From assembly GCA_019359045.1 (NCBI GenBank), contig JAHHIA010000012.1, positions 62,001 to 126,000 on the forward strand: a DNA stretch of 64,000 nt, given 5' to 3'. Made by a program: the position numbers and the translations under genes. Positions within the stretch are counted from its first letter, which is position 1. Each line of letters starts with the position of its first letter. The DNA comes from Scytolyngbya sp. HA4215-MV1 (GTDB lineage Bacteria; Cyanobacteriota; Cyanobacteriia; Leptolyngbyales; Leptolyngbyaceae). Below, piece by piece: positions 1 to 64,000 of the stretch. The notes beneath the pieces are model-generated. The model was not told the origin of the DNA. It saw nothing but the letters and a program-made list of their open reading frames with translations, and did not search any database.

Positions 1-156
1 TGTCTCATCCGTCTAGGCGGCTGCCGTGTATACACGAAACACAGTCGGTCTACGAGGAGAGGTGCTGAGAGTGATCCCTAGTTTTTTCAGTAGCGTAAGT
101 CCAAAGCATCTTACAATCTGGTACTGGTGATACGGTAATCCAAGCTGAAAGGTGAA

Positions 157-567
157 GTGATGACGAAAACGGATCAGGGCGTGAGACGAGTTTTTATCTG
201 TGGATCAGCGCTGCGGGGACAGCCCGATCATCAAAATCTACAATCCGCTAAATTTATTCGTGAAGCGACAACCCAGCCTCGGTATCGCCTTCATGCAGCG
301 GGGGATGCTTGGCATCCAGCAATTTACGAAGTTCCAGAAGAGGGGATTTCGATTCCGGGCGAAGTCTATGAATTAACTACAGAACAGTTTGATTATTTGA
401 ATGCCAACGAGCCTCCTCATATGTATCCTGCGGATGTAGTTCTAGAAGACGGAGAAGTGTTGACCGCGTTTCTTTACCCGCAAGAATTAGTCGTTCAGTA
501 CAGCTGGGAAGATATCTCTCATTATGGCGGTTGGGCTGCATATCAAGCAGCCAGACAGAAGGAATAA
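157..567 (+). CDS. gamma-glutamylcyclotransferase-like (AIG2/GGCT fold) protein
   Basis: A 136-residue protein with the gamma-glutamylcyclotransferase fold. The loop CGSALRG (residues 15-21) fits the YGSLxxG substrate loop of the family, with Cys in place of the usual Tyr. Glu85 in the segment NEPPHMYPADV is placed like the catalytic acid of GGCT enzymes and is followed by the usual Tyr and a beta strand (VVLEDG). The same domain forms the C-terminal part of allophanate hydrolases, and cyanobacterial relatives are often annotated that way, but no amidase domain is present. Substrate is unknown; cleavage of a gamma-glutamyl bond is an inference. The start can be GTG 157 or the adjacent ATG 160. 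It stands alone, with a hairpin repeat between it and the next gene. Confidence 0.7.
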   Translation: MMTKTDQGVRRVFICGSALRGQPDHQNLQSAKFIREATTQPRYRLHAAGDAWHPAIYEVPEEGISIPGEVYELTTEQFDYLNANEPPHMYPADVVLEDGEVLTAFLYPQELVVQYSWEDISHYGGWAAYQAARQKE

Positions 568-608
568 TAGACAGTTTGACGATGTTTTCAAGTGGGCTGA
601 TCTCCCTC

Positions 609-633
609 AATCCCCCTTGAAAAAAGGGGGATT
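609..633. repeat. REP-like hairpin
   Basis: Perfect 10-bp arms (AATCCCCCTT and AAGGGGGATT) around a 5-nt loop. The core CCCCCTT...AAGGGGG is the same as in the hairpins of the accessory island at 60.9-62.0 kb. It lies between the GGCT-like gene and a glycosyltransferase gene and has no T tract, so it looks like a dispersed repeat and not a classical terminator. Confidence 0.7.
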
Positions 634-668
634 TTCAAATTCCAATTGCAAGCATCACGATCGCTCTC

Positions 669-2183
669 ATGCTTTGGTTATTCTTAATTTTCATTCTATT
701 GCGTCTCTTGTTCTGGTTAGTGGCTTTTCCTAATCCTGATGAGGCGTATTACTGGCTCTGGGGGCAACATCCAGCCCTGTCTTATTACGACCATCCACCG
801 CTAATTGCCTGGGTCGGAGGGCTGGCTACAGCATGGTTGGGACGATCGTCCTTCACTCTACGTCTGCCTACCTTTCTGGCAAATCTAGCATTTTTCTATC
901 TCATCTTTTTATGTTTGCGCCATCTGTATGGAGATCGTGCCAGATCGTATTTTGGCATCGTATTGTTGGCAATTGCGGCAAGTCCACTTTATTTCATGTT
1001 TTTGGCACTTGCCTGGCCTGATGCTTTAATGATTACGCTTGCGTTATTAGCATCGTATTGGTTTATTACTTTTATTGATGTTTATGCCGAAGATGGACAA
1101 GGAGAAAGCTGGCGATTGTATGGCACAGCCGCCGCGATCGCCCTGGCAATATTAGCAAAATACAATGCTATTTTTGTGCCTTTAGGCTTTCTGGCAACCG
1201 TGATCAGTACACCTCCCTTGCGTCCTTTGCTGCACGATCGACGAGTTTACGGGGCTGTGGCAATTGCTGCGATCGCTTTCTTACCCATCTTGTTCTGGAA
1301 TGAAAGCAATGATTTTCAATCGCTGCGCTACTATCTCAGCCGCAGTGCCGATGGTAGTGGTGCCAGTTTTAAAGTGGGCGAGGCTTTGGGCTTTTTGGCA
1401 TTGGCGATCGTCAGCGTGTCTCCCTTTTACATTTACGGCATGATCAGCCGATTACAGAGCCAGTTTCAGCCGTTTACGAAAGCGCAAAAAAATGGTCAGC
1501 TCACTTCTTTCTATCCCACGGTTGCTTTCTGGATTTTTGCGCTTTCTACTGGCATACTGACTTTGACCGCACTCGTTTCCACCGCACTTTACTACTGGAA
1601 TATTACCGCTTATTTATTGTTATTTCCCCTCTTACCTCGTTATTTTTTGGATACGCAGGGGCAGTGGATACGTCTGCGTTTATTTTGGGCAGGGCAGATG
1701 TATGGGCTATTGTTTGCAGTGGTTTTTGTCGTGCACTACAGCCTCTTACCGATTTCGGTATGGCTTTCTCCAGACGCTGACCCCGACAGTCGCATGATGT
1801 TTGGCTGGCAAACCGTTGCTGCTGAGGTGCAAAAGCTGCAACAGAATACAACTGAGCCATCATTTTTGCTGGCAACAGACTACCGCACGGCTTCGGCATT
1901 GGCATATCAACTCAACCAGAAAACAGTAACAGTGATTTCCGATCGCATTGATCAGTTCGACTTTTGGTATGCAGGCGATCGGGCACTCCAGGGCAAAAAC
2001 GCGATTATCCTTTCAGATACTTGGCATCCTGCCAACTCGACGTTGCTTGCTCACTTTGCCCATTGCTCAACCCCAAGAAAGATCGTGATTGCTCGCTGGG
2101 GGATTTGGGTGAAAGATTACTTTCTGACTCAGGGATATGGCTTTCGAGGTGGGGAGGATGGCGTCGAGAAAATGGGAAGGTGA
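669..2183 (+). CDS. GT39/ArnT-like membrane glycosyltransferase
   Basis: A 504-residue polytopic membrane protein of the PMT_2 (dolichyl-phosphate-mannose mannosyltransferase/ArnT-like) GT-C family. The first extracytoplasmic loop carries PNPDEAYYW (residues 21-29); Asp24 and Glu25 match the acidic pair that GT-C enzymes use for catalysis and metal binding. A His-rich stretch SYYDHPPLIAWVGG follows, typical of the family. Ten or more hydrophobic segments fill residues 60-410, with a soluble C-terminal tail. These enzymes move a sugar from a polyprenyl-phosphate donor to a lipid or protein on the outer face of the membrane; donor and acceptor here are unknown. A second member of the family lies at 21803-23551. 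The gene is convergent with the TrkA-like gene. Confidence 0.8.
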   Translation: MLWLFLIFILLRLLFWLVAFPNPDEAYYWLWGQHPALSYYDHPPLIAWVGGLATAWLGRSSFTLRLPTFLANLAFFYLIFLCLRHLYGDRARSYFGIVLLAIAASPLYFMFLALAWPDALMITLALLASYWFITFIDVYAEDGQGESWRLYGTAAAIALAILAKYNAIFVPLGFLATVISTPPLRPLLHDRRVYGAVAIAAIAFLPILFWNESNDFQSLRYYLSRSADGSGASFKVGEALGFLALAIVSVSPFYIYGMISRLQSQFQPFTKAQKNGQLTSFYPTVAFWIFALSTGILTLTALVSTALYYWNITAYLLLFPLLPRYFLDTQGQWIRLRLFWAGQMYGLLFAVVFVVHYSLLPISVWLSPDADPDSRMMFGWQTVAAEVQKLQQNTTEPSFLLATDYRTASALAYQLNQKTVTVISDRIDQFDFWYAGDRALQGKNAIILSDTWHPANSTLLAHFAHCSTPRKIVIARWGIWVKDYFLTQGYGFRGGEDGVEKMGR

Positions 2184-2247
2184 CCCGGAAGCAGCGCCTC
2201 CAAAGGGGCATTCCTAAGCAAAGCATGGAAAGAGAAACACCTAACAC

Positions 2248-2928
2248 CTATCCCGAAAACCCTTGCAAAAAGTCGATTACCGCATGCAGGCTACCGGGTT
2301 TGGTCACAATCAAAACCGTTGAATCCGGTTCCAAAATGGTACTGCCATTGGGGATGACCAAATCCATCTGGGGATGGGGCTGATAGCCAATAATCAGCGA
2401 TCCTTGAGGAAAGCGGGGGTCTTGAGCGACCTCAGCAACGCAGAGACCTGCCACATCGCTGTTTTGCGGGATTGCGAGTTTGAGCACTTCAATCTGTCCC
2501 TGCTCAAAGTGCATAATCGACTCAACCTGAGGAAATTCGATCGCATTTGTCATGGTCGAAACTGCCAGGTCGATCGCATTCACAATATAGGTGGCTCCAG
2601 CAATGCGGTAAGGTTCCAGAAAATCCCGATGCCGCATGCGTACCAGGATTTGAGGCACGCCGTAGTGCCGCGCAAGCGACACCATTGCCAGGTTCAGGGC
2701 ATCTTCTCGCAAGACAGCCGCGATCGCATCCGTCTTGCGAATCCCAGCTTCTAGCAGCGCCTCCGTACTGACCGCACTCCCCTCAAATGCCATCACCCCT
2801 AGCTTTTCCCGCGCATAGGCACAGGCTGCTGGGTTAATGTCCACCATGGCGATCGTGTGCCCCAGTTTCACCAACCGCTGTGCCAGTCCTAACCCAATTA
2901 AACCAGCACCCCCAATCAAAACGTACAT
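2248..2928 (-). CDS. TrkA-type NAD-binding protein (RCK N and C domains)
   Basis: A 226-residue cytosolic protein with the two domains of TrkA/KtrA gating subunits. The N-terminal Rossmann domain begins YVLIGGAGLIGLGLA, a GxGxxG dinucleotide-binding loop, with the acidic end of the second strand at VDIN (about residues 31-34). A TrkA-C-like domain fills about residues 140-226. Such proteins bind NAD(H) or nucleotides and regulate K+ or other cation channels. No channel gene is adjacent, so the partner is not in this window. Usual TrkA-family one-repeat proteins are about 220 residues, so it is full length. It reads away from a small uncharacterised gene on the same strand 55 nt upstream. Confidence 0.8.
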   Translation of the reverse strand: MYVLIGGAGLIGLGLAQRLVKLGHTIAMVDINPAACAYAREKLGVMAFEGSAVSTEALLEAGIRKTDAIAAVLREDALNLAMVSLARHYGVPQILVRMRHRDFLEPYRIAGATYIVNAIDLAVSTMTNAIEFPQVESIMHFEQGQIEVLKLAIPQNSDVAGLCVAEVAQDPRFPQGSLIIGYQPHPQMDLVIPNGSTILEPDSTVLIVTKPGSLHAVIDFLQGFSG

Positions 2929-2983
2929 CGCTTCTCAACCCCACTTCGCTGTACTCTAACCAGAAAGAAGGCTTGCTTCTTGA

Positions 2984-3415
2984 TCAACGCGATTTCATAA
3001 TCTTTTCTAAAATATAAAAAAGTTCTCTGGCAGCAGGTTTTTCTAGATCCAAGCCATATAAAGAACGGCAACCTTGTCTGTATAGGTACATATTGTTACA
3101 TTCCCAACAAATAGATGCCTGGAACAAGATCTCTCCCTTGAACGAAAAACGCAATCCGAACGGTGGAGTGTGACAGCGTGCCGATTCGCCTGGTATCAGT
3201 TGGCGCCATCGCTGGGCAATTTGCTGTGCCGCCTCTCCTTCCGCTGTAACAACGCGACTTGACCAGATCAAATCACCTGACATAGAGGCAAAATTTCCCT
3301 CCAAGTCCAATACATCCACCGTATCGATCTCTGGCAATTCGGGAATTTGAGCACCCCTATCCAGTGGTGGGATCGCCTTTGCCTTCGGAGATTTAGGACT
3401 TAAATCGTAGAACAT
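2984..3415 (-). CDS. conserved hypothetical protein with CWECNN motif
   Basis: A 143-residue soluble protein I cannot name. Its most distinctive part is residues about 88-120: a CHTPPFGLRF segment, a beta hairpin and then the motif ASICWECNNMYLY. Paired Cys residues around a Trp-Glu suggest a structural or metal site, but this is only inference. No signal peptide or membrane segment is visible. It lies 55 nt upstream of the TrkA-like gene on the same strand and could be co-transcribed with it. The reading frame has normal composition for this genome and looks coding. Confidence 0.6.
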   Translation of the reverse strand: MFYDLSPKSPKAKAIPPLDRGAQIPELPEIDTVDVLDLEGNFASMSGDLIWSSRVVTAEGEAAQQIAQRWRQLIPGESARCHTPPFGLRFSFKGEILFQASICWECNNMYLYRQGCRSLYGLDLEKPAARELFYILEKIMKSR

Positions 3416-3590
3416 ACCGAACTCTTTTCACTCAAAGCAAAACCGTCATCTTGCAACCAATTTACTCAAGATTGCTCCAAAGTTGCTTCCTGCTTCCCCC
3501 CTCCACTCTCCCCTATTCCGCACCATCCCTTTATCTCCCCATTACCCATCACCCTGACATTAGCCAGCCCAGACAGCTATCGTAGACAAT

Positions 3591-5432
3591 ATGAGAATTG
3601 ATCGACAACTCAATCTTCTGCGCCGACGCTGGCGAGACCTGGGGCAATCTCTGGCAATGTATCGCTACTGCGGGCGGGCGATCGCACTCGTCTGGCAAAC
3701 CGATCGCACCCTCACCCTCTTGCTGGCAGGCCTAACCTTGCTGGCAGGGTTGCTCCCCGCACTGGTTGCCTATCTGGGCAAGCTCATTGTGGATGGCGTC
3801 GTGCTCACTGCCCATTCGGGTTTGGCAAGCGATCGCTGGCATACGCTGAGCTATTTGGGTATGGAGGCAATTGTCGTCATCCTGTTGAGTGGTGGCAAAC
3901 AAGGACTCACCCTTTGCCAGTCGCTGTTGCGAGCATTACTGGGACAAAAAGTGAATGTGCTGATCCTGGAAAAAGCGCTGACGCTGGATATGGCGCATTT
4001 CGAGGACTCCGAATTTTACGACAAGATGGTGCGGGCGCGGCGCGAAGCCTCCAATCGTCCCCTGAGCTTGGTTAGCCGGACTTTTGGCTTGGTGCAAGAT
4101 ACCCTGGGCTTAATCACTTACAGTGGTTTACTACTGCATTTCTCGGTCTGGGCAGTGGTGATTTTAATGGGTGCTGCCATTCCGGCATTTATCGCCGAAA
4201 CCCGCTTTGCTGGCGAGGCATTTCGTTTATTTCGCTGGCGATCGCCCGAAACCCGACAACAGAACTATCTGGAATGGCTGCTGTCTAACGAAAGCACTGC
4301 CACCGAAGTGAAGTTGTTTCAGTTGGGACCCATGCTGTTGGAGCGTTACCGAAACATTTTCCTGAACTTGTATAGGGAAGATCGGGAACTGGCGATGCGT
4401 CGCATGTTCTGGAGTTACGTGTTAGGTTTGCTCAGTACGCTTGCCTTCTACGGTGCCTATACCTGGATCGTGCTGGAAGCAATCGCTGGACGCATCACCC
4501 TAGGCGATCTGACCATGTACCTCGTGGTATTTCGGCAGGGACAAGCCACTTTTACGTCTGCATTGGCAGCGATTGGCGGCATGTACGAGGATAGCTTGTA
4601 TCTCTCCAATCTGTATGAGTTTTTAGAAGAAGCTGTCCCCCAGCCAACAGGGCATGCAACCCAAGGCACTTTACCGGGTGATGGATTGCGATTTGAGGCA
4701 GTCTCATTTCAGTATTCTGGCAATCCCAAACCAGCTCTACAGGATGTGTCGTTCCATCTACGTCCAGGCGAAAAACTGGCGATCGTGGGTGAAAACGGCT
4801 CCGGTAAAACTACCCTGATCAAGCTCCTGACGCGACTTTATACACCTGATTCTGGGCGAATTTTGCTAGATGGCTTGGATTTGCAAGCCTGGGATATTGA
4901 TCAATTGCAACGCCGAATTGGCGTTATTTTTCAAAACTTTGTCCGCTACCAATTCACTGTAGGCGAAAACATCGGTACGGGCGATGTCACGTATCTATCA
5001 GACGAGAGTCGTTGGGAGTCCGCTGCGGAAAAAGGCAATGCGCGTCCCTTTATTGAAGAGATGCCCGATGGTTTTAGCACTCAATTAGGCAAATGGTTCA
5101 AGCGTGGGCGAGAACTGTCCGGTGGACAATGGCAGAAAATTGCCCTGTCCCGTGCTTTTATGCGATCGCAAGCTGATCTGCTAGTGCTAGACGAACCCAC
5201 CTCCGCAATGGATGCCGAAGCCGAGGTCCGCATTTTTGAACAATTTCGGGCTATGACCCAAAATCAAATGGCGATCTTAATTTCCCATCGCTTTTCCACC
5301 GTACGCATGGCAGATCAGATCATCGTCCTCTCTGATGGCAGGTTGACTGAGCAAGGAACCCATGAGGAACTGTTGCACGCGAGAGGTCGTTACGCTCAAT
5401 TGTTTGCCTTGCAAGCTGCTGGATATCAGTAG
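3591..5432 (+). CDS. ABC exporter, fused permease and ATPase
   Basis: A 613-residue half-transporter: an N-terminal six-helix membrane domain (about residues 35-330) fused to one nucleotide-binding domain. Visible ATPase motifs are Walker A GENGSGKTT (about residue 400), signature LSGGQ (about 509), Walker B LLVLDEPTSAMD (about 531) and the H-loop ISHRFST. It should work as a homodimer or with another half-transporter, exporting a lipid, peptide or drug-like molecule through the inner membrane. The substrate is not predictable and no biosynthetic genes are next to it. The ATG at 3591 opens a basic N terminus (RIDRQLNLLRRRW), as is common for cytosolic leaders of exporters. Confidence 0.88.
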   Translation: MRIDRQLNLLRRRWRDLGQSLAMYRYCGRAIALVWQTDRTLTLLLAGLTLLAGLLPALVAYLGKLIVDGVVLTAHSGLASDRWHTLSYLGMEAIVVILLSGGKQGLTLCQSLLRALLGQKVNVLILEKALTLDMAHFEDSEFYDKMVRARREASNRPLSLVSRTFGLVQDTLGLITYSGLLLHFSVWAVVILMGAAIPAFIAETRFAGEAFRLFRWRSPETRQQNYLEWLLSNESTATEVKLFQLGPMLLERYRNIFLNLYREDRELAMRRMFWSYVLGLLSTLAFYGAYTWIVLEAIAGRITLGDLTMYLVVFRQGQATFTSALAAIGGMYEDSLYLSNLYEFLEEAVPQPTGHATQGTLPGDGLRFEAVSFQYSGNPKPALQDVSFHLRPGEKLAIVGENGSGKTTLIKLLTRLYTPDSGRILLDGLDLQAWDIDQLQRRIGVIFQNFVRYQFTVGENIGTGDVTYLSDESRWESAAEKGNARPFIEEMPDGFSTQLGKWFKRGRELSGGQWQKIALSRAFMRSQADLLVLDEPTSAMDAEAEVRIFEQFRAMTQNQMAILISHRFSTVRMADQIIVLSDGRLTEQGTHEELLHARGRYAQLFALQAAGYQ

Positions 5433-5551
5433 TCAATGAACTGGGAAATCACATTTGCAAAGTGTTTGAAATCGTCGTTCAGCGTGGCGAGATCAGCTGC
5501 TGAAATTAATTTTGACATTGACGGTGTAGATTCTCTGCGACCAGAACGACT

Positions 5552-5983
5552 TCAATCGCCTCCAACACTAATCCCACTGCCCAGGACCTTAGCACCTGTC
5601 AAATTAATGCCTGCTAAGTTCGCTCCAATGGTTTCAGCGTTATATATTTGAGCATTGGTCAAGTCAGCCCGCATCAGGTTGGCTTGGTTAAGCGTAGCGT
5701 TGGTCAAAAACGCCCCGCTCAGATTGGCTCCAACCAAATTGGCACCCGTGAGGTCGGCCCCTTCCAAATTAGCGTTTACCAATTTGGCATCTTGCAAGTT
5801 GGCGTTACGCAAATCAGCCCCTAAAATATGAACGTTGCTGAGGTCTGCGCCTGAAAGATTGCAACCGACACAGGCTCCTGTTGCCAACAGCTGCTTCAAA
5901 TGAGCAGGGTTTTCAGCCTTTACCGGAATGGCGAGCGAGCATGTAGCGAGTAAGGTAATGGCAGCCAAAATCGTTTTAGTCAT
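5552..5983 (-). CDS. secreted pentapeptide-repeat protein
   Basis: About 143 residues. I chose the ATG at 5983 because the reverse strand has GGAGG eight bases ahead of it and because translation from there gives a clean signal peptide (MTKTILAAITLLATC, cleavage near PVKA-EN); ATG 5986 is equally possible. After two Cys residues (ACVGCN) come about sixteen consecutive A(D/N)LxX units, which form a right-handed quadrilateral beta-helix. Pentapeptide proteins are very common in cyanobacteria and mostly without known function; export here points to a periplasmic or thylakoid-lumen place. The CVGC pair just before the helix might form a disulphide or cap. It is convergent with the ABC exporter. 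Confidence 0.85.
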   Translation of the reverse strand: MTKTILAAITLLATCSLAIPVKAENPAHLKQLLATGACVGCNLSGADLSNVHILGADLRNANLQDAKLVNANLEGADLTGANLVGANLSGAFLTNATLNQANLMRADLTNAQIYNAETIGANLAGINLTGAKVLGSGISVGGD

Positions 5984-6228
5984 CATTTGACCCTCCACTG
6001 AGGACAAGGCTTTTCTAGCCATATTTCTATGATCGCATACTCAAAACCTGGATGTCTCATGCAGAGGGATGATTTATCCCTACCCTTAAGAATACGCTAC
6101 AAAGAAGATATGATCGTTCACAATTGTAGTTGTCACTAAGAAAGCGCTGGCATTTTTAAAGACTTTGCTCGGACAGGCTTTCAAAAACGCCAGCCACAGG
6201 TCAAGGACATGACCGAGACTAATTTAAT

Positions 6229-6864
6229 TCACACATCAGTACGAGTGACAAGGGTGCGAGGATGATGAGTTCCAATCGAGGCACCAATCAAAGAAGCCGC
6301 TAAACCCAGCAGGGAACCCAGAGCAAACGACCAGCCGACTTTGGCAGCATTCCCTGCAATGTCTCGCGTTTGTTGAGCCGTAACATTCGGGACATTGTTA
6401 GGTAAATTAGTTCCCCCTTGCTGAGCCTGATTAATCACCTCACCCGCGTTAGAGGCAACGATGCCAAACGCACCCGATACTCCGGTGGAAAGCAGCCAAG
6501 CACTCAATGCCAGTGTTGTTGCCCACAGAATGGCTCCATTCAACAAAGCCGTGCTGCGATTCATCGGTCCACAGGCGCGTGCAGTCACCCATCCGCCTAG
6601 AAAAAGAGAGATGAATAGGCTAATAATTGACCAAATACCAACAGCTGAACCAACATTCCCGGCATTGGAGCGGGGTGCACCTGAATCAGCAAGGCTTGTT
6701 AAGCCAATCGCAGCTCCCAATGCAGTGAGCACCAGTTGCGTACTCAATGCCACAACCAATCCGGAAAAGATAGGCCCCCAACGAACGCGATCATGGTAAT
6801 CCGCAGTTGGAGTCACGATAGAACGATCAACCACCCGGCCAACAGGATCGTTAGTGTATGTCAT
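6229..6864 (-). CDS. conserved four-helix membrane protein, function unknown
   Basis: A 211-residue membrane protein with four or five hydrophobic segments (about residues 30-55, 75-98, 108-130 and 175-195) and a hydrophilic insert rich in Asn, Gln and Gly at about 135-170, probably outside the membrane. The Gly-rich helices (ALGAAIGL, GSLLGLAASLIGASIG) suggest tight packing. The N terminus is basic and ends in VRWGPIFSGLVVAL, a pattern shared with a family of uncharacterised cyanobacterial membrane proteins. I do not recognise an enzymatic motif. It stands alone, with over 200 nt on either side. Confidence 0.65.
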   Translation of the reverse strand: MTYTNDPVGRVVDRSIVTPTADYHDRVRWGPIFSGLVVALSTQLVLTALGAAIGLTSLADSGAPRSNAGNVGSAVGIWSIISLFISLFLGGWVTARACGPMNRSTALLNGAILWATTLALSAWLLSTGVSGAFGIVASNAGEVINQAQQGGTNLPNNVPNVTAQQTRDIAGNAAKVGWSFALGSLLGLAASLIGASIGTHHPRTLVTRTDV

Positions 6865-7094
6865 AGCCTGAAACCTCCCAGTAAGTAATCGATGAGCAAA
6901 TGCTAAAAACCGAGTTGCTACGAGCTTAGGGAAGTCCTTGATGTTTTACACCTATCTTTGGAAATAATGAGACTGGTTTTAGAAATAATAAGACTGGCTG
7001 GAAAGTTTATTTGGCAGATTGGCGAGGGGATCGGTTGCATTTTTGGAACGATAGATTATCCTGCTCCAATTTGAAAAAACACCGATCGCCAATT

Positions 7095-8264
7095 TTATGG
7101 CTCTGTGAATTTGGTTAATGAAGCGTGAGCAGTCGCAACACAAAGTCCTGCAAACAAAAAGGCTCCCATTCCCCCACTCAAACTGAGCGCTTTGAAGAGA
7201 GAACCGAATTGACTCACCCCTAACCCAAACAGCATCGCTGCCAGCGCACTCCCACCAAAATACAGACCCACCCCCAATCCCGGTTTGTCGGCAGGAGCCA
7301 GCGATAACGCAAAAGGGATGCTACCGTTGACAATCAAACTAAAGCAGATGCCCAGGGCGATCGCAGTTCCCACCCCCATTGCTCCCTGATCTTTGAAAAG
7401 TACTAACCCCAGCAACACCGCCGTTGCCAGCGCCCCAATCATCATGACTCGCTGATTGCCCAGTCGAACCGCCAGAGTGCCAGCCGGCAGGGCAGAGAGA
7501 ATATGGGCAGCAAAAAACCAGCCAATGCTATCCCCAAAATTCATCTGAATTAAGCGGTAGCCCAAGCCAATTCCGGCGCCCGTAGCTGCAATCAACCCCA
7601 AATGGCTGAGCACGATCGGCGTTGCTACCGCTAGAGGCGGAACAGGGCTAGACAGCATGTGAGCATCGACCCAGCGCAGGCAAGCCGTGACGACCAAAAG
7701 CACTGCTGCACCCAGCGCAAAGGTCATCCCTGGACCCCAACTGAGAATCTGCTTTTGCACAAACGTGCTCAGACTCCCAGCGATCGCGCCGACTAAAAGC
7801 AATACACTGGCAGCTTGTGGCAAAGCCGTGAGGGAAGCATACTTACCCAACAGTGCCAGGGCAGGACTGCGAAACATCGTCATTGCCAACGCCCACAGAA
7901 TGATCAGCGCCAGCAGCAAGCCTTGTAGCACAGGCGTGGGATTGCCCAACAGGGTCACGGTTGGAATTGCCAGAAATAGGGCGGCAGACAACGTACCACC
8001 CCATGCAATCAGGAGAAAGCGATGCCCAACCCAGCGCTGTTGACGATCAGACAGCGTCCCCATCAGGGGTTCCAGCAACACTGCCAACAAGTTTTCGACA
8101 ATCAGCAAAGTGACTGCCCATGGGGCTGGCAAGCCTAACTGAGTCAGCAATTTGCCCAAGTAAATGTTATAGATCACCCAACAAAGCGTGATCGCGCCCT
8201 GCATGGCTGCTAGTGCAAATACTTGCAACCAAAGAATTGAAAAGGGCGCTTTCGCAAGGTTCAT
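7095..8264 (-). CDS. major facilitator superfamily (MFS) transporter
   Basis: A 389-residue permease with about twelve hydrophobic segments. The loop between helices 2 and 3 reads GTLSDRQQRWVGHR, close to the MFS signature GxxxDRxGRR, and the segment LVIVENLLAVLLEPLMG resembles the SLC45-type sugar-transporter subgroup. It ends the reverse-strand run JAMM protease - MoeB-rhodanese - MFS: the start lies 15 nt after the moeB stop, so the two are probably co-transcribed. The substrate is unknown; a link to the sulfur-carrier genes ahead of it is only positional. Confidence 0.8.
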   Translation of the reverse strand: MNLAKAPFSILWLQVFALAAMQGAITLCWVIYNIYLGKLLTQLGLPAPWAVTLLIVENLLAVLLEPLMGTLSDRQQRWVGHRFLLIAWGGTLSAALFLAIPTVTLLGNPTPVLQGLLLALIILWALAMTMFRSPALALLGKYASLTALPQAASVLLLVGAIAGSLSTFVQKQILSWGPGMTFALGAAVLLVVTACLRWVDAHMLSSPVPPLAVATPIVLSHLGLIAATGAGIGLGYRLIQMNFGDSIGWFFAAHILSALPAGTLAVRLGNQRVMMIGALATAVLLGLVLFKDQGAMGVGTAIALGICFSLIVNGSIPFALSLAPADKPGLGVGLYFGGSALAAMLFGLGVSQFGSLFKALSLSGGMGAFLFAGLCVATAHASLTKFTEP

Positions 8265-8279
8265 TTGAAAATGACTAAC

Positions 8280-9452
8280 TTAATACTCCGGGATAGAGGG
8301 ATCGACTTCGCGACTCCAGGCAGTGATCCCACCCTTCACGTTCGTGCCTTCGATGCCATGCTGTTTCAGAATACCAAGCGCTTTGGCAGAACGACCGCCC
8401 ATTTTGCAATGCGCAATCAAACGATGCCCATTCAAGGCTTCCTTTACTTTCTCTACCCCTGAGCCATTCTCAATGTCAGGCAATGGGATCAAAACTGAGC
8501 CGGGAATTTTGGCAATTTCGTACTCATTCGGGTTACGCACATCAATCAGCACAAAATCATCGGCACCGCTATCTAGCAGTTGCTTTAATTCTTGCACCGT
8601 CATTTCAGCCAATTCTGCTTGTTGTTTTGCTTCTTCCATTTTTGCCTGCCTAATGCCACAGAATTCTTCGTAATCGACCAGTTTTTCAATCACAGGACGG
8701 ATGGGATTGGGGCGCAGTTTTAATTCCCGGAATTTCATTTCCAGCGCATTAAAGAGCAACAGACGACCGCTCAGGGTTGTGCCTGCGCCCAAAATAATTT
8801 TGACGGTTTCCGTTGCCTGGATCACCCCAATGATGCCCGGTAAAATACCCAGCACACCGCCCTCTGCACAGGAAGGCACTAGCCCAGGAGGAGGGGGTTC
8901 GGGATAGAGATCGCGATAGTTGGGACCTTCCTGGTAGTTGAAGACGGTTGCCTGTCCCTCAAACCGATAAATCGAGCCGTAAACATTGGGCTTATTGAGC
9001 AAGACGCAAGCATCATTGACCAGGTAGCGGGTTGGAAAATTGTCGGTGCCATCGACGACAATATCGTAGGGACCCACAATCTCCAGAGCGTTTTCTGAAG
9101 ACAGGCGCGTTTCGTACAGATCGACTTGACAGTAGGGATTGATTTCGAGAATGCGATCTTTGGCAGAGTAAATTTTGGGCTTACCGACCCAGGAGGTCCC
9201 GTGAATCACTTGTCGTTGAAGATTAGAGACATCGACCACATCAAAATCGACGATGCCGATGCGTCCGATCCCAGCTGCTGCCAAGTAAAGTAGCAGAGGC
9301 GATCCCAATCCACCCGTGCCAATACAGAGGACGCTAGCAGCTTTAAGCCGCTTTTGTCCTTCTAACCCAACTTCGGGCAGGATCAGGTGACGGGAATAGC
9401 GTTCGTATTCTTCTTTGTTGAGTTGGATCTCATCTAGATTGGGATTTAGCAT
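8280..9452 (-). CDS. moeB: MoeB/ThiF-type E1-like adenylyltransferase fused to rhodanese
   Basis: A 390-residue two-domain protein. The N-terminal E1-like domain has the ATP loop GTGGLGSP (about residues 46-53), the conserved RQ after VDVSNLQ, and a Cys in VPSCAEGGVLG in the usual crossover region. The C-terminal rhodanese domain (about residues 285-388) has the active-site loop HCKMGGRS. Such proteins adenylate the C-terminal glycine of MoaD/ThiS-like sulfur carriers and thiolate it through the rhodanese Cys, for molybdopterin, thiamine or tRNA thiolation. No MoaD/ThiS gene is adjacent. Its nearest neighbour upstream is a JAMM-type isopeptidase/carrier-processing enzyme, an association known for bacterial ubiquitin-like pathways. 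Confidence 0.9.
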   Translation of the reverse strand: MLNPNLDEIQLNKEEYERYSRHLILPEVGLEGQKRLKAASVLCIGTGGLGSPLLLYLAAAGIGRIGIVDFDVVDVSNLQRQVIHGTSWVGKPKIYSAKDRILEINPYCQVDLYETRLSSENALEIVGPYDIVVDGTDNFPTRYLVNDACVLLNKPNVYGSIYRFEGQATVFNYQEGPNYRDLYPEPPPPGLVPSCAEGGVLGILPGIIGVIQATETVKIILGAGTTLSGRLLLFNALEMKFRELKLRPNPIRPVIEKLVDYEEFCGIRQAKMEEAKQQAELAEMTVQELKQLLDSGADDFVLIDVRNPNEYEIAKIPGSVLIPLPDIENGSGVEKVKEALNGHRLIAHCKMGGRSAKALGILKQHGIEGTNVKGGITAWSREVDPSIPEY

Positions 9453-9604
9453 GAGTGGTAGAGATTTAGAGGTCAGGTAAAGTTTTGGGTTGAAGATGCA
9501 GAGGTCCGGGATTCGGTACAGTGAATGCGGTGAGGGGTTAGGAATGGAGCATAAGCTTGACGCCAGTGGCAGTCACCCATGGCTTTTGCCGATCGCCGCT
9601 GAGG

Positions 9605-10084
9605 TTAGTGGCACATTCGGGCAATTTCATCAGTGACAGAGAAATCTTCTGGTTGAAATTGGTGATGGGTATCGAGCACCCAGTTTTGCCAATCCTGGGC
9701 TTTACCTTGCTGGACAGAGACAATGATGTAGGAGTAGAGCGACCAGGCATTGCGACGATCGCACTCTGAGGGCATAGCTGGATGGTCGGGATGGGAATGG
9801 TAAATTCCAATGACTTGCAGGTTCCGAGCGCGGGCATAGCGCATCTCTCTGAGCATCACATCCGGTGCGATCGTATAGCGCTGCTGCTTAGTCTTCGTCG
9901 ATTCGGGGGCTGGATCGTCTATGATTTCAGGACTCCAGGTGTTTTCTAACGATCGCACTTCGACGAGTAGTTTTTCTTCAACGGACAATTTTCCTAATAG
10001 CAACCCGCAACACTCTTCCGGGTAAGTGCCTTCGGCATGGGACTGAATCACCTGAATGTGGTTAGGCCTAAGTTTGAGTAGCAC
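9605..10084 (-). CDS. JAMM/M67-family metallopeptidase
   Basis: A 159-residue single-domain JAB1/MPN protein. The full zinc motif is visible: Glu in YPEECCGLLLG and HSHPDHPAMPSECD, which fits HxHx7Sx2D exactly, so it should be catalytically active. Prokaryotic members of this size cut the C terminus of ubiquitin-like sulfur carriers or release them from targets (Mec+ type). It heads the reverse-strand group with moeB-rhodanese 152 nt downstream, so the pair probably acts on one carrier protein encoded elsewhere. The start codon is GTG at 10084 (the next codons give LLKLRPNHI). The tail after residue 120 (WVLDTHHQFQPEDF) is family-typical. Confidence 0.88.
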   Translation of the reverse strand: MLLKLRPNHIQVIQSHAEGTYPEECCGLLLGKLSVEEKLLVEVRSLENTWSPEIIDDPAPESTKTKQQRYTIAPDVMLREMRYARARNLQVIGIYHSHPDHPAMPSECDRRNAWSLYSYIIVSVQQGKAQDWQNWVLDTHHQFQPEDFSVTDEIARMCH

Positions 10085-10495
10085 GTTCAGCAGTCAACGG
10101 TAAACGAACCATCCATCATTCCCACATCCCCCCCAATCACGTGAGATGTGCGAGCAGCAGATCAAGGATTTCTATTCTATGACAGGATCAGTCCAGTCTG
10201 AAGCTTCTCCCTCATTGCTTAAGCAATGGCATTGTGGCTAAGTTTGCGCTATCGCGGCTTGCCAATGGCTTTGAGTGCCTGGAGAAGTTGGCTGGCGAGA
10301 TCGGTTTTTAAAAGATGTAACGGGTGAAAAAGTTAGTCGGTGAGAGGAGTCCTCTGGCAAAGGTCGGTAAATGAGTCGTTAATGTCATAGCTGAACCCGG
10401 CATTCCAGGAGGGGAGGGAGGGGAGAAAAGCCATTGGTGTGCCCGGAAAATTACGTTGGTGAGAGAGAAGAAAATGAGAGTCAGGAGTTTTCAGC
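10085..10495. other. 411-bp intergenic region, no gene seen
   Basis: Divergent space between the JAMM protease (reverse) and an alpha/beta hydrolase (forward), so both promoters should lie here. No open frame of convincing length, RNA gene or strong hairpin was seen. A purine-rich stretch GGAGGGGAGGGAGGGGAG lies at about 10408. The hydrolase start at 10496 is preceded by a Shine-Dalgarno-like CAGGAG. Confidence 0.6.
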
Positions 10496-11410
10496 ATGTT
10501 GCGCTTTCAGCCCCCGGGATTTGGCAACCGAGTGATGATGACGAGTTTGGGGGAAATGACTTACTACACGCCTGACGCAGTTCCCCGGCAGATAAACGAT
10601 CGTTGCCGCACTCAATCGACTCTGCTCTTTTTGCATAGTCTGGGGGGGGGTTCTTCGGCTTACGAATGGTCGAAAGTGTATCCGGCGTTTGCTGACAAGT
10701 TTCGCGTGATTGCACCCGATTTGATTGGTTGGGGCGCATCGGCACATCCAATACGCACCTACTCAGTGGACGATTATTTCACCATGATCACGGAGCTAAT
10801 TGAGCAAACCGACAGTGCCCCGGTGACCGTGTTTGCTGCATCACTGACAGCGGGACTGCTGATTCGGCTGGCAATTCGTCGCCCGGATTTGTTTCAACGG
10901 CTGTTTCTAGTTTGTCCCTCAGGCTATTGCGATTTTGGCGAGAGCTACCGTCAAGGTATTGCAGCGCAATTGGCGGGAGTGCCTGGGGTCGATCGCTTGA
11001 TTTATCAACTCGGTGCTGCGAATACATGGGCAATCAAAATTTTTCTTGAACAGTTTTTATTAGCTCAACCGGCACGGATTACCGACGAAATTGTGGCGGC
11101 TTATCTGGCATCTGCCCAGCAACCCAATGCCGAGTATGCAGCCCTGTCCTCCCTGCGGGGCAACTTATGTTTTGATCTGGCACTCTATCTGCCCCGACTC
11201 CAAACTCCAACCGTATTTTTTTGGGGAGAGAAAGCGCGATTGAGTGCCATCGAGGTGGGCAAACGGTTGCAACAATTGAATTCTAGAGCGATCGAGGCTT
11301 TTTATGCGATCGGCGATGCAGGGGGGTTGCCCCATCTGGAAACGCCCGCGACGTTGATTGGTTGGGTGCAGTACTGGATTGTTAATTCCGTTAACGCTGT
11401 ACCTCATTGA
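10496..11410 (+). CDS. alpha/beta-hydrolase fold protein
   Basis: A 304-residue single-domain hydrolase. The oxyanion segment LLFLHSLGGGSSAYEW (about residues 42-57) and the strand APDLIGWGAS are typical of the fold. The nucleophile elbow reads FAASLTAGLL, so the Ser sits in A-x-S-x-T and not in the common G-x-S-x-G; this variant occurs in cyanobacterial and chloroplast relatives. The late His is probably in GGLPHLETP near residue 282. It could be an esterase, lipase or pigment/ester hydrolase; the substrate cannot be read. It stands alone with long spaces on both sides. Confidence 0.8.
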   Translation: MLRFQPPGFGNRVMMTSLGEMTYYTPDAVPRQINDRCRTQSTLLFLHSLGGGSSAYEWSKVYPAFADKFRVIAPDLIGWGASAHPIRTYSVDDYFTMITELIEQTDSAPVTVFAASLTAGLLIRLAIRRPDLFQRLFLVCPSGYCDFGESYRQGIAAQLAGVPGVDRLIYQLGAANTWAIKIFLEQFLLAQPARITDEIVAAYLASAQQPNAEYAALSSLRGNLCFDLALYLPRLQTPTVFFWGEKARLSAIEVGKRLQQLNSRAIEAFYAIGDAGGLPHLETPATLIGWVQYWIVNSVNAVPH

Positions 11411-11931
11411 TGGGGCGATCGATGTTTTTATGCCGCCATATCATCGCGATAACAATCCATAAATTCCTTTTTAGTAAAAGGAAGAGTCTGGTGTCTTGCA
11501 AAGGTTGGCTAAAGCAGCTGACTAGATGTCACCTTGACTTCAACCCATGAGATGATGGCAGAAACAGTCGTGTCAGGATCTCATGACTTTGACAAAACTA
11601 GTCAGACTATCATATACGAAGAAGTTCTTTCCAAGTTAATCAATGAATAATCGTAGTTAACTCTTCCTTTACCTTCTCGCTATACGTTAGAAAATGCTTC
11701 TGGATTAAAGTTGAATTGATGACGATTAAAGACTGAACAATATCGCAGGATGAATGGGAACGAAATTTCAATTCATAACCACCCCAAATTCATACCCGAA
11801 ATTAGCAACGCCCACCTGTTTCTCTGAGTAGTTAGACGTTTCAAAAACTTCATGGATGGTTATTTCATCTACGGTAGTTTGCAACACAGCAAGATAGTAA
11901 CCCGTCAGAAAACAATCTAGAGGTTCTTAGG
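11411..11931. other. 521-bp intergenic region containing one copy of a dispersed repeat
   Basis: No coding frame is convincing in this stretch before the MDR reductase gene. It is AT-richer than its surroundings, as expected for a promoter region. It contains the repeat at 11745-11813, listed separately. Confidence 0.55.
11745..11813. repeat. dispersed intergenic repeat, copy A
   Basis: About 69 bp with a clear relative at 24529-24595. Shared blocks, in order, are GCAGGATGAAT, GGAAC, TTTCAA, TCATA, AAATTCATACCC and AGCAACGCC, with scattered substitutions and small gaps between them. Both copies stand in long intergenic spaces on the forward strand upstream of forward genes. Confidence 0.7.
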
Positions 11932-12915
11932 ATGCTGGCTCTCCGTTTTGCTCAATTTGGTGCTCCCACAGTCCTAAAGTTGGCGCAAATACCCCATCCA
12001 GTGCTTGAAGAAGACGAAGTACTTGTTAAAATCCACGCTGCTGCCATTAACCCCAGTGATGTCAAAAATGTACAGGGCAGTATGGAAGGCACCATTCTAC
12101 CGCGTACGCCAGGACGAGACTTTGCAGGGGTAGTCGTGCAAGGTTCAGAATCGCTTTTAGGACTGGAGGTTTGGGGAACAGGGGGCGATGTGGGGTTCAC
12201 CCGCGACGGTAGCCATGCTGAGTATATTGTTTTGCCCAAAGCAGCGGTTAAACCAAAGCCCAGCACCCTTTCCATGTTTGAAGCAGGTTCTGCTGGAGTG
12301 ACCTATGTGACTGCGTGGTTAGCCCTGATGGAAACGGCTCAATTAATAGCGGCGGATACCGTTTTAGTGATTGGCGCAACGGGTGGAGTTGGCAGCGCTG
12401 CTATCCAAATTGCTCGCTGGCTGGGGGCGCGGGTGATGGGTACTGTGCGACGATCGAGCGATCTCGCTCTGGCGGAAATGGTTGGAGCAGAAGTCATCAT
12501 CAATTTGGAAAGCCAGGATCTGCAACAGTCTGTACTTGAGGCAACCGATGGACAGGGAGCCAGTGTAATTCTCGACACCGTAGGCGGAGCGATGGCGGAA
12601 ACTTGCCTTCAGGTACTTAGCCGTAAGGGACGGTTGCTGGAAATCAGTGCCCCTCCTGGCAATAGCCGGATCAGCTTTGATTTACGGGACTTCTACCATC
12701 GGGAAGCACGGTTGTTTGGGATCGATAGTCGGTCTGTCGATGTTACAGGTTGTGCAGCCATCTTGGCGGCACTTACGCCGGGCTTTGAAGCGGGGGCATT
12801 GCGATTGTTTAGTCCAACGATGAAATCTTACTCATTAGCTGAGGCGATCCAAGCTTACGAGCAGGTTGCCGATAAAACCTTGCGAGGTCGGGGGGTGCTG
12901 GTTCCTCAAGTCTGA
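11932..12915 (+). CDS. zinc-independent MDR-family quinone oxidoreductase
   Basis: A 327-residue medium-chain dehydrogenase/reductase. The N-terminal GroES-like domain has AAINPSDVKNVQG and PGRDFAGVV, hallmarks of the quinone-oxidoreductase (QOR/zeta-crystallin) group that lacks catalytic zinc. The Rossmann domain has VIGATGGVGSAAIQIA (about residues 146-161), the NADP-type loop AxxGxxG. It should reduce quinones or enones with NADPH. It begins a forward-strand set of redox and sugar genes; the next start is 61 nt downstream. Confidence 0.87.
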   Translation: MLALRFAQFGAPTVLKLAQIPHPVLEEDEVLVKIHAAAINPSDVKNVQGSMEGTILPRTPGRDFAGVVVQGSESLLGLEVWGTGGDVGFTRDGSHAEYIVLPKAAVKPKPSTLSMFEAGSAGVTYVTAWLALMETAQLIAADTVLVIGATGGVGSAAIQIARWLGARVMGTVRRSSDLALAEMVGAEVIINLESQDLQQSVLEATDGQGASVILDTVGGAMAETCLQVLSRKGRLLEISAPPGNSRISFDLRDFYHREARLFGIDSRSVDVTGCAAILAALTPGFEAGALRLFSPTMKSYSLAEAIQAYEQVADKTLRGRGVLVPQV

Positions 12916-12976
12916 TCGCAAGTTGATGATTGAGGGTTTGCCTGAGAAATTCTTATTATTGTTGAGCACTAAAACT

Positions 12977-13759
12977 ATGAAATTGGCAGGCAAGGTCGCT
13001 TTAGTAACAGGTAGCAGTCAGGGCATCGGACAAGCGATCGCGATTCGTCTGGCTGAAGAAGGAGCCAGCGTCGTGATTAACTACCGCTCCCACCCAGAAG
13101 GCGCAGAAGACACCTTGTTGAAAGTTCGATCGGCAGGCGGACAGTGTCACGCGGTCGATGGCTTCACGGTGCAGGCAGATACCGGCATGGTTGCCGATGT
13201 GCAGCGCATGATTGACGAAAGTGTGGATCACTTTGGCACACTGGATATTTTGGTTAACAATGCTGGGATTGAGAAAAATGCAGACTTCTGGCAGGTGACC
13301 GAATCGGATTACGATGCAGTGATGAATGTGAATCTGAAGGGCGTATTCTTCGCGACTCAGGCGTTTGTTAAGCATCGCATGGCGATCCAGCAGCCCGGTA
13401 AAGTGATCAATATTAGTTCGGTGCATGAGGAGTTGCCGTTTCCTCACTTTGCCGCTTATTGCGCTAGCAAAGGCGGCTTAAAAATGCTCACCCGCAATCT
13501 CTCGATCGAACTGGCTCCTTTGGGAATCACCATTAATAACGTTGCCCCAGGAGCCATTGAAACCCCTATCAACACCAAATTGCTGAATGATCCAGAAAAA
13601 TTGGGGGCATTGCTCAAAAATATTCCTTTAGGTCGATTAGGAAAACCAGCAGATGTGGCGTCAATCGTGGTGTTTCTGGCTTCTTCTGAGTCCGATTATG
13701 TGACGGGAACAACCTTCTTTGTCGATGGCGGTTTGCTCTGGAACTATCAAGAACAATAA
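12977..13759 (+). CDS. SDR-family dehydrogenase, glucose-1-dehydrogenase-like
   Basis: A 260-residue classical short-chain dehydrogenase. I chose ATG 12977 because it gives the normal opening MKLAGKVALVTGSSQGIG; an upstream in-frame start would add 37 unrelated residues and overlap the previous gene. The cofactor loop is TGSSQGIG (residues 11-18), the structural motif is LVNNAG, the catalytic Ser lies in NISSVHEE and the Tyr/Lys pair in YCASKGG. The motif VHEELPFPHFAAYCASKGG is typical of the glucose 1-dehydrogenase subgroup (beta-D-glucose to gluconolactone with NAD(P)). The setting beside a glucosidase gene supports sugar oxidation, but the real substrate is unproved. Confidence 0.85.
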   Translation: MKLAGKVALVTGSSQGIGQAIAIRLAEEGASVVINYRSHPEGAEDTLLKVRSAGGQCHAVDGFTVQADTGMVADVQRMIDESVDHFGTLDILVNNAGIEKNADFWQVTESDYDAVMNVNLKGVFFATQAFVKHRMAIQQPGKVINISSVHEELPFPHFAAYCASKGGLKMLTRNLSIELAPLGITINNVAPGAIETPINTKLLNDPEKLGALLKNIPLGRLGKPADVASIVVFLASSESDYVTGTTFFVDGGLLWNYQEQ

Positions 13760-13835
13760 GTCTTGAGCTGTTTGGAATCTGGAAAGACATCAGATAGAAG
13801 TTTCGTATCCCTTTACCCTCTTTTTGATCAAGCAT

Positions 13836-14558
13836 ATGGATTTGCAAAACAAAGTTGCCATTATTACCGGAGCTAGCAGTGGTATTGGTGCCGCGATCGC
13901 AGCGGACTTGGATCAAGCTGGAATGAAACTGGTTTTGACGGCACGATCGCAGCAAAAACTTGCCGATCTCGCTGCCCAACTGGGTAACGCTGTCGTGGTG
14001 CCGGGCGAAATCACTGACCCTGACCTGCCGCAACAATTGCTGGATACTGCGATCAATAAATTTGGTCAACTTGATGTCGTGATCAATAACGCAGGCATTA
14101 TGCACATGATGGCGATCGAAGATGCCGATGTTGATGCCCTTTGCACCATGATTCGGGTCAACTTTGAAGCCATTGTGCGGATGAGTTACACCGTCTTGCC
14201 TCACTTTAAACAACAGGGTAGTGGGTTTATCGTCAATATGTCTAGTGTTTCTGGGTTAAAGACGGGTGTCATGACAGGCGTGTATGACGGCACCAAACAT
14301 GCGGTAGAAGCCTTTACCGACTCAATCCGGATGGAATTGGCAGGGTCTGGTGTGAGTGTGGCAACGATCGAACCGGGAGCAGTGGCAACGGATCTCTACA
14401 AATCCTGGCGCGAGCGTGGTCAGAAAGGGTACGACGAACTGGTGCCCAATCCACTGCAGAGCAAAGATGTCGCCCGATGCGTACGCTTTATCTTAGAACA
14501 GCCTGCGGGAGTCATGGTTCCACGTTTGTTTGTCGTTCCCGCCACCTCACCGGTCTAG
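13836..14558 (+). CDS. SDR-family oxidoreductase
   Basis: A 240-residue classical SDR. The ATG at 13836 gives MDLQNKVAIITGASSGIG; a TTG four codons earlier is possible but less likely. The cofactor loop is TGASSGIG, the structural motif VVINNAGIM, the catalytic Ser in NMSSVSG and the YxxxK motif in YDGTKHA. These are features of the YdfG-like NADP-dependent group that acts on 3-hydroxy acids or sugars. It follows the other SDR by 76 nt and precedes the glucosidase, so the three probably serve one catabolic route. Confidence 0.83.
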   Translation: MDLQNKVAIITGASSGIGAAIAADLDQAGMKLVLTARSQQKLADLAAQLGNAVVVPGEITDPDLPQQLLDTAINKFGQLDVVINNAGIMHMMAIEDADVDALCTMIRVNFEAIVRMSYTVLPHFKQQGSGFIVNMSSVSGLKTGVMTGVYDGTKHAVEAFTDSIRMELAGSGVSVATIEPGAVATDLYKSWRERGQKGYDELVPNPLQSKDVARCVRFILEQPAGVMVPRLFVVPATSPV

Positions 14559-14680
14559 AGACCCTGAACAGCGGAGGGTTTTCAGCAATTTCTTAACCTA
14601 TTCTCATCACCGCTTTGCTCTGAGTTGGCACGATGGGTGAGTGACGTGATACTCAAAAAGCGCAAGTCCTGTTGGAGCAA

Positions 14681-17359
14681 ATGATGAATTCGGAAAAGCT
14701 TCGACTGCAACAAGACCGGGAACGCATCGCCTATTGGAAACGCTGGGGACCCTATCTAAGTGAGCGCCAGTGGGGAACCGTGCGGGAAGACTATAGTCCC
14801 GATGGCTCTGCCTGGGATTATTTTTCCCACGATCAGGCGCGATCGCGGGTGTACCGCTGGGGTGAGGATGGCATCGCTGGCATTTCGGATACGCGGCAGC
14901 GATTGTGTTTTGCGATCGCCCTCTGGAATGGTCACGATCCGATTTTGAAAGAACGGCTCTTCGGATTGACGGGGAGCGAAGGCAACCACGGGGAAGATGT
15001 CAAAGAATACTATTTTTACCTGGACAGCACTCCCACCCACTCCTACATGAAGTGCCTCTATAAGTATCCCCAACAGGCATTTCCTTACGCTCTATTAGTC
15101 GAGGAGAATCGTCGTCGCAGCAAGTTTGAACCAGAATTTGAATTATTGGATACTGGAATTTTTAACGACGATCGTTATTTTGACGTTTTTGTCGAATATG
15201 CCAAAGCAACACCAGAAGATATTCTGATTCAAATTACAATCGTCAACCGCAGCCTAGAAGCCAGCACCTTACATTTATTCCCCACCCTCTGGTTTCGCAA
15301 CCTTTGGGACTGGAATCCGGAAATGGAACAGCCCTTTATTAAAGTGGCACAGTCCAATGCAAGGCTCAGCCAATTGGAAGCCGATCATCCGACCCTGGAA
15401 ACTCGCTGGCTTTACTGTGAAGGGGACGCAGACCTACTGTTCACCAACAATGAAACCAATTACGAACAGTTGTTTGGGACGGCGAACCGGTCTCCTTACG
15501 TCAAAGATGGCATTAATGATTATGTCGTGCAGGGTCGCACCGATGCGGTGAATCCCGATCGCATCGGCACCAAATTTGCCGCTCATTACCGCCTCTCCTT
15601 TGCAGCGGGGGAAACTAAAACTGTGCGGTTACGGTTGAGTGATCAACAACACCTTGCAGATCCCTTTGGAGCAGAGTTCGCTCAGGTTGTCCAGACTCGC
15701 AAACAGGAAGCCGACGAGTTCTATCAGGAAATTTCTCCCTTTTCAATGACGGCAGAAGAAGGCAGTATCCAGCGACAAGCATTTGCCGGATTACTCTGGA
15801 GTAAACAATATTACCAGTACAGCGTCAATGACTGGTTGAAGGGCGATCCGGGACAACCTCCCCCGCCTTTGGAACGCAAAAGCGGACGCAATCACGAATG
15901 GATTTATCTATTCAGTGAAGATATTCTCTCCATGCCCGACAAGTGGGAATACCCCTGGTTCGCCGCCTGGGATTTGGGGTTTCACCTGATTCCCCTGGCA
16001 GTGATCGACCCCGATTTTGCCAAACTGCAACTCGATCGCCTGACGCGCGAATGGTACATGCACCCCAATGGGCAACTGCCTGCCTACGAGTGGAAATTTA
16101 GTGATGTGAATCCGCCTGTACAAGCCTGGGCAGCCTTGCGAGTGTATGAAATTGAGCAAAAGTTTTGTGGGCAAGGGGACCGCTCTTTCCTCCAGCGTGT
16201 GTTTCACAAGCTCTTGCTCAACTTTACCTGGTGGGTAAACCGCAAAGATATTTCCGGCAAAAACGTTTTCCAGGGCGGGTTTCTAGGACTCGACAACATT
16301 GGCATTTTCGATCGCAGCGCTGAATTGCCCACAGGCGGCTATCTTAACCAGGCAGATGGTACTAGTTGGATGGGGATGTTTTGCCTGAACATGTTGGCGA
16401 TCGCCTTGGAACTGGCAAAGGAAGATGACACCTACGAAGACATTGCCAGCAAATTTTTTGAGCATTTTCTCTACATTGCCGATGCGATCGATGGCATTGG
16501 TGAAATGGATATTGCCCTGTGGGATGAAGAGGACGGATTTTATTACGATGCCCTGCATTTACCTAATGGGCAGCAATTGCCGCTCAAGGTGCGATCAATG
16601 GTGGGGCTGATTCCCCTCTATGCAGTCACAGTTTTGGAATTGGAGACCTTGCGGCAGTTTCCTGGTTTTCAGCGACGGATGCAGTGGTTTATTCGCAATC
16701 GTCCGGATTTGAAGGAAAATGTTGCCTGTATGGAAACGCCCGGAGTTGGGGCAAGACGATTATTGGCGATCGCCTACCGCAGCAAACTTCAGCGCATTCT
16801 GCAACGAATGCTCGATGAGCAGGAATTCTTGAGTCCCTTTGGCATTCGAGCGGTCTCGAAGTATCACCAGGATCATCCCTACAATTTGCAATTGGATGGG
16901 CAAAATTATTTTGTTCATTACGAACCCGCAGAATCCACTACTGGCTTATTTGGTGGAAATTCCAACTGGCGCGGTCCCATCTGGTTTCCAGTCAATTACT
17001 TGATTATCGAAGCGCTCTGGCGATTTCATGATTATTTTGGTGACAGTCTCACTGTGGAGTGCCCCACAGGTTCGGGCAATCAGATGACCTTGCGAGAAGT
17101 GGCGATCGCCCTTTCCCATCGGCTGGTGGCGCTATTTCAAAAAGATGAATTCGGTCACCGTCCTGTCTATGGCGGTATTGAGAAATTCCAGACCGATCCT
17201 CACTGGCGTGACTATATTTTGTTTCACGAATACTTCCACGGAGATAACGGGGCTGGCATCGGAGCGAGTCACCAAACTGGCTGGACAGGATTGGTGGCAG
17301 CCATGATTCTCCAGAATGCAGAGCACCGTGCACAGGAGGACACGCATGGAAACCTTTAG
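14681..17359 (+). CDS. GH63/MGH1-type glucosidase
   Basis: About 892 residues (ATG 14681 or 14684; a TTG at 14672 is also open). The C-terminal two thirds is an (alpha/alpha)6-barrel of the GH63 type. Visible landmarks are [16 protein letters not shown], where the Asp is placed like the general acid, [12 protein letters not shown] and [16 protein letters not shown] with the likely general-base Glu. The N-terminal beta-rich part (about residues 60-330) is typical of the long glucosidase branch. Related bacterial enzymes cut alpha-glucosides, including glucosylglycerate and mannosylglycerate, which are compatible solutes. No signal peptide, so it acts in the cytosol. It overlaps the aquaporin gene by 14 nt, so the two should be translationally coupled. 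Confidence 0.82.
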
Positions 17360-18158
17360 AAAACATCTGCCGGAATACCTGATGGAAGCGGCTCTGCTGG
17401 GGCTATTCATGATTGCTGCGGGAGTATTTACCCTGCTGTTCGAATATCCCTCTTCCCCCGTGCATCAGGCAATCTCCCAGGGGGATGTGCGACGATTTTT
17501 CATTGGAATTGCCATGGGAACAACCGCGATCTCCCTGATCTATTCTCCCTGGGGCAAACAATCGGGTGCCCACATGAATCCAGCCGTAACTCTAACGTTT
17601 TATCGGTTAGGCAAAGTCAAGTCTCAAGATGCATTTTTCTATATTCTGTTTCAATGTCTGGGTGGATTGATAGGCGTTTATCTAGTTGCACTGATATTTA
17701 ATCAGGCATTCACTCAACCGCCCGTCCATTATGTGGTTACAGTTCCCGGTTTGTTGGGTTGGAGCGGTGCGTTGCTAGGTGAATTACTGATTGCCTTCAT
17801 CATGATGATGACAGTATTGCTGACTAGTAATCACAAACAGCTCAGCCGTTATACAGGCTTGTTTGCCGGATGTCTGGTAATACTCTACGTCACCTTTGAA
17901 GCTCCTTTTTCTGGCTTTGGCATGAATCCTGCCCGGAGCTTTGCTTCGGCATTTCCAGCTCAAACCTGGACAGCTTTCTGGTTGTATGTGATGGTGCCCC
18001 CAATCGGCATGGTTCTGGCAGCGGAACTTTATCAATCGCTGTTTGGCAAACGGGCGGTGAAGTGCGCCAAATTAAACCACAACAATCACAAACGCTGTAT
18101 TTTTCGCTGTAGCTACAACCGCAACGGCTCAATGGATCTAAGCGATCGCTTAACGTAG
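17346..18158 (+). CDS. MIP-family aquaporin/glycerol channel
   Basis: About 270 residues. The ATG at 17346 lies 5 nt after GGAGGA and inside the end of the glucosidase gene; it opens [19 protein letters not shown]. Both pore half-helices are present: HMNPAVT (first NPA) and MNPARSF (second NPA). Six membrane helices are visible. The family passes water, glycerol or other small uncharged solutes. Overlap with a glucosidase that may act on a glucosyl-glycerol or glycerate type solute suggests coupled solute breakdown and water or glycerol movement (inference). The last 40 residues ([16 protein letters not shown]...) are basic and do not look like the family. Confidence 0.88.
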
Positions 18159-18174
18159 AAGAAACGACGAAGCC

Positions 18175-18867
18175 ATGCAATCGGAGATATCAACAAGTCC
18201 CATGCTGAAACTCTACCATGCTCCAATCTCACCGAATTCACGCCGTGTCTGGATTACTTTACTCGAAAAGGGATTAGCGTTCGAGTTAATAGAAGTCAAA
18301 CTCCACGGTGACCAATTTACGCCGGAGTTTTTAGCAATCAATCCGTTTCATCATATTCCCGTTCTGGTTGATGATGGGTTCAACGTGGTCGAATCGCTCG
18401 CCATCTTGGACTATCTAGAAGCCAAGTACCCAGCCCCAGCGATGCTCCCGCAAACGGCTCACGATTTGGCGATCGTGCGGATGGTGGAACTCACCGCAGT
18501 GAATGAGTTGTTGCCTGCCGCCACAGTCTTGGCTCCCATAATCCTGGGCTTTCCCGGCGCAAACGCAGAACAGATTGAGCAAGCTATCCAGAAAGTCTCT
18601 ACTGTACTGAATTTTTATGAGGGTTTACTGGATGAGCGCCCTTTTTTTGGCAGTGAGACCCTTACGCTTGCCGAACCAGTTGCTGGCACTGTGATTCCCT
18701 GGCTATTGGGAGGAAGTTTACCGTTGGGTGAGATTCCCAAGTTGAAAGCCTGGTGCGATCGCATCCAGTCTCGTTCGGCATGGCAAACTACCCAGGCAAC
18801 TCCAGAGATGGTTGAGGAGCTCAAAACCTTTATGGCAGCAAGAATGTCTCCCGCCTCTGGCAGTTAA
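18175..18867 (+). CDS. glutathione S-transferase family protein
   Basis: About 230 residues from ATG 18175, or 221 from ATG 18202 where the fold begins (MLKLYHAPISPNSRRVW). The thioredoxin-like N domain has SPNSRRV at the active-site turn, the cis-Pro motif HHIPVLVDDG and the glutathione-contact ESLAILDYLEAKYP. The helical C domain follows from about residue 95. It lies 16 nt after the aquaporin gene and 38 nt before the GMC oxidoreductase, so it belongs to the same transcription unit. Likely role is conjugation or peroxide defence linked to the redox genes around it. Confidence 0.87.
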   Translation: MQSEISTSPMLKLYHAPISPNSRRVWITLLEKGLAFELIEVKLHGDQFTPEFLAINPFHHIPVLVDDGFNVVESLAILDYLEAKYPAPAMLPQTAHDLAIVRMVELTAVNELLPAATVLAPIILGFPGANAEQIEQAIQKVSTVLNFYEGLLDERPFFGSETLTLAEPVAGTVIPWLLGGSLPLGEIPKLKAWCDRIQSRSAWQTTQATPEMVEELKTFMAARMSPASGS

Positions 18868-18905
18868 GCGAATCCCCATCGATCCTTATTCCAATTCGGA
18901 GAATT

Positions 18906-20471
18906 ATGACAACCAGTCATCACTATGATGTCATCATTATTGGTACAGGTGCAGGAGGGGGTACGTTAGCGTATCATCTTGCTCCCAGTGGCAAAAAGAT
19001 TTTGATTCTAGAACGGGGGGCATTTCTTCCCAGGGAAAAGGAAAACTGGAGTGCCAAAGCCGTCTACCAGCAGGAGCGGTATCACACCCAGGAACAGTGG
19101 TTTGATGTGAATGACAAAGCCTTCCGTCCAGCAACAAATTATTGGGTTGGTGGAAACACCAAAGTCTACGGTGCCGCCCTGCTACGAATGCGTAAGCGGG
19201 ATTTTGAGCCGGTGGAGCACAAGGATGGAATTTCGCCAGAATGGGCCCTCAAATACTCCGATTTTGAACCCTACTACACACAGGCAGAGCAGCTTTACGA
19301 TGTCCATGGTCAGGCAGGAACTGACCCCACAGAACCCACCCGCAGCCTGCCTTACCCAAATCCTGCAATCAGCCATGAACCCAGAATGCAGCAACTTGCC
19401 GATGCGTTCACAAGCATTGGGTTGCATCCGTTTAATTTGCCCCTGGGTTTGAAACTCAACGAAGTCGATAAAAGCCTGGGCAACTGTATTCGCTGCAACA
19501 CCTGCGATGGTTTTCCTTGCCTGACCCAAGGCAAAGCCGATGCTGAGGTCAATTGCCTTCAACCGATTCGACAAAATTCCAATGTCACGTTATTAACCGA
19601 AGCGAAAGTCACTCACTTGCTCACCAGTCCTTCTGGACGAGAAGTCACCCAGGTTGAAGCCGAAATTAACGGAGAATTGCAATCCTTCTCTGGCGACATT
19701 GTGGTGGTTGCCTGTGGGGCAATTAATTCTGCCGCGTTGTTACTGGGTTCAGCCAACGATCGACACCCTAACGGCTTGGCAAATCGTTCCGACCAGGTGG
19801 GACGCAACTTGATGAAGCATGTCTGCACTGCCCTGGTGCAACTCAGTACCACACCCAATCCGGCAGTGTATCAGAAGACCATTTGCATCAGCGATTTTTA
19901 CTGGGGAGAACCCGATTTTCCCTACCCCATGGGCTTGGTGCAGAACACGGGCAACGTTTTGGCAGATATGCTGCCTGCGGAAGCGCCTGCCCTTCTAGCT
20001 CCATTACTCAAATTGCGACCAGGCGCGGAATTGAAAACTTTTGCCGATCGCACCGTTGGTTGGTGGCTGCAAACTGAGGACTTGCCGGATGCTGCCAATC
20101 GGGTGCGAGTAGAGGGCCAGCGCCTTTACCTGGACTATAAGCCCAATAATTTAGAAGCCAGCGATCGCCTGATTAAACGGTGGGTGGGCATTCTGAAGCA
20201 GGTCGATCGGGCAGAACATACGATTCCCTTCAGCATCTATCCCCGCAATACGGTCACCATTCAAACTGTTGGGCACCAGTGCGGCACCTGTCGCTTCGGG
20301 GAAGATCCTGCCACGTCCGTCCTGGATTTGAATTGCCGCACCCACGAGATCGAGAATCTCTATGTGGTGGATGGGAGCTTTTTTCCTTCCAGTTCTGCCG
20401 TCAATCCCACCCTGACTATTATTGCCAATGCTCTGCGGGTCGGCGATCGCCTGCTGGAGCAGCTTCAGTAA
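18906..20471 (+). CDS. GMC-family FAD oxidoreductase with Cys-rich insertion
   Basis: A 521-residue flavoprotein. The FAD loop is IIGTGAGGGTLAYHLA (residues 11-26). The C-terminal GMC signature is seen in VVDGSFFPSSSAVNPTLTI, and the catalytic His-containing segment is TVGHQCGTCRFG. A striking insertion at about residues 196-207, CIRCNTCDGFPC, gives four Cys with spacing 2, 2 and 4. Sugar-oxidising GMC enzymes such as FAD-glucose dehydrogenase carry a 3Fe-4S cluster at a comparable place, so an iron-sulfur cluster is possible (inference). The enzyme probably oxidises a sugar or alcohol, matching the glucose-dehydrogenase-like gene upstream. No signal peptide is visible. Confidence 0.88.
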   Translation: MTTSHHYDVIIIGTGAGGGTLAYHLAPSGKKILILERGAFLPREKENWSAKAVYQQERYHTQEQWFDVNDKAFRPATNYWVGGNTKVYGAALLRMRKRDFEPVEHKDGISPEWALKYSDFEPYYTQAEQLYDVHGQAGTDPTEPTRSLPYPNPAISHEPRMQQLADAFTSIGLHPFNLPLGLKLNEVDKSLGNCIRCNTCDGFPCLTQGKADAEVNCLQPIRQNSNVTLLTEAKVTHLLTSPSGREVTQVEAEINGELQSFSGDIVVVACGAINSAALLLGSANDRHPNGLANRSDQVGRNLMKHVCTALVQLSTTPNPAVYQKTICISDFYWGEPDFPYPMGLVQNTGNVLADMLPAEAPALLAPLLKLRPGAELKTFADRTVGWWLQTEDLPDAANRVRVEGQRLYLDYKPNNLEASDRLIKRWVGILKQVDRAEHTIPFSIYPRNTVTIQTVGHQCGTCRFGEDPATSVLDLNCRTHEIENLYVVDGSFFPSSSAVNPTLTIIANALRVGDRLLEQLQ

Positions 20472-20543
20472 ACCAGTTTTTCCCAAGAGAGAATTCTTTG
20501 CTATGCGACAACCCAGTTCTAAACCAGCGCTGGCCTGGCCTGG

Positions 20544-21035
20544 CTACGGTGAGATCAACGGCAACAGGTCATACTCCTGGCGAATATCGAGCAAGGAGCG
20601 ATCGAGCAAGGGATGAAAGTCTAGAAAAGGAACTCGTTTTTGGCGATGACGAGTTTTAAACCAAAGGCTGACCAGCTCTGGAATCAGGAGTGGCAGCACC
20701 TTCAGAACAGCCCCATAGAGCCAGAGCACCCCCTTTTCTCGAATCATGTCCGCGTACATTACATCAACCGCAGGGGTGTTTCTCATTTCCCGAAACCGTT
20801 GAAAAGTACATTCACTCGTCCACCAAAATAGGGGCAGAATCTTTAACTCGTCGTACATGCCCGTATCACAGCCATAAATCACATGACCAACATCATGAGC
20901 GAGCAAAATTCTGGCAAATTCTGGCGGCTGCGTTTCAGGTGGCGTAATGTGAGGATTGAGTGCGTAATATTCGGCTAACCCTTCTCGCAGGGTCTGCGTA
21001 CTGGCTTGGTCAGCATAGCGAGGATGTTGGTGCAT
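20544..21035 (-). CDS. COQ4-like protein
   Basis: A 163-residue protein with the exact metal motif of the COQ4 family, HDxxHx11E: His47-Asp48, His51 and Glu63 in the segment AHDVGHVIYGCDTGMYDE. COQ4 proteins assist ubiquinone assembly, recently linked to ring decarboxylation/hydroxylation. Cyanobacteria make plastoquinone and not ubiquinone, so this relative must do something else, perhaps on another quinone or prenyl compound. A hydrophobic stretch LYGAVLKVLPLLIPELVSLWF (given here only as its ends: residues about 105-125) may bind membrane. It is transcribed divergently from a TetR gene with only 47 nt between starts. Confidence 0.65.
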   Translation of the reverse strand: MHQHPRYADQASTQTLREGLAEYYALNPHITPPETQPPEFARILLAHDVGHVIYGCDTGMYDELKILPLFWWTSECTFQRFREMRNTPAVDVMYADMIREKGVLWLYGAVLKVLPLLIPELVSLWFKTRHRQKRVPFLDFHPLLDRSLLDIRQEYDLLPLISP

Positions 21036-21041
21036 AATTTT

Positions 21042-21070
21042 AATTTCGATACGCCACAGTATCGTAAATT
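21042..21070. promoter_or_regulatory. candidate TetR operator between divergent genes
   Basis: Interrupted palindrome: arms AATTTCGATA and TATCGTAAATT around an 8-bp spacer, matching over 10 bp with one extra base in the right arm. It fills the 47-bp gap between the COQ4-like gene and the TetR gene, where an autoregulating repressor usually binds. The core CGATA-N8-TATCG is at 21047-21064. Confidence 0.6.
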
Positions 21071-21082
21071 ATAATCACATCC

Positions 21083-21697
21083 ATGCCCCATCCCCATCCG
21101 CAGGATTTCAGTAAAAAATCACCCGGCAGACCCCGCAGCGCCCAGTCTCACCAGGCAATCCTACAAGCCGCATTAATGCTGCTGGCAGAGGTTGGGTTTG
21201 AGGCAATGAGTATGGAAGCGATCGCCAGTCGGGCTAAAGTCAGCAAAACCACCATTTATCGTCGCTACAGTAGTAAAGCAGAACTGGTCGCGGATGCGAT
21301 CGAAAATATTCGAGAAGAGGTGGTCATCCCAGATACGGGCAAGCTTTGGAGTGATATGGATGCCCTCATCGAGAATGCCGCTCAAATCTCGCTCAGTCCG
21401 CTCGGACGGCAAACTGTTGCCATGATCATGAGCAGCGCAGCCAGTAATGCCGAATTTGCTAAAATTTACTGGACAAAATATTTACAACCCCGACGACAAG
21501 CCTTCGCGGGGGTTCTCGATCGAGCTAAAGCCAGACAAGAAGTTCAAGCAGATTTAGACCCTGGCTTAGTGTTTGATGCGATGAGCGGCATTATGTTATA
21601 CGCCCTCATCTTCCAACCCACGGCTGAAGCCTGGTCAACCGCTGTGCGGCGCGCGCTACGATTACTCCTCCAGTCAGAGGATGACTGCTCCGCTTGA
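21083..21697 (+). CDS. TetR/AcrR-family transcriptional regulator
   Basis: A 204-residue repressor. The N-terminal helix-turn-helix domain (about residues 20-65) reads AILQAALMLLAEVGFEAMSMEAIASRAKVSKTTIY in overlapping short blocks and ends with the recognition helix SKTTIYRRYSSK. The C-terminal ligand domain resembles TetR_C_11/16 types. A basic, Pro-rich leader (KKSPGRPRSAQSH) precedes the DNA-binding domain. It should bind the palindrome in the 47-bp gap and control itself and the divergent COQ4-like gene. The ligand is unknown. Confidence 0.9.
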   Translation: MPHPHPQDFSKKSPGRPRSAQSHQAILQAALMLLAEVGFEAMSMEAIASRAKVSKTTIYRRYSSKAELVADAIENIREEVVIPDTGKLWSDMDALIENAAQISLSPLGRQTVAMIMSSAASNAEFAKIYWTKYLQPRRQAFAGVLDRAKARQEVQADLDPGLVFDAMSGIMLYALIFQPTAEAWSTAVRRALRLLLQSEDDCSA

Positions 21698-21802
21698 TTT
21701 CTGTCAGAATAAACGCGATCTCTTTGCTCAAGCCAAACCTTTTAGATTAAGGATTGGGATAATCATAAACAAAGATTGGTTTGTTCAGCCCGTATTGTAG
21801 CT

Positions 21803-23551
21803 ATGAGGAAGCATGTTCTAATCATGATTCTGCTCTGCCTGAGTGGAATTTTTTATACTGCGCTCTCTTTTCAGTTTTCCTTGGCTGATGATATTGATGC
21901 CAGTCATGCGATCGCTGCCCGCGAAATTTTGCAACGCCATGATTGGATTACCTTGCATGTGAACGGGGTGCGCTATTTAGAAAAAGCCCCTCTGCTGTAT
22001 TGGCTGGTTGCGATCGCGGATCAAATTTTTGGTATCAATGAATTTGCGGTTCGCTTGCCAACTATTGTGGCAGTCATCGTGCTTGCCGGAATTGCTTATC
22101 TTTTTGGGCGTTGGGCGTACTCCCCCAAAGCAGGACTCTACACTGCCGTCATGCTGTTGTCTTGTGTGGGGATGTTTCTATTCACTCGCATGATGATCCC
22201 AGAAGCGCTCCTAACCGTCTGGTTTACGCTGGGGCATTTTTGTTTTTTGCGCGCTTTTTGGGGCAAAGCCCACGAGAAAAACTACTACTTCGGTTTTTAT
22301 GCCGCAATGGCGCTGGCAGTGCTCACTAAAGGATTGATTGGCATCATCTTTATGGTGGCACCTGTGTTTTTGTTTCTCCTGAGCACCCAGCAACTCTCTG
22401 CTTGGCGAGAATTGCGGTTGCTACCGGGGACAGCTTTGTTTCTGGCGATCGCCGCTCCGTGGCATATTTTGGCGGGTTTACGCAACGAAAACTTTTTCTG
22501 GTTTTATTTCGTTAATGAGCATATCTTGCGGTTTCTCAATGTGCGAGAACAGCGAGACTACAATCGCTTGCCCATGCTTCAATATTGGCTATTGCAACTG
22601 ATCTGGCTGTTTCCCTGGTCGATCGGATTACCTCTGCTAAGCAAACAGCGGTTTAGCAGTCGTCCTACTGCAGAACGATCGTCCCAGATCAACCTGTATC
22701 TGGCATTATGGGCAGGGTTCATCCTAATTTTCTTTGGATTATCGAGCAACCAGGAATATTACACCTTTCCGGCTTATCCTGCAGTGGCACTGTTGCTAGG
22801 CAATGCTTTCGCGATCGCGGAAACCCAGCATTCAAAAATTTTGGTGCGATTGCACACGGGTCTAGCAGTGTTTGCGCTGGTGGTCGCAGCTTGTTTAGGC
22901 GAATTGCTTTGGCAGACGCGAACCTTTCAACCGACGGGCGATTTGTCGGCGGTTCTCAACCTGATTTCGGCAGATTCCGTTCATTACACCCGTTCGATGG
23001 CACGGGTGTTTGATCTGACGCCTCAAGCTTTTGCGGAACTACGGGAACCTGTGCTGCGGACAGTACTCGCTTTGGGAATTGGGTTTCCCGTGGTGGCATG
23101 GTTGCATCGATACCGCCACCACTCCAGTGCCATGTTGGCAACGTTACTAACCATGTGGCTCTTTTTCATCGCTGCACATCAGGCGCATGTGAAATTTGAC
23201 CCTATTGTTTCGTCACGATCGCTAGCAACTGTGATTCTGCAACGGTGGCAACCCGGTGCCAAAATTGTCATCAATGGGAATCATGAAATTGCCTCGTCCA
23301 TCGGCTTTTATACCGATCAGCAGCTATTACTGCTCAACGGTCGCAAGTTCAATCTGGAATTTGGGTCGCGCTATCCTGATGCCCCACCAGTGTTTCTGGA
23401 GATTGAACAAGTGCGCCAGCTATGGCAGACCTCCAATCTCATCTTTCTGTTCACCGAAAATATCAAAAAAGAAACTCTGCTGCATGACTTAGATCTTCCA
23501 ACCGTGTTGGTTGCAGATATTGGAGGAAAGAGCGTCTTGGTGAACCGATGA
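21803..23551 (+). CDS. GT39/ArnT-like membrane glycosyltransferase
   Basis: About 582 residues from ATG 21803, which opens a normal first membrane helix (MRKHVLIMILLCLSG); an upstream TTG would add nine residues. The first extracytoplasmic loop has FSLADDIDASHAIAAREI, with the acidic pair Asp-Asp that marks the ArnT branch, and the WITLHVNGVRYLEKAPLLYW motif follows. About eleven membrane helices and a soluble C-terminal domain (from about residue 470). ArnT-type enzymes move a sugar from undecaprenyl phosphate to lipid A or another glycolipid. It differs clearly from the first GT39 at 669-2183, so the two are not a recent duplication. Confidence 0.85.
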   Translation: MRKHVLIMILLCLSGIFYTALSFQFSLADDIDASHAIAAREILQRHDWITLHVNGVRYLEKAPLLYWLVAIADQIFGINEFAVRLPTIVAVIVLAGIAYLFGRWAYSPKAGLYTAVMLLSCVGMFLFTRMMIPEALLTVWFTLGHFCFLRAFWGKAHEKNYYFGFYAAMALAVLTKGLIGIIFMVAPVFLFLLSTQQLSAWRELRLLPGTALFLAIAAPWHILAGLRNENFFWFYFVNEHILRFLNVREQRDYNRLPMLQYWLLQLIWLFPWSIGLPLLSKQRFSSRPTAERSSQINLYLALWAGFILIFFGLSSNQEYYTFPAYPAVALLLGNAFAIAETQHSKILVRLHTGLAVFALVVAACLGELLWQTRTFQPTGDLSAVLNLISADSVHYTRSMARVFDLTPQAFAELREPVLRTVLALGIGFPVVAWLHRYRHHSSAMLATLLTMWLFFIAAHQAHVKFDPIVSSRSLATVILQRWQPGAKIVINGNHEIASSIGFYTDQQLLLLNGRKFNLEFGSRYPDAPPVFLEIEQVRQLWQTSNLIFLFTENIKKETLLHDLDLPTVLVADIGGKSVLVNR

Positions 23552-23616
23552 GCAGGGCAATGAAGAATGAATGCTTTTCAGCATCATTTGCATCCCGTTG
23601 TTGAGCAACGCCTGCT

Positions 23617-24441
23617 TTACTGACCGATCGATTGCACCAGGGGGTGAAAGATGGGCAGCAGTTCTGGTCGGCTCACTACCAAGGTGGGATAGGGACGACT
23701 GCCATAATCTTGTCCTGGCTGCAAAGGGAAAATGGGGGCTGCTTCGAGCGGACTCCAAACTGCACCCGCAGCTTGGACGATCGCCCATACGGCAGCAATA
23801 TCCCAAATCTTTGGGGTTGCCTCTACACTGCCCAAGGTTGCCCCCATCGCAACCGTCAGCAAATTATAAGTCGCAACACCTAACATCCGAATCTTGCAAG
23901 GAAATGGATTTTGCAACACAGACACACTCCGGGCACAGATGTTAAAAAAATGATTTGCCGAAATTTCATCCTTGCTGGCATGAATCGGCTTGCCATTCAA
24001 AAATGCTCCTGTGGGTCCGGTTAAGCCAGTCTCGCCATACCAGAACCCATGAAAGGATTGGTTCAGGGGTGGAATTGCCACATAGCCAAAAACGGGCGTG
24101 CCCCGATAGAGCAAACCGAGCGAAATACCCCAAAGCGGTAACCCTCTGGCAAAGTTGGTGGTGCCGTCCAGGGGGTCAATAATCCAGCACCACTCTGTTG
24201 CCGGAAAGCAGTGTTCCGCTTCCTCACTCAGTACCCCATGCTGGGGAAACGTTATCGCGATCGTCTCACGTAACCGTTGGTCTGACCATTGATCTGACTG
24301 TGTGACCAAACTGCCATCGGCTTTTTCAGCAGCCTGCACCTGACCAAAATCTGCTAGCAGTTGCTTGCCCACTTCGGCAGTCACAGTTGCAGAGAAATCG
24401 AGAATCGTTGTCCAAAAGGCATCATCAAAATTTAGATTCAT
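23617..24441 (-). CDS. inositol-monophosphatase-family phosphatase
   Basis: A 274-residue Mg2+-dependent phosphatase of the IMPase/SuhB/FBPase superfamily. Metal-binding motifs are visible: the Glu pair in GVLSEEAEHC, IDPLDGTTNFARG (the family signature), and WDIAAVWAIVQAAGAVW at the C-terminal metal site. In cyanobacteria such proteins act on inositol phosphate, histidinol phosphate or 3'-phosphoadenosine phosphates; which one cannot be told. It is convergent with the glycosyltransferase gene. Confidence 0.88.
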   Translation of the reverse strand: MNLNFDDAFWTTILDFSATVTAEVGKQLLADFGQVQAAEKADGSLVTQSDQWSDQRLRETIAITFPQHGVLSEEAEHCFPATEWCWIIDPLDGTTNFARGLPLWGISLGLLYRGTPVFGYVAIPPLNQSFHGFWYGETGLTGPTGAFLNGKPIHASKDEISANHFFNICARSVSVLQNPFPCKIRMLGVATYNLLTVAMGATLGSVEATPKIWDIAAVWAIVQAAGAVWSPLEAAPIFPLQPGQDYGSRPYPTLVVSRPELLPIFHPLVQSIGQ

Positions 24442-24855
24442 CGTAGAGAAATTGTTTTAGTCACATCAACATCCGTTACATCAACCCTAGATTCCCTCTA
24501 CTTTCTTTTGAAAAGGGTAGTGCGAATAGCAGGATGAATTGGAACAAAGTTTCAACTCATACAACTTCAAATTCATACCCAGAATCAGCAACGCCTCTGA
24601 AAAGACAGCATTCTAAAGCTAAGAAATCTCGGTTGAGTGTAATTGAGTAGACAACATTTTGCAAGGGACGAACGTGGCTCAGATGGGACGGGTCCTCAGC
24701 ACAACCAGAACTGACAACCCTGTGCATCTCGCCAAGCTCCTGTCACGGCTTCCCCAGAAGAGCACCCCGATCGTGATATGGTTTGATGCGGCAAATCAAC
24801 TGATTTTAGATGAACGAAAACCGCGCTTGCCAACCATCCCCAAACTTGACTCATC
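24442..24855. other. 414-bp intergenic region containing the second copy of a dispersed repeat
   Basis: Divergent space between the IMPase gene and a methyltransferase gene. A short open frame at 24659-24919 overlaps the methyltransferase start and has no recognisable features, so I do not call it. The repeat at 24529-24595 is listed separately. Confidence 0.55.
24529..24595. repeat. dispersed intergenic repeat, copy B
   Basis: Relative of 11745-11813, in the same orientation, with the same ordered blocks (GCAGGATGAAT, GGAAC, TTTCAA, TCATA, AAATTCATACCC, AGCAACGCC). Similarity stops sharply at AACGCC on the right side in both copies, which suggests a defined element edge. Confidence 0.7.
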
Positions 24856-25641
24856 ATGCTTGAGGGCAACCCCAAAACCTACGCAGCCCGTAGGATCGTG
24901 CAATATTACAGCCAGTTGAGTCAGCTACAACCTGCCGAACAAGCCATTCTCGATCGACTGCAAGGTCAATTGTCGAAAATGAAAATGCTGGACATTGGCG
25001 TGGGGGGAGGACGCACAACCCAACACTTTGCTCAATTCGTTGTGGAATATGTCGGGATTGATTACTCCAGCAACATGATTGCAGCCTGTCAGAAGCGCTT
25101 TGCCGCCGCATCTTCAACCGTCGGATTTGAAGTCTGCGATGCCAGAGATATGAGTCAATTTAGCGATAATTCCTTCGATTTTATTTTGTTTAGCTTTAAT
25201 GGCATTGATTCAATTTCTCACACCGATCGGTTGCAGTGTTTTCAAGAAGTGAGCCGGATAGGTAAACCTGGAGGCTATTTCTGCTTTTCCAGCCACAATC
25301 TTCAGGCAATGGAACGAGAATTTGATTGGAGAAATCATATTAGCCTCAACCCCATCACCACCTATGTCAACTTAGTCATGTTGGCACTCCTCCACTTTTT
25401 CAATCGTCCGATTACCCTGAGCCATCTCAAAACCGCTGCCCACGTGATCCTTCAAGACGAATCTCACAACTTTCGCCTCAAAAACTATTACGTGAGACCA
25501 CAAGAACAAATCAATCAGCTAGAAGCAAACTTTGGTCAGGTTCAAGTCTATTCCTGGAAGCATGGCTTAGAAATTGCCAGTGAAAAGGAATTGCGTTCCA
25601 ATACCGATATGTGGCTTTACTACCTATGCCTGATCAAATGA
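24856..25641 (+). CDS. class I SAM-dependent methyltransferase
   Basis: A 261-residue methyltransferase. SAM-binding motif I is LDIGVGGGRTTQHF (about residues 45-58), the acidic end of strand 2 is GIDYSSNMI, motif II is VCDARDMSQF and motif III is ISHTDRLQCFQEVSRIGKPGG. The C-terminal half contains a hydrophobic segment near residues 168-182 (VNLVMLALLHFF), possibly a membrane or product contact. Substrate unknown. It stands alone. Confidence 0.82.
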   Translation: MLEGNPKTYAARRIVQYYSQLSQLQPAEQAILDRLQGQLSKMKMLDIGVGGGRTTQHFAQFVVEYVGIDYSSNMIAACQKRFAAASSTVGFEVCDARDMSQFSDNSFDFILFSFNGIDSISHTDRLQCFQEVSRIGKPGGYFCFSSHNLQAMEREFDWRNHISLNPITTYVNLVMLALLHFFNRPITLSHLKTAAHVILQDESHNFRLKNYYVRPQEQINQLEANFGQVQVYSWKHGLEIASEKELRSNTDMWLYYLCLIK

Positions 25642-25767
25642 ACGGAGAAGTTGGGAGGCGTATTTCAAGACTCTGAACAACCTGATTAGAACAGCCCCCA
25701 ACCGATCGCAAGTTAAAATGCCATCGTTCACCTTACACATTATCGATCGTACGACAGGATTCCACCG

Positions 25768-27339
25768 ATGAAACGCACCCGTTCTCTGCTCTCATCGTTC
25801 TCCCACCTGCTCCTGGCAAGTGCGGGAATGAGTCTTGGCATTGGCATCAGCCTGATGCACACCGCCTTGGCAGAGAACATTGACATTACCTTACTGCATC
25901 TCAACGATATCTACGAAATTACGCCAGTCGCTGGGGACAAAAGTGGGGGGCTGTCGCGGGTCGCCTCCTTGCGTCGGCAACTGCTGCAAGCAAATCCTCA
26001 TACCTTCGTCTTGCTGGCAGGGGATGCGTTGAGTCCTTCCGCATTGGGAACTGCACCGGTTAATGGGGAACGCCTTGCCGGACAACAAATAGTGGCGGTT
26101 CTCAACACATTAGGACTGAACTACGCTACTTTTGGCAACCATGAGTTTGATATTACTGAGAAACAGTTTCGTCAACGGTTACGCGAATCTCAGTTTCAAT
26201 GGATTTCGAGCAACGTAGTCGATGCGAATGGATTTCCCTTTTGGGGAGTGCCCGTCTCAAAAATCCTTAACATTCAGGGCAAGGCGGGAAACATAATCCA
26301 GATGGGGATTTTTGGAGTCACGATCGCCAGTCCCCCCAGAGATTATGTGCAATATCGCGATGCGATCGTGGCGGCTCAACTTCAGGTCAAAAACTTACAA
26401 CGCCAAGGTGCAGACATCATCGTGGCATTGACCCATCTCAGTTTGGCAGAAGACCAGCAACTCGCTGCTAACGTGCCAGAGATTGACTTGATTTTGGGCG
26501 GACATGAGCATGAAAATATCGAGCAATGGCGGTTGGTTGGTCGTCCCCATTTACCCAAGGGGTGTTTCAACGTTGGCATTCCCATTTTCAAAGCAGATGC
26601 AAATGTTCGTACAGTCTATGTCCATCGCTTGCGTTATGACACAGACACCCGGTGTTTGACGATCGCTTCTGAGTTACGCCCCATCACCCCCGCCATTCCC
26701 AACGATGCCAAAACTGAGGCGGAAGTACAGACCTGGCTCCAGAAGGGCTTTGCTGCTTTCCGTGCCAAAGGATTTGAACCGCTGGATGTGGTTACCACTA
26801 CAACCGAAATGCTGGATGGATTGGAGTCCAGTGTGCGAAATCGTCCAACAAACCTGACCCAATTGATTGCCACAGCCATGCTTCAAGCAGTAGCAGGTGC
26901 GGAGTTGGCAATTTTTAATAGTGGCTCTATTCGGGTAGATGATGTGCTGCCGCCTGGTGCCCTTACCCAATACGATGTCATTCGTATACTGCCCTTTGGG
27001 GGCAAAATTTTACAAGTTAAAATGAAAGGCAATTTGCTTCAGCGAGTACTGGAACAGGGATTGGCAAATCGAGGTGGTGGGGGCTATTTACACACTGCCA
27101 ATGTGACGCAAGATCGGACAGGCAAGTGGCAAATTCAAGGTCAACCCCTTGATCCGGATCGGGTCTATCACGTAGCAATTAATGATTTCTTGCTCAGCGG
27201 GCGGGAGCAAGGCTTAGGGTTCCTAACGCTCACGGCTCCTGGGGTTGAGCCAATGGGAGAGTATGGCGATATCCGGTTTGCGGTCATCCAGCAATTCCAG
27301 AAAACAGGGGCAACATCTCAATTAAAGCTCATCCACTAG
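25768..27339 (+). CDS. secreted 5'-nucleotidase/UshA-family phosphoesterase
   Basis: A 523-residue exported metallophosphoesterase. A signal peptide ends near HTALA-EN (residue about 35). The two-metal calcineurin-like domain has LLHLNDIYEI, FGNHEFDIT, ALTHLSLAED and LGGHEHEN. The C-terminal substrate domain (from about residue 330) has AIFNSGSIRVDDVLPPG and the aromatic/Gly-rich GGGGYLHT region. Such enzymes release phosphate from nucleotides in the periplasm and usually respond to phosphate need; no pho box was identified. Its end overlaps the end of the reverse-strand phosphatase gene by 18 nt. Confidence 0.9.
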   Translation: MKRTRSLLSSFSHLLLASAGMSLGIGISLMHTALAENIDITLLHLNDIYEITPVAGDKSGGLSRVASLRRQLLQANPHTFVLLAGDALSPSALGTAPVNGERLAGQQIVAVLNTLGLNYATFGNHEFDITEKQFRQRLRESQFQWISSNVVDANGFPFWGVPVSKILNIQGKAGNIIQMGIFGVTIASPPRDYVQYRDAIVAAQLQVKNLQRQGADIIVALTHLSLAEDQQLAANVPEIDLILGGHEHENIEQWRLVGRPHLPKGCFNVGIPIFKADANVRTVYVHRLRYDTDTRCLTIASELRPITPAIPNDAKTEAEVQTWLQKGFAAFRAKGFEPLDVVTTTTEMLDGLESSVRNRPTNLTQLIATAMLQAVAGAELAIFNSGSIRVDDVLPPGALTQYDVIRILPFGGKILQVKMKGNLLQRVLEQGLANRGGGGYLHTANVTQDRTGKWQIQGQPLDPDRVYHVAINDFLLSGREQGLGFLTLTAPGVEPMGEYGDIRFAVIQQFQKTGATSQLKLIH

Positions 27340-27786
27340 CGATTTTAGAAACTGGAGCTGAGCTTCTCGCAATTCAACTTCAGCGTTCGCAATGAGAATG
27401 GTTTGCATTGCATCGTCGAAGGATGAACCATTTTGAATCAAATAGGCAGCCAGTAGGGTGCCTGTTCTTCGTCTACCACTGGTGCAATGAACTGCCACTC
27501 CATGTCCTAGAAGACTCTGCTCATCAACAAACTGCTGCAATGCCTGAATTTGTTCGCGACTAGGAGGCGTTCCCCCCTGCGTCGGTAGCCAGCAATAGGG
27601 TAGGTTGGCTTGCTCGTATACCTCCAGATTAGAGGGATCATCCATGACGGAGACGATCGCGCCAATCCCCAGGGCTTGCAATTCAGACAGCTCTGTTGGC
27701 AAGGGTTTTCGTACCCCTGCGAGTTTACCAGGAATCACCCACCATAGATTTTCTGTAATCGGTTGCGTCAATGATTCGGTCATCAT
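27322..27786 (-). CDS. dual-specificity/tyrosine phosphatase-like protein in the arsenic operon
   Basis: A 154-residue protein with the Cys-based phosphatase signature HCTSGRRRTGT (HCx5R; about residues 99-109). The general-acid Asp is probably in the earlier MDDPSNLE loop. The opening WWVIPGKLAGVRKPLP is typical of cyanobacterial dual-specificity-like phosphatases. Its start lies 7 nt after the arsC stop, so it is the third gene of acr3-arsC-phosphatase. It may act on phosphoproteins or small phosphorylated compounds, or have been recruited to arsenate/phosphate chemistry; the second is speculation from position. Confidence 0.8.
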   Translation of the reverse strand: MMTESLTQPITENLWWVIPGKLAGVRKPLPTELSELQALGIGAIVSVMDDPSNLEVYEQANLPYCWLPTQGGTPPSREQIQALQQFVDEQSLLGHGVAVHCTSGRRRTGTLLAAYLIQNGSSFDDAMQTILIANAEVELREAQLQFLKSLVDEL

Positions 27787-27793
27787 GTTTGCC

Positions 27794-28201
27794 TCAGTGA
27801 ACAGGCACAGCGACTAATGATGCAATGAGATTTATGACTCGATCACGGATTTCATCGCGTACACGCGGAAAAATTTCAGGCTGCTCCGCCGGATCATCCA
27901 GTTGCCAATCCTCAAAGACTTCTCGTGTCAACCATTCCGAAGGTAAATTTACGCCACAGCCACACAAGGAAATCACCACATCAAAATCGTCAGGTTGAAA
28001 GTCACTCAATGCTTTCGAGGTTTGTTGGGTAATGTCAATGCCGATGTCTTGCATGGCGGCGATGGCTTCTGGACGAACTTGACTTGCTTCCAATCCAGAA
28101 CTCGTCACGGCAATTTTCCCGCGTCCCAGAGACCTAGCGAATCCCTCCGCCATTTGCGATCTGGCAGAGTTCTTTTTGCAAACAAACATGACACGCTTCA
28201 T
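27794..28201 (-). CDS. arsC: arsenate reductase, Synechocystis type
   Basis: A 135-residue low-molecular-weight phosphatase-fold arsenate reductase. The P-loop is VCKKNSARSQ (Cys8 to Arg14, Cx5R), and the redox pair is Cys80 and Cys82 in SLCGCG. This 8/80/82 arrangement matches the Synechocystis enzyme, which uses glutathione and glutaredoxin though its fold is of the thioredoxin-linked class. It reduces arsenate to arsenite, which the Acr3 pump upstream exports. AAGGAG precedes the ATG on the reverse strand. It follows the pump gene by 61 nt. Confidence 0.92.
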   Translation of the reverse strand: MKRVMFVCKKNSARSQMAEGFARSLGRGKIAVTSSGLEASQVRPEAIAAMQDIGIDITQQTSKALSDFQPDDFDVVISLCGCGVNLPSEWLTREVFEDWQLDDPAEQPEIFPRVRDEIRDRVINLIASLVAVPVH

Positions 28202-28262
28202 CCCAAAATCTCCTTGGAAAAACTACAATCCTTTAGTCTTGGCAGATTTGAAATAGCATTGT

Positions 28263-29327
28263 TCAAATAGCCTTGGTCGATCTGAAATAGTGTCGTTCAA
28301 ACCAAAATGCCAGATTGACGAGGGTAATTAATGCAGGGACTTCCACTAAAGGACCCACCACTGCTGCAAACGCCGCACCTGAATTGATGCCAAAGACGGC
28401 AACGGCAACCGCGATCGCCAGTTCAAAGTTATTCCCTGCAGCGGTAAACGCAACACTAGCAGCTCTGGAGTAATCTGTTTTAATTCGCCATGCCAGATAG
28501 AAACTCACCAAAAACATGATGAGGAAATAAATCATCAAGGGAAGGGCAATCCGTAAAACATCTAAAGGGATTTGTACAATCTTTTCCCCTTGCAGACTAA
28601 ACATCACCACGATCGTGAAGAGCAACGCTATCAGCGTCATCGGGCTAATTTTAGGAATAAATACTTCGTGATACCAGGTTTTCCCTTTGGCTTTCACCAG
28701 GAAGAATCGAGTGAAATAACCTGCCAGAAAAGGAATCCCCAGGTAAATAAAGACACTTTTAGCGATCTCTGCAATGCTGACATTGACCACACTGCTTTGC
28801 AACCCAAACCAAGGGGGTAGCACACTGAGAAAAAACCAGGCAAACGGACTGTAGAAAATGACCTGGAAAATGCTGTTGAAGGCGACCAATCCAGCTGTAT
28901 ACTCAGTGTTGCCCCGTGCCAAATCGCTCCAGACTACAACCATGGCAATACACCGGGCTAACCCAATCAAGATCAGTCCCACCATGTATTCTGGATAGCC
29001 CCTCAGGAAAATAATTGCTAGCAAAAACATCAGAATTGGACCAATGATCCAATTCAGCACAAGGGACACTCCTAGAATTTTGCCGTTGCGAAAGACATCG
29101 CCCAACTCTTCGTACCGCACTTTTGCCAGCGGCGGATACATCATCAGAATCAAGCCGATCGCAATCGGAATGTTAGTCGTTCCCACCTGAAACTGATGAA
29201 CGACTTGCTCTACGCCGGGAATCAAGTAGCCTAATGCAACGCCAATCACCATTGCCAAGAAGATCCAGAGGGTGAGGAAGCGATCGAGAAAAGAAAGCCG
29301 TTGAATCACGGGGGAAATTGTGGTCAT
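28263..29327 (-). CDS. acr3: Acr3-family arsenite efflux permease
   Basis: A 354-residue permease with ten membrane helices, of the Acr3 (BART superfamily) type, not the larger ArsB type. Family landmarks are [22 protein letters not shown], in which the conserved Cys of Acr3 transport lies, and [23 protein letters not shown]. It pumps arsenite out of the cell. It is first in the operon with arsC and a phosphatase gene. A palindrome 103-122 nt upstream (29430-29449) is a candidate ArsR site. Confidence 0.93.
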
Positions 29328-29660
29328 AAATCAATCCAGTAAACAAGTGCGTAAGCTTGGCGCAAAGACCGAATCTATCGATAGACCGGAGAAGTGAATG
29401 CCCAAACAGCAGTTCATCACCTCCCTATTATTTCAATAAAAATTGATATGTCAAGCCGTTTATGACAAAGACGACCTGGAACGCTCGATCACCAATCGCT
29501 TGTCCTAAGTGAAGGGGCTATTCGATAGGAGATTGACTGAAACTCCTGAAAGTGAGCTTCATAGAAAGAAGCATCGCACTTCCCATTGTCATAGGACTGG
29601 GTCTCATTGCAGTCCCGTCTTAAATCTGGCAAATCTGCGCTTGCAATTAGCAAAAAAGCA
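29328..29660. other. 333-bp intergenic region with the arsenic-operon promoter
   Basis: Space between holB and acr3, both on the reverse strand; it should hold the acr3 promoter. Apart from the palindrome at 29430-29449 I see no gene or RNA. Confidence 0.55.
29430..29449. promoter_or_regulatory. candidate ArsR operator upstream of acr3
   Basis: Inverted repeat ATTTCAAT-AAAA-ATTGATAT: 8-bp arms with one mismatch and a 4-bp spacer. ArsR/SmtB repressors bind AT-rich repeats of this kind, and an ArsR gene with the classical arsenic site is at 31557. Assignment rests on position and symmetry only. Confidence 0.55.
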
Positions 29661-30659
29661 TCAAGTATTTTTGAAATTAGTTGTGCGATCGTCCTGGGAT
29701 ATTTCCATGATTGCCATCAGCGTTACTTCCCACACTAAGCGGGGTTGAACATTCCTGAGTAGATAATGGCGAGCTTTCTCCAGGTGTTGCAATGGCATTC
29801 TAATGGGTGTTTTTTGCCAATAGACCTGTTGTAGATAATCCACCAACCAAAGTTGAGATTCTTTATCCAATTCTTTGGCAATTTGGCGTGCCAAATGCAA
29901 TGCTTGCCGGAGCGATCGCGGTGGCTCCACCACGGTCTGAAGCAACTCTTCCGGTAGGGTTTGTAACTGTTCAAACGCGGCGATCGCTGCACCTGGGCTG
30001 CCCTGTGCCAGTGCCAACACCTCTGGATGGGACAGAATATCTTGCCGTTCCACCTGCTGGAGCACTTGGGCGATCGCCGCACTGGACAATCCATAAAAAG
30101 GAATGCGTTGACAGCGAGACACCAGCGTCGGCAATAACGACTCCACTCCCCTGGCGATCAGAATTACAGTTGCCTGCCCCGGTTCTTCCAGGGTTTTGAG
30201 CAGGCTATTGGCAGCGGCATCATTCATCGTGTCGGCATCTTCCAGCACCACGACCGATCGACTCGCTTCCATCGGCGGACGACCCAGAAACTGGACAATT
30301 TCTCGCACCTGATCAATCCGAATTTGTGGCGGCGATTTGCCCTTAACCCCAGCCGCGATCGCCTCTGCGGAGGTCAAGCGCTTGCCCTGGTGCAAATAAG
30401 TCGGTTCCACCCACAGCAGATCGGGATGGTTGCGCTGCTGCAACCGATGCCAGATCTGCGACCATTTGGCTTCAGGCATCCCCTGGCTCATGAGCAATTC
30501 CAGAAAGCTTTGGGCTGCCAAACTTCGCCCTACACCCATCGGTCCGGCAAACAGATAAGCCGGAGCAATTCGATTTCGCGCGATCGCCTGCCGCAACAAC
30601 GCCACTGCTTGCGTTTGTCCCACAACGGACTCCAACGAGTCAACAGTCACCTGCTTCAT
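29661..30659 (-). CDS. holB: DNA polymerase III delta' subunit
   Basis: A 332-residue clamp-loader subunit. The N-terminal AAA+ part has AGPMGVGRSLAAQS in the P-loop position (a degenerate Walker A with Arg for Lys, as in delta' proteins that do not hydrolyse ATP), VVLEDADTMNDAAANSLLKTLEEP around Walker B, and the SRC motif VSRCQRIPF that supplies the arginine finger. It helps load the beta sliding clamp. Its start is 9 nt after an exported methyltransferase gene. Confidence 0.9.
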   Translation of the reverse strand: MKQVTVDSLESVVGQTQAVALLRQAIARNRIAPAYLFAGPMGVGRSLAAQSFLELLMSQGMPEAKWSQIWHRLQQRNHPDLLWVEPTYLHQGKRLTSAEAIAAGVKGKSPPQIRIDQVREIVQFLGRPPMEASRSVVVLEDADTMNDAAANSLLKTLEEPGQATVILIARGVESLLPTLVSRCQRIPFYGLSSAAIAQVLQQVERQDILSHPEVLALAQGSPGAAIAAFEQLQTLPEELLQTVVEPPRSLRQALHLARQIAKELDKESQLWLVDYLQQVYWQKTPIRMPLQHLEKARHYLLRNVQPRLVWEVTLMAIMEISQDDRTTNFKNT

Positions 30660-30668
30660 GCCAACACT

Positions 30669-31424
30669 TCACGCCATTTTCCGAAAGATCATCAAATGCT
30701 GCTGGGGTAAAAAATCCTGTGTTTCCTGCCAGGTCAACCCCACAACCTGCATTTCTTGGCGAACCTGCTTTTGGGTCATCTTGTGTAAGCGCTTGATCGC
30801 CACAAAGGGATTTTCACCGCGATACTCCACCAATGCCACCCGTCCTCCTGGCTTGAGGGCACGGACGATCGCCATCATCATTTCGTAAGGAAAATCAAAC
30901 TCGTGGTAGGCATCCACCATCAATGCCAGATCCACGCTTTCCGTCGGCAAATGGGGATCGGTGTTGCTGCCCAAGACTGGCTCGACATTCGTGATGTGCT
31001 TGGCTTGCCGTAAGTCATGCAAAATTTCCAGCATTTCGGGCTGAATATCCACTGCCAGTACCTTACCTTGTGGAACCAGCGGTGCCAAACGAAAACTAAA
31101 ATACCCGGTTCCGGCTCCAATATCAGCAACCACATCGGTGGGTTGCAGCCCCAACCCGTTAACGACCAATCCGGGCCGCTCTTCCTGCATTCGACTGGAA
31201 CGCTCTAGCCAGCCTGCCCCCTGATGCCCCATCACCTGCGCGATTTCACGCCCCAGATAAACCTTGCCAATGCCATCGGGACTGGCAAACGATCGCTGCC
31301 CATAGACTTCAGAAATCGCTGTCGTTTCCCACCCAGCAAAGGCGCAAGCATTGCAAATCAACGCCAGCAACCCGATCAATACAATCGCCAGGCCGTGAAC
31401 TGGTAAAAACCTGAATCGCACCAT
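30669..31424 (-). CDS. exported or membrane-anchored class I methyltransferase
   Basis: A 251-residue protein with an N-terminal hydrophobic segment (residues about 11-29: GLAIVLIGLLALICNACAF) that looks like a signal peptide, possibly lipoprotein-like at CNAC. The rest is a class I SAM methyltransferase: VVADIGAGTGYFSFRLA (motif I), VDIQPEML, and LKPGGRVALVEYR. Export of a SAM enzyme is odd because SAM is cytosolic; it may instead be an uncleaved anchor with the domain inside. It lacks the conserved Cys triad of arsenite methyltransferase. It is divergent from arsR with 132 nt between starts. Confidence 0.8.
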   Translation of the reverse strand: MVRFRFLPVHGLAIVLIGLLALICNACAFAGWETTAISEVYGQRSFASPDGIGKVYLGREIAQVMGHQGAGWLERSSRMQEERPGLVVNGLGLQPTDVVADIGAGTGYFSFRLAPLVPQGKVLAVDIQPEMLEILHDLRQAKHITNVEPVLGSNTDPHLPTESVDLALMVDAYHEFDFPYEMMMAIVRALKPGGRVALVEYRGENPFVAIKRLHKMTQKQVRQEMQVVGLTWQETQDFLPQQHLMIFRKMA

Positions 31425-31509
31425 GAACCATGAAAATGCAACATATCCTACAGCCTAGCAGCGATCGGCTCAGCCGTTGGGTTGCATCACCATGACATCC
31501 CAGGTAGGC

Positions 31510-31523
31510 TTCATTAGAATGAA
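31510..31523. promoter_or_regulatory. small palindrome upstream of arsR
   Basis: TTCAT-TAGA-ATGAA, perfect 5-bp arms, 34 nt ahead of the arsR start and in the divergent promoter region. It could be an autoregulatory site, but a repeat this short has limited weight. Confidence 0.35.
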
Positions 31524-31556
31524 AAGACTGCGGATTGGCAAATTTTCCCAAAATTG

Positions 31557-31886
31557 ATGCAAAAAGCCCCGTCTCTCCCATCAACTTTAACGGTTGCAGG
31601 CTTCCATGCCTTGTCCGATCCCCTACGGCTTCAGGTTTTAGACTTGCTGCGAGAGCAAGAACTGTGTGTCTGCGATTTGTGTGAAGTCATGGCAGTGAGC
31701 CAGTCTAAACTTTCTTTTCATCTCAAAACGTTGAAAGAAGCCCAATTGGTCAAGGCAAGACAAGAGGGTCGCTGGATTTACTACAGCCTGAATTTGTCCC
31801 AGTTTGTCATTTTGGAGCAATATTTGGCAGAGTTTCGCCGCTTTAGCCCCATTCTGCCGACGCGGACCTGTCGTGAGGAAACGTGA
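31557..31886 (+). CDS. arsR: ArsR-type metalloid-responsive repressor
   Basis: A 109-residue winged-helix repressor. The motif ELCVCDLCEVM (about residues 38-48) is the classical arsenite site of ArsR: three Cys at the start of the DNA-binding helix region. The recognition part follows as SQSKLSFHLKTLKEAQLV and the wing as GRWIYYSL. Arsenite binding should release it from DNA. It is separated from the acr3 operon by holB and a methyltransferase gene, which is unusual; most arsR genes lie in the operon. I prefer ATG 31557 to TTG 31554. Confidence 0.92.
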   Translation: MQKAPSLPSTLTVAGFHALSDPLRLQVLDLLREQELCVCDLCEVMAVSQSKLSFHLKTLKEAQLVKARQEGRWIYYSLNLSQFVILEQYLAEFRRFSPILPTRTCREET

Positions 31887-32005
31887 GCCATCAGCTTTTC
31901 TACACTTTTTTTCTAGTTGATAGAGCCTCTAAGGGTCTGTTGAACTTGATTCATCAATTTATTTGAAATTGCTGGAGTGCTCTGGCGATGAATTCAGGAT
32001 TGCGA

Positions 32006-33493
32006 CTACCCCCCTGAATTAACCTTCAGCGCATCCTGAGCGGAAAGCCCTTCGCCCTGAATGCCAAAATACCAGAGCGTTGCCGCTGCTTCCGCCCGAC
32101 TTACCGACTTTTTCGGCTGAAACAGGGTGGTGTAGCCAAATACCCGCCGAATATTTGACAAGTCCCCATTCTGATAATCTGCCAAAATCGCTTTTAAGGC
32201 TCTGGGCAAAATTTTGGCAGCATCTTGAAAGCCCCAAGTTTCTTTAACTGCCTCGATCGTCGCATTAGGCAAACCTTGGCGATTGTCGATCGGCACTTTC
32301 CAGAGCACCAGATTTTCACGCGTCAGAGGGATATCGGGGCGAAATAACACAGTGGTACTATCCCCCGAAAGTGGGCTGGGCAACAATCCTGCCTCTGCCA
32401 ACCCTTGAATGGCTGGAAAATCCGGATCACTCCGGGGTACATCTTGAAAGGCAGGCTGTGCTGTTTCGGTGCCCGGACGAATTTGCTGTGCCGGACGATT
32501 GGCATAAATTCGGTTATTGGCAGCCACGAGCCAGCGGGCAAACTCCCTGCGCGTAATTGCCTTGTTTGGCTCCAGCAGATTGCCATGGGTCGTAGTTTTC
32601 GTTGCCGATGGCTTGACTGATAAAACTCCCAGCTTTGCCACATCGGCCACTGCGGGTCGGAGCGCCTGAGGAACTTTACCCAGATCCGTAAAATTATCTG
32701 ATACTGAGCCTGCGATCGTGGGAATAAAAGCGCTACTCGTTACGGTTGGGGTAGCCTCCCCTGGTTGCACCGGACCAATAAAATCGGAGTTAGTAGCATT
32801 GGGGGAAGGGCTGACAGTCGGGCTAGGGGTGCCTGTTGGCACCGAATCGGTTTGAGAGATAACCGTTTCATCCCGCACATATCGAATGGTAAATTCTGCA
32901 TCACTGGGAGATGCTGAAAGGTTGGGGTTGAGGGCAACCGGTTGAATCGACACAATGACTTTTAGCCCATTTCGCTGTGCCTCAAAAGTGCCGCGCAGAT
33001 CGTCGTTAGGTTGACGCACGATTTGCCAGGGATTGATCTGAAACTGTTTCCGGTAAAAGCTCTGAACCCGATCGGCGGTATCTGGACTGACCCAGCGAAA
33101 TACATTGGACGCAAACCCACCATTTCCACTCGTTGAAGTGCCTGAAGTCTCCCCAGTCGGAGTAGCTGCCGCATTGGTAGGGACGAATTTCGCATTGGGA
33201 TAGATGGGAATTTCGCTTGGGAAACCGAGGGGGAGGCTAGCAATAGTGGGAGAGGGACGATCGCTGACAGGAATATTGTCATTGGCACCGATCGTCAACG
33301 GATTGTCCTTCAAACGGGCATCCGGTTGAAACATTTGGCTCAGCGAACTGCCACTACAACCCACCAGCGGCAACAACAACACCGCCACTGCCGCAATTCG
33401 GGCGCAACCTCGGAACCGCAAATCTGTCTGCCTGCGCGCTCGATTACCCGATCGCCCAATCAGTAGAGAAAATCGCTGCAAAGAGACCAACAC
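32006..33493 (-). CDS. SLH-domain lipoprotein
   Basis: About 495 residues from GTG 33493. A hydrophobic stretch ends in a lipobox LVGC-SGSS (about residues 43-49), so the protein is probably a lipoprotein anchored by lipid at the N terminus; the long basic leader suggests the true start may be further in. Residues about 60-280 are a Thr/Ser/Pro-rich and low-complexity region. The C-terminal part carries S-layer-homology segments, e.g. TRREFARWLVAANNRIYA and LTRENLVLWKV. SLH domains bind peptidoglycan-linked polymer or outer-envelope partners in cyanobacteria. It stands alone. Confidence 0.8.
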   Translation of the reverse strand: MLVSLQRFSLLIGRSGNRARRQTDLRFRGCARIAAVAVLLLPLVGCSGSSLSQMFQPDARLKDNPLTIGANDNIPVSDRPSPTIASLPLGFPSEIPIYPNAKFVPTNAAATPTGETSGTSTSGNGGFASNVFRWVSPDTADRVQSFYRKQFQINPWQIVRQPNDDLRGTFEAQRNGLKVIVSIQPVALNPNLSASPSDAEFTIRYVRDETVISQTDSVPTGTPSPTVSPSPNATNSDFIGPVQPGEATPTVTSSAFIPTIAGSVSDNFTDLGKVPQALRPAVADVAKLGVLSVKPSATKTTTHGNLLEPNKAITRREFARWLVAANNRIYANRPAQQIRPGTETAQPAFQDVPRSDPDFPAIQGLAEAGLLPSPLSGDSTTVLFRPDIPLTRENLVLWKVPIDNRQGLPNATIEAVKETWGFQDAAKILPRALKAILADYQNGDLSNIRRVFGYTTLFQPKKSVSRAEAAATLWYFGIQGEGLSAQDALKVNSGG

Positions 33494-33825
33494 AGGGCAG
33501 CACCAAGAAACAGAACATCAACATTGCCACCCCTACCCTAGCGTAGAAGGGCGGCTTGTTGCCTTTCGGTTTCAGGTTCAGAACGCTACGGTCCAAACCT
33601 TAGGTTGGTTTAGCCATAGCCATCCAAGTTAGGACAAGGGGCTTAGGAGATTTCTGAGAGAAGATTGACCGCTTGGTAGGGGCGCACAGCCGTCGCCCCT
33701 ACGTAAGGTGGTTGATCGTTGGATAGATTTTTTCCTAGAAATCTCCTTAAATCCCTTGTTGCCTCCAGACTTTGAAACGTCTTGACGATCGTGACTACCG
33801 CTATAAGGGATTGTCTGAGCGAGGG
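33494..33825. other. 332-bp intergenic region with a nested palindromic element
   Basis: Space between the dynamin-like gene (its downstream side) and the SLH gene start. It contains the element at 33645-33747; nothing else recognised. Confidence 0.55.
33645..33747. repeat. nested palindromic (MITE-like) element
   Basis: Outer inverted arms AGGAGATTTCT (33645-33655) and AGAAATCTCCT (33737-33747), perfect over 11 bp, enclose an inner hairpin at 33676-33702 with perfect 9-bp arms GTAGGGGCG and CGCCCCTAC. The inner GTAGGGGCG...CGCCCCTAC hairpin is of a type common in cyanobacterial intergenic regions. It lies 79 nt beyond the dynamin stop and may also end that transcript. Confidence 0.65.
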
Positions 33826-35901
33826 CTAACTCAGCAATGCCTGGTAAGTTGCTTCAATGCTGTGGTTCTCGGCAGCGATCGTCATCTCAATTTGCCGTAA
33901 CCGGTTCAGTTCCGTTTCCCGATTAATTTCGTAGTGCTCTTTTTGTTTCAGCAGGTTATCCAGCTCCGCTCTACGCGACTGGATATCATCATCAATCCGC
34001 TTGACCAATTCCCGCTCATACGCATCAAAACATTCCTGGACGGCGCTGTAAATCGGTTGCCATTGCTCCTGAGCAACCTGAGGTAGATGTTTCACCAGTT
34101 CCCGTTTGGTCACCTTGAGCAGTTCCTTACGGGCATGGTCTGCTTGCATCATCCCCACTCCTAGACCCACCAATGCCAACGTAATGGGACCCAACATCAC
34201 ACCAAAAACTGCAGAAGCCAGAATTGCAATTCCACTTGCCGTAAAAAAATTGAGTAGAATTGCTTTGAAGTCAAAACCAGACAGGGCTAAAGCCGCCCCC
34301 GCCACATTCCCCGTTGCCAGTGAAAAAAAGCCCATTGCCCACTTTGCCCAACCGGGAGAACCCTCTTCATCCGCCAAAGTCTTGGCTTTGGCATAAATCT
34401 TCTGCCCGGTCAGCTTTTCGCTGATCTGCTCAGTGACGGTACTGTAAGACGTGCCATACCGGACAGCACTGCGAGAGAGTTGGGCAAAGGCTTCGTTCAG
34501 TTCTTTCTCGGCGGTCAGGGTCCAGGCAAAAAATTTGTCATTGACATATTGCTGAAAGGCTCGTTCAACCGCTGCCCCAAATTCTTCCCGCTTATTCTGG
34601 CTGAGAAAGTCCAAAAAATTGAGAACAGGCGGTTGATAACGCAAAAAGTCTTGCTCAAAGGTATGTTCTAAGTTTAAGACGTAAGCGCGGAAAGAGTCGG
34701 CGATCGTCCGGGCTTTGCGATCGCGCAGTCCCCGAATTTCATCCCGAAACTCATCCCGAATTTTGCTGAGCTGAGTAAACTCTGGCTCAACCGAGTGCAG
34801 GCGTTGTTTCAACTCCTCTACTCCCTGATCGAGCAATGGAACACGCAGGTCGATCGCCTCCTTCACCCGCGTGTGGGTTTGTCGTGCCAGTGTGCGTGCC
34901 TGCCGCAGTTCCGAAATCGCCCGCTCTTGCGTCAAAAACATATTCAGCGCCCCCATAAATTCTGGAAAGCCTGTGCCTTCGAGGGAAGCGGTTGGATCTT
35001 TAACTCGTCGCCGCAATGCCTGAATTGCCGAGATAGCAAACACTCGCTCGTCATAAACATCATGCCCATCTAGCTGACAATAGTCCACCAGATTGGTATG
35101 AAAGACTTTGTGGAGCTTGTCTTCTGCCTGCGCCAACTCTTCCGGATCATCTGGGTCGATCAATCCCTCTTTAATCTGATCCCAGGCGTTGATCAAAAAG
35201 AAAATCGACAATCCGCGATCCTTAATGTAGTTCTCTAAGTAACGCCGTTCTGCCAGAGTACAGGGCTGAGATGCGCGTAGGACGAACAGAATAGCGTGGC
35301 AGTTGTGGATATAGCCAAGCGACAATTCGTTCCGCGCTTCTGTATCATTCAGACCCGGACTATCGACAATTTCCACGCCTTTTTCTAACAGCGGCAAGGG
35401 ATATTCCACGACCGCATGGCTGACATCGGGAAAAGCCTGCTGCCGATTTTGCTCCAGGTGCTTGGCTTCTTCTGGGTTGATGGTATAGCGCTGTTTAAAA
35501 CGCTTGAAGTCAATCTGTTCTGGGGATTTGCCATCGTTGAAGTGAACGGTTACCCGTTTCTCGGGTCCATATTTCAAGATGGTGAGCAAAGCCGTGCAGG
35601 GGTTGACATCACTGGGGAGTAAGTTTTCTCCAAGCAATGCATTAAGGAGTGTACTCTTGCCGCGTTTCATATCGCCCAAAACCAACAGGCGAAATACACC
35701 TTGCTGGAGTGCTTTGCTGGCAACTGCCACATCCTCAATTTCTCGTTCTAATCCTAATTTGCCCGAGGCTTTTTCACTCTCGATTTCGGCTTGAATCAGC
35801 GTCTGAACGATCGTCGCCAAATGATGCGCGATTTTCTGGCGTGTTCTGGCAACGCGATCAAGATCTGAAAGAAAGCCAGTGGTTTCAACGGTAAAAGACA
35901 T
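33826..35901 (-). CDS. bacterial dynamin-like GTPase
   Basis: A 691-residue large GTPase. The G domain has G1 GDMKRGKST (residues 76-84), the G2 Thr in NPCTALLT, G3 DSPGLND and G4 NAWD. Long helical segments follow (stalk), then two hydrophobic segments at about residues 530-590 (ILLNFFTASGIAILAS and VFGVMLGPITLALVGLG), placed like the membrane paddle of bacterial dynamins, then more coiled coil. These proteins remodel or fuse membranes; a cyanobacterial member from Nostoc punctiforme is the structural model. The next gene upstream on the same strand encodes a small coiled-coil membrane protein 51 nt away. Confidence 0.9.
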   Translation of the reverse strand: MSFTVETTGFLSDLDRVARTRQKIAHHLATIVQTLIQAEIESEKASGKLGLEREIEDVAVASKALQQGVFRLLVLGDMKRGKSTLLNALLGENLLPSDVNPCTALLTILKYGPEKRVTVHFNDGKSPEQIDFKRFKQRYTINPEEAKHLEQNRQQAFPDVSHAVVEYPLPLLEKGVEIVDSPGLNDTEARNELSLGYIHNCHAILFVLRASQPCTLAERRYLENYIKDRGLSIFFLINAWDQIKEGLIDPDDPEELAQAEDKLHKVFHTNLVDYCQLDGHDVYDERVFAISAIQALRRRVKDPTASLEGTGFPEFMGALNMFLTQERAISELRQARTLARQTHTRVKEAIDLRVPLLDQGVEELKQRLHSVEPEFTQLSKIRDEFRDEIRGLRDRKARTIADSFRAYVLNLEHTFEQDFLRYQPPVLNFLDFLSQNKREEFGAAVERAFQQYVNDKFFAWTLTAEKELNEAFAQLSRSAVRYGTSYSTVTEQISEKLTGQKIYAKAKTLADEEGSPGWAKWAMGFFSLATGNVAGAALALSGFDFKAILLNFFTASGIAILASAVFGVMLGPITLALVGLGVGMMQADHARKELLKVTKRELVKHLPQVAQEQWQPIYSAVQECFDAYERELVKRIDDDIQSRRAELDNLLKQKEHYEINRETELNRLRQIEMTIAAENHSIEATYQALLS

Positions 35902-35952
35902 AGGAAATTTTTTGGATGGTTAGATTGAAGCGTGTGGATTGCCTGGAATGTC

Positions 35953-36279
35953 CTACCTCTTACCTTCCCCTTCAAAAAAAACTTTGTATGCAACAAAAGC
36001 AATACCACCGACGATAACGGCAGTCGCCAGCACCGATGCCACTCTGACTGCTGCAATAACTGCCACAACAATGCCAAAAAAAGTGGCTGCCTTGACCAAT
36101 TGGCGTTGCCATTTTTGAAAAGTACTTTCGGGTGGGGTGTGTTTGGTGGTTTGATGCAGCGGTGGTTCAGGCGGATGAAGTTCTGATTCCAGTTCTTTAA
36201 GGCGTAGCGCAAGTTCCCGTTCCCTGAGTTCTTGCTCTTTTCGCCGCAGTTCTTCTTCTCTGCTGTTCTGAGGATTCAT
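35953..36279 (-). CDS. small coiled-coil membrane protein upstream of the dynamin gene
   Basis: About 108 residues from ATG 36279, which I prefer because it opens MNPQNSREEELRRKEQELRE directly into a charged coiled coil; a longer frame begins at 36423 but the added part is not protein-like. Residues about 8-34 are a Glu/Arg heptad helix (ELRERELALRLKELE), then a Pro/His linker and two close hydrophobic segments (residues 68-100). It is 51 nt upstream of the dynamin-like gene and probably in one operon. A role as a membrane adaptor for the dynamin is inference from position. Confidence 0.7.
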   Translation of the reverse strand: MNPQNSREEELRRKEQELRERELALRLKELESELHPPEPPLHQTTKHTPPESTFQKWQRQLVKAATFFGIVVAVIAAVRVASVLATAVIVGGIAFVAYKVFFEGEGKR

Positions 36280-36507
36280 AGACTTGATGGAGCAACTTGA
36301 TGGAGCAACAAATCGGACTGGGAAAATTTTGAGGCGACAATCTGGCTCTACAACCTTAGCCTTCAATTTTCCAGTCTGCCAAATCGAAAAACCTTGATTT
36401 TTCTTAATAAATTCTCCTTTCAATCAATCCAAATCTTGCCTCCTGTCAGACTGCACCTCACGGTATTATCAAGCAGCAGTAGATCGTTACTCTCCCTCCT
36501 CTTTGCC

Positions 36508-37569
36508 ATGTCTTTGAATCCATCGGTTTATCCCGTTCTTTGGCACATCGATCGCGTCCTTTTGATCGATCAAACGTGCTTACCCACCGAATACAAGGTG
36601 GTGGAGATTACCAGTTGTGAGGAACTGGCGAATGCGATCAAAACCATGATTGTGCGGGGTGCACCCGCGATAGGGGTTGCGGCTGCTTATGGCATGTACT
36701 TGGGCGCGCGCGAAAGCCAGACGGACGATCGCGAACAATTTCTGCATCATTTGGAACAAGTCGCCCAACAATTGCGAGCCACTCGTCCCACTGCGGTGAA
36801 CTTGTTTTGGGCGATCGATCGCATGTTAAACATGGCTTACCAAAGCACCGCAGCGGTAGCTGATTTGAAAGAGCACTTATTGCAAGCAGCACAAGCCATC
36901 AATACCGACGATCTGCAAACCTGCCAGCAAATTGGTGATCATGGCTTGGCAGCTTTACCCCCAACACCTGAAAAGCTCAGAATTCTCACGCATTGTAATG
37001 CAGGCGCATTGGCTACTGCTGGATATGGCACCGCACTCGGGGTAATTCGTTCTGCCTGGAGAGAGGAACGCCTGGAGCGAGTCTATGCCGATGAAACGCG
37101 CCCCCGCTTGCAAGGCGCAAAACTCACTACATGGGAATGTGTTCAGGCAGGGATTCCGGTGACGTTGCTGACTGACAATATGGCAGCCCATTGTATGCAA
37201 CGGGGGCTGATTGATGCGGTGGTGGTGGGCGCCGATCGCATCGCCGCCAATGGGGACACTGCCAATAAGATCGGCACCTATAGCGTCGCGCTAATTGCCA
37301 AAGCGCACCAAATTCCCTTTTTTGTGGCAGCACCTCTCTCAACAATCGACTTCAAATTGACAGATGGTAGCGAGATTCCGATCGAAGAACGCGATCCGAG
37401 CGAAATCTATGCAGTCGGTAACACGCGCCTTTGTCCGGAGGGGGTGGAATTCTATAATCCTGCGTTTGATGTTACCCCCGCCCACCTGATCGCTGCCATC
37501 ATTACAGAGTTCGGCGCGATCGCACCAGGACAACTCAAAGAGCAGTTGTGGCATCTCAGCAAGGGATAA
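36508..37569 (+). CDS. mtnA: S-methyl-5-thioribose-1-phosphate isomerase
   Basis: A 353-residue enzyme of the methionine salvage pathway, from ATG 36508 (upstream in-frame codons are not family-like). Motifs include [36 protein letters not shown] with the catalytic Cys, and [20 protein letters not shown] with the catalytic Asp, all as in MtnA and its eIF2B-alpha relatives. It turns methylthioribose-1-phosphate into methylthioribulose-1-phosphate. No other mtn gene is adjacent. Confidence 0.95.
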
Positions 37570-37609
37570 GTCAGCAAGGGATCAGCACGGTGTTTTACCC
37601 TGCACGTCC

Positions 37610-38317
37610 TCACCCCTCACTCCATACGGGATGATTCAACAAGGCATCAATCACCCGCACTCCGCGCAGTTGATTGGACAGCGGCAGATGCCCTTTGGGA
37701 GCGGAAAGATCCCAGGTAAACTCTTGAGGATAACGCGTCCAATTGTTGCCAGATTTCCAGCCAATCTGTGCCCAGAGCCGTTCCCAGTTTTTGCCCAGAC
37801 TGAGCCACAAGTCTCGTTGCACGGAGAAGCCAAATCTCCCTTCGGAGTAAACTAGCCAGAGGGTATTGATGGTTTGCAGGTCAAGATTGGGCAATGGCTC
37901 AATTTCGGTGAAATATAACCATCGTCTTTGCACCGCGTCTGTTCCCGCCAGTTCGCACAATTTGTGCAGAGTCATCTGGTCGGCAGTCTGAAAATATCGC
38001 TGAGCCAGTAGCTTTTGCAGCGGAGCGTAGTCAACATTTTGTGCCGATCGCAAAGGCACCACTCCCTCAGGAAAGTGTCGCTGAAGAAATTCGTTAGTTT
38101 TGGCAGAATCGACTGCTAACAACGCCTGGTAAGCCTTACCCGTTGCACAAGTGGGTTGAGGATGTGCCAAAAGAAATTCAGTTAATAAATCTAAACCAGT
38201 TTCTCCCAACCCGATCGCGGCTTCAATGAGAGGGAGTTGTTTATTCTCAGGCTCAGACCAGAGCTTTGTCCGCAGGTCTGTGAGGGGGTTAGAAGTATCC
38301 GGTGCTGAAGTCGTCAT
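37610..38317 (-). CDS. gun4: GUN4, magnesium-chelatase activator
   Basis: A 235-residue protein of the stand-alone GUN4 length (the Synechocystis protein is of about this size). The N-terminal all-helical bundle (residues 1-85) is followed by the GUN4 core: DYAPLQKLLAQRYFQTAD, then LDLQTINTLWLVYSEGRFGFSVQR (quoted here in two overlapping parts) and the WDLSAPKGHLP loop. GUN4 binds protoporphyrin IX and Mg-protoporphyrin and stimulates Mg-chelatase, whose ATPase subunit ChlI is encoded at 58172. It is convergent with mtnA. Confidence 0.93.
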   Translation of the reverse strand: MTTSAPDTSNPLTDLRTKLWSEPENKQLPLIEAAIGLGETGLDLLTEFLLAHPQPTCATGKAYQALLAVDSAKTNEFLQRHFPEGVVPLRSAQNVDYAPLQKLLAQRYFQTADQMTLHKLCELAGTDAVQRRWLYFTEIEPLPNLDLQTINTLWLVYSEGRFGFSVQRDLWLSLGKNWERLWAQIGWKSGNNWTRYPQEFTWDLSAPKGHLPLSNQLRGVRVIDALLNHPVWSEG

Positions 38318-38567
38318 CTCAGTTCAGGCAGAAAAGTCTGATAAATTACGTCCCTCTATCCGCAAATTCTCCCATTCCAAAGAATGAAAGCGCAAAATTT
38401 TGAGGTTACGACTTAACCATCGATATCGACTGGTTATTGTTTAAGCCTACCATCAGTCACTGCTCCCTCACCGAGGATTGATGTAGGACAATGGGTTGAA
38501 CTTTTGACAGGGGACTTGGGACTCTGACGCTAGAAGCCAAAGTTGCTGGTCTGCACATGACATCAAA

Positions 38568-39251
38568 CTAAGCCGGTGCATCACCATTGCTGTCATCACC
38601 CGGGGGCTTATATCCCCGTTCAAAGGCAAAGCGAACCAATTGTGAGCGATTCTCAAGTTGTAACTTGCTGAGAATATTGCTCAAATGCGTTTGCACCGTG
38701 CGAGGACTGACAAAGAGACGATCGCCAATTTGCTTATTGGTGTATCCCTGGATAACTTCCCAAAACACCTTTTCTTCCGCTGGGGTTAAAGGTAGCGGAT
38801 TCGGCGTCACCACCGCCGAGGGCGGTGTTTCAGGCAACATACTCGCCTGCTGCATCAACCGCACAATTTCGGCATGAATTCGCCGAGTGCGCTCTAGCTG
38901 AGCCTCAATCTTTGCCAGCAACTCTTTGGGTTCAAACGGTTTAATCAGGTAATCGTCTGCTCCCATGGAGTGACCCTGCACCCGATCTTCCAGTTCTCCT
39001 CGACTCGACAGAAAAATAAACGGCACCAGTTGCCCCAATCGGCTAGCGCGTAGCCGTCGGCAAAATTCAAACCCGTCCATTTCAGGCATCATCACATCTG
39101 ATACCACAACATCGGGGGGGTCTTCCTCAAATAAGACCAGTGCTGCCACCCCCGAATCTACATTCTGAACGACATATCCCCGCTTCTCTAAGTAACGGGT
39201 CAACGCCATTCGCAGTGTCGCATCATCATCAACAACGAGAATTTTTTTCAT
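38568..39251 (-). CDS. NarL/LuxR-type response regulator
   Basis: A 227-residue regulator. The receiver domain begins MKKILVVDDDATLR; the phospho-acceptor is Asp52 in VVVSDVMMPEMDGFEF, and the conserved Lys is in YLIKPFEP. After a helical linker comes a LuxR-type HTH (about residues 155-215) with LTPAEEKVFWEVIQGYTNKQ and the recognition helix SPRTVQTHLSNILSKL. No histidine kinase is adjacent, as is usual in cyanobacteria. It resembles chloroplast Ycf29-type regulators in architecture, but I cannot assign it to a named member. Confidence 0.9.
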   Translation of the reverse strand: MKKILVVDDDATLRMALTRYLEKRGYVVQNVDSGVAALVLFEEDPPDVVVSDVMMPEMDGFEFCRRLRASRLGQLVPFIFLSSRGELEDRVQGHSMGADDYLIKPFEPKELLAKIEAQLERTRRIHAEIVRLMQQASMLPETPPSAVVTPNPLPLTPAEEKVFWEVIQGYTNKQIGDRLFVSPRTVQTHLSNILSKLQLENRSQLVRFAFERGYKPPGDDSNGDAPA

Positions 39252-39526
39252 CCAGGCTCCCAGGCAAACAGTTTGATCGGAAACACCAACACACAGCCTT
39301 GATTGAGCTTTTCAGGGAGTAACTAGAAACGATGTATTTTAAACCTAAAATTTGTGTGGGATAAACTAATTTTATATATTCCATATTCTATGATTCCCTG
39401 ACTTCCAGAAATTACACACAAATTCCTATCAAGGCTTTATGAAAAAAAGCTGAGCTTGCGAATACCAGGGCAAACAAAAATCTGATAGCCTACCAAGAAA
39501 GTCATTGTATGGGCGCAGGACTCCGA

Positions 39527-40954
39527 ATGTACGAAAAAATAACTCAGCCTCCTACTGGAGCCTATATTACTTTCAAGAACGGGGAACCGATCGTCCCAAA
39601 TAACCCAATCATTCCCTTTATTCGGGGAGATGGGACAGGGATTGACCTTTGGCCCGCTGCTCAAACGGTGATTGATGCAGCGGTCAAAGCGGCTTACGGG
39701 GGGCAGCGAGAAATTGTCTGGCTCAAGGTGTATGCTGGCGACGAAGCTTGTGACGAGTATGGAACTTATCAATATCTTCCAGAAGATACCCTGAAAGCGA
39801 TTAAAGAATATGGTGTGGCAATCAAGGGACCTTTGACAACCCCAATTGGAGGTGGAATTCGATCACTTAACGTTGCCTTGAGACAGATCTTTGACCTATA
39901 TGCTTGTGTGCGACCTTGCCGATACTACCCTGGCACCCCCTCTCCTCACAAAAGCCCAGAAAAGCTAGATGTAATCATCTATCGAGAGAATACTGAAGAC
40001 ATTTACTTGGGCATTGAATGGCGGCAGGGAAGCGAGGTGGGTGATCGCCTGATCAAGCTACTCAATGAAGAATTGATTCCAGCCACGCCTGAGCATGGCA
40101 AAAAGCAAATTCCCCTCGACTCTGGCATTGGCATTAAACCCATTAGCAAAACGGGATCGCAACGCCTGGTACGGCGTGCAATCAAGCACGCGCTACGCCT
40201 ACCCAAGGAAAAACAAATGGTGACCCTGGTTCATAAGGGCAACATCATGAAGTACACCGAAGGGGCTTTTCGGGACTGGGGTTATGAGTTGGCGACCAGT
40301 GAATTTCGGGCAGAGTGCATTACCGAGCGCGAATCCTGGATTTTAGGCAATCAGGAACGCAACCCAGCAATTTCGCTGGAAGACAATGCGCGCCAGATTG
40401 AACCAGGCTACGATGCGCTGACCAGTGAGAAGAAGGCTCAGATTTGTCAGGAAGTTGAGAATGTGCTAACTGCCATCGGGGAGAGCCATGGCAAGGGGCA
40501 ATGGAAAGAGAAGGTGATGGTGAACGATCGCATTGCCGATAGCATCTTCCAGCAGATTCAAACGCGCCCGGATGAGTACTCCATTCTGGCAACCATGAAC
40601 CTGAATGGCGATTATCTGTCCGATGCGGCAGCGGCGATCGTCGGGGGGTTGGGTATGGGACCGGGTGCTAACATTGGTGACGAATGCGCCATCTTTGAAG
40701 CAACCCATGGCACCGCCCCCAAACACGCAGGCTTAGATCGGGTCAATCCTGGGTCCCTGATTCTGTCAGGCGTGATGATGTTGGAATATCTAGGCTGGCA
40801 AGAAGCCGCCGACCTGATTACCAAAGGCATCGCAGCGGCAATTTCAAATCGAGAAGTGACCTATGACCTTGCCCGCTTGATGGAACCTCCGGTTGAACCA
40901 CCGCTCAAGTGTTCGGAATTTGCCAACGCCATCATTCAGCACTTCGACGATTAG
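39527..40954 (+). CDS. icd: NADP-dependent isocitrate dehydrogenase
   Basis: A 475-residue enzyme from ATG 39527 ([11 protein letters not shown] is the usual cyanobacterial opening; ATG 39509 would add six residues). Motifs: [35 protein letters not shown] with the substrate arginines, [28 protein letters not shown] with the catalytic Lys, and [23 protein letters not shown] with the cofactor loop. It makes 2-oxoglutarate for nitrogen assimilation. A very long perfect palindrome follows the gene at 41068-41120. Confidence 0.96.
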
Positions 40955-41067
40955 CCACTACCAGCTTCATCTAATACTTCAGAACCTAGGAGCCAGAATG
41001 GCAGCATTCTTGGTTCCTGAATTTCTTAAAGAGCCAGGCTCAAGCAGGTTATGTTCTAGACATCATA

Positions 41068-41120
41068 TTGTTGGTATTTTTGAAAGCTTTGCTGAGCAAA
41101 GCTTTCAAAAATACCAACAA
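41068..41120. repeat. perfect 53-nt palindrome between convergent icd and argJ
   Basis: Two 26-bp arms that are exact reverse complements, separated by one base (G at 41094). The left arm starts TTGTTGGTATTTTTGAAAG and ends AGCTTTGCT. It lies in the 207-bp space between the ends of two convergent genes, so it may act as a two-way terminator; the internal T and A runs would give a T-rich stem on either strand. Confidence 0.85.
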
Positions 41121-41161
41121 CACCTTTGAAACGCTACCGCTCAAGCATTGGATCGATCTGG

Positions 41162-42403
41162 TCAAGTCGTATATTCAGCGTTGATTTTGACGTAATCGTA
41201 GCTGAGGTCACAGCCCCAAGCCGTGCCGATTCCGGCACCGTTACCAATGCTGACCGCAATAATGACGGTGTCTGTTTTGAGATAGTCTCCAGCTGCGGCT
41301 TGTTTTAGGTAAGCACTGGCAGCGGAGCGATCGAACATCAAGGGCTGACCATGCTCCAGCATCAAAAAGTCGCCCAGTTGAATTCGCAAATTCTCTTGTT
41401 CAAAGGGCACTCCGGCTCGTCCTGCGGCTGCAGCAATTCTGCCCCAATTGGGATCGCGTCCAAAAATCGCAGCTTTAACGAGGGATGAGCCAGCAATTGT
41501 TCTGGCAACCTGACGAGCTGAGGCATCATCCACCGCACCAGAAACTTGCACTTCCACCAAACAGGTCGCACCTTCACCATCTCGGGCAATCGCTTTTGCC
41601 AGATAGATGCAAACCTCGGTTAGCATTGCCTCCAGCTTTTCGGCTTCCACCCCCATTTCAGTCATCGCGGGGGTGCGCGATTGTCCATTTGCCAGTGCAA
41701 TCAGGCTATCGTTGGTGCTAGTATCGCCATCCACCGTGATCTGGTTGAAGCTTTTGTCTGCGGCACGTCCGAGCATTTGCTGCCAGAGGTGGGGCGACAC
41801 AGTCGCATCACAAGTGACAAATGCCAACATCGTTGCCATGTTGGGGTGAATCATGCCAGACCCCTTAGCAATGCCACCAATGCGGACGGGACGATCGCCC
41901 AATAGCGCCTCTAGGGCGATCGACTTAGGCACAAGATCCGTCGTCACGATCGCTTTCGCAGCACTATCAGATCCATTTTCATTGGCAGATGCCACAAGCC
42001 TGGGAATGCCTGCCTTCAGAGCATCCATCTTAATTCGCTGCCCAATTACGCCTGTTGAGGCAACCAATACCGATTCCGGAGCAATATTTAAAGCTTGTGC
42101 GAGAACTGCGGCACTTTCTAGCGCATCTTCCCAACCCTGGATGCCCGTGGCGGCATTGGCTTGCCCTGCATTACACAAAATTGCTCGCGCACTGGCTTTG
42201 TCTTGCAACCGTTGACGACAATAGTCTACACAGGCAGCACGGACTTGAGCCGTTGTAAACACACCCGCTGCGATCGCTTCTACCTCAGAAAAAATGAGTG
42301 CCAGATCGGGTAATCCCGACGGTTTCAACCCAGCAGCCAGCCCTGCTGCACGATACCCCTTGGGTGCCGTTACCCCACCAGGAATTTCCTGCCAATCTGC
42401 CAT
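41162..42403 (-). CDS. argJ: ArgJ, glutamate N-acetyltransferase / amino-acid acetyltransferase
   Basis: A 413-residue N-terminal-nucleophile enzyme. The autocleavage region is KGSGMIHPNMATMLAF; the Thr of ATML becomes the new N terminus and nucleophile. Other landmarks are FTTAQVRAACVDYCR near the N terminus, ILCNAGQANAATG and RDPNWGRIAAAAGRAGV. It moves acetyl from N-acetylornithine to glutamate in the cyclic arginine pathway. The C terminus DYVKINAEYTT is the usual one, so the gene is complete. Confidence 0.95.
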   Translation of the reverse strand: MADWQEIPGGVTAPKGYRAAGLAAGLKPSGLPDLALIFSEVEAIAAGVFTTAQVRAACVDYCRQRLQDKASARAILCNAGQANAATGIQGWEDALESAAVLAQALNIAPESVLVASTGVIGQRIKMDALKAGIPRLVASANENGSDSAAKAIVTTDLVPKSIALEALLGDRPVRIGGIAKGSGMIHPNMATMLAFVTCDATVSPHLWQQMLGRAADKSFNQITVDGDTSTNDSLIALANGQSRTPAMTEMGVEAEKLEAMLTEVCIYLAKAIARDGEGATCLVEVQVSGAVDDASARQVARTIAGSSLVKAAIFGRDPNWGRIAAAAGRAGVPFEQENLRIQLGDFLMLEHGQPLMFDRSAASAYLKQAAAGDYLKTDTVIIAVSIGNGAGIGTAWGCDLSYDYVKINAEYTT

Positions 42404-42774
42404 GCCGCCTCCCTTGCCATTTGCTCACTTGCGAGGCGATTATATCAAGCTATGAGCAAGCACTTTAGATTTGAGCGTGACGAGGCGTGACTTTAACATC
42501 GAGTCCTAACAAGTTGCTTTAAAATCATGCTGATCGGAAAAGGTAGCTTTGAAAATTAGAAAGAGGGGGGATTCTCAAACCATTGGTTCCAATCATGAGA
42601 ACGGACGATTCAGTGAACAGGCTCCCCATCGAGTCGCCTGGCAGAGTCGTTTTTGCAAACTGCCAAGCCCAGGAAAAATGAATTGCAGGTCGTTTTGATC
42701 GGTTTTTATCGATTGAAATTTGCATGGCTGTCTGACCAGCCTTTCTCAGACTTATATTCCATTGTGATCAAACG
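42404..42774. other. 371-bp intergenic region, no gene seen
   Basis: Divergent space between argJ and the cyclase gene. No frame, RNA or clear palindrome was recognised. The promoter of both genes should lie here. Confidence 0.5.
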
Positions 42775-43998
42775 TTGCTGGATGCTCAGGTGCCTGATTC
42801 TCTTTCCCCGAAAGGGCGAATTCTGGTCGTCGATGATGTTCAAGAAGTCGTCGATCTACTTTCTGCTGTGCTTACCTTTTCTGGTTATGAGGTTTCTACG
42901 GTTTCAGATGGGGCTGAAACCGTAGATGCGGTACGGCATTCCATGCCGGATCTGATTTTGCTGGATGTCAGACTATCGGGATTTGATGGCTATACGATTT
43001 GTCAGAAGCTAAAATCGCATCCTCAAACCCAAAATATTCCGATCATTTTTATTAGTGCCCAAGATCAGGTCCTCGATAAGATTCGAGCCTTTGAAGTTGG
43101 CGGCGTAGACTATATCGTTAAGCCTTTCTCTCTACAAGAAGTGATCGCCCGGGTGGAAAACCAACTTACCATCCGCAATTTACAAAAAAAGTTACTGGAA
43201 CAACAAGCCCATCGGTTACTTCAAGCCAGGGGCACTACACCCTTGCTGGCAAGCCTGCAAAAACATCTGCATCAGCAATCAGAAATGTTGAAAGAGAAGA
43301 ATCGGCAGCTTGAGCAGGAAGTACGAGATCGACAACAAGCACAGGAAGCCCTCAAAATTGAACAAGAGAAGTCTGAACAGTTACTGTTGAATATTTTGCC
43401 CCGCGCGATCGCCCAGCGCCTCAAGGAAGAACAGGGGGTTCTAGCAGAACGGTTTGATGAAGTGACGATTTTATTCGCTGATATTGTGGACTTTACCCCG
43501 CTGTCTGCCCGCCTGAGTCCCATGGCACTGGTGCAACTCTTGAATCAGATCTTTTCCACGTTCGATCGACTCGCTGAAGAGCATGGGCTAGAGAAAATTA
43601 AGACGATCGGGGATGCTTATATGGTGGCTGGCGGCGTGCCCATGCCCCGTGCTGATCATGCTGAGGCAGTCATGGAAATGGCGATCGCGATGCGTCGAGA
43701 AATCAAACAGTTCACTCAAGACAATGGTAAAGCCGTCCAGCTTCGGATTGGCATCAACACTGGTCCCGTAGTAGCTGGCGTGATTGGCATCAGCAAATTC
43801 AGCTACGACCTGTGGGGGGATGCAGTAAACATCGCGAGCCGTATGGAGTCCCAGGGATTGGCTGGCAAAATTCAAGTTACCGAAGAGACTTACCAACGAC
43901 TACGACACCAATACGTATTTGAAAAATGGGGAGCCATCAACGTCAAGGGCAAAGGCAAGATGATGACCTATCTGCTGGTACGCCGGAAAACTGATTAA
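42775..43998 (+). CDS. response regulator fused to class III adenylyl cyclase
   Basis: About 407 residues. The receiver domain has RILVVDDVQEVV, phospho-acceptor Asp64 (ILLDVRLSGFDG) and Lys116 (YIVKPF). Residues 125-205 form a coiled coil (KEKNRQLEQEVRDRQQAQEAL). The class III cyclase domain has metal Asp236 in FADIVDFTPLS, the second metal Asp in KTIGDAYMVAGG, and YDLWGDAVNIASRM. The Lys before TIGDAY and the Asp of DLWG are the adenine-selecting pair, so cAMP and not cGMP is expected. No ATG is near the start: TTG 42775 or GTG 42790 must be used. No kinase is adjacent. Confidence 0.88.
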   Translation: MLDAQVPDSLSPKGRILVVDDVQEVVDLLSAVLTFSGYEVSTVSDGAETVDAVRHSMPDLILLDVRLSGFDGYTICQKLKSHPQTQNIPIIFISAQDQVLDKIRAFEVGGVDYIVKPFSLQEVIARVENQLTIRNLQKKLLEQQAHRLLQARGTTPLLASLQKHLHQQSEMLKEKNRQLEQEVRDRQQAQEALKIEQEKSEQLLLNILPRAIAQRLKEEQGVLAERFDEVTILFADIVDFTPLSARLSPMALVQLLNQIFSTFDRLAEEHGLEKIKTIGDAYMVAGGVPMPRADHAEAVMEMAIAMRREIKQFTQDNGKAVQLRIGINTGPVVAGVIGISKFSYDLWGDAVNIASRMESQGLAGKIQVTEETYQRLRHQYVFEKWGAINVKGKGKMMTYLLVRRKTD

Positions 43999-44194
43999 AT
44001 TGTGGGGTCTGCGCCCGTCAACATTTTCCTGATGAAACCCTAGGAGTCTCTCAGTTCTAAGACCGATTTCAACAGTTTTCAGATCAAATGTTGAGTTGAT
44101 AGGGACGGGTTTTTCGATTGAGTTGAAACAGAGCCGTTCATCTATTTACAAAACCCACCCCTACAGGCATCTGCAACGATCGCAGTTTAATTGG

Positions 44195-44289
44195 TATAGC
44201 AGTTTTCACCTGAGTGAAGTACAGCGGTGTGAAGTACAGCGGGGCACAAAGCACCCTCACTGTACTTCACACCCTTGAAAAGGGCTATA
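44195..44289. mobile_element. 95-bp palindromic element with TATAGC ends (copy 1)
   Basis: Termini TATAGC and GCTATA, with a further TTTTCA match just inside each end. The centre is a hairpin with perfect 14-bp arms (GGTGTGAAGTACAG at 44226-44239; its complement at 44260-44273). The sequence GTGAAGTACAGCGG occurs twice in a row with 15-bp period at the left arm. Length, ends and design match the element at 46914-47006, so it looks like a non-autonomous MITE-like family. Confidence 0.6.
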
Positions 44290-44329
44290 TGAGTTGATAG
44301 ACGGCAGATCAGGAGACCCCAATATCCAT

Positions 44330-44364
44330 AAAAAAAAGGGAGGAGCCGCGTGAACGTCCCTCCC
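44330..44364 (-). terminator. Rho-independent terminator, reverse strand
   Basis: Read on the reverse strand: GGGAGG, a 15-nt loop region, CCTCCC and eight T. It could end the gatB transcript 254 nt beyond its stop or a separate small RNA starting between the two. Confidence 0.7.
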
Positions 44365-44617
44365 TGTCATCAGGGTGCATCTACTTATCACAGTATGCCA
44401 TCTAGGGGGTGGGGGGTGTCACCCCCCTAAGCCCTTTCTTTTAGAAAAAACTTACAAAAGATTACATTCTATGAGTATTTTCTGAGGGCAATAGGTGAAA
44501 TTTAGAAGAACTGAGGAGACCTGCAAAAGTTGGAATGCCATGTGATGGAGTGGCTCCAGCCTCGATTGAACAGTTCCTGATGGTTTTCTGATCGAAATCG
44601 GGCAAAAAATAAAAAAT

Positions 44618-46102
44618 CTAAGGATTGAGTTTTTTTGCTAGCAATTGGTTGGTTTGCTTAGGATCGGCACGTCCACCGCTTTGCTTCATCACCTGTCCGA
44701 CAAAAAAGCCCAGCAGTTTGGTTTTGCCATTGCGGTATTGCTCCAATTCTTTGGGGTTGTCGGCGATCACCTGATCGATGATGGCTTCCAGCGCCCCCGT
44801 GTCAGAAATTTGGATCAATCCTTTGCGTTCGACCAACTCTCTGGCAGAACCGCCCTGAGTCAGCAGTTCTGGCAAAATATCTTTGGCAATCTTGCTGCTG
44901 ATAGTGCTGTTTTCTATTAGACCGATTAACTCCGCTAAAGTTTCTGGTTTAAGGGCGATTTCGGTAATACTCAATTTTTCATTATTGAGATAACCGCTAA
45001 TGTCGCCCATGAGCCAATTGGCAGCTTGTTTGGGATTTGCTTGGGTAGCGATCGCTGCTTCAAAATAGGCTGCCATATTGCGATCGTCGGTCAGGACGCG
45101 TGCATCGTATGGTGACAGCCCAAAGTCTTGCTCGTAGCGCTGGCGCTTTTGGTGCGGCAGTTCGGGCAATTCCAATTGCCACTGTTCCAATTGCTCGGTG
45201 GAAACTTCGATCGGACCCAAATCCGGTTCGGGGAAGTAACGATAATCACTGGAGCCTTCTTTCACCCGCATACTGATGGTACGTTGTGCCCCTTCTTCCC
45301 ACAGGCGAGTCTCTTGAATAATTTTTTCACCTGCTTCGATCGCCTGAATCTGCCGTTCAATTTCGTATTCGATCGCCCGCTGAATGGCGCTGAAGGAGTT
45401 CATATTCTTGATTTCGACCTTCGTGCCAAATTCCTTTTGTCCGACTGGACGCACTGAAATATTGACATCACAGCGCAGCGAACCTTCCTGCATATTGCCG
45501 TCACTCACACCCAAATAGCGCATAACCCGTCGCAATTCTTGGGCATATTCTGCGGCTTCCTGCCCAGAGCGCATGTCAGGTTCCGACACAATCTCCACCA
45601 GCGGCACCCCAGCCCGGTTGTAATCGACCAGAGAATAAGTAGACCCAGACAGGCGATCGCTGCCGCCATGCACCAGTTTGCCCGCATCCTCTTCCATATG
45701 TAGGCGGGTGATGCCGATGCGCTTGCGGGTTGCGTTACCCTGCTTGTCTACCAATTCGATTTCTAACCAGCCATGCTCAGCAATGGGTAGGTCGTACTGC
45801 GAAATCTGGTAATTTTTGGGCAGATCGGGATAGAAATATTGTTTGCGATCGAATTTACTGTATCGGGCAATTTCACAATTTAGCGCGAGTCCTGCCTTCA
45901 CCGCATATTCCAGCACTTTCTGATTCAGTACAGGCAGTACACCCGGTAGTCCCATACAAATCGGATCAATATTTGTATTAGGGGGCGCCCCAAACTCCGC
46001 CGAGCTACTCGAAAAAATCTTGGTTTGGGTACTCAACTGACAGTGAGTTTCCAGCCCGATAATGGCTTCGTATTGAGTTTTGACCGGAGCAACAGTCGTC
46101 AT
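44618..46102 (-). CDS. gatB: Asp/Glu-tRNA amidotransferase subunit B
   Basis: A 494-residue protein from ATG 46102, which gives [18 protein letters not shown]; upstream residues are not family-like. Motifs: [38 protein letters not shown], the Zn/Mg and kinase-site part [11 protein letters not shown], and [17 protein letters not shown]. The C-terminal helical and YqeY-like domains that hold tRNA are complete. With GatA and GatC it converts Glu-tRNA(Gln) to Gln-tRNA(Gln). gatA and gatC are not in the window. Confidence 0.96.
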
Positions 46103-46402
46103 AAGGCAGCTCGCAAAGGGTGAACGATCGGCTTCTATTGTATCGCTCGACCCTACGCTCAGACGTTTAGACGATCGACTGGCACGACACTTGCCAACAG
46201 CCAAAGCTAGACAACGGACTGGAAACCCTGGACTTTAAACCATAGACTTTGAACTCCCGCCCCAAAGCGATGCAAGCCCAAAGTCGATAGCAGCAGGTGA
46301 ACCCCAGACAGGTAAATTGGGAGCATAGGCAGACGTCAAGCAATTTCTCCTTAAGACCGCACGCCTAACATCTACCGTTGCGCTGGCAAAAGCGCCGCCC
46401 CC

Positions 46403-46828
46403 TCAGCCAATCGCAACCAACTGAATATCAAAAGTGAGGTCTTCTCCAGCAAGCGGATGATTTGCGTCCAGCGTCACTCTAGAGTCACTCACATCCGTCA
46501 CAATCACTGGAATCACCTGATCAGGCGATTGTTGAATTTGGAATTGCTGTCCGACCTCAGGCTGAATCTCGGCTGGCAACTGTTGACGATCAACCGTCAC
46601 CACCATTTCTTCCACGTAAGGGCCATAGGCCTGATCCGCCGGAATATGCTCTGTCTTAGAATCCCCCGGACTCATCCCCAACACTGCATTCTCAAAGCCA
46701 GGAATGATACTACCTGTCCCGATCGTAAATTCTAAAGGCTCTTGATTAAGAGAAGAATCAAAAACCGTACCATCATCCAATCTGCCGGTATAGTGAACCT
46801 TCACCGTATCGCCATGTTTTGCTGCCAT
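46403..46828 (-). CDS. SlyD-like FKBP peptidyl-prolyl isomerase
   Basis: A 141-residue FKBP-type isomerase of the SlyD/two-domain class. The FKBP core has VKVHYTGRLDDGTVFDSS and the GFENAVLGMSPGD flap, and the inserted-in-flap (IF) chaperone domain lies at about residues 65-120. The His-rich metal tail of E. coli SlyD is missing. It acts as a cytosolic folding helper. It is divergent from secA across 483 bp. Confidence 0.88.
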   Translation of the reverse strand: MAAKHGDTVKVHYTGRLDDGTVFDSSLNQEPLEFTIGTGSIIPGFENAVLGMSPGDSKTEHIPADQAYGPYVEEMVVTVDRQQLPAEIQPEVGQQFQIQQSPDQVIPVIVTDVSDSRVTLDANHPLAGEDLTFDIQLVAIG

Positions 46829-47311
46829 CTTGTCCAGTCCTAACTAATCTTTTTTTCTCATAGGTACCCACACACCTTATCGAAACTTTGGCAAACTAAC
46901 CATTAAATCTATCTATAGCGATCCTATCTGGATCGTAAGAAAGGATTCCAGCGGAATCCTTTCTTACAAAGTCCCTTAATCTCATAACTGATTTAGGACT
47001 GCTATATATGAATAAACGGTCGAAAATCAGAGCAATCGCGCTCAAGTGCAAGTATCAGGTCTCAGGCTTAAATCCCAAACCTCAAATTGTGATCCCCATA
47101 CCGAATGCGCTCCCCTGCCTCCTCCCACTACCTTTTCATTCGGCATCCCACCCTTTCCAATGCTTCTGACTGAAGTGATAGGATTAAAATACAGTTGGTC
47201 AGGTGTCCAAAGCTGGCAAAAAGTAGCGTTTTGCTCACTCCAAAGCCATTTCAAGCGGCAGTTCCCGACCCCCATCCTTTTACTGAAAGAAAACGTCTTA
47301 ACTTCACTGCC
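46829..47311. other. 483-bp divergent intergenic region with a MITE-like element
   Basis: Space between the FKBP and secA starts; both promoters should lie here. It holds the 93-bp element at 46914-47006. A reading frame that runs into secA from 47195 has no family likeness before ATG 47312. Confidence 0.55.
46914..47006. mobile_element. 93-bp palindromic element with TATAGC ends (copy 2)
   Basis: Ends TATAGCGATCCTA and, in reverse complement, TATAGCAGTCCTA (11 of 13 alike). The centre is a perfect hairpin: 15-bp arms GTAAGAAAGGATTCC (46935-46949) and its complement (46953-46967) with a 3-nt loop AGC. Same layout and length as the element at 44195-44289. No transposase, so it would be non-autonomous. 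Confidence 0.65.
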
Positions 47312-50152
47312 ATGCTTAAAACTCTGCTGGGCGATCCAAACGCGCGCAAGCTTAAGAAATATCAGCCCTATGTAGCTGAGATCAATCTCTTAGAAGAAGA
47401 GATTCAGACGCTTTCAGACCAGGAGTTGGTCGGCAAGACCAGTGAATTCAAACAACGGCTTGAAAAGGCAAAAACCTTAGAAGAAGAAAAGCTGCTGTTA
47501 GATGAACTACTGCCAGAAGCCTTTGCAGTCGTGCGGGAAGCCAGTCGCCGTGTCCTAGGCATGAGACACTTCGATGTGCAGTTGTTGGGGGGCATGATTC
47601 TGCACGATGGTCAAATCGCCGAGATGAAGACGGGGGAAGGTAAAACTCTGGTTTCTACCCTGCCTGCTTATCTGAACGCCCTATCTGGTAAAGGCGTTCA
47701 TATCGTTACTGTCAATGATTACCTGGCACGTCGAGATGCAGAGTGGATGGGGCAGGTGCACCGTTTCTTGGGTCTCAGCGTGGGGTTGATTCAGCAAAAC
47801 ATGAATCCCGAAGAGCGCCAGCGCAACTACAACTGTGACATTACTTACAGTACTAACAGTGAATTGGGCTTCGATTATTTGCGCGACAACATGGCAACGT
47901 CGATCGTCGATGTCGTGCAGCGTTCTTTCAACTACTGCATCATCGACGAGGTAGACTCAGTCCTGATCGACGAAGCCCGCACCCCTCTGATCATTTCTGG
48001 TCAGGTTGAGCGTCCCAGTGAAAAATACCTCCAAGCTGCAGAGGTCGCCTCCCGACTGATTAAGAAAGAAAATGAAGAAGATCTCAACGGACATTACGAA
48101 GTAGACGAAAAAGCCCGTAATGTTTTATTATCCGACGAAGGTTTTATTGAATCGGAACAAGTACTGGGCGTAAAAGATTTATTTGATCCGAAAGATCCCT
48201 GGGCGCACTATATTTTTAATGCCATCAAAGCAAAAGAATTGTTCATCAAGGATGTCAACTATATCGTCCGTGATGATGAAATCGTGATTGTCGATGAGTT
48301 TACAGGACGGGTGATGCCGGGTCGCCGCTGGAGCGATGGGCTACACCAGGCGATCGAAGCCAAAGAGCGGGTGGAGATCCAGCCAGAAACCCAAACTCTA
48401 GCAACCATTACCTACCAAAACTTTTTCTTGCTGTATCCCAAACTGGCTGGGATGACGGGAACCGCCAAAACGGAAGAAGCAGAATTTGAGAAGATTTACA
48501 AGCTGGAAGTGACGATCGTTCCCACCAACCGTCCCACAGGACGGAAAGATCTGTCAGACGTGGTCTACAAGACCGAAGAAGCCAAATGGAAAGCAGTGGC
48601 ATTGGAATGTGCCGAGATGCACCATCTGGGTAGACCCGTGTTGGTGGGTACTACCAGCGTTGAGAAATCGGAAGTGCTTTCTCGCCTTCTGGCCGAGCAA
48701 AAAATTCCCCATAATTTGTTGAACGCAAAGCCGGAAAACGTGGAGCGGGAATCTGAAATCATCGCGCAAGCTGGACGCAAAGGAGCAGTGACGATCGCCA
48801 CCAACATGGCAGGACGAGGAACTGACATCATCCTGGGTGGTAACTCTGAGTACATGGCACGCCTGAAAGTTCGCGAGTATTTTATGCCGCGCATTGTGAT
48901 GCCAGAAGATGAAAACGCGATCGAATTTGAACTGACCAAGGTTCCCGGGGTTGATCGGCGCGACAGTGGCGGTCAAGGCTTCGCTCCGGGCAAAAAAGTG
49001 AAGACCTGGCGAGCGTCTCCCCAAATTTTCCCAACCGAATTGACGCGGGAAACCGAAAAGAAACTGAAATCTGCGGTTGATTTCGCAGTTCAACAGTACG
49101 GCGAACGGAGTTTGCCAGAACTCGAAGCCGAAGACCGAGTCGCGGTGGCAGCAGAAAAAGCGCCGACCGAAGATCTGGTTATCCAGCGCCTGCGCGAAGT
49201 CTATAACTTGGTGAAACAAGAATATGAAGCCTTTACCAGCCAGGAGCATGAAGAAGTGGTTCGGCTCGGTGGTTTGCATGTGATTGGCACAGAACGGCAC
49301 GAATCTCGCCGGATTGATAACCAACTGCGCGGACGATCGGGACGGCAGGGTGACCAGGGCACAACCAAGTTCTTCTTGAGCCTGCAAGATAACCTGTTGC
49401 GAATTTTTGGGGGCGATCGCGTCGCTGGTTTGATGAATGCCTTCCGAGTCGAGGAAGATATGCCGATCGAGTCGGGGATGCTCACCCGCAGTCTGGAAGG
49501 AGCACAGAAAAAGGTCGAAACCTACTATTACGACATCCGTAAACAGGTATTTGAGTACGATGAAGTGATGAACAATCAGCGTCGTGCCATTTATGCTGAG
49601 CGTCGGCGTGTGCTGGAAGGGCAAGATCTCAAAGAACAGGTGATTAAGTACGCTGAACGAACCATGGACGATATCGTCGAAGCCTACATCAACCCTGAAT
49701 TACCTGTGGAAGAATGGGAACTCCCTAAATTGGTGAGTAAAGTAAAAGAGTTCGTCTATCTACTAGCTGACATGGAACCCAGTCATCTAGAAGATTTGAG
49801 AATCGATGAAATCAAAACTTTTCTTCACGAACAGGTTCGCATTGCCTATGACCTGAAAGAAGCCCAGGTCGATCAAATCCAACCAGGATTGATGCGGCAG
49901 GCAGAACGATTCTTTATCCTGCAGCAGATCGATACCCTCTGGCGAGAGCACTTGCAACAAATGGATGCCTTGCGCGAATCAGTGGGGCTGCGGGGCTATG
50001 GTCAAAAAGACCCCTTGATTGAGTACAAGAGCGAAGGCTATGAGCTATTCCTGGAAATGATGACGGAAATTCGGCGGAATGTGGTTTACTCGCTATTCCA
50101 GTTTCAGCCCCAAATGGCAGCCGCGGCTCCAGAACCTTCTGAAATGTTGTAG
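47312..50152 (+). CDS. secA: SecA preprotein translocase ATPase
   Basis: A 946-residue motor from ATG 47312 ([19 protein letters not shown]). Motifs: Walker [14 protein letters not shown], the Walker B region [35 protein letters not shown] (helicase motif V) and [13 protein letters not shown] (motif VI). The preprotein crosslinking and scaffold domains follow. The C terminus ends in PEPSEML without the Cys zinc finger of many proteobacterial SecA proteins, as is usual in cyanobacteria. It drives secretion through SecYEG; secE is at 54470. Confidence 0.97.
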
Positions 50153-50194
50153 TCCTCACCCAGCCAAATCCAGTGACCTGGTAACAATTCGGCA

Positions 50195-50237
50195 GGGGGG
50201 AGGAGAATCAAGCCCTGGTGCCTAATCTCCTCCCCCC
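50195..50237. terminator. hairpin terminator between convergent secA and cbiO
   Basis: Perfect 12-bp arms GGGGGGAGGAGA (50195-50206) and TCTCCTCCCCCC (50226-50237) with a 19-nt loop, then a short T run (TTT at 50241). It lies 43 nt after the secA stop. Confidence 0.7.
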
Positions 50238-50271
50238 CGCTTTGGTTAGCTATAGCAATAAAATCTGCAAT

Positions 50272-51057
50272 CTACAGCGAAATCAGCGATCGCACAGGCG
50301 CATGTTCAATTTGGCAATAGGGGCGACTGTAGCTGAGCGGACTCTCCAGGGCATGGGTTTCTAAAAATGCCGGATTACCCATCACTCCCTCGGTAGCACC
50401 GTCATAAACAATCTCACCCCGGTTTAAGACTACGGTGCGGCTGCATAACTCCAATGCCAAATCCAAATCGTGAGTCGCAATGACTTGAGTCAATGGCAGA
50501 TTTTGTAAGAGATGAATCAATTGACGACGACAGCGGGGATCAAGCTGAGCCGTAGGTTCATCTAGAGCTAATACCTGGGGTTGCATTGCCAATACCCCTG
50601 CGATCGCGACCCGTTTTTTTTCGCCACCTGATAGATTTTGGGCATTCCGTGTGGCATAAAGTTTGGGATCAAGGCTAACAGCAGCCATTGCTCGCTGGGC
50701 ACGATAGTGCAACGCCTCTCCTCGCAACCCCTGATTCATCGGACCAAAGGTCACATCTTCCCAAACCGTTGGCATAAAAATCTGATCATCTGGATTCTGG
50801 AACACCAACCCCACAAAATCTCGTACCTGCTTCAATGTGTTAGGTGATACTGACCACTCTGCTACCACAACCTCTCCCTGCTGAGGCAATAAAATCCCAT
50901 TTAGATGCAGCAATAAAGTCGATTTGCCCGACCCATTGGCACCCACCAGTGCAACCCGCTCCCCCGCGGGTACTGACAAATGAATAGATCGGAGTGCCTG
51001 AGTGCCATCCGCATAGGTGTGGTGAAGTTGATGGATAAAAATTGGATTATGGTGCAT
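50272..51057 (-). CDS. cbiO: cobalt/nickel ECF transporter ATPase CbiO
   Basis: About 261 residues from ATG 51057 (MHHNPIFIHQLHHTYADGT). Walker A is VGANGSGKSTLL, the Q-loop FQNPDDQIF, the signature LSGGEKKRVAIAGVLA and Walker B VLALDEPTAQLD; the H-loop is ATHDLDLA. FQNPDDQIFMPTVWEDV is a hallmark of CbiO-type ECF ATPases. It powers the CbiQ permease 14 nt upstream. It is the last gene of the CbiMNQO unit. Confidence 0.93.
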   Translation of the reverse strand: MHHNPIFIHQLHHTYADGTQALRSIHLSVPAGERVALVGANGSGKSTLLLHLNGILLPQQGEVVVAEWSVSPNTLKQVRDFVGLVFQNPDDQIFMPTVWEDVTFGPMNQGLRGEALHYRAQRAMAAVSLDPKLYATRNAQNLSGGEKKRVAIAGVLAMQPQVLALDEPTAQLDPRCRRQLIHLLQNLPLTQVIATHDLDLALELCSRTVVLNRGEIVYDGATEGVMGNPAFLETHALESPLSYSRPYCQIEHAPVRSLISL

Positions 51058-51071
51058 GAAAAGGATTGTGC

Positions 51072-51845
51072 CTACAACAGATAAATTCCCTGACCTAGCA
51101 AAACCAGAAGGCAAGTCAACACCAGTACTAGACGATCGCTTCTGCTGTACTTAGGCTTTTCAGTGAGAGGCACAATCCCGGTAAAACCGCGCGATAGCAT
51201 TGCCTGGTGAACTCGCTCACCTCGATCGAGCGTACGAATAAACAAAGCGCCGATCGTATTGCCGACAACCAATCGTTGCCAGCGAGGATTTGCCAGCAAA
51301 TTTCGGGATGCGGCGGCTCGCTGCATAGCACCCGCCTCATCCACCAAAACGCTAATATAGCGATACATTGAAGCCAAAATCGCAACTAGTAAAGGGGGTG
51401 TTTTTAACGTGATTAAGGCTTGCAGCAGATGGGGGATCGGGGTCGTCATCACCAGAGTATTAAGGATCAGTAGCGACAGCAACGCCTTCCAGACCACACT
51501 CCCCAAAACCATCAACCCTGTCGTCGTGATACTCAACCATCCCCAATGCCAGAGGACAGTTCCCCCTTGACGAAATAGGGTTCCCAGCAACACAGTACTG
51601 ACAAACCCCAGTTCAACCGCAATTCGTTTCAAGAGCGTCAGCAACGTTACTCGACTCAGCAAAACTAACAGCGCCACACCGATCGTATAGGCAATCCACG
51701 AAAGCCAACGCCCATTAGGGGTTAAGGCGATCGCAAACACCAACAGCACCACACACAGAATGCGAGTTTGGGGAGCCAAATTGCGCCAAACAGAGGTTTT
51801 TTGACTATCAACGTCTAAATGAAACGCACCAACATGTAGGATCAC
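51072..51845 (-). CDS. cbiQ: cobalt/nickel ECF transporter membrane subunit CbiQ
   Basis: A 257-residue membrane protein with about five hydrophobic segments. The coupling helices of EcfT/CbiQ proteins are seen as AAASRNLLANPRW and the RGERVHQAMLSRGFTG motif, whose Ala-Arg-Gly residues contact the ATPase. It sits between the PDGLE/CbiN-like gene and cbiO. It passes the motion of CbiO to the metal-binding CbiM subunit. Confidence 0.9.
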   Translation of the reverse strand: MILHVGAFHLDVDSQKTSVWRNLAPQTRILCVVLLVFAIALTPNGRWLSWIAYTIGVALLVLLSRVTLLTLLKRIAVELGFVSTVLLGTLFRQGGTVLWHWGWLSITTTGLMVLGSVVWKALLSLLILNTLVMTTPIPHLLQALITLKTPPLLVAILASMYRYISVLVDEAGAMQRAAASRNLLANPRWQRLVVGNTIGALFIRTLDRGERVHQAMLSRGFTGIVPLTEKPKYSRSDRLVLVLTCLLVLLGQGIYLL

Positions 51846-51998
51846 AAGCTCAACATCCGCAACAAGAGCATCTGAATGTTTTTACGCAAATTCTGTACAA
51901 ACAGTTTTCTTTGTAAAAGAGTTTTTTACAAGCCTCTTTAGGTAGAGAGAATAACCAAAGCGAAGCCTTTACCCCACGCATCCAGATCCAGCACCCAC

Positions 51999-52337
51999 CT
52001 AACCATCTTTAGGCAAGGATTGCTGCCCCCGCACCACTAACTTGCCCACGCCCCATGCTAAGCCAAAGGTCACCAGCGTTCCTGCCAAGCCAGCCAGCGG
52101 AGTTGCTAAAGGCTTAGGGGTTCCTCTCAAAGTATATTCATTGAACAGATGATAGAAGGGTAACTTCTTGGCAGGCGTATCCTTTAATGCCTTATTCACA
52201 AATTTGTGATCTTGAGAGACCCGATCTAACCCATCGGGATTAGAACTGGCAAAGGGGGATAGAAAAATGGCCACCAATAGGGCAATCCCTAAACCTGGAA
52301 TCATCCAAGTCCGGTTATTCGATCGCGAAGAACTCAT
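51999..52337 (-). CDS. cbiN: PDGLE-domain CbiN-like subunit
   Basis: A 112-residue protein with two membrane helices (residues 11-28 and 80-100) around an extracytoplasmic loop that opens SSNPDGLDRVS, the PDGLE motif. This takes the place of CbiN in cyanobacterial CbiM-type transporters. The loop contains HLFNEYTLRGTP. It lies between cbiM and cbiQ on the same strand. Such small subunits are needed for metal uptake by CbiM. Confidence 0.85.
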   Translation of the reverse strand: MSSSRSNNRTWMIPGLGIALLVAIFLSPFASSNPDGLDRVSQDHKFVNKALKDTPAKKLPFYHLFNEYTLRGTPKPLATPLAGLAGTLVTFGLAWGVGKLVVRGQQSLPKDG

Positions 52338-52443
52338 CGTAATCAGGTCCTCGATTGAGAAGGGAATGACGAAATAATACTTTTCAGACTATTTTTAGCG
52401 ACTCAAAAATTCTGGTCAAAAACTCGTGCATTGGCGCTAATCA

Positions 52444-53112
52444 CTACTCCGAATCCTTCGAAAACAACACCCTTTGAGGTGGATCAAAGAGCAAATCTGG
52501 GCGCGTTCGCCAGATATAGCCGACTGCAATTAATGTAATGAATGCCTCACCGATCGCAATCAACACATGCCAGCCTGCCATCGCAGTCAGCGCTACAGGC
52601 AATGGCACGGTTCCCGATAACGCCAATTGGAGTGCACAAACAACCGAAGCCACAAATACACTCGTCCAGGCAGCGATGACCGTCGAAACTGACATTGCCC
52701 GCCAGGTATCCCCTCCCAAGGAATACCGTAGTGTGCGGTAGAGATAGTAGCCCATAAACGTGCCAATCAACCCCATATTGACAATATTGGCTCCCAGCAC
52801 AGTCAAACCACCATCCTGAAATAACACCGCTTGCACAATAAACACTACCGCCATCACCAGCGAACCCGCCCAGGGTCCTAATAATACGCCTGCCAGCGTT
52901 CCTCCGAGTAAATGTCCAGACGTCCCGCCCGGAATGGGAAAATTAATCATCTGAGCAGCAAAAATAAAAGCTGCACAAACCCCCATTAAAGGCACGGTAC
53001 GCTCTTGATATCCGGCATTCACCCGATTGAGGGAAAAAGCAATCAGCGAGATCGCAATCACCCAGGTCACCAAACTCACCGGTAAACTTAAAAAACCATC
53101 CGGAATATGCAT
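52444..53112 (-). CDS. cbiM: cobalt/nickel substrate-binding subunit CbiM
   Basis: A 222-residue protein from ATG 53112, chosen because it gives MHIPDGFLSL at the very N terminus; in CbiM/NikM the amino group and His2 take part in binding the metal. An upstream in-frame start at 53190 would add 26 residues without signal-peptide character. The metal-site segment GGTSGHLLGGTLAG is present, and six or seven membrane helices are visible. Co2+ and Ni2+ uptake cannot be told apart from the sequence. It heads the run CbiM - CbiN-like - CbiQ - CbiO. Confidence 0.92.
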   Translation of the reverse strand: MHIPDGFLSLPVSLVTWVIAISLIAFSLNRVNAGYQERTVPLMGVCAAFIFAAQMINFPIPGGTSGHLLGGTLAGVLLGPWAGSLVMAVVFIVQAVLFQDGGLTVLGANIVNMGLIGTFMGYYLYRTLRYSLGGDTWRAMSVSTVIAAWTSVFVASVVCALQLALSGTVPLPVALTAMAGWHVLIAIGEAFITLIAVGYIWRTRPDLLFDPPQRVLFSKDSE

Positions 53113-53210
53113 TGCTAGATGCGTTGGAATGTCCAGATGGGAACCATAAAACAGTATCGTGTCGAGCATCTGTCCTGTTATCATTGCCAATCTTCCAACC
53201 TCCGCAAAAT

Positions 53211-53240
53211 AATCGTCACGTTCGTAATCGTCACGTTCGT
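53211..53240. promoter_or_regulatory. tandem 15-bp direct repeat upstream of cbiM
   Basis: AATCGTCACGTTCGT occurs twice back to back, 99-128 nt upstream of the cbiM start. On the reverse strand it reads ACGAACGTGACGATT twice. A repressor or activator of metal uptake could bind here; it may equally be a chance slippage duplication. Confidence 0.45.
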
Positions 53241-53324
53241 ATGGTTATTGGGCTAGTGTGATCGAACTGTTGCAGAGTGTATTCCTGTAAGACAGAGCGA
53301 TCGTGCGTCAAAGATCGCACATCA

Positions 53325-53357
53325 AGGTCTAAAGTTCAGTTAACTGACTTCAGACCT
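53325..53357. repeat. imperfect hairpin with a 12-bp perfect palindrome
   Basis: Core TCAGTTAACTGA (53336-53347) is a perfect palindrome; outer arms AGGTCT and AGACCT extend it with one mismatch and one extra base. It lies between divergent promoters and may be an operator or a transcription stop. Confidence 0.45.
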
Positions 53358-53557
53358 AGGATTCAATCCCCTCTAGGGGTATCTATCACTAGATTTAATA
53401 AGGATTTTAGAGTTACGCTGGTTTTATTCCAGCCTTCTCCATCAATTCCATACCTTTCTTCTTAGCCCGAGAAAAGTAAAAATCTATCGGGAATCTATAG
53501 ACTAAATCGCTTCCAACACGCTACACTTGTTAACCGCTGAGTATTTTCTTAACCTCT

Positions 53558-53920
53558 ATGAATGCCCAGGAAATTATCCGCTCGATTGAAGCGGAGCAAT
53601 TGAAATCAGATCTGCCTACGATTCATGTAGGCGACACCATTAAAGTCGGTGTCATCATTCAAGAAGGGGGCAAAGAACGCACCCAGCCTTATGAAGGGGT
53701 TGTCATTGCCAAACGCAATGGCGGCATTAACGAAACCATCACCGTCCGTCGGGTGTTTCAAGGGGTCGGTGTAGAGCGGGTGTTTCTCATCCACTCCCCC
53801 CGGATTGAAAGCATCAAAGTGCTTCGTCGGGGGAAAGTCCGTCGTGCCAAGCTGTATTACCTGCGCGATCGCGTAGGCAAAGCCACGCGACTCAAACAGC
53901 GCTTCGACCGAGCTTTATAG
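53558..53920 (+). CDS. rplS: ribosomal protein L19
   Basis: A 120-residue L19 protein, complete. The family core is seen in [20 protein letters not shown] (shortened), [29 protein letters not shown] and the conserved end [12 protein letters not shown]19 sits at the 30S-50S interface. It opens the forward-strand block rplS - tRNA-Trp - secE - nusG - rplKAJL, a fixed order in cyanobacteria. Confidence 0.97.
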
Positions 53921-54046
53921 TTTGGAATGTTTCAGCTCGAATTGCCGCGAAAAATCATTCCTTGGAATGCATCGATCACCAATAAACGAGCCATAAAGCG
54001 CCATCTAGCTGATAAAGTAGAAGAGACTGAAAGATTGCTCAGCGAT

Positions 54047-54119
54047 GCGCTCTTAGTTCAGTTGGTAGAACGCAGGTCTCCAAAACCTGATGTCGGGGGT
54101 TCAAGTCCTCCAGGGCGCG
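54047..54119 (+). tRNA. trnW: tRNA-Trp (CCA)
   Basis: A 73-nt cloverleaf. The acceptor stem pairs GCGCTCT with AGGGCGC (one G-T pair) with discriminator G. The D arm contains AGTTCAGTTGGTAGA, the anticodon loop is TCTCCAAAA with CCA, and the T arm is GGGGGTTCAAGTCCTCC. The 3' CCA is not encoded. Its place between rplS and secE is the usual one. Confidence 0.97.
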
Positions 54120-54469
54120 CTGAGTCATTATCGGTACTCTTCACCCCAATTTTCCTGTGAAATCAGTATTTATTTCTAGAGTTGAGACTGTCCTCCCAGG
54201 CAGCTGATCGGTTCTAAGAATTAGAATGAAGGGATTTTTTATCGTCCTTTTGATTTCAAAGACCCGTGCTTTGCGGTCGATCACCCAGTATCGCAAGTCC
54301 AAAACCCGAATGAATGCAAAAGTCACTTGATTTGGGTAGACTGGAATTTTGGGCAGTTGATTGAGACTTTTATCCTATTAAAGTCTGCTTGGAGTTTGTA
54401 GTCATAAGGGTGTTTACCCTACCTGAAGGACATTGTGCCTGACTAGAATGTTTGCGGAGATTGGGAACT
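54120..54469. other. 350-bp region between tRNA-Trp and secE
   Basis: Probably holds the secE-nusG promoter. A small inverted repeat AGACTTT-N9-AAAGTCT lies at 54364-54386, about 85 nt before the secE start. No gene is seen. Confidence 0.5.
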
Positions 54470-54691
54470 GTGGTCAAAAAAGACGAAGCTGTCGCAGAAG
54501 CGAAACCGGGGTTCAATGCTGTCAATTTCTTCAAAGAAACCCGAGAAGAATTGGACAAGGTGGTCTGGCCCAGTCGGCAGCAACTGATCAGTGAATCCGT
54601 TGCTGTTGTCTTAATGGTAACTCTGTCAGCTTCACTCATTTATGTTGTGGACAAGCTCTTTATCGCGCTAGCAGTAAAGGTATTCGGATGA
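54470..54691 (+). CDS. secE: preprotein translocase subunit SecE
   Basis: About 73 residues from GTG 54470, preceded by GGAGA nine bases ahead; a TTG at 54452 is also open. The amphipathic helix FFKETREELDKVVWPSRQQL and the single membrane helix VAVVLMVTLSASLIYVV are typical of short SecE. It clamps the SecY channel. Its stop overlaps the nusG start in ATGA, giving translational coupling. Confidence 0.94.
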   Translation: MVKKDEAVAEAKPGFNAVNFFKETREELDKVVWPSRQQLISESVAVVLMVTLSASLIYVVDKLFIALAVKVFG

Positions 54692-55332
54692 CTTTCACTT
54701 CAGACGAATCACGAGATCTGGCTCATTCCGAAGAATTGGAAGAGCAAATGGAGGAAGTCATTTCTCCAGGGAATGCTCGTTGGTATGCAGTACAGGTTGC
54801 CTCCGGTTGCGAAAAGCGCGTCAAGTTGAGCCTGGAGCAACGGATTGAAACCTTGGATGTTGCCAATCGAATTCTCCAGATTGAGATTCCGCAAACACCA
54901 ATCCTCAAGCACCAAAAGGATGGAAAACATAAGGAACTGTCAGAAAAAGTTTTTCCAGGCTATGTGCTCATTCGCATGATTATGGATGATGAGTCCTGGC
55001 AAGTTGTGAAAAACACACCGAATGTGATCAACTTTGTGGGAGCAGAGCAAAAGCGGCGGTACGGACGGGGGCGGGGGCATGTTAAGCCAATGCCTTTAGG
55101 CACATCTGAGGTTGAGCGCATCTTCAAACAAGCGGAAGAGCAAATGCCGATCGTCAAAATCGATATGGCAGTTGGCGACAAGATTCTGGTGTTGTCGGGT
55201 CCGTTCAAAGACTTTGAGGGTGAGGTGATTGAAGTCAGTCCGGAGCGCAGCAAACTAAAAGCACTCCTCTCCATATTTGGTCGAGATACACCGGTCGAAT
55301 TGGAATTTAACCAGGTTCAGAAGCAGAGTTAG
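54688..55332 (+). CDS. nusG: transcription factor NusG
   Basis: A 214-residue protein. After an acidic leader of about 25 residues come the NGN domain ([27 protein letters not shown]) and the KOW domain at the C terminus ([18 protein letters not shown]). It binds RNA polymerase and helps elongation and coupling with ribosomes. The start ATG shares four bases with the secE stop. The rplK start follows 7 nt after its stop. Confidence 0.96.
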
Positions 55333-55339
55333 TCAATCA

Positions 55340-55765
55340 ATGGCAAAGAAAGTAGTTGCAATTATCAAGCTGGCACTTCCCGCTGGCAAGGCAAACCCAG
55401 CGCCCCCAGTCGGTCCTGCCTTGGGGCAACATGGTGTCAACATCATGATGTTCTGTAAGGAATACAACGCCAAAACTGCGGATCAAGTTGGCATGGTGAT
55501 CCCAGTCGAGATCTCAGTTTTTGAAGATCGGAGTTTTACCTTTATCCTTAAAACGCCTCCTGCCTCCAGGCTCATTGCCAAGGCAGCGGGTATTGAAACG
55601 GGTTCTGGTGAACCCAACCGCAAAAAGGTCGGCTCGATTACCCGCGCCCAGTTGCAAGAAATTGCCCAAACTAAAATGCCTGACTTGAATGCCAATGACA
55701 TTGAAGCTGCGATGAAAATCGTAGAGGGCACTGCCAAAAACATGGGCGTTACAGTGAAAGACTAG
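55340..55765 (+). CDS. rplK: ribosomal protein L11
   Basis: A 141-residue protein from ATG 55340 ([20 protein letters not shown]). The N domain has [17 protein letters not shown], and the RNA-binding C domain ends [13 protein letters not shown]. It forms the GTPase-associated stalk base on 23S rRNA. It follows nusG by 7 nt. Confidence 0.98.
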
Positions 55766-55901
55766 CCCCTGTTGTGAATTGGAAGATTCAGGATTAAAAA
55801 GGACGAGTCTTGACTTCAGTTTTTAATCTTGGTTCTCGCATTTTTGAAAACCTTATTGGGGGAGAGATAATATCTCGTTACGACCCCAGGAGAAAGTAGA
55901 A

Positions 55902-56615
55902 ATGGCAAAAGTTTCTCGTCGTCTGCTGGAATTGCAGAAGAAAATCGAAGAAAGACCTTACACGCCGTTAGAGGCTTTAAAGCTGTTGAAAGAGACAGCG
56001 ACGGCAAAGTTTCCTGAATCTGCAGAAGCCCACATCCGACTGGGCATTGATCCCAAATATTCCGACCAGCAGTTGAGAACAACCGTGACTTTGCCTAAGG
56101 GCACTGGGCAGACTGTCCGCATCGCAGTCATCGCGCGCGGCGAAAAAGTGACGGAAGCTTCTGGCGCAGGGGCAGACCTGGTCGGTTCAGAGGAATTGAT
56201 TGACCAGATCCAGAAGGGCATGATGGACTTTGATTTGTTGATTGCCACGCCTGATATGATGCCTCAGGTAGCAAAGTTGGGTAAACTGCTGGGTCCTCGA
56301 GGCTTGATGCCTTCGCCCAAAGGAGGCACTGTAACCTTTGATTTGCCTCAGGCGATCGCTGAATTTAAAGCAGGGAAGCTAGAATTCCGGGCAGATCGGA
56401 CTGGGATTGTTCACGTGATGTTTGGGAAAGCCGCTTTCTCGGAAGAAGATCTGCTAGTGAACCTCAAAGCTTTGCAAGAAACGATCGATCGCAACCGTCC
56501 CGCTGGTGCAAAAGGTCGGTACTGGCGCAGTATCTTTGTTGCGTCCACCATGGGTCCTTCGATCGAGGTTGACATTAGTGCGCTGCGTGACTTGAAGCTG
56601 GGCGAGGCAGCTTAA
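55902..56615 (+). CDS. rplA: ribosomal protein L1
   Basis: A 237-residue protein. Landmarks are [40 protein letters not shown] and [12 protein letters not shown]1 forms the mobile stalk near the E site and often represses its own operon. AGGAGA precedes the ATG. It lies 136 nt after rplK. Confidence 0.98.
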
Positions 56616-56924
56616 GCCAGGAATTTGAGTTTTCTTCGGTTGACGTTGAGGCTGGTAGATAAAAGTCAATCCTTTTCCCCGTTTTTGGAGGTCGCCCGAA
56701 TCAAACACTCCGAATCGAATACGCAAAGCCAAAGACAGCAGGTGCTTACGCTACTTAAATCCTGCCGAGGTTTTCGCCCAATTCTGGGTTGGTCTGGAAC
56801 AACAGAACCACATACCAGAACTGTGTGTAACCCTGGCATTCTAGCTAGGGTTTTTTGATCGGATGAGAGCTCCATCTTTCAAGAGTTTGGCAATCTATTT
56901 TCCCAATTAAGGAGGTGAGACACG
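56616..56924 (+). promoter_or_regulatory. rplJ-rplL leader region
   Basis: A 309-nt untranslated space between rplA and rplJ, the place of the L10 leader in many bacteria. Several short complementary stretches are seen in 56740-56830, before a terminator-like hairpin at 56830-56856. A strong AAGGAGGTGA ribosome site is just ahead of the rplJ ATG. This layout fits attenuation or L10-based autoregulation of rplJL; the exact fold was not computed. Confidence 0.6.
56830..56856 (+). terminator. attenuator-like terminator ahead of rplJ
   Basis: Arms ACCCTGGC and GCTAGGGT (8 bp with one G-T pair), loop ATTCTA, then six T in total from the arm end. It lies 68 nt upstream of the rplJ start, so read-through must be allowed for rplJL expression. 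Confidence 0.7.
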
Positions 56925-57452
56925 ATGGGTAGAACGCTGAAAGAAAAGCAAGACATGGTGGCTGAACTGAAGGAAACTTTGAATCAGACACAACTTGCAC
57001 TGGTGATTGATTATCAAGGGTTGTCAGTTGCCGAGATTAGTGACTTACGGAAGCGGTTGCGTCCGATGGGGGCTGTTTGCAAGGTCGCCAAAAATACCCT
57101 CATGGGCGTAGCGATCGCAGAGAATGCCAACTGGCAATCGCTCTCGCAATTTTTGCAAGGAACCAACGCCTTTTTGCTGGTCAAAGATGACATGCAAGGC
57201 GCAATCAAAGCCTACCAGGACTTCCAAAAAGTCTCGAAGAAAACTGGACTGCGTGGTGGCGTATTGGAAGGTCGTCCCCTGTCGGAAGCAGACATTAAGG
57301 CGATCGCGGACTTGCCATCCAAAGAGCAACTCATGGCTCAGATTGCAGGTGCCATCAATGGTGTGGCAACCAAAGTGGCAGTGGGCATCAACGAAGTTCC
57401 AGGTTCTCTGGCGCGTGCCATCAAGGCGATTTCTGAAAAAGAAGCCGCCTAA
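56925..57452 (+). CDS. rplJ: ribosomal protein L10
   Basis: A 175-residue protein. It begins [17 protein letters not shown] and contains the rRNA-binding region [19 protein letters not shown] and the C-terminal helix that carries L7/L12 dimers (residues about 140-172). It anchors the L7/L12 stalk. The start has a perfect AAGGAGGTGA six bases ahead. Confidence 0.98.
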
Positions 57453-57547
57453 ATTGCAACCAGTTCCGAATATCGAGTTGGCATCTGCTTGAAAACTCAA
57501 GATTTGGAACGAACTAATCAACCCTTATTTCTCCATAGGAGTTATCC

Positions 57548-57943
57548 ATGTCTGCTGTAACAGAAGAAATCTTAGAAAAGCTCAAAACCCTGACGCTGCT
57601 GGAAGCGGCTGAGTTGGTCAAGCAAATTGAAGAAACGTTTGGTGTTAGCGCCGCTGCCCCGGTGGGTGGCATGATGATGGCGGCTCCAATGGGCGGTGGC
57701 GCAGCAGCGGCTGAACCCGAAGAAGAGCAAACCGAATTTGATGTGATTCTGGAAGAAGTGCCAGCCGACAAGAAGATCGCGGTTCTCAAGGTGGTGCGGA
57801 CTTTGACGGGATTGGGTCTGAAAGAAGCCAAAGATATGGTGGAAGCAGCTCCCAAGGCTGTCAAAGAAGGCGTCGCCAAATCAGATGCGGAAGATTCCAA
57901 GAAGCAGCTTGAAGAAGCGGGTGCAAAGGTCAAGATCAAGTAA
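57548..57943 (+). CDS. rplL: ribosomal protein L7/L12
   Basis: A 131-residue protein with the N-terminal dimer domain ([20 protein letters not shown]), an Ala/Gly/Met hinge ([18 protein letters not shown]) and the C-terminal factor-binding domain ([36 protein letters not shown]). It recruits translational GTPases. It is followed by a clear terminator. Confidence 0.98.
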
Positions 57944-57968
57944 TTGGGCTGGATGCATCTATTTTAGG

Positions 57969-57999
57969 CAGGGCAGGCAACGCTTGCCCTGTTTTTTTT
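57969..57999 (+). terminator. Rho-independent terminator after rplL
   Basis: Arms CAGGGCAGGC and GCTTGCCCTG (10 bp, one G-T pair) with loop AAC, then eight T. It ends the ribosomal-protein transcript 26 nt after the rplL stop. Confidence 0.9.
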
Positions 58000-58008
58000 A
58001 GGACGATA

Positions 58009-58143
58009 GTCACGATCGCTCAGACATTTCAAACCCTGAATCAAAAAGGGACCGAAGCCCCTTGTCCTGAACTGAATGACGATGGCGATATCTGGTTGCT
58101 GCGGGAACGACCGCTGTATGTCACAATGGAAAACGCGACTTAA
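58009..58143 (+). pseudogene. possible gene remnant without start codon
   Basis: An open stretch of 44 codons ending in TAA at 58141 that looks coding in composition (for example ELNDDGDIWLLRERPLYVT), but no ATG, GTG or TTG precedes it in frame and it starts just after the rplL terminator. I do not recognise it. It may be the tail of a lost gene upstream of chlI, or chance. Confidence 0.3.
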
Positions 58144-58171
58144 GATGTTTTAATATTTACGGGAATTTTTC

Positions 58172-59323
58172 GTGAGTCTCACTGCCAAAGCCAGCCCTGT
58201 CTCTAGCCAGCAACCGATCGCATCTGCTATTTCGGCTCGTCGTCGTGTGGTGTTTCCCTTCACTGCGATCGTCGGTCAGGAAGAAATGAAGTTGGCATTG
58301 TTGTTGAACGTGATCGATCCCAAAATTGGTGGGGTGATGATCATGGGCGATCGGGGCACAGGCAAATCGACCACGATTCGGGCACTGGCAGACTTGTTGC
58401 CTGAAATTGATGTCGTCGCCGATGATCCCTTTAACAGCCATCCCAGCGATCCGGATATGATGGGCGATGCAGTCCGGCAACTAGTGGAACAAGGTGCCAC
58501 ACTTCAGATTACTCAAAAGAAAGTGACCATGGTGGATTTACCGCTGGGTGCCACTGAGGATCGGGTTTGCGGCACGATCGATATTGAAAAAGCTTTGTCC
58601 GAAGGGGTCAAAGCCTTTGAGCCAGGGCTGTTGGCAAAGGCAAACCGGGGCATTCTCTACGTGGATGAAGTCAACCTACTGGATGACCACCTGGTGGATG
58701 TGTTGCTCGACTCTGCCGCTTCCGGTTGGAATACCGTCGAGCGGGAAGGAATTTCGGTACGCCATCCTGCCCGGTTTGTGTTGGTGGGTTCAGGCAACCC
58801 TGAAGAAGGTGAGTTGCGTCCGCAGTTGCTCGATCGCTTTGGCATGCATGCCGAAATTCGCACTGTGAAAGAACCCGCGCTACGGGTTCAAATTGTGGAG
58901 CAGCGTTCGGATTTTGATCAAGATCCCCCTACTTTTCTGGACAAGTATGAAGCCGAGCAAATCGAACTTCAGCAAAAGTTGGTAAATGCACAAGCACTGC
59001 TGAAGCAAGTGGTGATTGATTATGACTTTCGAGTGAAGATTTCTCAGGTTTGTTCTGAACTTAATGTAGACGGGTTGCGGGGTGATATTGTGACCAACCG
59101 GGCAGCCAAGGCATTGACTGCTTTTGAAGGGCGCACCGAGGTCACTGTGAACGATATTCGTCGCGTGGTTACCCTCTGCTTGCGTCACCGTCTCCGCAAA
59201 GATCCGCTGGAGTCGATCGACTCGGGTTATAAAGTGGAAAAAGTCTTTAACCAGGTGTTTGGGCTAGTTGAGGAGCCGTCAGACGACAGCAAAGTTGCCC
59301 AAACTAGTCAGAATGGCAAATAG
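58172..59323 (+). CDS. chlI: magnesium chelatase ATPase subunit I
   Basis: A 383-residue AAA+ protein from GTG 58172 ([12 protein letters not shown]). Walker A is [14 protein letters not shown] (about residue 59), the characteristic insertion is [15 protein letters not shown], Walker B is [16 protein letters not shown], and [21 protein letters not shown] is sensor 1 with the arginine finger. With ChlD and ChlH it inserts Mg into protoporphyrin IX, the first step to chlorophyll; GUN4 (37610) stimulates the reaction. Confidence 0.97.
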
Positions 59324-59371
59324 TCAACCTTTGTGAGTACTGGGACAATTCCCCTGGAAAACTGAATCCTT

Positions 59372-59872
59372 ATGGAAAAACGCATCCTGGGATTAGATCC
59401 AGGGTTAGCCACTTTGGGCTTTGGAGCGATCTCATGTCGGGCTGAACCCTATGCATCTGGTCAGGATGAGACCAGTCGGGTTGCCGTTCTGGATTTTGGG
59501 GTGGTGCAAACGCCTGCCAAAACCCCAGTGGGCGATCGCCTGTGCATGATTTACGAGGATTTGCACACACTGCTGAAGCAATGTCAACCTGACCTGGTAG
59601 CAGTGGAAAAGCTGTTTTTCTACCGCATGGGGAACACCATTCTGGTCGCTCAGGCGCGCGGGGTGGTATTGCTCGTCCTAGCGCAGTATGGTGTTCCAAC
59701 GATCGAATTCACTCCGGCTCAGATTAAGCAGGCATTGACGGGCTACGGTAATGCGGATAAACATGCGGTGCAAGAAGCGGTTGCCCGTGAGTTGTCGCTG
59801 GAAACCATTCCGAAACCGGATGATGCGGCGGATGCTCTGGCGGTAGCGCTGACTGCCTGGTTTCAGAATTGA
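59372..59872 (+). CDS. ruvC: Holliday-junction resolvase RuvC
   Basis: A 166-residue nuclease. The four acidic catalytic residues are visible: Asp in [14 protein letters not shown], Glu in [14 protein letters not shown], and the two Asp in [15 protein letters not shown] ten-residue insertion ([11 protein letters not shown]) after the first strand is longer than in E. coli. It cuts Holliday junctions made by RuvAB. It touches the convergent DUF1499 gene with no gap. Confidence 0.95.
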
Positions 59873-60412
59873 TCAGGGCGAAATGCCCAAGTCTTTCAAC
59901 GCTAGTCGGATTTGTTCTAACCGACGGCGGTTTACGCCCAAATCGGATTCGCCCATTCTCGCTGCCGATCGCATTTGAATGATGGAGGCATCTTCTGGGA
60001 AGTAGAATTCGCCATCATCGACAAATCCCATCAGGCGACTGGTGGACTCGAACCGGATATAGTCGTCAGTTTGTTCCACGACTTGGGTGCGCGGCACCAC
60101 GGTTAGGACTTGCAGTAAGGCTTTGCGGGCAGTGTCGCGATCGGTCTGGTAGGCAATGGGGGCGATCGCGTGGTCGGTGTCGGCATTCTGACTGACAACG
60201 CAGTTGGGGGATGCGGGACAGGGCTGGAGTTGTTGATTGTGGATGCCCAGATTTTGGGAGGGTGTGCCTGCGAAGGTTTTGCCTAAACCCGGTAGGGTGG
60301 CGATCGGGGCTGTTGGCAAGGAGGGGTTTGCCCAAGCAGGCAGGGTGACCCATAGGTTGCTGGTGAGGGTGATGACGGTGGCGAGGAGAATGGGGAGAAG
60401 GTTGGGGAACAT
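59873..60412 (-). CDS. secreted DUF1499-domain protein
   Basis: About 179 residues from ATG 60412, chosen because it opens a signal peptide (MFPNLLPILLATVITLTSN, cleavage near PAWA-NP); an upstream frame would add 64 residues of no clear kind. The DUF1499 motif CPASPNCVVSQ is present, followed by YIRFESTSRLMGFVDDGEFYF. These proteins are common in photosynthetic organisms and without firm function; export points to periplasm or lumen. The stop is directly next to that of ruvC. Confidence 0.85.
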   Translation of the reverse strand: MFPNLLPILLATVITLTSNLWVTLPAWANPSLPTAPIATLPGLGKTFAGTPSQNLGIHNQQLQPCPASPNCVVSQNADTDHAIAPIAYQTDRDTARKALLQVLTVVPRTQVVEQTDDYIRFESTSRLMGFVDDGEFYFPEDASIIQMRSAARMGESDLGVNRRRLEQIRLALKDLGISP

Positions 60413-60592
60413 GGGGTGGGTTTTGGGTTTTGGGTTTTGGATTGTTTTGTTTCTATGTTCGGCTTGGGAATGGCGATCGAACGATTTTGCTTCCGGTTCT
60501 AGGCTCAAAGCTGAGCTTCTAGAGAGCATTCTAAGGCAGGTGGGGGGTTGGTGGAACGGTGTTGTCTGTCGGAGGCTTCGTAAAATCCAAGG

Positions 60593-61127
60593 ATGCCTCG
60601 TCAATCACGCGACCTCAGATCGGGTTACTGCTATCACATCACGGTTCGGTGCAATAATCGCGAATTTCGGCTGATTCGCGACGAATGTCGTGAGGTGTTG
60701 CTTTACGCCATCCAGCGATGTCAGGAAATTTATGGTTTCAAGCTCTATGCTCTGTGCATTATGAGCAACCATGTGCATTATTTGCTGGAACCTGCGCTGC
60801 CAGACGATTTGCCAAAAATAATGCACTGGCTCAACTGGTACACGGCAATGTGCTTTAGAGGATGTTTGAAAAGTCATTTCGTAAGTAGCAACAGGCACGA
60901 TCCCCCTAAATCCCCCTTAAAAAGGGGGACTTCCGATCCGGTTCCCTCCTTTTTAAGGAGGGTTAGGGAGGATCAAGCCCAGCATTGACTAGAGCAGATA
61001 GCTTGTGTACACGGTAGCCTTTTTAAGGGGGCTAGGGGGATACCTGGGTGCTCAACATCACAGGAAATGCCTTTTCAAACACGCTCTTAACCGCATGATG
61101 AATGCACTGGGCATTTTTGGGGAGTCT
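60593..61127 (+). pseudogene. REP-associated tyrosine transposase (RAYT), interrupted by a MITE
   Basis: An IS200-like Y1 transposase of the RAYT type. It begins MPRQSRDLRSGYCYHITVRC, and carries the metal His pair in IMSNHVHYLLEP; HWLNWYTAMCF should run on into NRM. Instead a 229-bp element is inserted at 60858-61086. Removing it and one TTA copy restores TGC TTT AAC CGC ATG ATG AAT, i.e. AMCFNRMMNALGIFGE, the expected RAYT sequence. The frame is lost again after GES at 61127, where the tandem repeats start, so the C-terminal part is missing. It is not functional as seen. Confidence 0.85.
60858..61086. mobile_element. 229-bp MITE inside the RAYT gene
   Basis: Terminal inverted repeats of 23 bp, 20 of them identical: the left end starts GAGGATGTTTGAAAAG and the right end, in reverse complement, GAGCGTGTTTGAAAAG. 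A 3-bp direct repeat TTA flanks it (60855-60857 and 61087-61089). No transposase is inside; the interior holds REP-like hairpins (CCCCCTTAAAAAGGGGG and CTCCTTTTTAAGGAG). The 3-bp T-N-A duplication fits mobilisation by an IS5-group transposase (family knowledge, not shown). Confidence 0.88.
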
Positions 61128-61180
61128 AAAATACATATACTTTCAAAGCCCCCTTTTTAAGGGGGTTTGGGGGATCGAAT

Positions 61181-61240
61181 ATGCCTGAACTCAACTCCAG
61201 TCACTTTTATCTTCCCTATAACCGTCAAGCGCAAATCTAA
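61181..61240 (+). CDS. 19-codon minigene copy 1 (DUF559 N-terminal peptide)
   Basis: ATG to TAA within tandem unit 1; the peptide is MPELNSSHFYLPYNRQAQI. It repeats the N terminus of the downstream DUF559 protein and has the same leader. Translation is possible but unproved. Confidence 0.35.
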   Translation: MPELNSSHFYLPYNRQAQI

Positions 61241-61290
61241 ATACATATACTTTCAAAGCCCCCTTTTTAAGGGGGTTTGGGGGATCGAAT

Positions 61291-61350
61291 ATGCCTAAAC
61301 TCAACTCTAATCACTTCTATCTTCCCTATAACCGTCAAGCGCAAATCTAA
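61291..61350 (+). CDS. 19-codon minigene copy 2 (DUF559 N-terminal peptide)
   Basis: ATG to TAA within tandem unit 2; the peptide is MPKLNSNHFYLPYNRQAQI. Same leader and stop as copy 1. It could be a by-product of tandem duplication or a short upstream frame. Confidence 0.35.
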   Translation: MPKLNSNHFYLPYNRQAQI

Positions 61351-61400
61351 ATACATATACTTTCAAAGCCCCCTTTTTAAGGGGGTTTGGGGGATCGAAC

Positions 61401-61790
61401 ATGCCTGAACTCAACTCCAACCACTTTTATCTTCCCTATAACCGTCAACTGGTTGTGAGAGCAAAAGAATTACGTCAGCACCCTACCCCAGCGGAAAAAA
61501 AGCTCTGGCAAGACTGCCTTCAAACCTTGCCGTGGCGGATCTTGCGGCAACGTCCCATTGGTCACTTTATTGTGGATTTCTATTGTGCAGCTTTGAAACT
61601 GGTGATTGAGGTAGACGGGGAGAGTCACTTTACCGATGAAGGGCAGATGCGGGATTTGGAGCGAACGCAAATTTTAGAAAGCTATGGGTTAAAGGTAATC
61701 CGGTTTAGTAATGATGAGGTGATGCATCAATTTGAGGGAGTGTGTCAGAGAATTTGGGAGGAGATCCCTTTAAATTCCCCTTCAAAGTAG
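61401..61790 (+). CDS. DUF559 endonuclease-like protein
   Basis: A 129-residue protein of the DUF559/Vsr-like PD-(D/E)xK group. After FYLPYNRQLVVRAKELRQHP comes TPAEKKLWQD, then LRQRPIGHFIVDFYCAALKLVIEVDG with the catalytic Asp/Glu (in FIVDFYC and VIEVDGESH). Members are small nuclease-like proteins, common near repeats and mobile DNA; activity is seldom tested. The start is in the third tandem unit, so its leader exists in three copies. A second group of REP-like repeats follows. Confidence 0.85.
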   Translation: MPELNSNHFYLPYNRQLVVRAKELRQHPTPAEKKLWQDCLQTLPWRILRQRPIGHFIVDFYCAALKLVIEVDGESHFTDEGQMRDLERTQILESYGLKVIRFSNDEVMHQFEGVCQRIWEEIPLNSPSK

Positions 61791-61828
61791 GGTGTGTAAA
61801 TAGATTCGGGTCTGTTTTTAAGCCGTCT

Positions 61829-62032
61829 GATCCCCCTAAATCCCCCTTAAAAAGGGGGACTTTGAAATTTGAAGCCCCCCTTTTTTCTAGCGCAGCGGTG
61901 CTTTAGCACGGGGGGTGGGGGGATCTCCCAGTGGTTTCGCCTTGAATCTGAGATTTGTGTGTGCACCGTAGCTTAAAAAGGGGGACTTCTGGCTCGGTTC
62001 CCTCCTTTTTAAGGAGGGTTAGGGAGGATCAA
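61829..62032. repeat. cluster of REP-like hairpins
   Basis: Contains GATCCCCCTAAATCCCCCTT with its AAGGGGG partner at the left, and at the right GACTTCTGGCTCGGTTCCC followed by CTCCTTTTTAAGGAGGGTTA. Both blocks have close relatives inside the MITE at 60858-61086 (e.g. CTTCCGATCCGGTTCCCTCC), as does the link CACCGTAGC (CACGGTAGC there), so this cluster may be the remains of a related element. Confidence 0.75.
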
Positions 62033-62152
62033 AAGTCTCTCTGGGAAGAATGGGATACTCCGGATGAGGAAATTCGCAAGGTGGCGGAGAAGTTTGTCTT
62101 GGCGAATTGTTTTGATCCTCAGGTGGCAGGGCTGAGGTTTGTGCCGCCGTGA
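62033..62152 (+). pseudogene. C-terminal gene fragment, unknown protein
   Basis: Thirty-nine codons ending in TGA: SLWEEWDTPDEEIRKVAEKF, then VLANCFDPQVAGLRFVPP. They read directly on from a REP hairpin without a proper start, so this looks like the tail of a gene whose front was replaced by repeats. I do not recognise the family. Confidence 0.5.
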
Positions 62153-62156
62153 CTTC

Positions 62157-62189
62157 AGATCCCGGCTTTTTTAGGAAAAGCCGGGATCT
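62157..62189. repeat. perfect 14-bp hairpin
   Basis: Arms AGATCCCGGCTTTT and AAAAGCCGGGATCT with loop TTAGG. It lies between the fragment and the 3' end of the NACHT-GUN4 gene and may work as a terminator for it (reverse strand: ...AGCC...TTTT inside the stem). Confidence 0.75.
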
Positions 62190-62285
62190 TGAGCCGGTGC
62201 CAGGTAACAAATCGCCAGGAAGTTGATGATGTCGTAAGCAGCGAGTTGATAATAAATCTTTAGGAAAGTCTGAAGCGCTTATCTG

Positions 62286-64000
62286 CTAAAGTCTACAAGT
62301 CGTTGCGCGCGAGAAGAGAACCCACCGCGACCCCCACAACAACAACCCCCCCCCAACTATCCGCCCCCTCAACATCACCCGAGGAAACTCTCCCATGGGA
62401 GCTAATTCGAGGTTGTAGGTTAGGTTGTCTAAGTCCACCCACTTGCCCTCCTTGCGCCAGCCGACGCGATCGCCAAACTTTTCCCAGTCGTCATTGTAAT
62501 CCATTGGGCTACCGCATTCCTGCCAGATGCGTTTCTGCACACTAAAGCCCCATTTGCCATTGCTGTATCTCACCCACAAGCGATCGAGGGTTTGCAGGTC
62601 GTCGCAGGGAAAATTTTTCAGATCGGCGCGATCGAACCATTGCCCTTCTTCTTTGCCTACGGTGGTAATCATCAGCCGATAGGTTTCGTAATCTGCCTGC
62701 TTCCACTGTTGTGCTCTTAGCAACGCTTCTAACGTCTGATACTTGGAGTCTTGCGCCACCTTATCCAGGCTTTGCAAAAAGGACTGCAAATCTTCGCTCA
62801 GCTTTTCAGGACGGGGATACTCTTTCAGGCAAATCGTTGACAGGTCTGCGGCTTCGCTGCCCTGTTCACAGGCTTTGCGAATCACCTGATCCAGCAACCT
62901 GGGATTGAGTTGGGCCGTGTAGAGCAGTACGGTTTCTCGCCAGATGGCATGATTCCAGTTTTGCAAGACCAGTTGGGCGCTTTTTTTGATGCTGTCGATG
63001 TCCTGGGGCTGTGCCAGCCTTGTGGCAGCAAAAAAGCCCTGAAAGCTGGCATGGGGAAACTCGTATTCTCCCGGTTCTCGTTCTACCAGCAACTCGCTGA
63101 CCCCCAACATTTGCTTGAGCCAGGCGGCTGGATCGACTTCCTCTTGCTGCAAAATCGGGTTTTGGCTGAGAAACTTCAGCAAGCTCGGGTGGGAAATTTT
63201 GAGCCGCTTGCTCTGCACCATTGCCAGCGCCACAATCTGCAGAATCGTCTGGTTGTGGTCGAAGGACAACAGCATCCGAATCAACCGCGCTTTAGGGCGA
63301 TCGTCCAGTTGCAGTTTGCAGATGCCGCGATAGAGATCAATCCGCTGGCGAGGCAACTCCACTGAGGGATCAAAGCGATGAAAGGTCGCCAGCATGTTCA
63401 GCAACAGGGGATTTTCTGCCATGTAGCCCAGTTCTTGCCGACGCTGTTGCAGTTGGGCGATTAAGTTGTCTGCCCGTTCATTTGCCACCTCTTTGGCATG
63501 GCGACGTTGCTTTTCCGCCCGACAACAGCGTTCCTGACAGAGATACCAGCGGTGAATGAACTGCGCTTACTGTTGAGGATTGAATCTGTTGACAAAAATT
63601 GGGATGGTAGGTTGCTGGGCAACGTATTCCTTGAAGCCCGCCGGACGAGACGTGACAATAAACACCGATCGGTCATACTCCCGCATCTGAGCGCTGATCC
63701 AGTGGCTAACCTGGGGCCGATCTCCTTCTGGCAACTCATCAAAGCCATCCAGCATCACCAGTGCCGATCCACTGAGCAATAGCTTTTCTGCCCATTGAGG
63801 CGGGGCGGTCAAGGGATGGTTTTTTGACAAACTGGGCACATGAAACTCGGTAATTAGGGTTGGCAAACTGGGCGGTTGGGACTGGGTCAGTTCCTCCGTC
63901 CAATCGCGCAAGCGCAACAGCACGGGCACCAGTTTGGGAGCGCCATAGTGGCGCTGTTTCCGCTGTCCATAAATCAACGCCACATGCCGCAACAGGGTGG
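62286..64000 (-). pseudogene. NACHT NTPase with C-terminal GUN4 domain, one in-frame stop, 5' end outside
   Basis: The window holds about 570 codons of the 3' part. It enters at TLLRHVALIYG, the residues that follow a Walker A loop, so the P-loop lies just beyond base 64000. Walker B is ALVMLDGFDELPEGDRPQ, the NACHT form, and VFIVTSRPAGF is the next motif. A TAA at 63567-63569 breaks the frame after NRFNPQQ; the same frame goes on as AQFIHRWYLCQERC, the normal continuation, so this is a nonsense codon (one change from CAA), not a frameshift. GTG 63488 could restart. Helical repeats follow, then a GUN4 domain (LQTLDRLWVRYSNGKWGFSV) and the end FSRATTCRL. Confidence 0.85.

Follow-up and report, generated by a model that had tools for sequence, protein, structure and literature searches.

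A hypervariable block between conserved DNA borders in the fused GUN4 domains of cyanobacterial NACHT, caspase, kinase and TIR proteins

Introduction

DGRs are a well-known bacterial means of randomising a binding domain, and they hold length and reading frame constant while altering adenine positions only. In cyanobacterial conflict systems, GUN4 domains fused to caspase, kinase and TIR domains are described in the accessible text of several papers (Davison 2005; PMC7159879; PMC5756287), and NACHT and caspase partners were found here as well. Within that text, the fused GUN4 is regarded as a likely tetrapyrrole sensor (PMC7159879), and GUN4 and the DGR-diversified FGS (lectin-fold) domains appear side by side as alternative modules (PMC7159879; PMC5756287). 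According to the accessible part of a further study, accessory domains found in the targets of cyanobacterial DGRs include GUN4 (PMC7517822). As far as the accessible text of the published accounts goes, fused GUN4 is assigned a role in tetrapyrrole sensing or in signalling, and no variable region, frame-independent element or diversification was found described there. Our literature search for a GUN4 variable region, whose coverage left out most subscription papers and preprints, found no description either. The GUN4 fusion itself is already known; the hypervariable C-terminal loop reported here is apparently new, at least to us.

The window is the whole 64,000-nt stretch of DNA that was analysed (C17:62001-126000 of a 33-contig, 6.62-Mb genome), and reading was extended past its end as locus L006. 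The mechanism to which the last ~110 nt of one of its genes points matters more than the gene itself, and the tract and element found there had been missed by the initial annotation.

The NACHT-GUN4 gene of the window

The gene runs on the minus strand from a start at window-equivalent 64580 to an end at 62286 (L006:2286-4580); its 3' part occupies 62286-64000 and the remainder lies outside the window. Its product is arranged as an N-terminal region of about 90 residues with borderline hydrophobicity, NACHT, a helical middle part and GUN4. The NACHT match (PF05729, E 3.9e-11; residues 184-318, 43.5 bits against a Pfam cut-off of 26.7) covers 63627-64000 on the minus strand within the window and extends to about 64031, and the sequence examined beyond 64000 supplies both the P-loop GGMGKTT at the window edge and the gene start. 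The GUN4 match (62361-62753, minus strand; Pfam, E 1.9e-39) has its last residues within the variable block described below. For the C-terminal part, AlphaFold predicts a Gun4 fold (pLDDT 84, pTM 0.79; best solved-structure match 4xkc, TM-score 0.72), in which the residues beyond the GEFP motif are unstructured and are followed by a short terminal helix. The fusion of NACHT and GUN4 in one gene, proposed by the initial annotation from the letters alone, is thereby borne out by Pfam matches to both domains and by the predicted fold. Immediately upstream of the gene, at L006:4642-4894, lies an array of 21-nt direct repeats (TTGAAGTTGTCCTTACGTCTG).

The single in-frame TAA (63567-63569, minus strand), which precedes the GUN4 part and had also been noted earlier, is real in the assembly and is the sole split in the gene as assembled, with the 426 codons beyond it open. 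At this position, both intact NACHT-GUN4 paralogues (769 aa on C16 and 778 aa on C15) have K or R. The suggestion of a split gene stands insofar as the stop is present in the assembly; interruptions likewise occur in several homologues of other species (L012, L015, L023, L033, L040 and L041). The window copy is probably inactivated. The genome has eight GUN4 matches, comprising one canonical gun4, three NACHT, two caspase and one SEFIR/TIR type genes, and one fragment.

A variable block in place of the NQLRGVR segment

Near the 3' end of the window gene, three adjoining features are found on the minus strand: a 5' border, GGAGAGTTTCCT, at 62382-62393, which codes GEFP and is of the CACCTCCC type in most relatives; a G/T-rich hypervariable block (VR) of 64 nt at 62318-62381; and a conserved 3' DNA element, TCTTCTCGCGCGCAACGACTTGTAGACTTTAGCAGATAAGCG..., at 62270-62317, which is read here as LFSRATTCRL* and contains the stop codon. 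The canonical gun4 gene (37610-38317, minus strand) has GUN4_N plus GUN4, as the initial annotation of a bona fide GUN4 at 37610 implied, keeps LPLSNQLRGVRV and has neither VR nor 3' element. Of the two GUN4 genes in the window, it alone has GUN4_N and the LPLxNQLRGVR segment, and the NACHT-GUN4 gene fails the canonical Gun4 test. In the alignment, GHLP is followed directly by the VR at the position of LPLSNQLRGVRV in canonical Gun4, and in the VR-bearing fusions the canonical NQLRGVR segment is replaced by the variable block. Residues R214 and R217 of this segment are reported porphyrin contacts in Synechocystis Gun4. Given these contacts and the aligned position of the VR, the variable loop is expected to lie where tetrapyrrole binds. 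The earlier idea that the fused GUN4 senses tetrapyrroles is weakened, since the variable block takes the place of exactly this segment; the accompanying suggestion, that GUN4 serves as a binding module, is more plausible, albeit for a diversified module.

A 3' element conserved as DNA and read in three frames

We gathered 33 loci of NACHT-GUN4 relatives from public genomes, most of them with GUN4, together with 60 GUN4 regions from relatives, and scanned the phylum for the DNA motif (386 genomes, 88 with the motif). The tails of the relatives continue from G(H/E)(L/F)P into a hypervariable stretch and then into LFSRxETCxL, SLLSRRDL or SSLAQRLVxC, and these three endings are one DNA sequence, TCTTCTCTCGCGTCGAGACTTGTAAACTGTAACA, in three reading frames. 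Among 84 genes, the 3' element (TCTTCTCTCGCGTCGAGACTTGTAAA) is used 28, 35 and 21 times in the three frames, with no departure from equal usage (p 0.17), and gives tails of the SSLASRLVKC, LFSRVETC or SLLSRRDL kind. DNA identity of its 27-nt core in these genes is.80 within a frame and.81 between frames, as opposed to.36 in nearby upstream GUN4 coding DNA. Because part of the 84-gene set had been fetched by the DNA motif, the figures were recomputed with only those loci that had been retrieved by protein or GUN4 family, and the outcome was unchanged (.78 within and.78 between frames); the model of the element was trained on motif-fetched and non-motif-fetched sets. Codon choice points the same way: although Leu and Arg have six codons each, the genes of frame 0 use CTT for the former in 28/28 cases and AGA for the latter in 25/28, and at the 5' border His is CAC in 43/50 and Leu CTC in 37/50, compared with 11/30 and 4/30 in canonical gun4. 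Each frame of the element soon reaches a stop. It is as DNA that the 3' border is conserved, and all three of its frames are in use.

In loci fetched without the motif, 61 of the 98 non-canonical GUN4 domains carry the element, and there are no canonical gun4 genes among the element-bearing records. Six of the seven motif matches in the window's genome lie at GUN4 genes or the GUN4 fragment, the seventh being a 3-mismatch match elsewhere, and free cassettes of the element were not found in this genome. An RNA hairpin was considered for the element and rejected: the outer TCTC/GAGA pairs of the putative stem are nearly invariant, but its inner pairs are broken in 27-42% of the genes and there is no covariation support; a second putative stem has its pairs intact in 25-89%.

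Some loci have unusual arrangements. VRs are not limited to C termini, as a tandem-GUN4 protein (L178, minus strand, position 988 onward) carries VR and element in its internal GUN4, with in-frame read-through. A truncated GUN4 remnant (G000:C18:163447-163668, L056) retains a VR-like tract and the 3' element. At L180:1430-1520, the element occurs twice, 70 nt apart, with a short new G/T-rich tract preceding the second copy; this doubling may have been left behind by the replacement reaction proposed below.

Composition and reading frame of the variable block

VR statistics were based on the 84 genes, with decayed VRs and those >110 nt excluded and alignment A4, which has a misplaced row (L145), kept out. 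The blocks are 22-104 nt long (median 57.5) with a base composition of G.42, T.32, A.16 and C.10, and their codon-position bias is low (Cramer's V.04; the GUN4 coding DNA of these genes gives.13). Stops are found in 3 of 1595 codons in the GUN4 frame and in 170 of 3099 codons in the other two frames (p 2e-27), the latter count agreeing with the prediction from base composition. As many as 97.6% of the VRs are open, compared with 39% by chance, and their amino-acid make-up is near that of translated random DNA. The VR thus behaves like random DNA filtered for openness. The VR of L179 has an in-frame TAA at its start, as expected of a non-productive junction. No 14-mers are common to VRs at different loci beyond orthologues and two further pairs, which are taken as chance matches in G-rich sequence.

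Block replacement among relatives

Upstream DNA is 80% identical or more in 66 locus pairs, and the identities of their VRs are bimodally distributed: three pairs reach.86-.97, and the remainder are no closer than random VR pairs. This bimodality argues that the VR changes by replacement and not by gradual drift. One set of cases comes from genus g59, probably Microcystis, which was sampled with 12 species-level genomes. Its NACHT-GUN4 orthologues have ~95% identical DNA on both flanks, whereas their three VRs, of 71, 60 and 39 nt, are unrelated. One such pair (L176/L177) is 97.1% identical over 1374 nt on the upstream side and ~95-96% identical downstream. A fifth g59 genome (L241) has yet another VR along with an altered 3' border, and a second gene group in the genus has eight more unrelated VRs of 27-254 nt. 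Pairs with a replaced VR also occur outside g59 (L170/L171 and L021/L037). The block is replaced as a unit, with both flanks unchanged.

Replacement is occasional rather than constant, since some orthologues retain their VR (L180/L224, L174/L214, L176/L188 and L166/L169); in the orthologue pair L187/L188, the VR differs only gradually. Strain-level change on plasmids was looked for in a GUN4 gene of three Fremyella/Tolypothrix strains, which has no detectable element and is uninformative in this respect.

Partner domains and the link to defence

Among 30 element-bearing GUN4 proteins, the partners are NACHT (14), caspase (9), FGE-sulfatase (3), kinase (2), TIR (2) and SEFIR (1). These partners, together with the published conflict-system view of GUN4/FGS proteins, suggest that the VR may be a diversified recognition loop. 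The NACHT-GUN4 proteins resemble the bacterial NACHT antiphage proteins (bNACHT and EruA) in joining a NACHT NTPase to a variable C-terminal module; unlike these, they fall below the curated defence cut-off, with the intact paralogue scoring 18 bits versus 1000 in the bNACHT/EruA test. PADLOC model PDLC04062 (PD-T4-6) matches the window at 37610-38317 and 62286-63566. We rejected this identity as an artefact: the C-terminal third of the model is a GUN4 domain, and canonical Gun4 alone scores 5e-32 against that part. Since the model contains GUN4, PADLOC may report false PD-T4-6 systems in cyanobacteria.

The accessory character that had been ascribed to the NACHT-GUN4 gene is supported. The defence-type neighbourhood expected along with it is weak, with one defence-like gene within 14 kb and others mostly housekeeping; this gene, ~6 kb away, codes for another NACHT protein (NACHT + NCH2, L006:10864-13020, window-equivalent 70864-73020) with a sub-threshold match to antiphage EruA. 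The inspected neighbourhoods of GUN4 genes are mostly not defence islands, and no GUN4 relative was found in the phages searched. On a Cylindrospermopsis plasmid (L289, NZ_CP060823.1 8000-45000), four GUN4 genes, a kinase, HicA- and AbiEii-type toxin genes and transposases form what looks like a GUN4 array, and on a Microcystis plasmid (L284, NZ_CP046974.1) a GUN4-containing protein in which the element was not detected lies beside MoxR, DGR Avd and RT.

Origin of the variable block and rival explanations

The random block, the conserved borders and the frame-independent element are facts of the pattern that we hold to be practically certain. We contend, with a probability of roughly 0.6, that the GUN4 loops of a STAND/caspase/kinase/TIR repertoire are diversified by wholesale swap of a random 22-104 nt block between DNA borders. 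A DGR, by which mutagenic reverse transcription of a template repeat would rewrite the tail at an IMH-like site, could account for the 3'-end location and the conserved 3' border, and it gains some weight from the avd and RT adjoining the Microcystis plasmid protein and from the listing of GUN4 among accessory domains of DGR targets in the accessible part of PMC7517822. That plasmid protein has no element match, however, and the VRs vary in length (22-104 nt), in frame and at nearly every base. The genomes searched yielded no template copy, and no RT was detected by PF00078 (E 0.001), which AbiK-type RTs could escape, in the element carriers G265 and G283; the only full-length RT of the window's genome carries an HNH-like part at its C terminus, in the manner of group II introns, and the other is a decayed fragment. 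Status as a DGR target was rejected, with neither a template repeat nor a DGR RT nor adenine-specific change at constant length and frame being found among the genomes and loci searched, and this origin is highly improbable. Gene conversion or cassette exchange, by which VRs would be shuffled among GUN4 paralogues or a mobile pool via common borders, fares better in that border DNA is common to many GUN4 paralogues per genome, GUN4 genes lie on plasmids and GUN4 gene arrays exist. The lack of 14-mers common to different loci (orthologues and two pairs apart), of codon-position structure in the VRs and of free element cassettes in the window's genome speaks against it. Moreover, three VRs are single-copy in their own genomes (one of them complete) and two are absent elsewhere in 12 genus genomes: beyond chance-level matches, no second copy was found of the G131 VR in 12 genomes of its genus, of the G416 VR in its complete genome or other genus genomes, or of the window VR in its own genome. 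With no common VRs and no donor in these three genomes, paralogue shuffling was discarded, and exchange as a whole appears unlikely. The lack of a second VR copy, together with the lack of an RT in two carriers, argues against both a DGR and same-genome donor shuffling, so that for the genomes searched untemplated synthesis becomes the simplest reading; a donor pool beyond the sequenced genomes is conceivable.

Two further explanations would deny the tail a function. Slippage or drift in a dispensable G-rich tract, with small indels shifting the frame as in a contingency locus, is suggested by G-runs, by internal repeats in the VRs of L223 and L230 and by the gradual difference between L187 and L188. 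Yet changed VRs are unrelated instead of partly alike, and a dispensable tail would neither be open in 97.6% of cases nor keep its 3' DNA conserved in every frame; we rate this somewhat below cassette exchange. An ordinary NACHT-GUN4 tetrapyrrole sensor, represented here by a pseudogene with functionless tail variation, would agree with the accessible description of GUN4 fusions in PMC7159879, with the retained GUN4 core fold and with the stop codon of the window copy. It leaves the frame-independent element, the block replacement and the stop depletion unexplained, however, and the NQLRGVR segment of canonical Gun4 is replaced in the fusions; this is less probable still, although ahead of a DGR.

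Proposed mechanism

The statistics of the VR fit untemplated nucleotides between fixed borders, and we lean slightly towards such an origin. In a swap of the kind that we favour, DNA would be cut or nicked at the borders (5' CACCTCCC, 3' TCTTCTCTCGCNNNGAGACTTGTRRA), a cut end would be lengthened without a template to give a G/T-rich coding strand and a C/A-rich other strand, and rejoining to the 3' border would follow, with non-productive junctions removed by selection. The VR loop and the helix from whichever frame would then form a variable ligand surface at the canonical Gun4 tetrapyrrole site, where ligand binding might act as a switch for the NACHT NTPase, caspase, kinase or TIR to which GUN4 is joined, with phages or other invaders as the most likely targets. 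That a dedicated, RT-independent cyanobacterial system cuts receptor genes at the frame-independent element and inserts untemplated random sequence is a tentative proposal, to which we give slightly less than even odds, and an immune-type receptor role of the VR-bearing GUN4 proteins is conceivable to the same degree.

A possible, albeit weak, lead to a partner of the VR system is a DUF559 gene (Vsr-like PDDEXK endonuclease) at 61401-61790 on the plus strand, convergent with the GUN4 gene and lying ~500 nt downstream of its stop. The 495 kb of flanking DNA contain three DUF559 genes, all <1 kb downstream of GUN4 genes (the window, L010 and L036); uniform placement would produce this with a post-hoc probability of about 3e-4. 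The g59 NACHT-GUN4 gene likewise has one. Beside the DUF559 gene, the window also has three tandem 110-nt repeats with CCCCCTTTTTAAGGGGG palindromes (61129-61458).

Comparison with known systems and significance

The GUN4 system shares with DGRs a localised 3'-end hypervariability in receptor-like genes, a conserved 3' border, the host group and the partner domains; it differs in having a VR for which the genomes searched hold no template, in needing no RT as far as tested, and in that length, frame and all bases vary. With the junctional (N-region) diversity of vertebrate V(D)J recombination it would have in common random nucleotides inserted between fixed ends, a frame set by chance and the loss of non-productive products. 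It is not homologous to V(D)J recombination with its RAG, RSS and TdT, and its changes are seen between species and not between cells.

If the proposal is true, this would be a second, template-free bacterial route to randomised receptors, attached to NLR-like and caspase proteins, and random receptor diversification by inserted nucleotides would have arisen in bacteria too. It would also point to a new DNA-editing enzyme that may be useful in directed evolution. The binding loops of a whole cyanobacterial repertoire of receptors, of the NACHT, caspase, kinase and TIR kinds, would then be randomised, as a counterpart of junctional diversity, and the fused GUN4 domains would no longer be simple pigment sensors.
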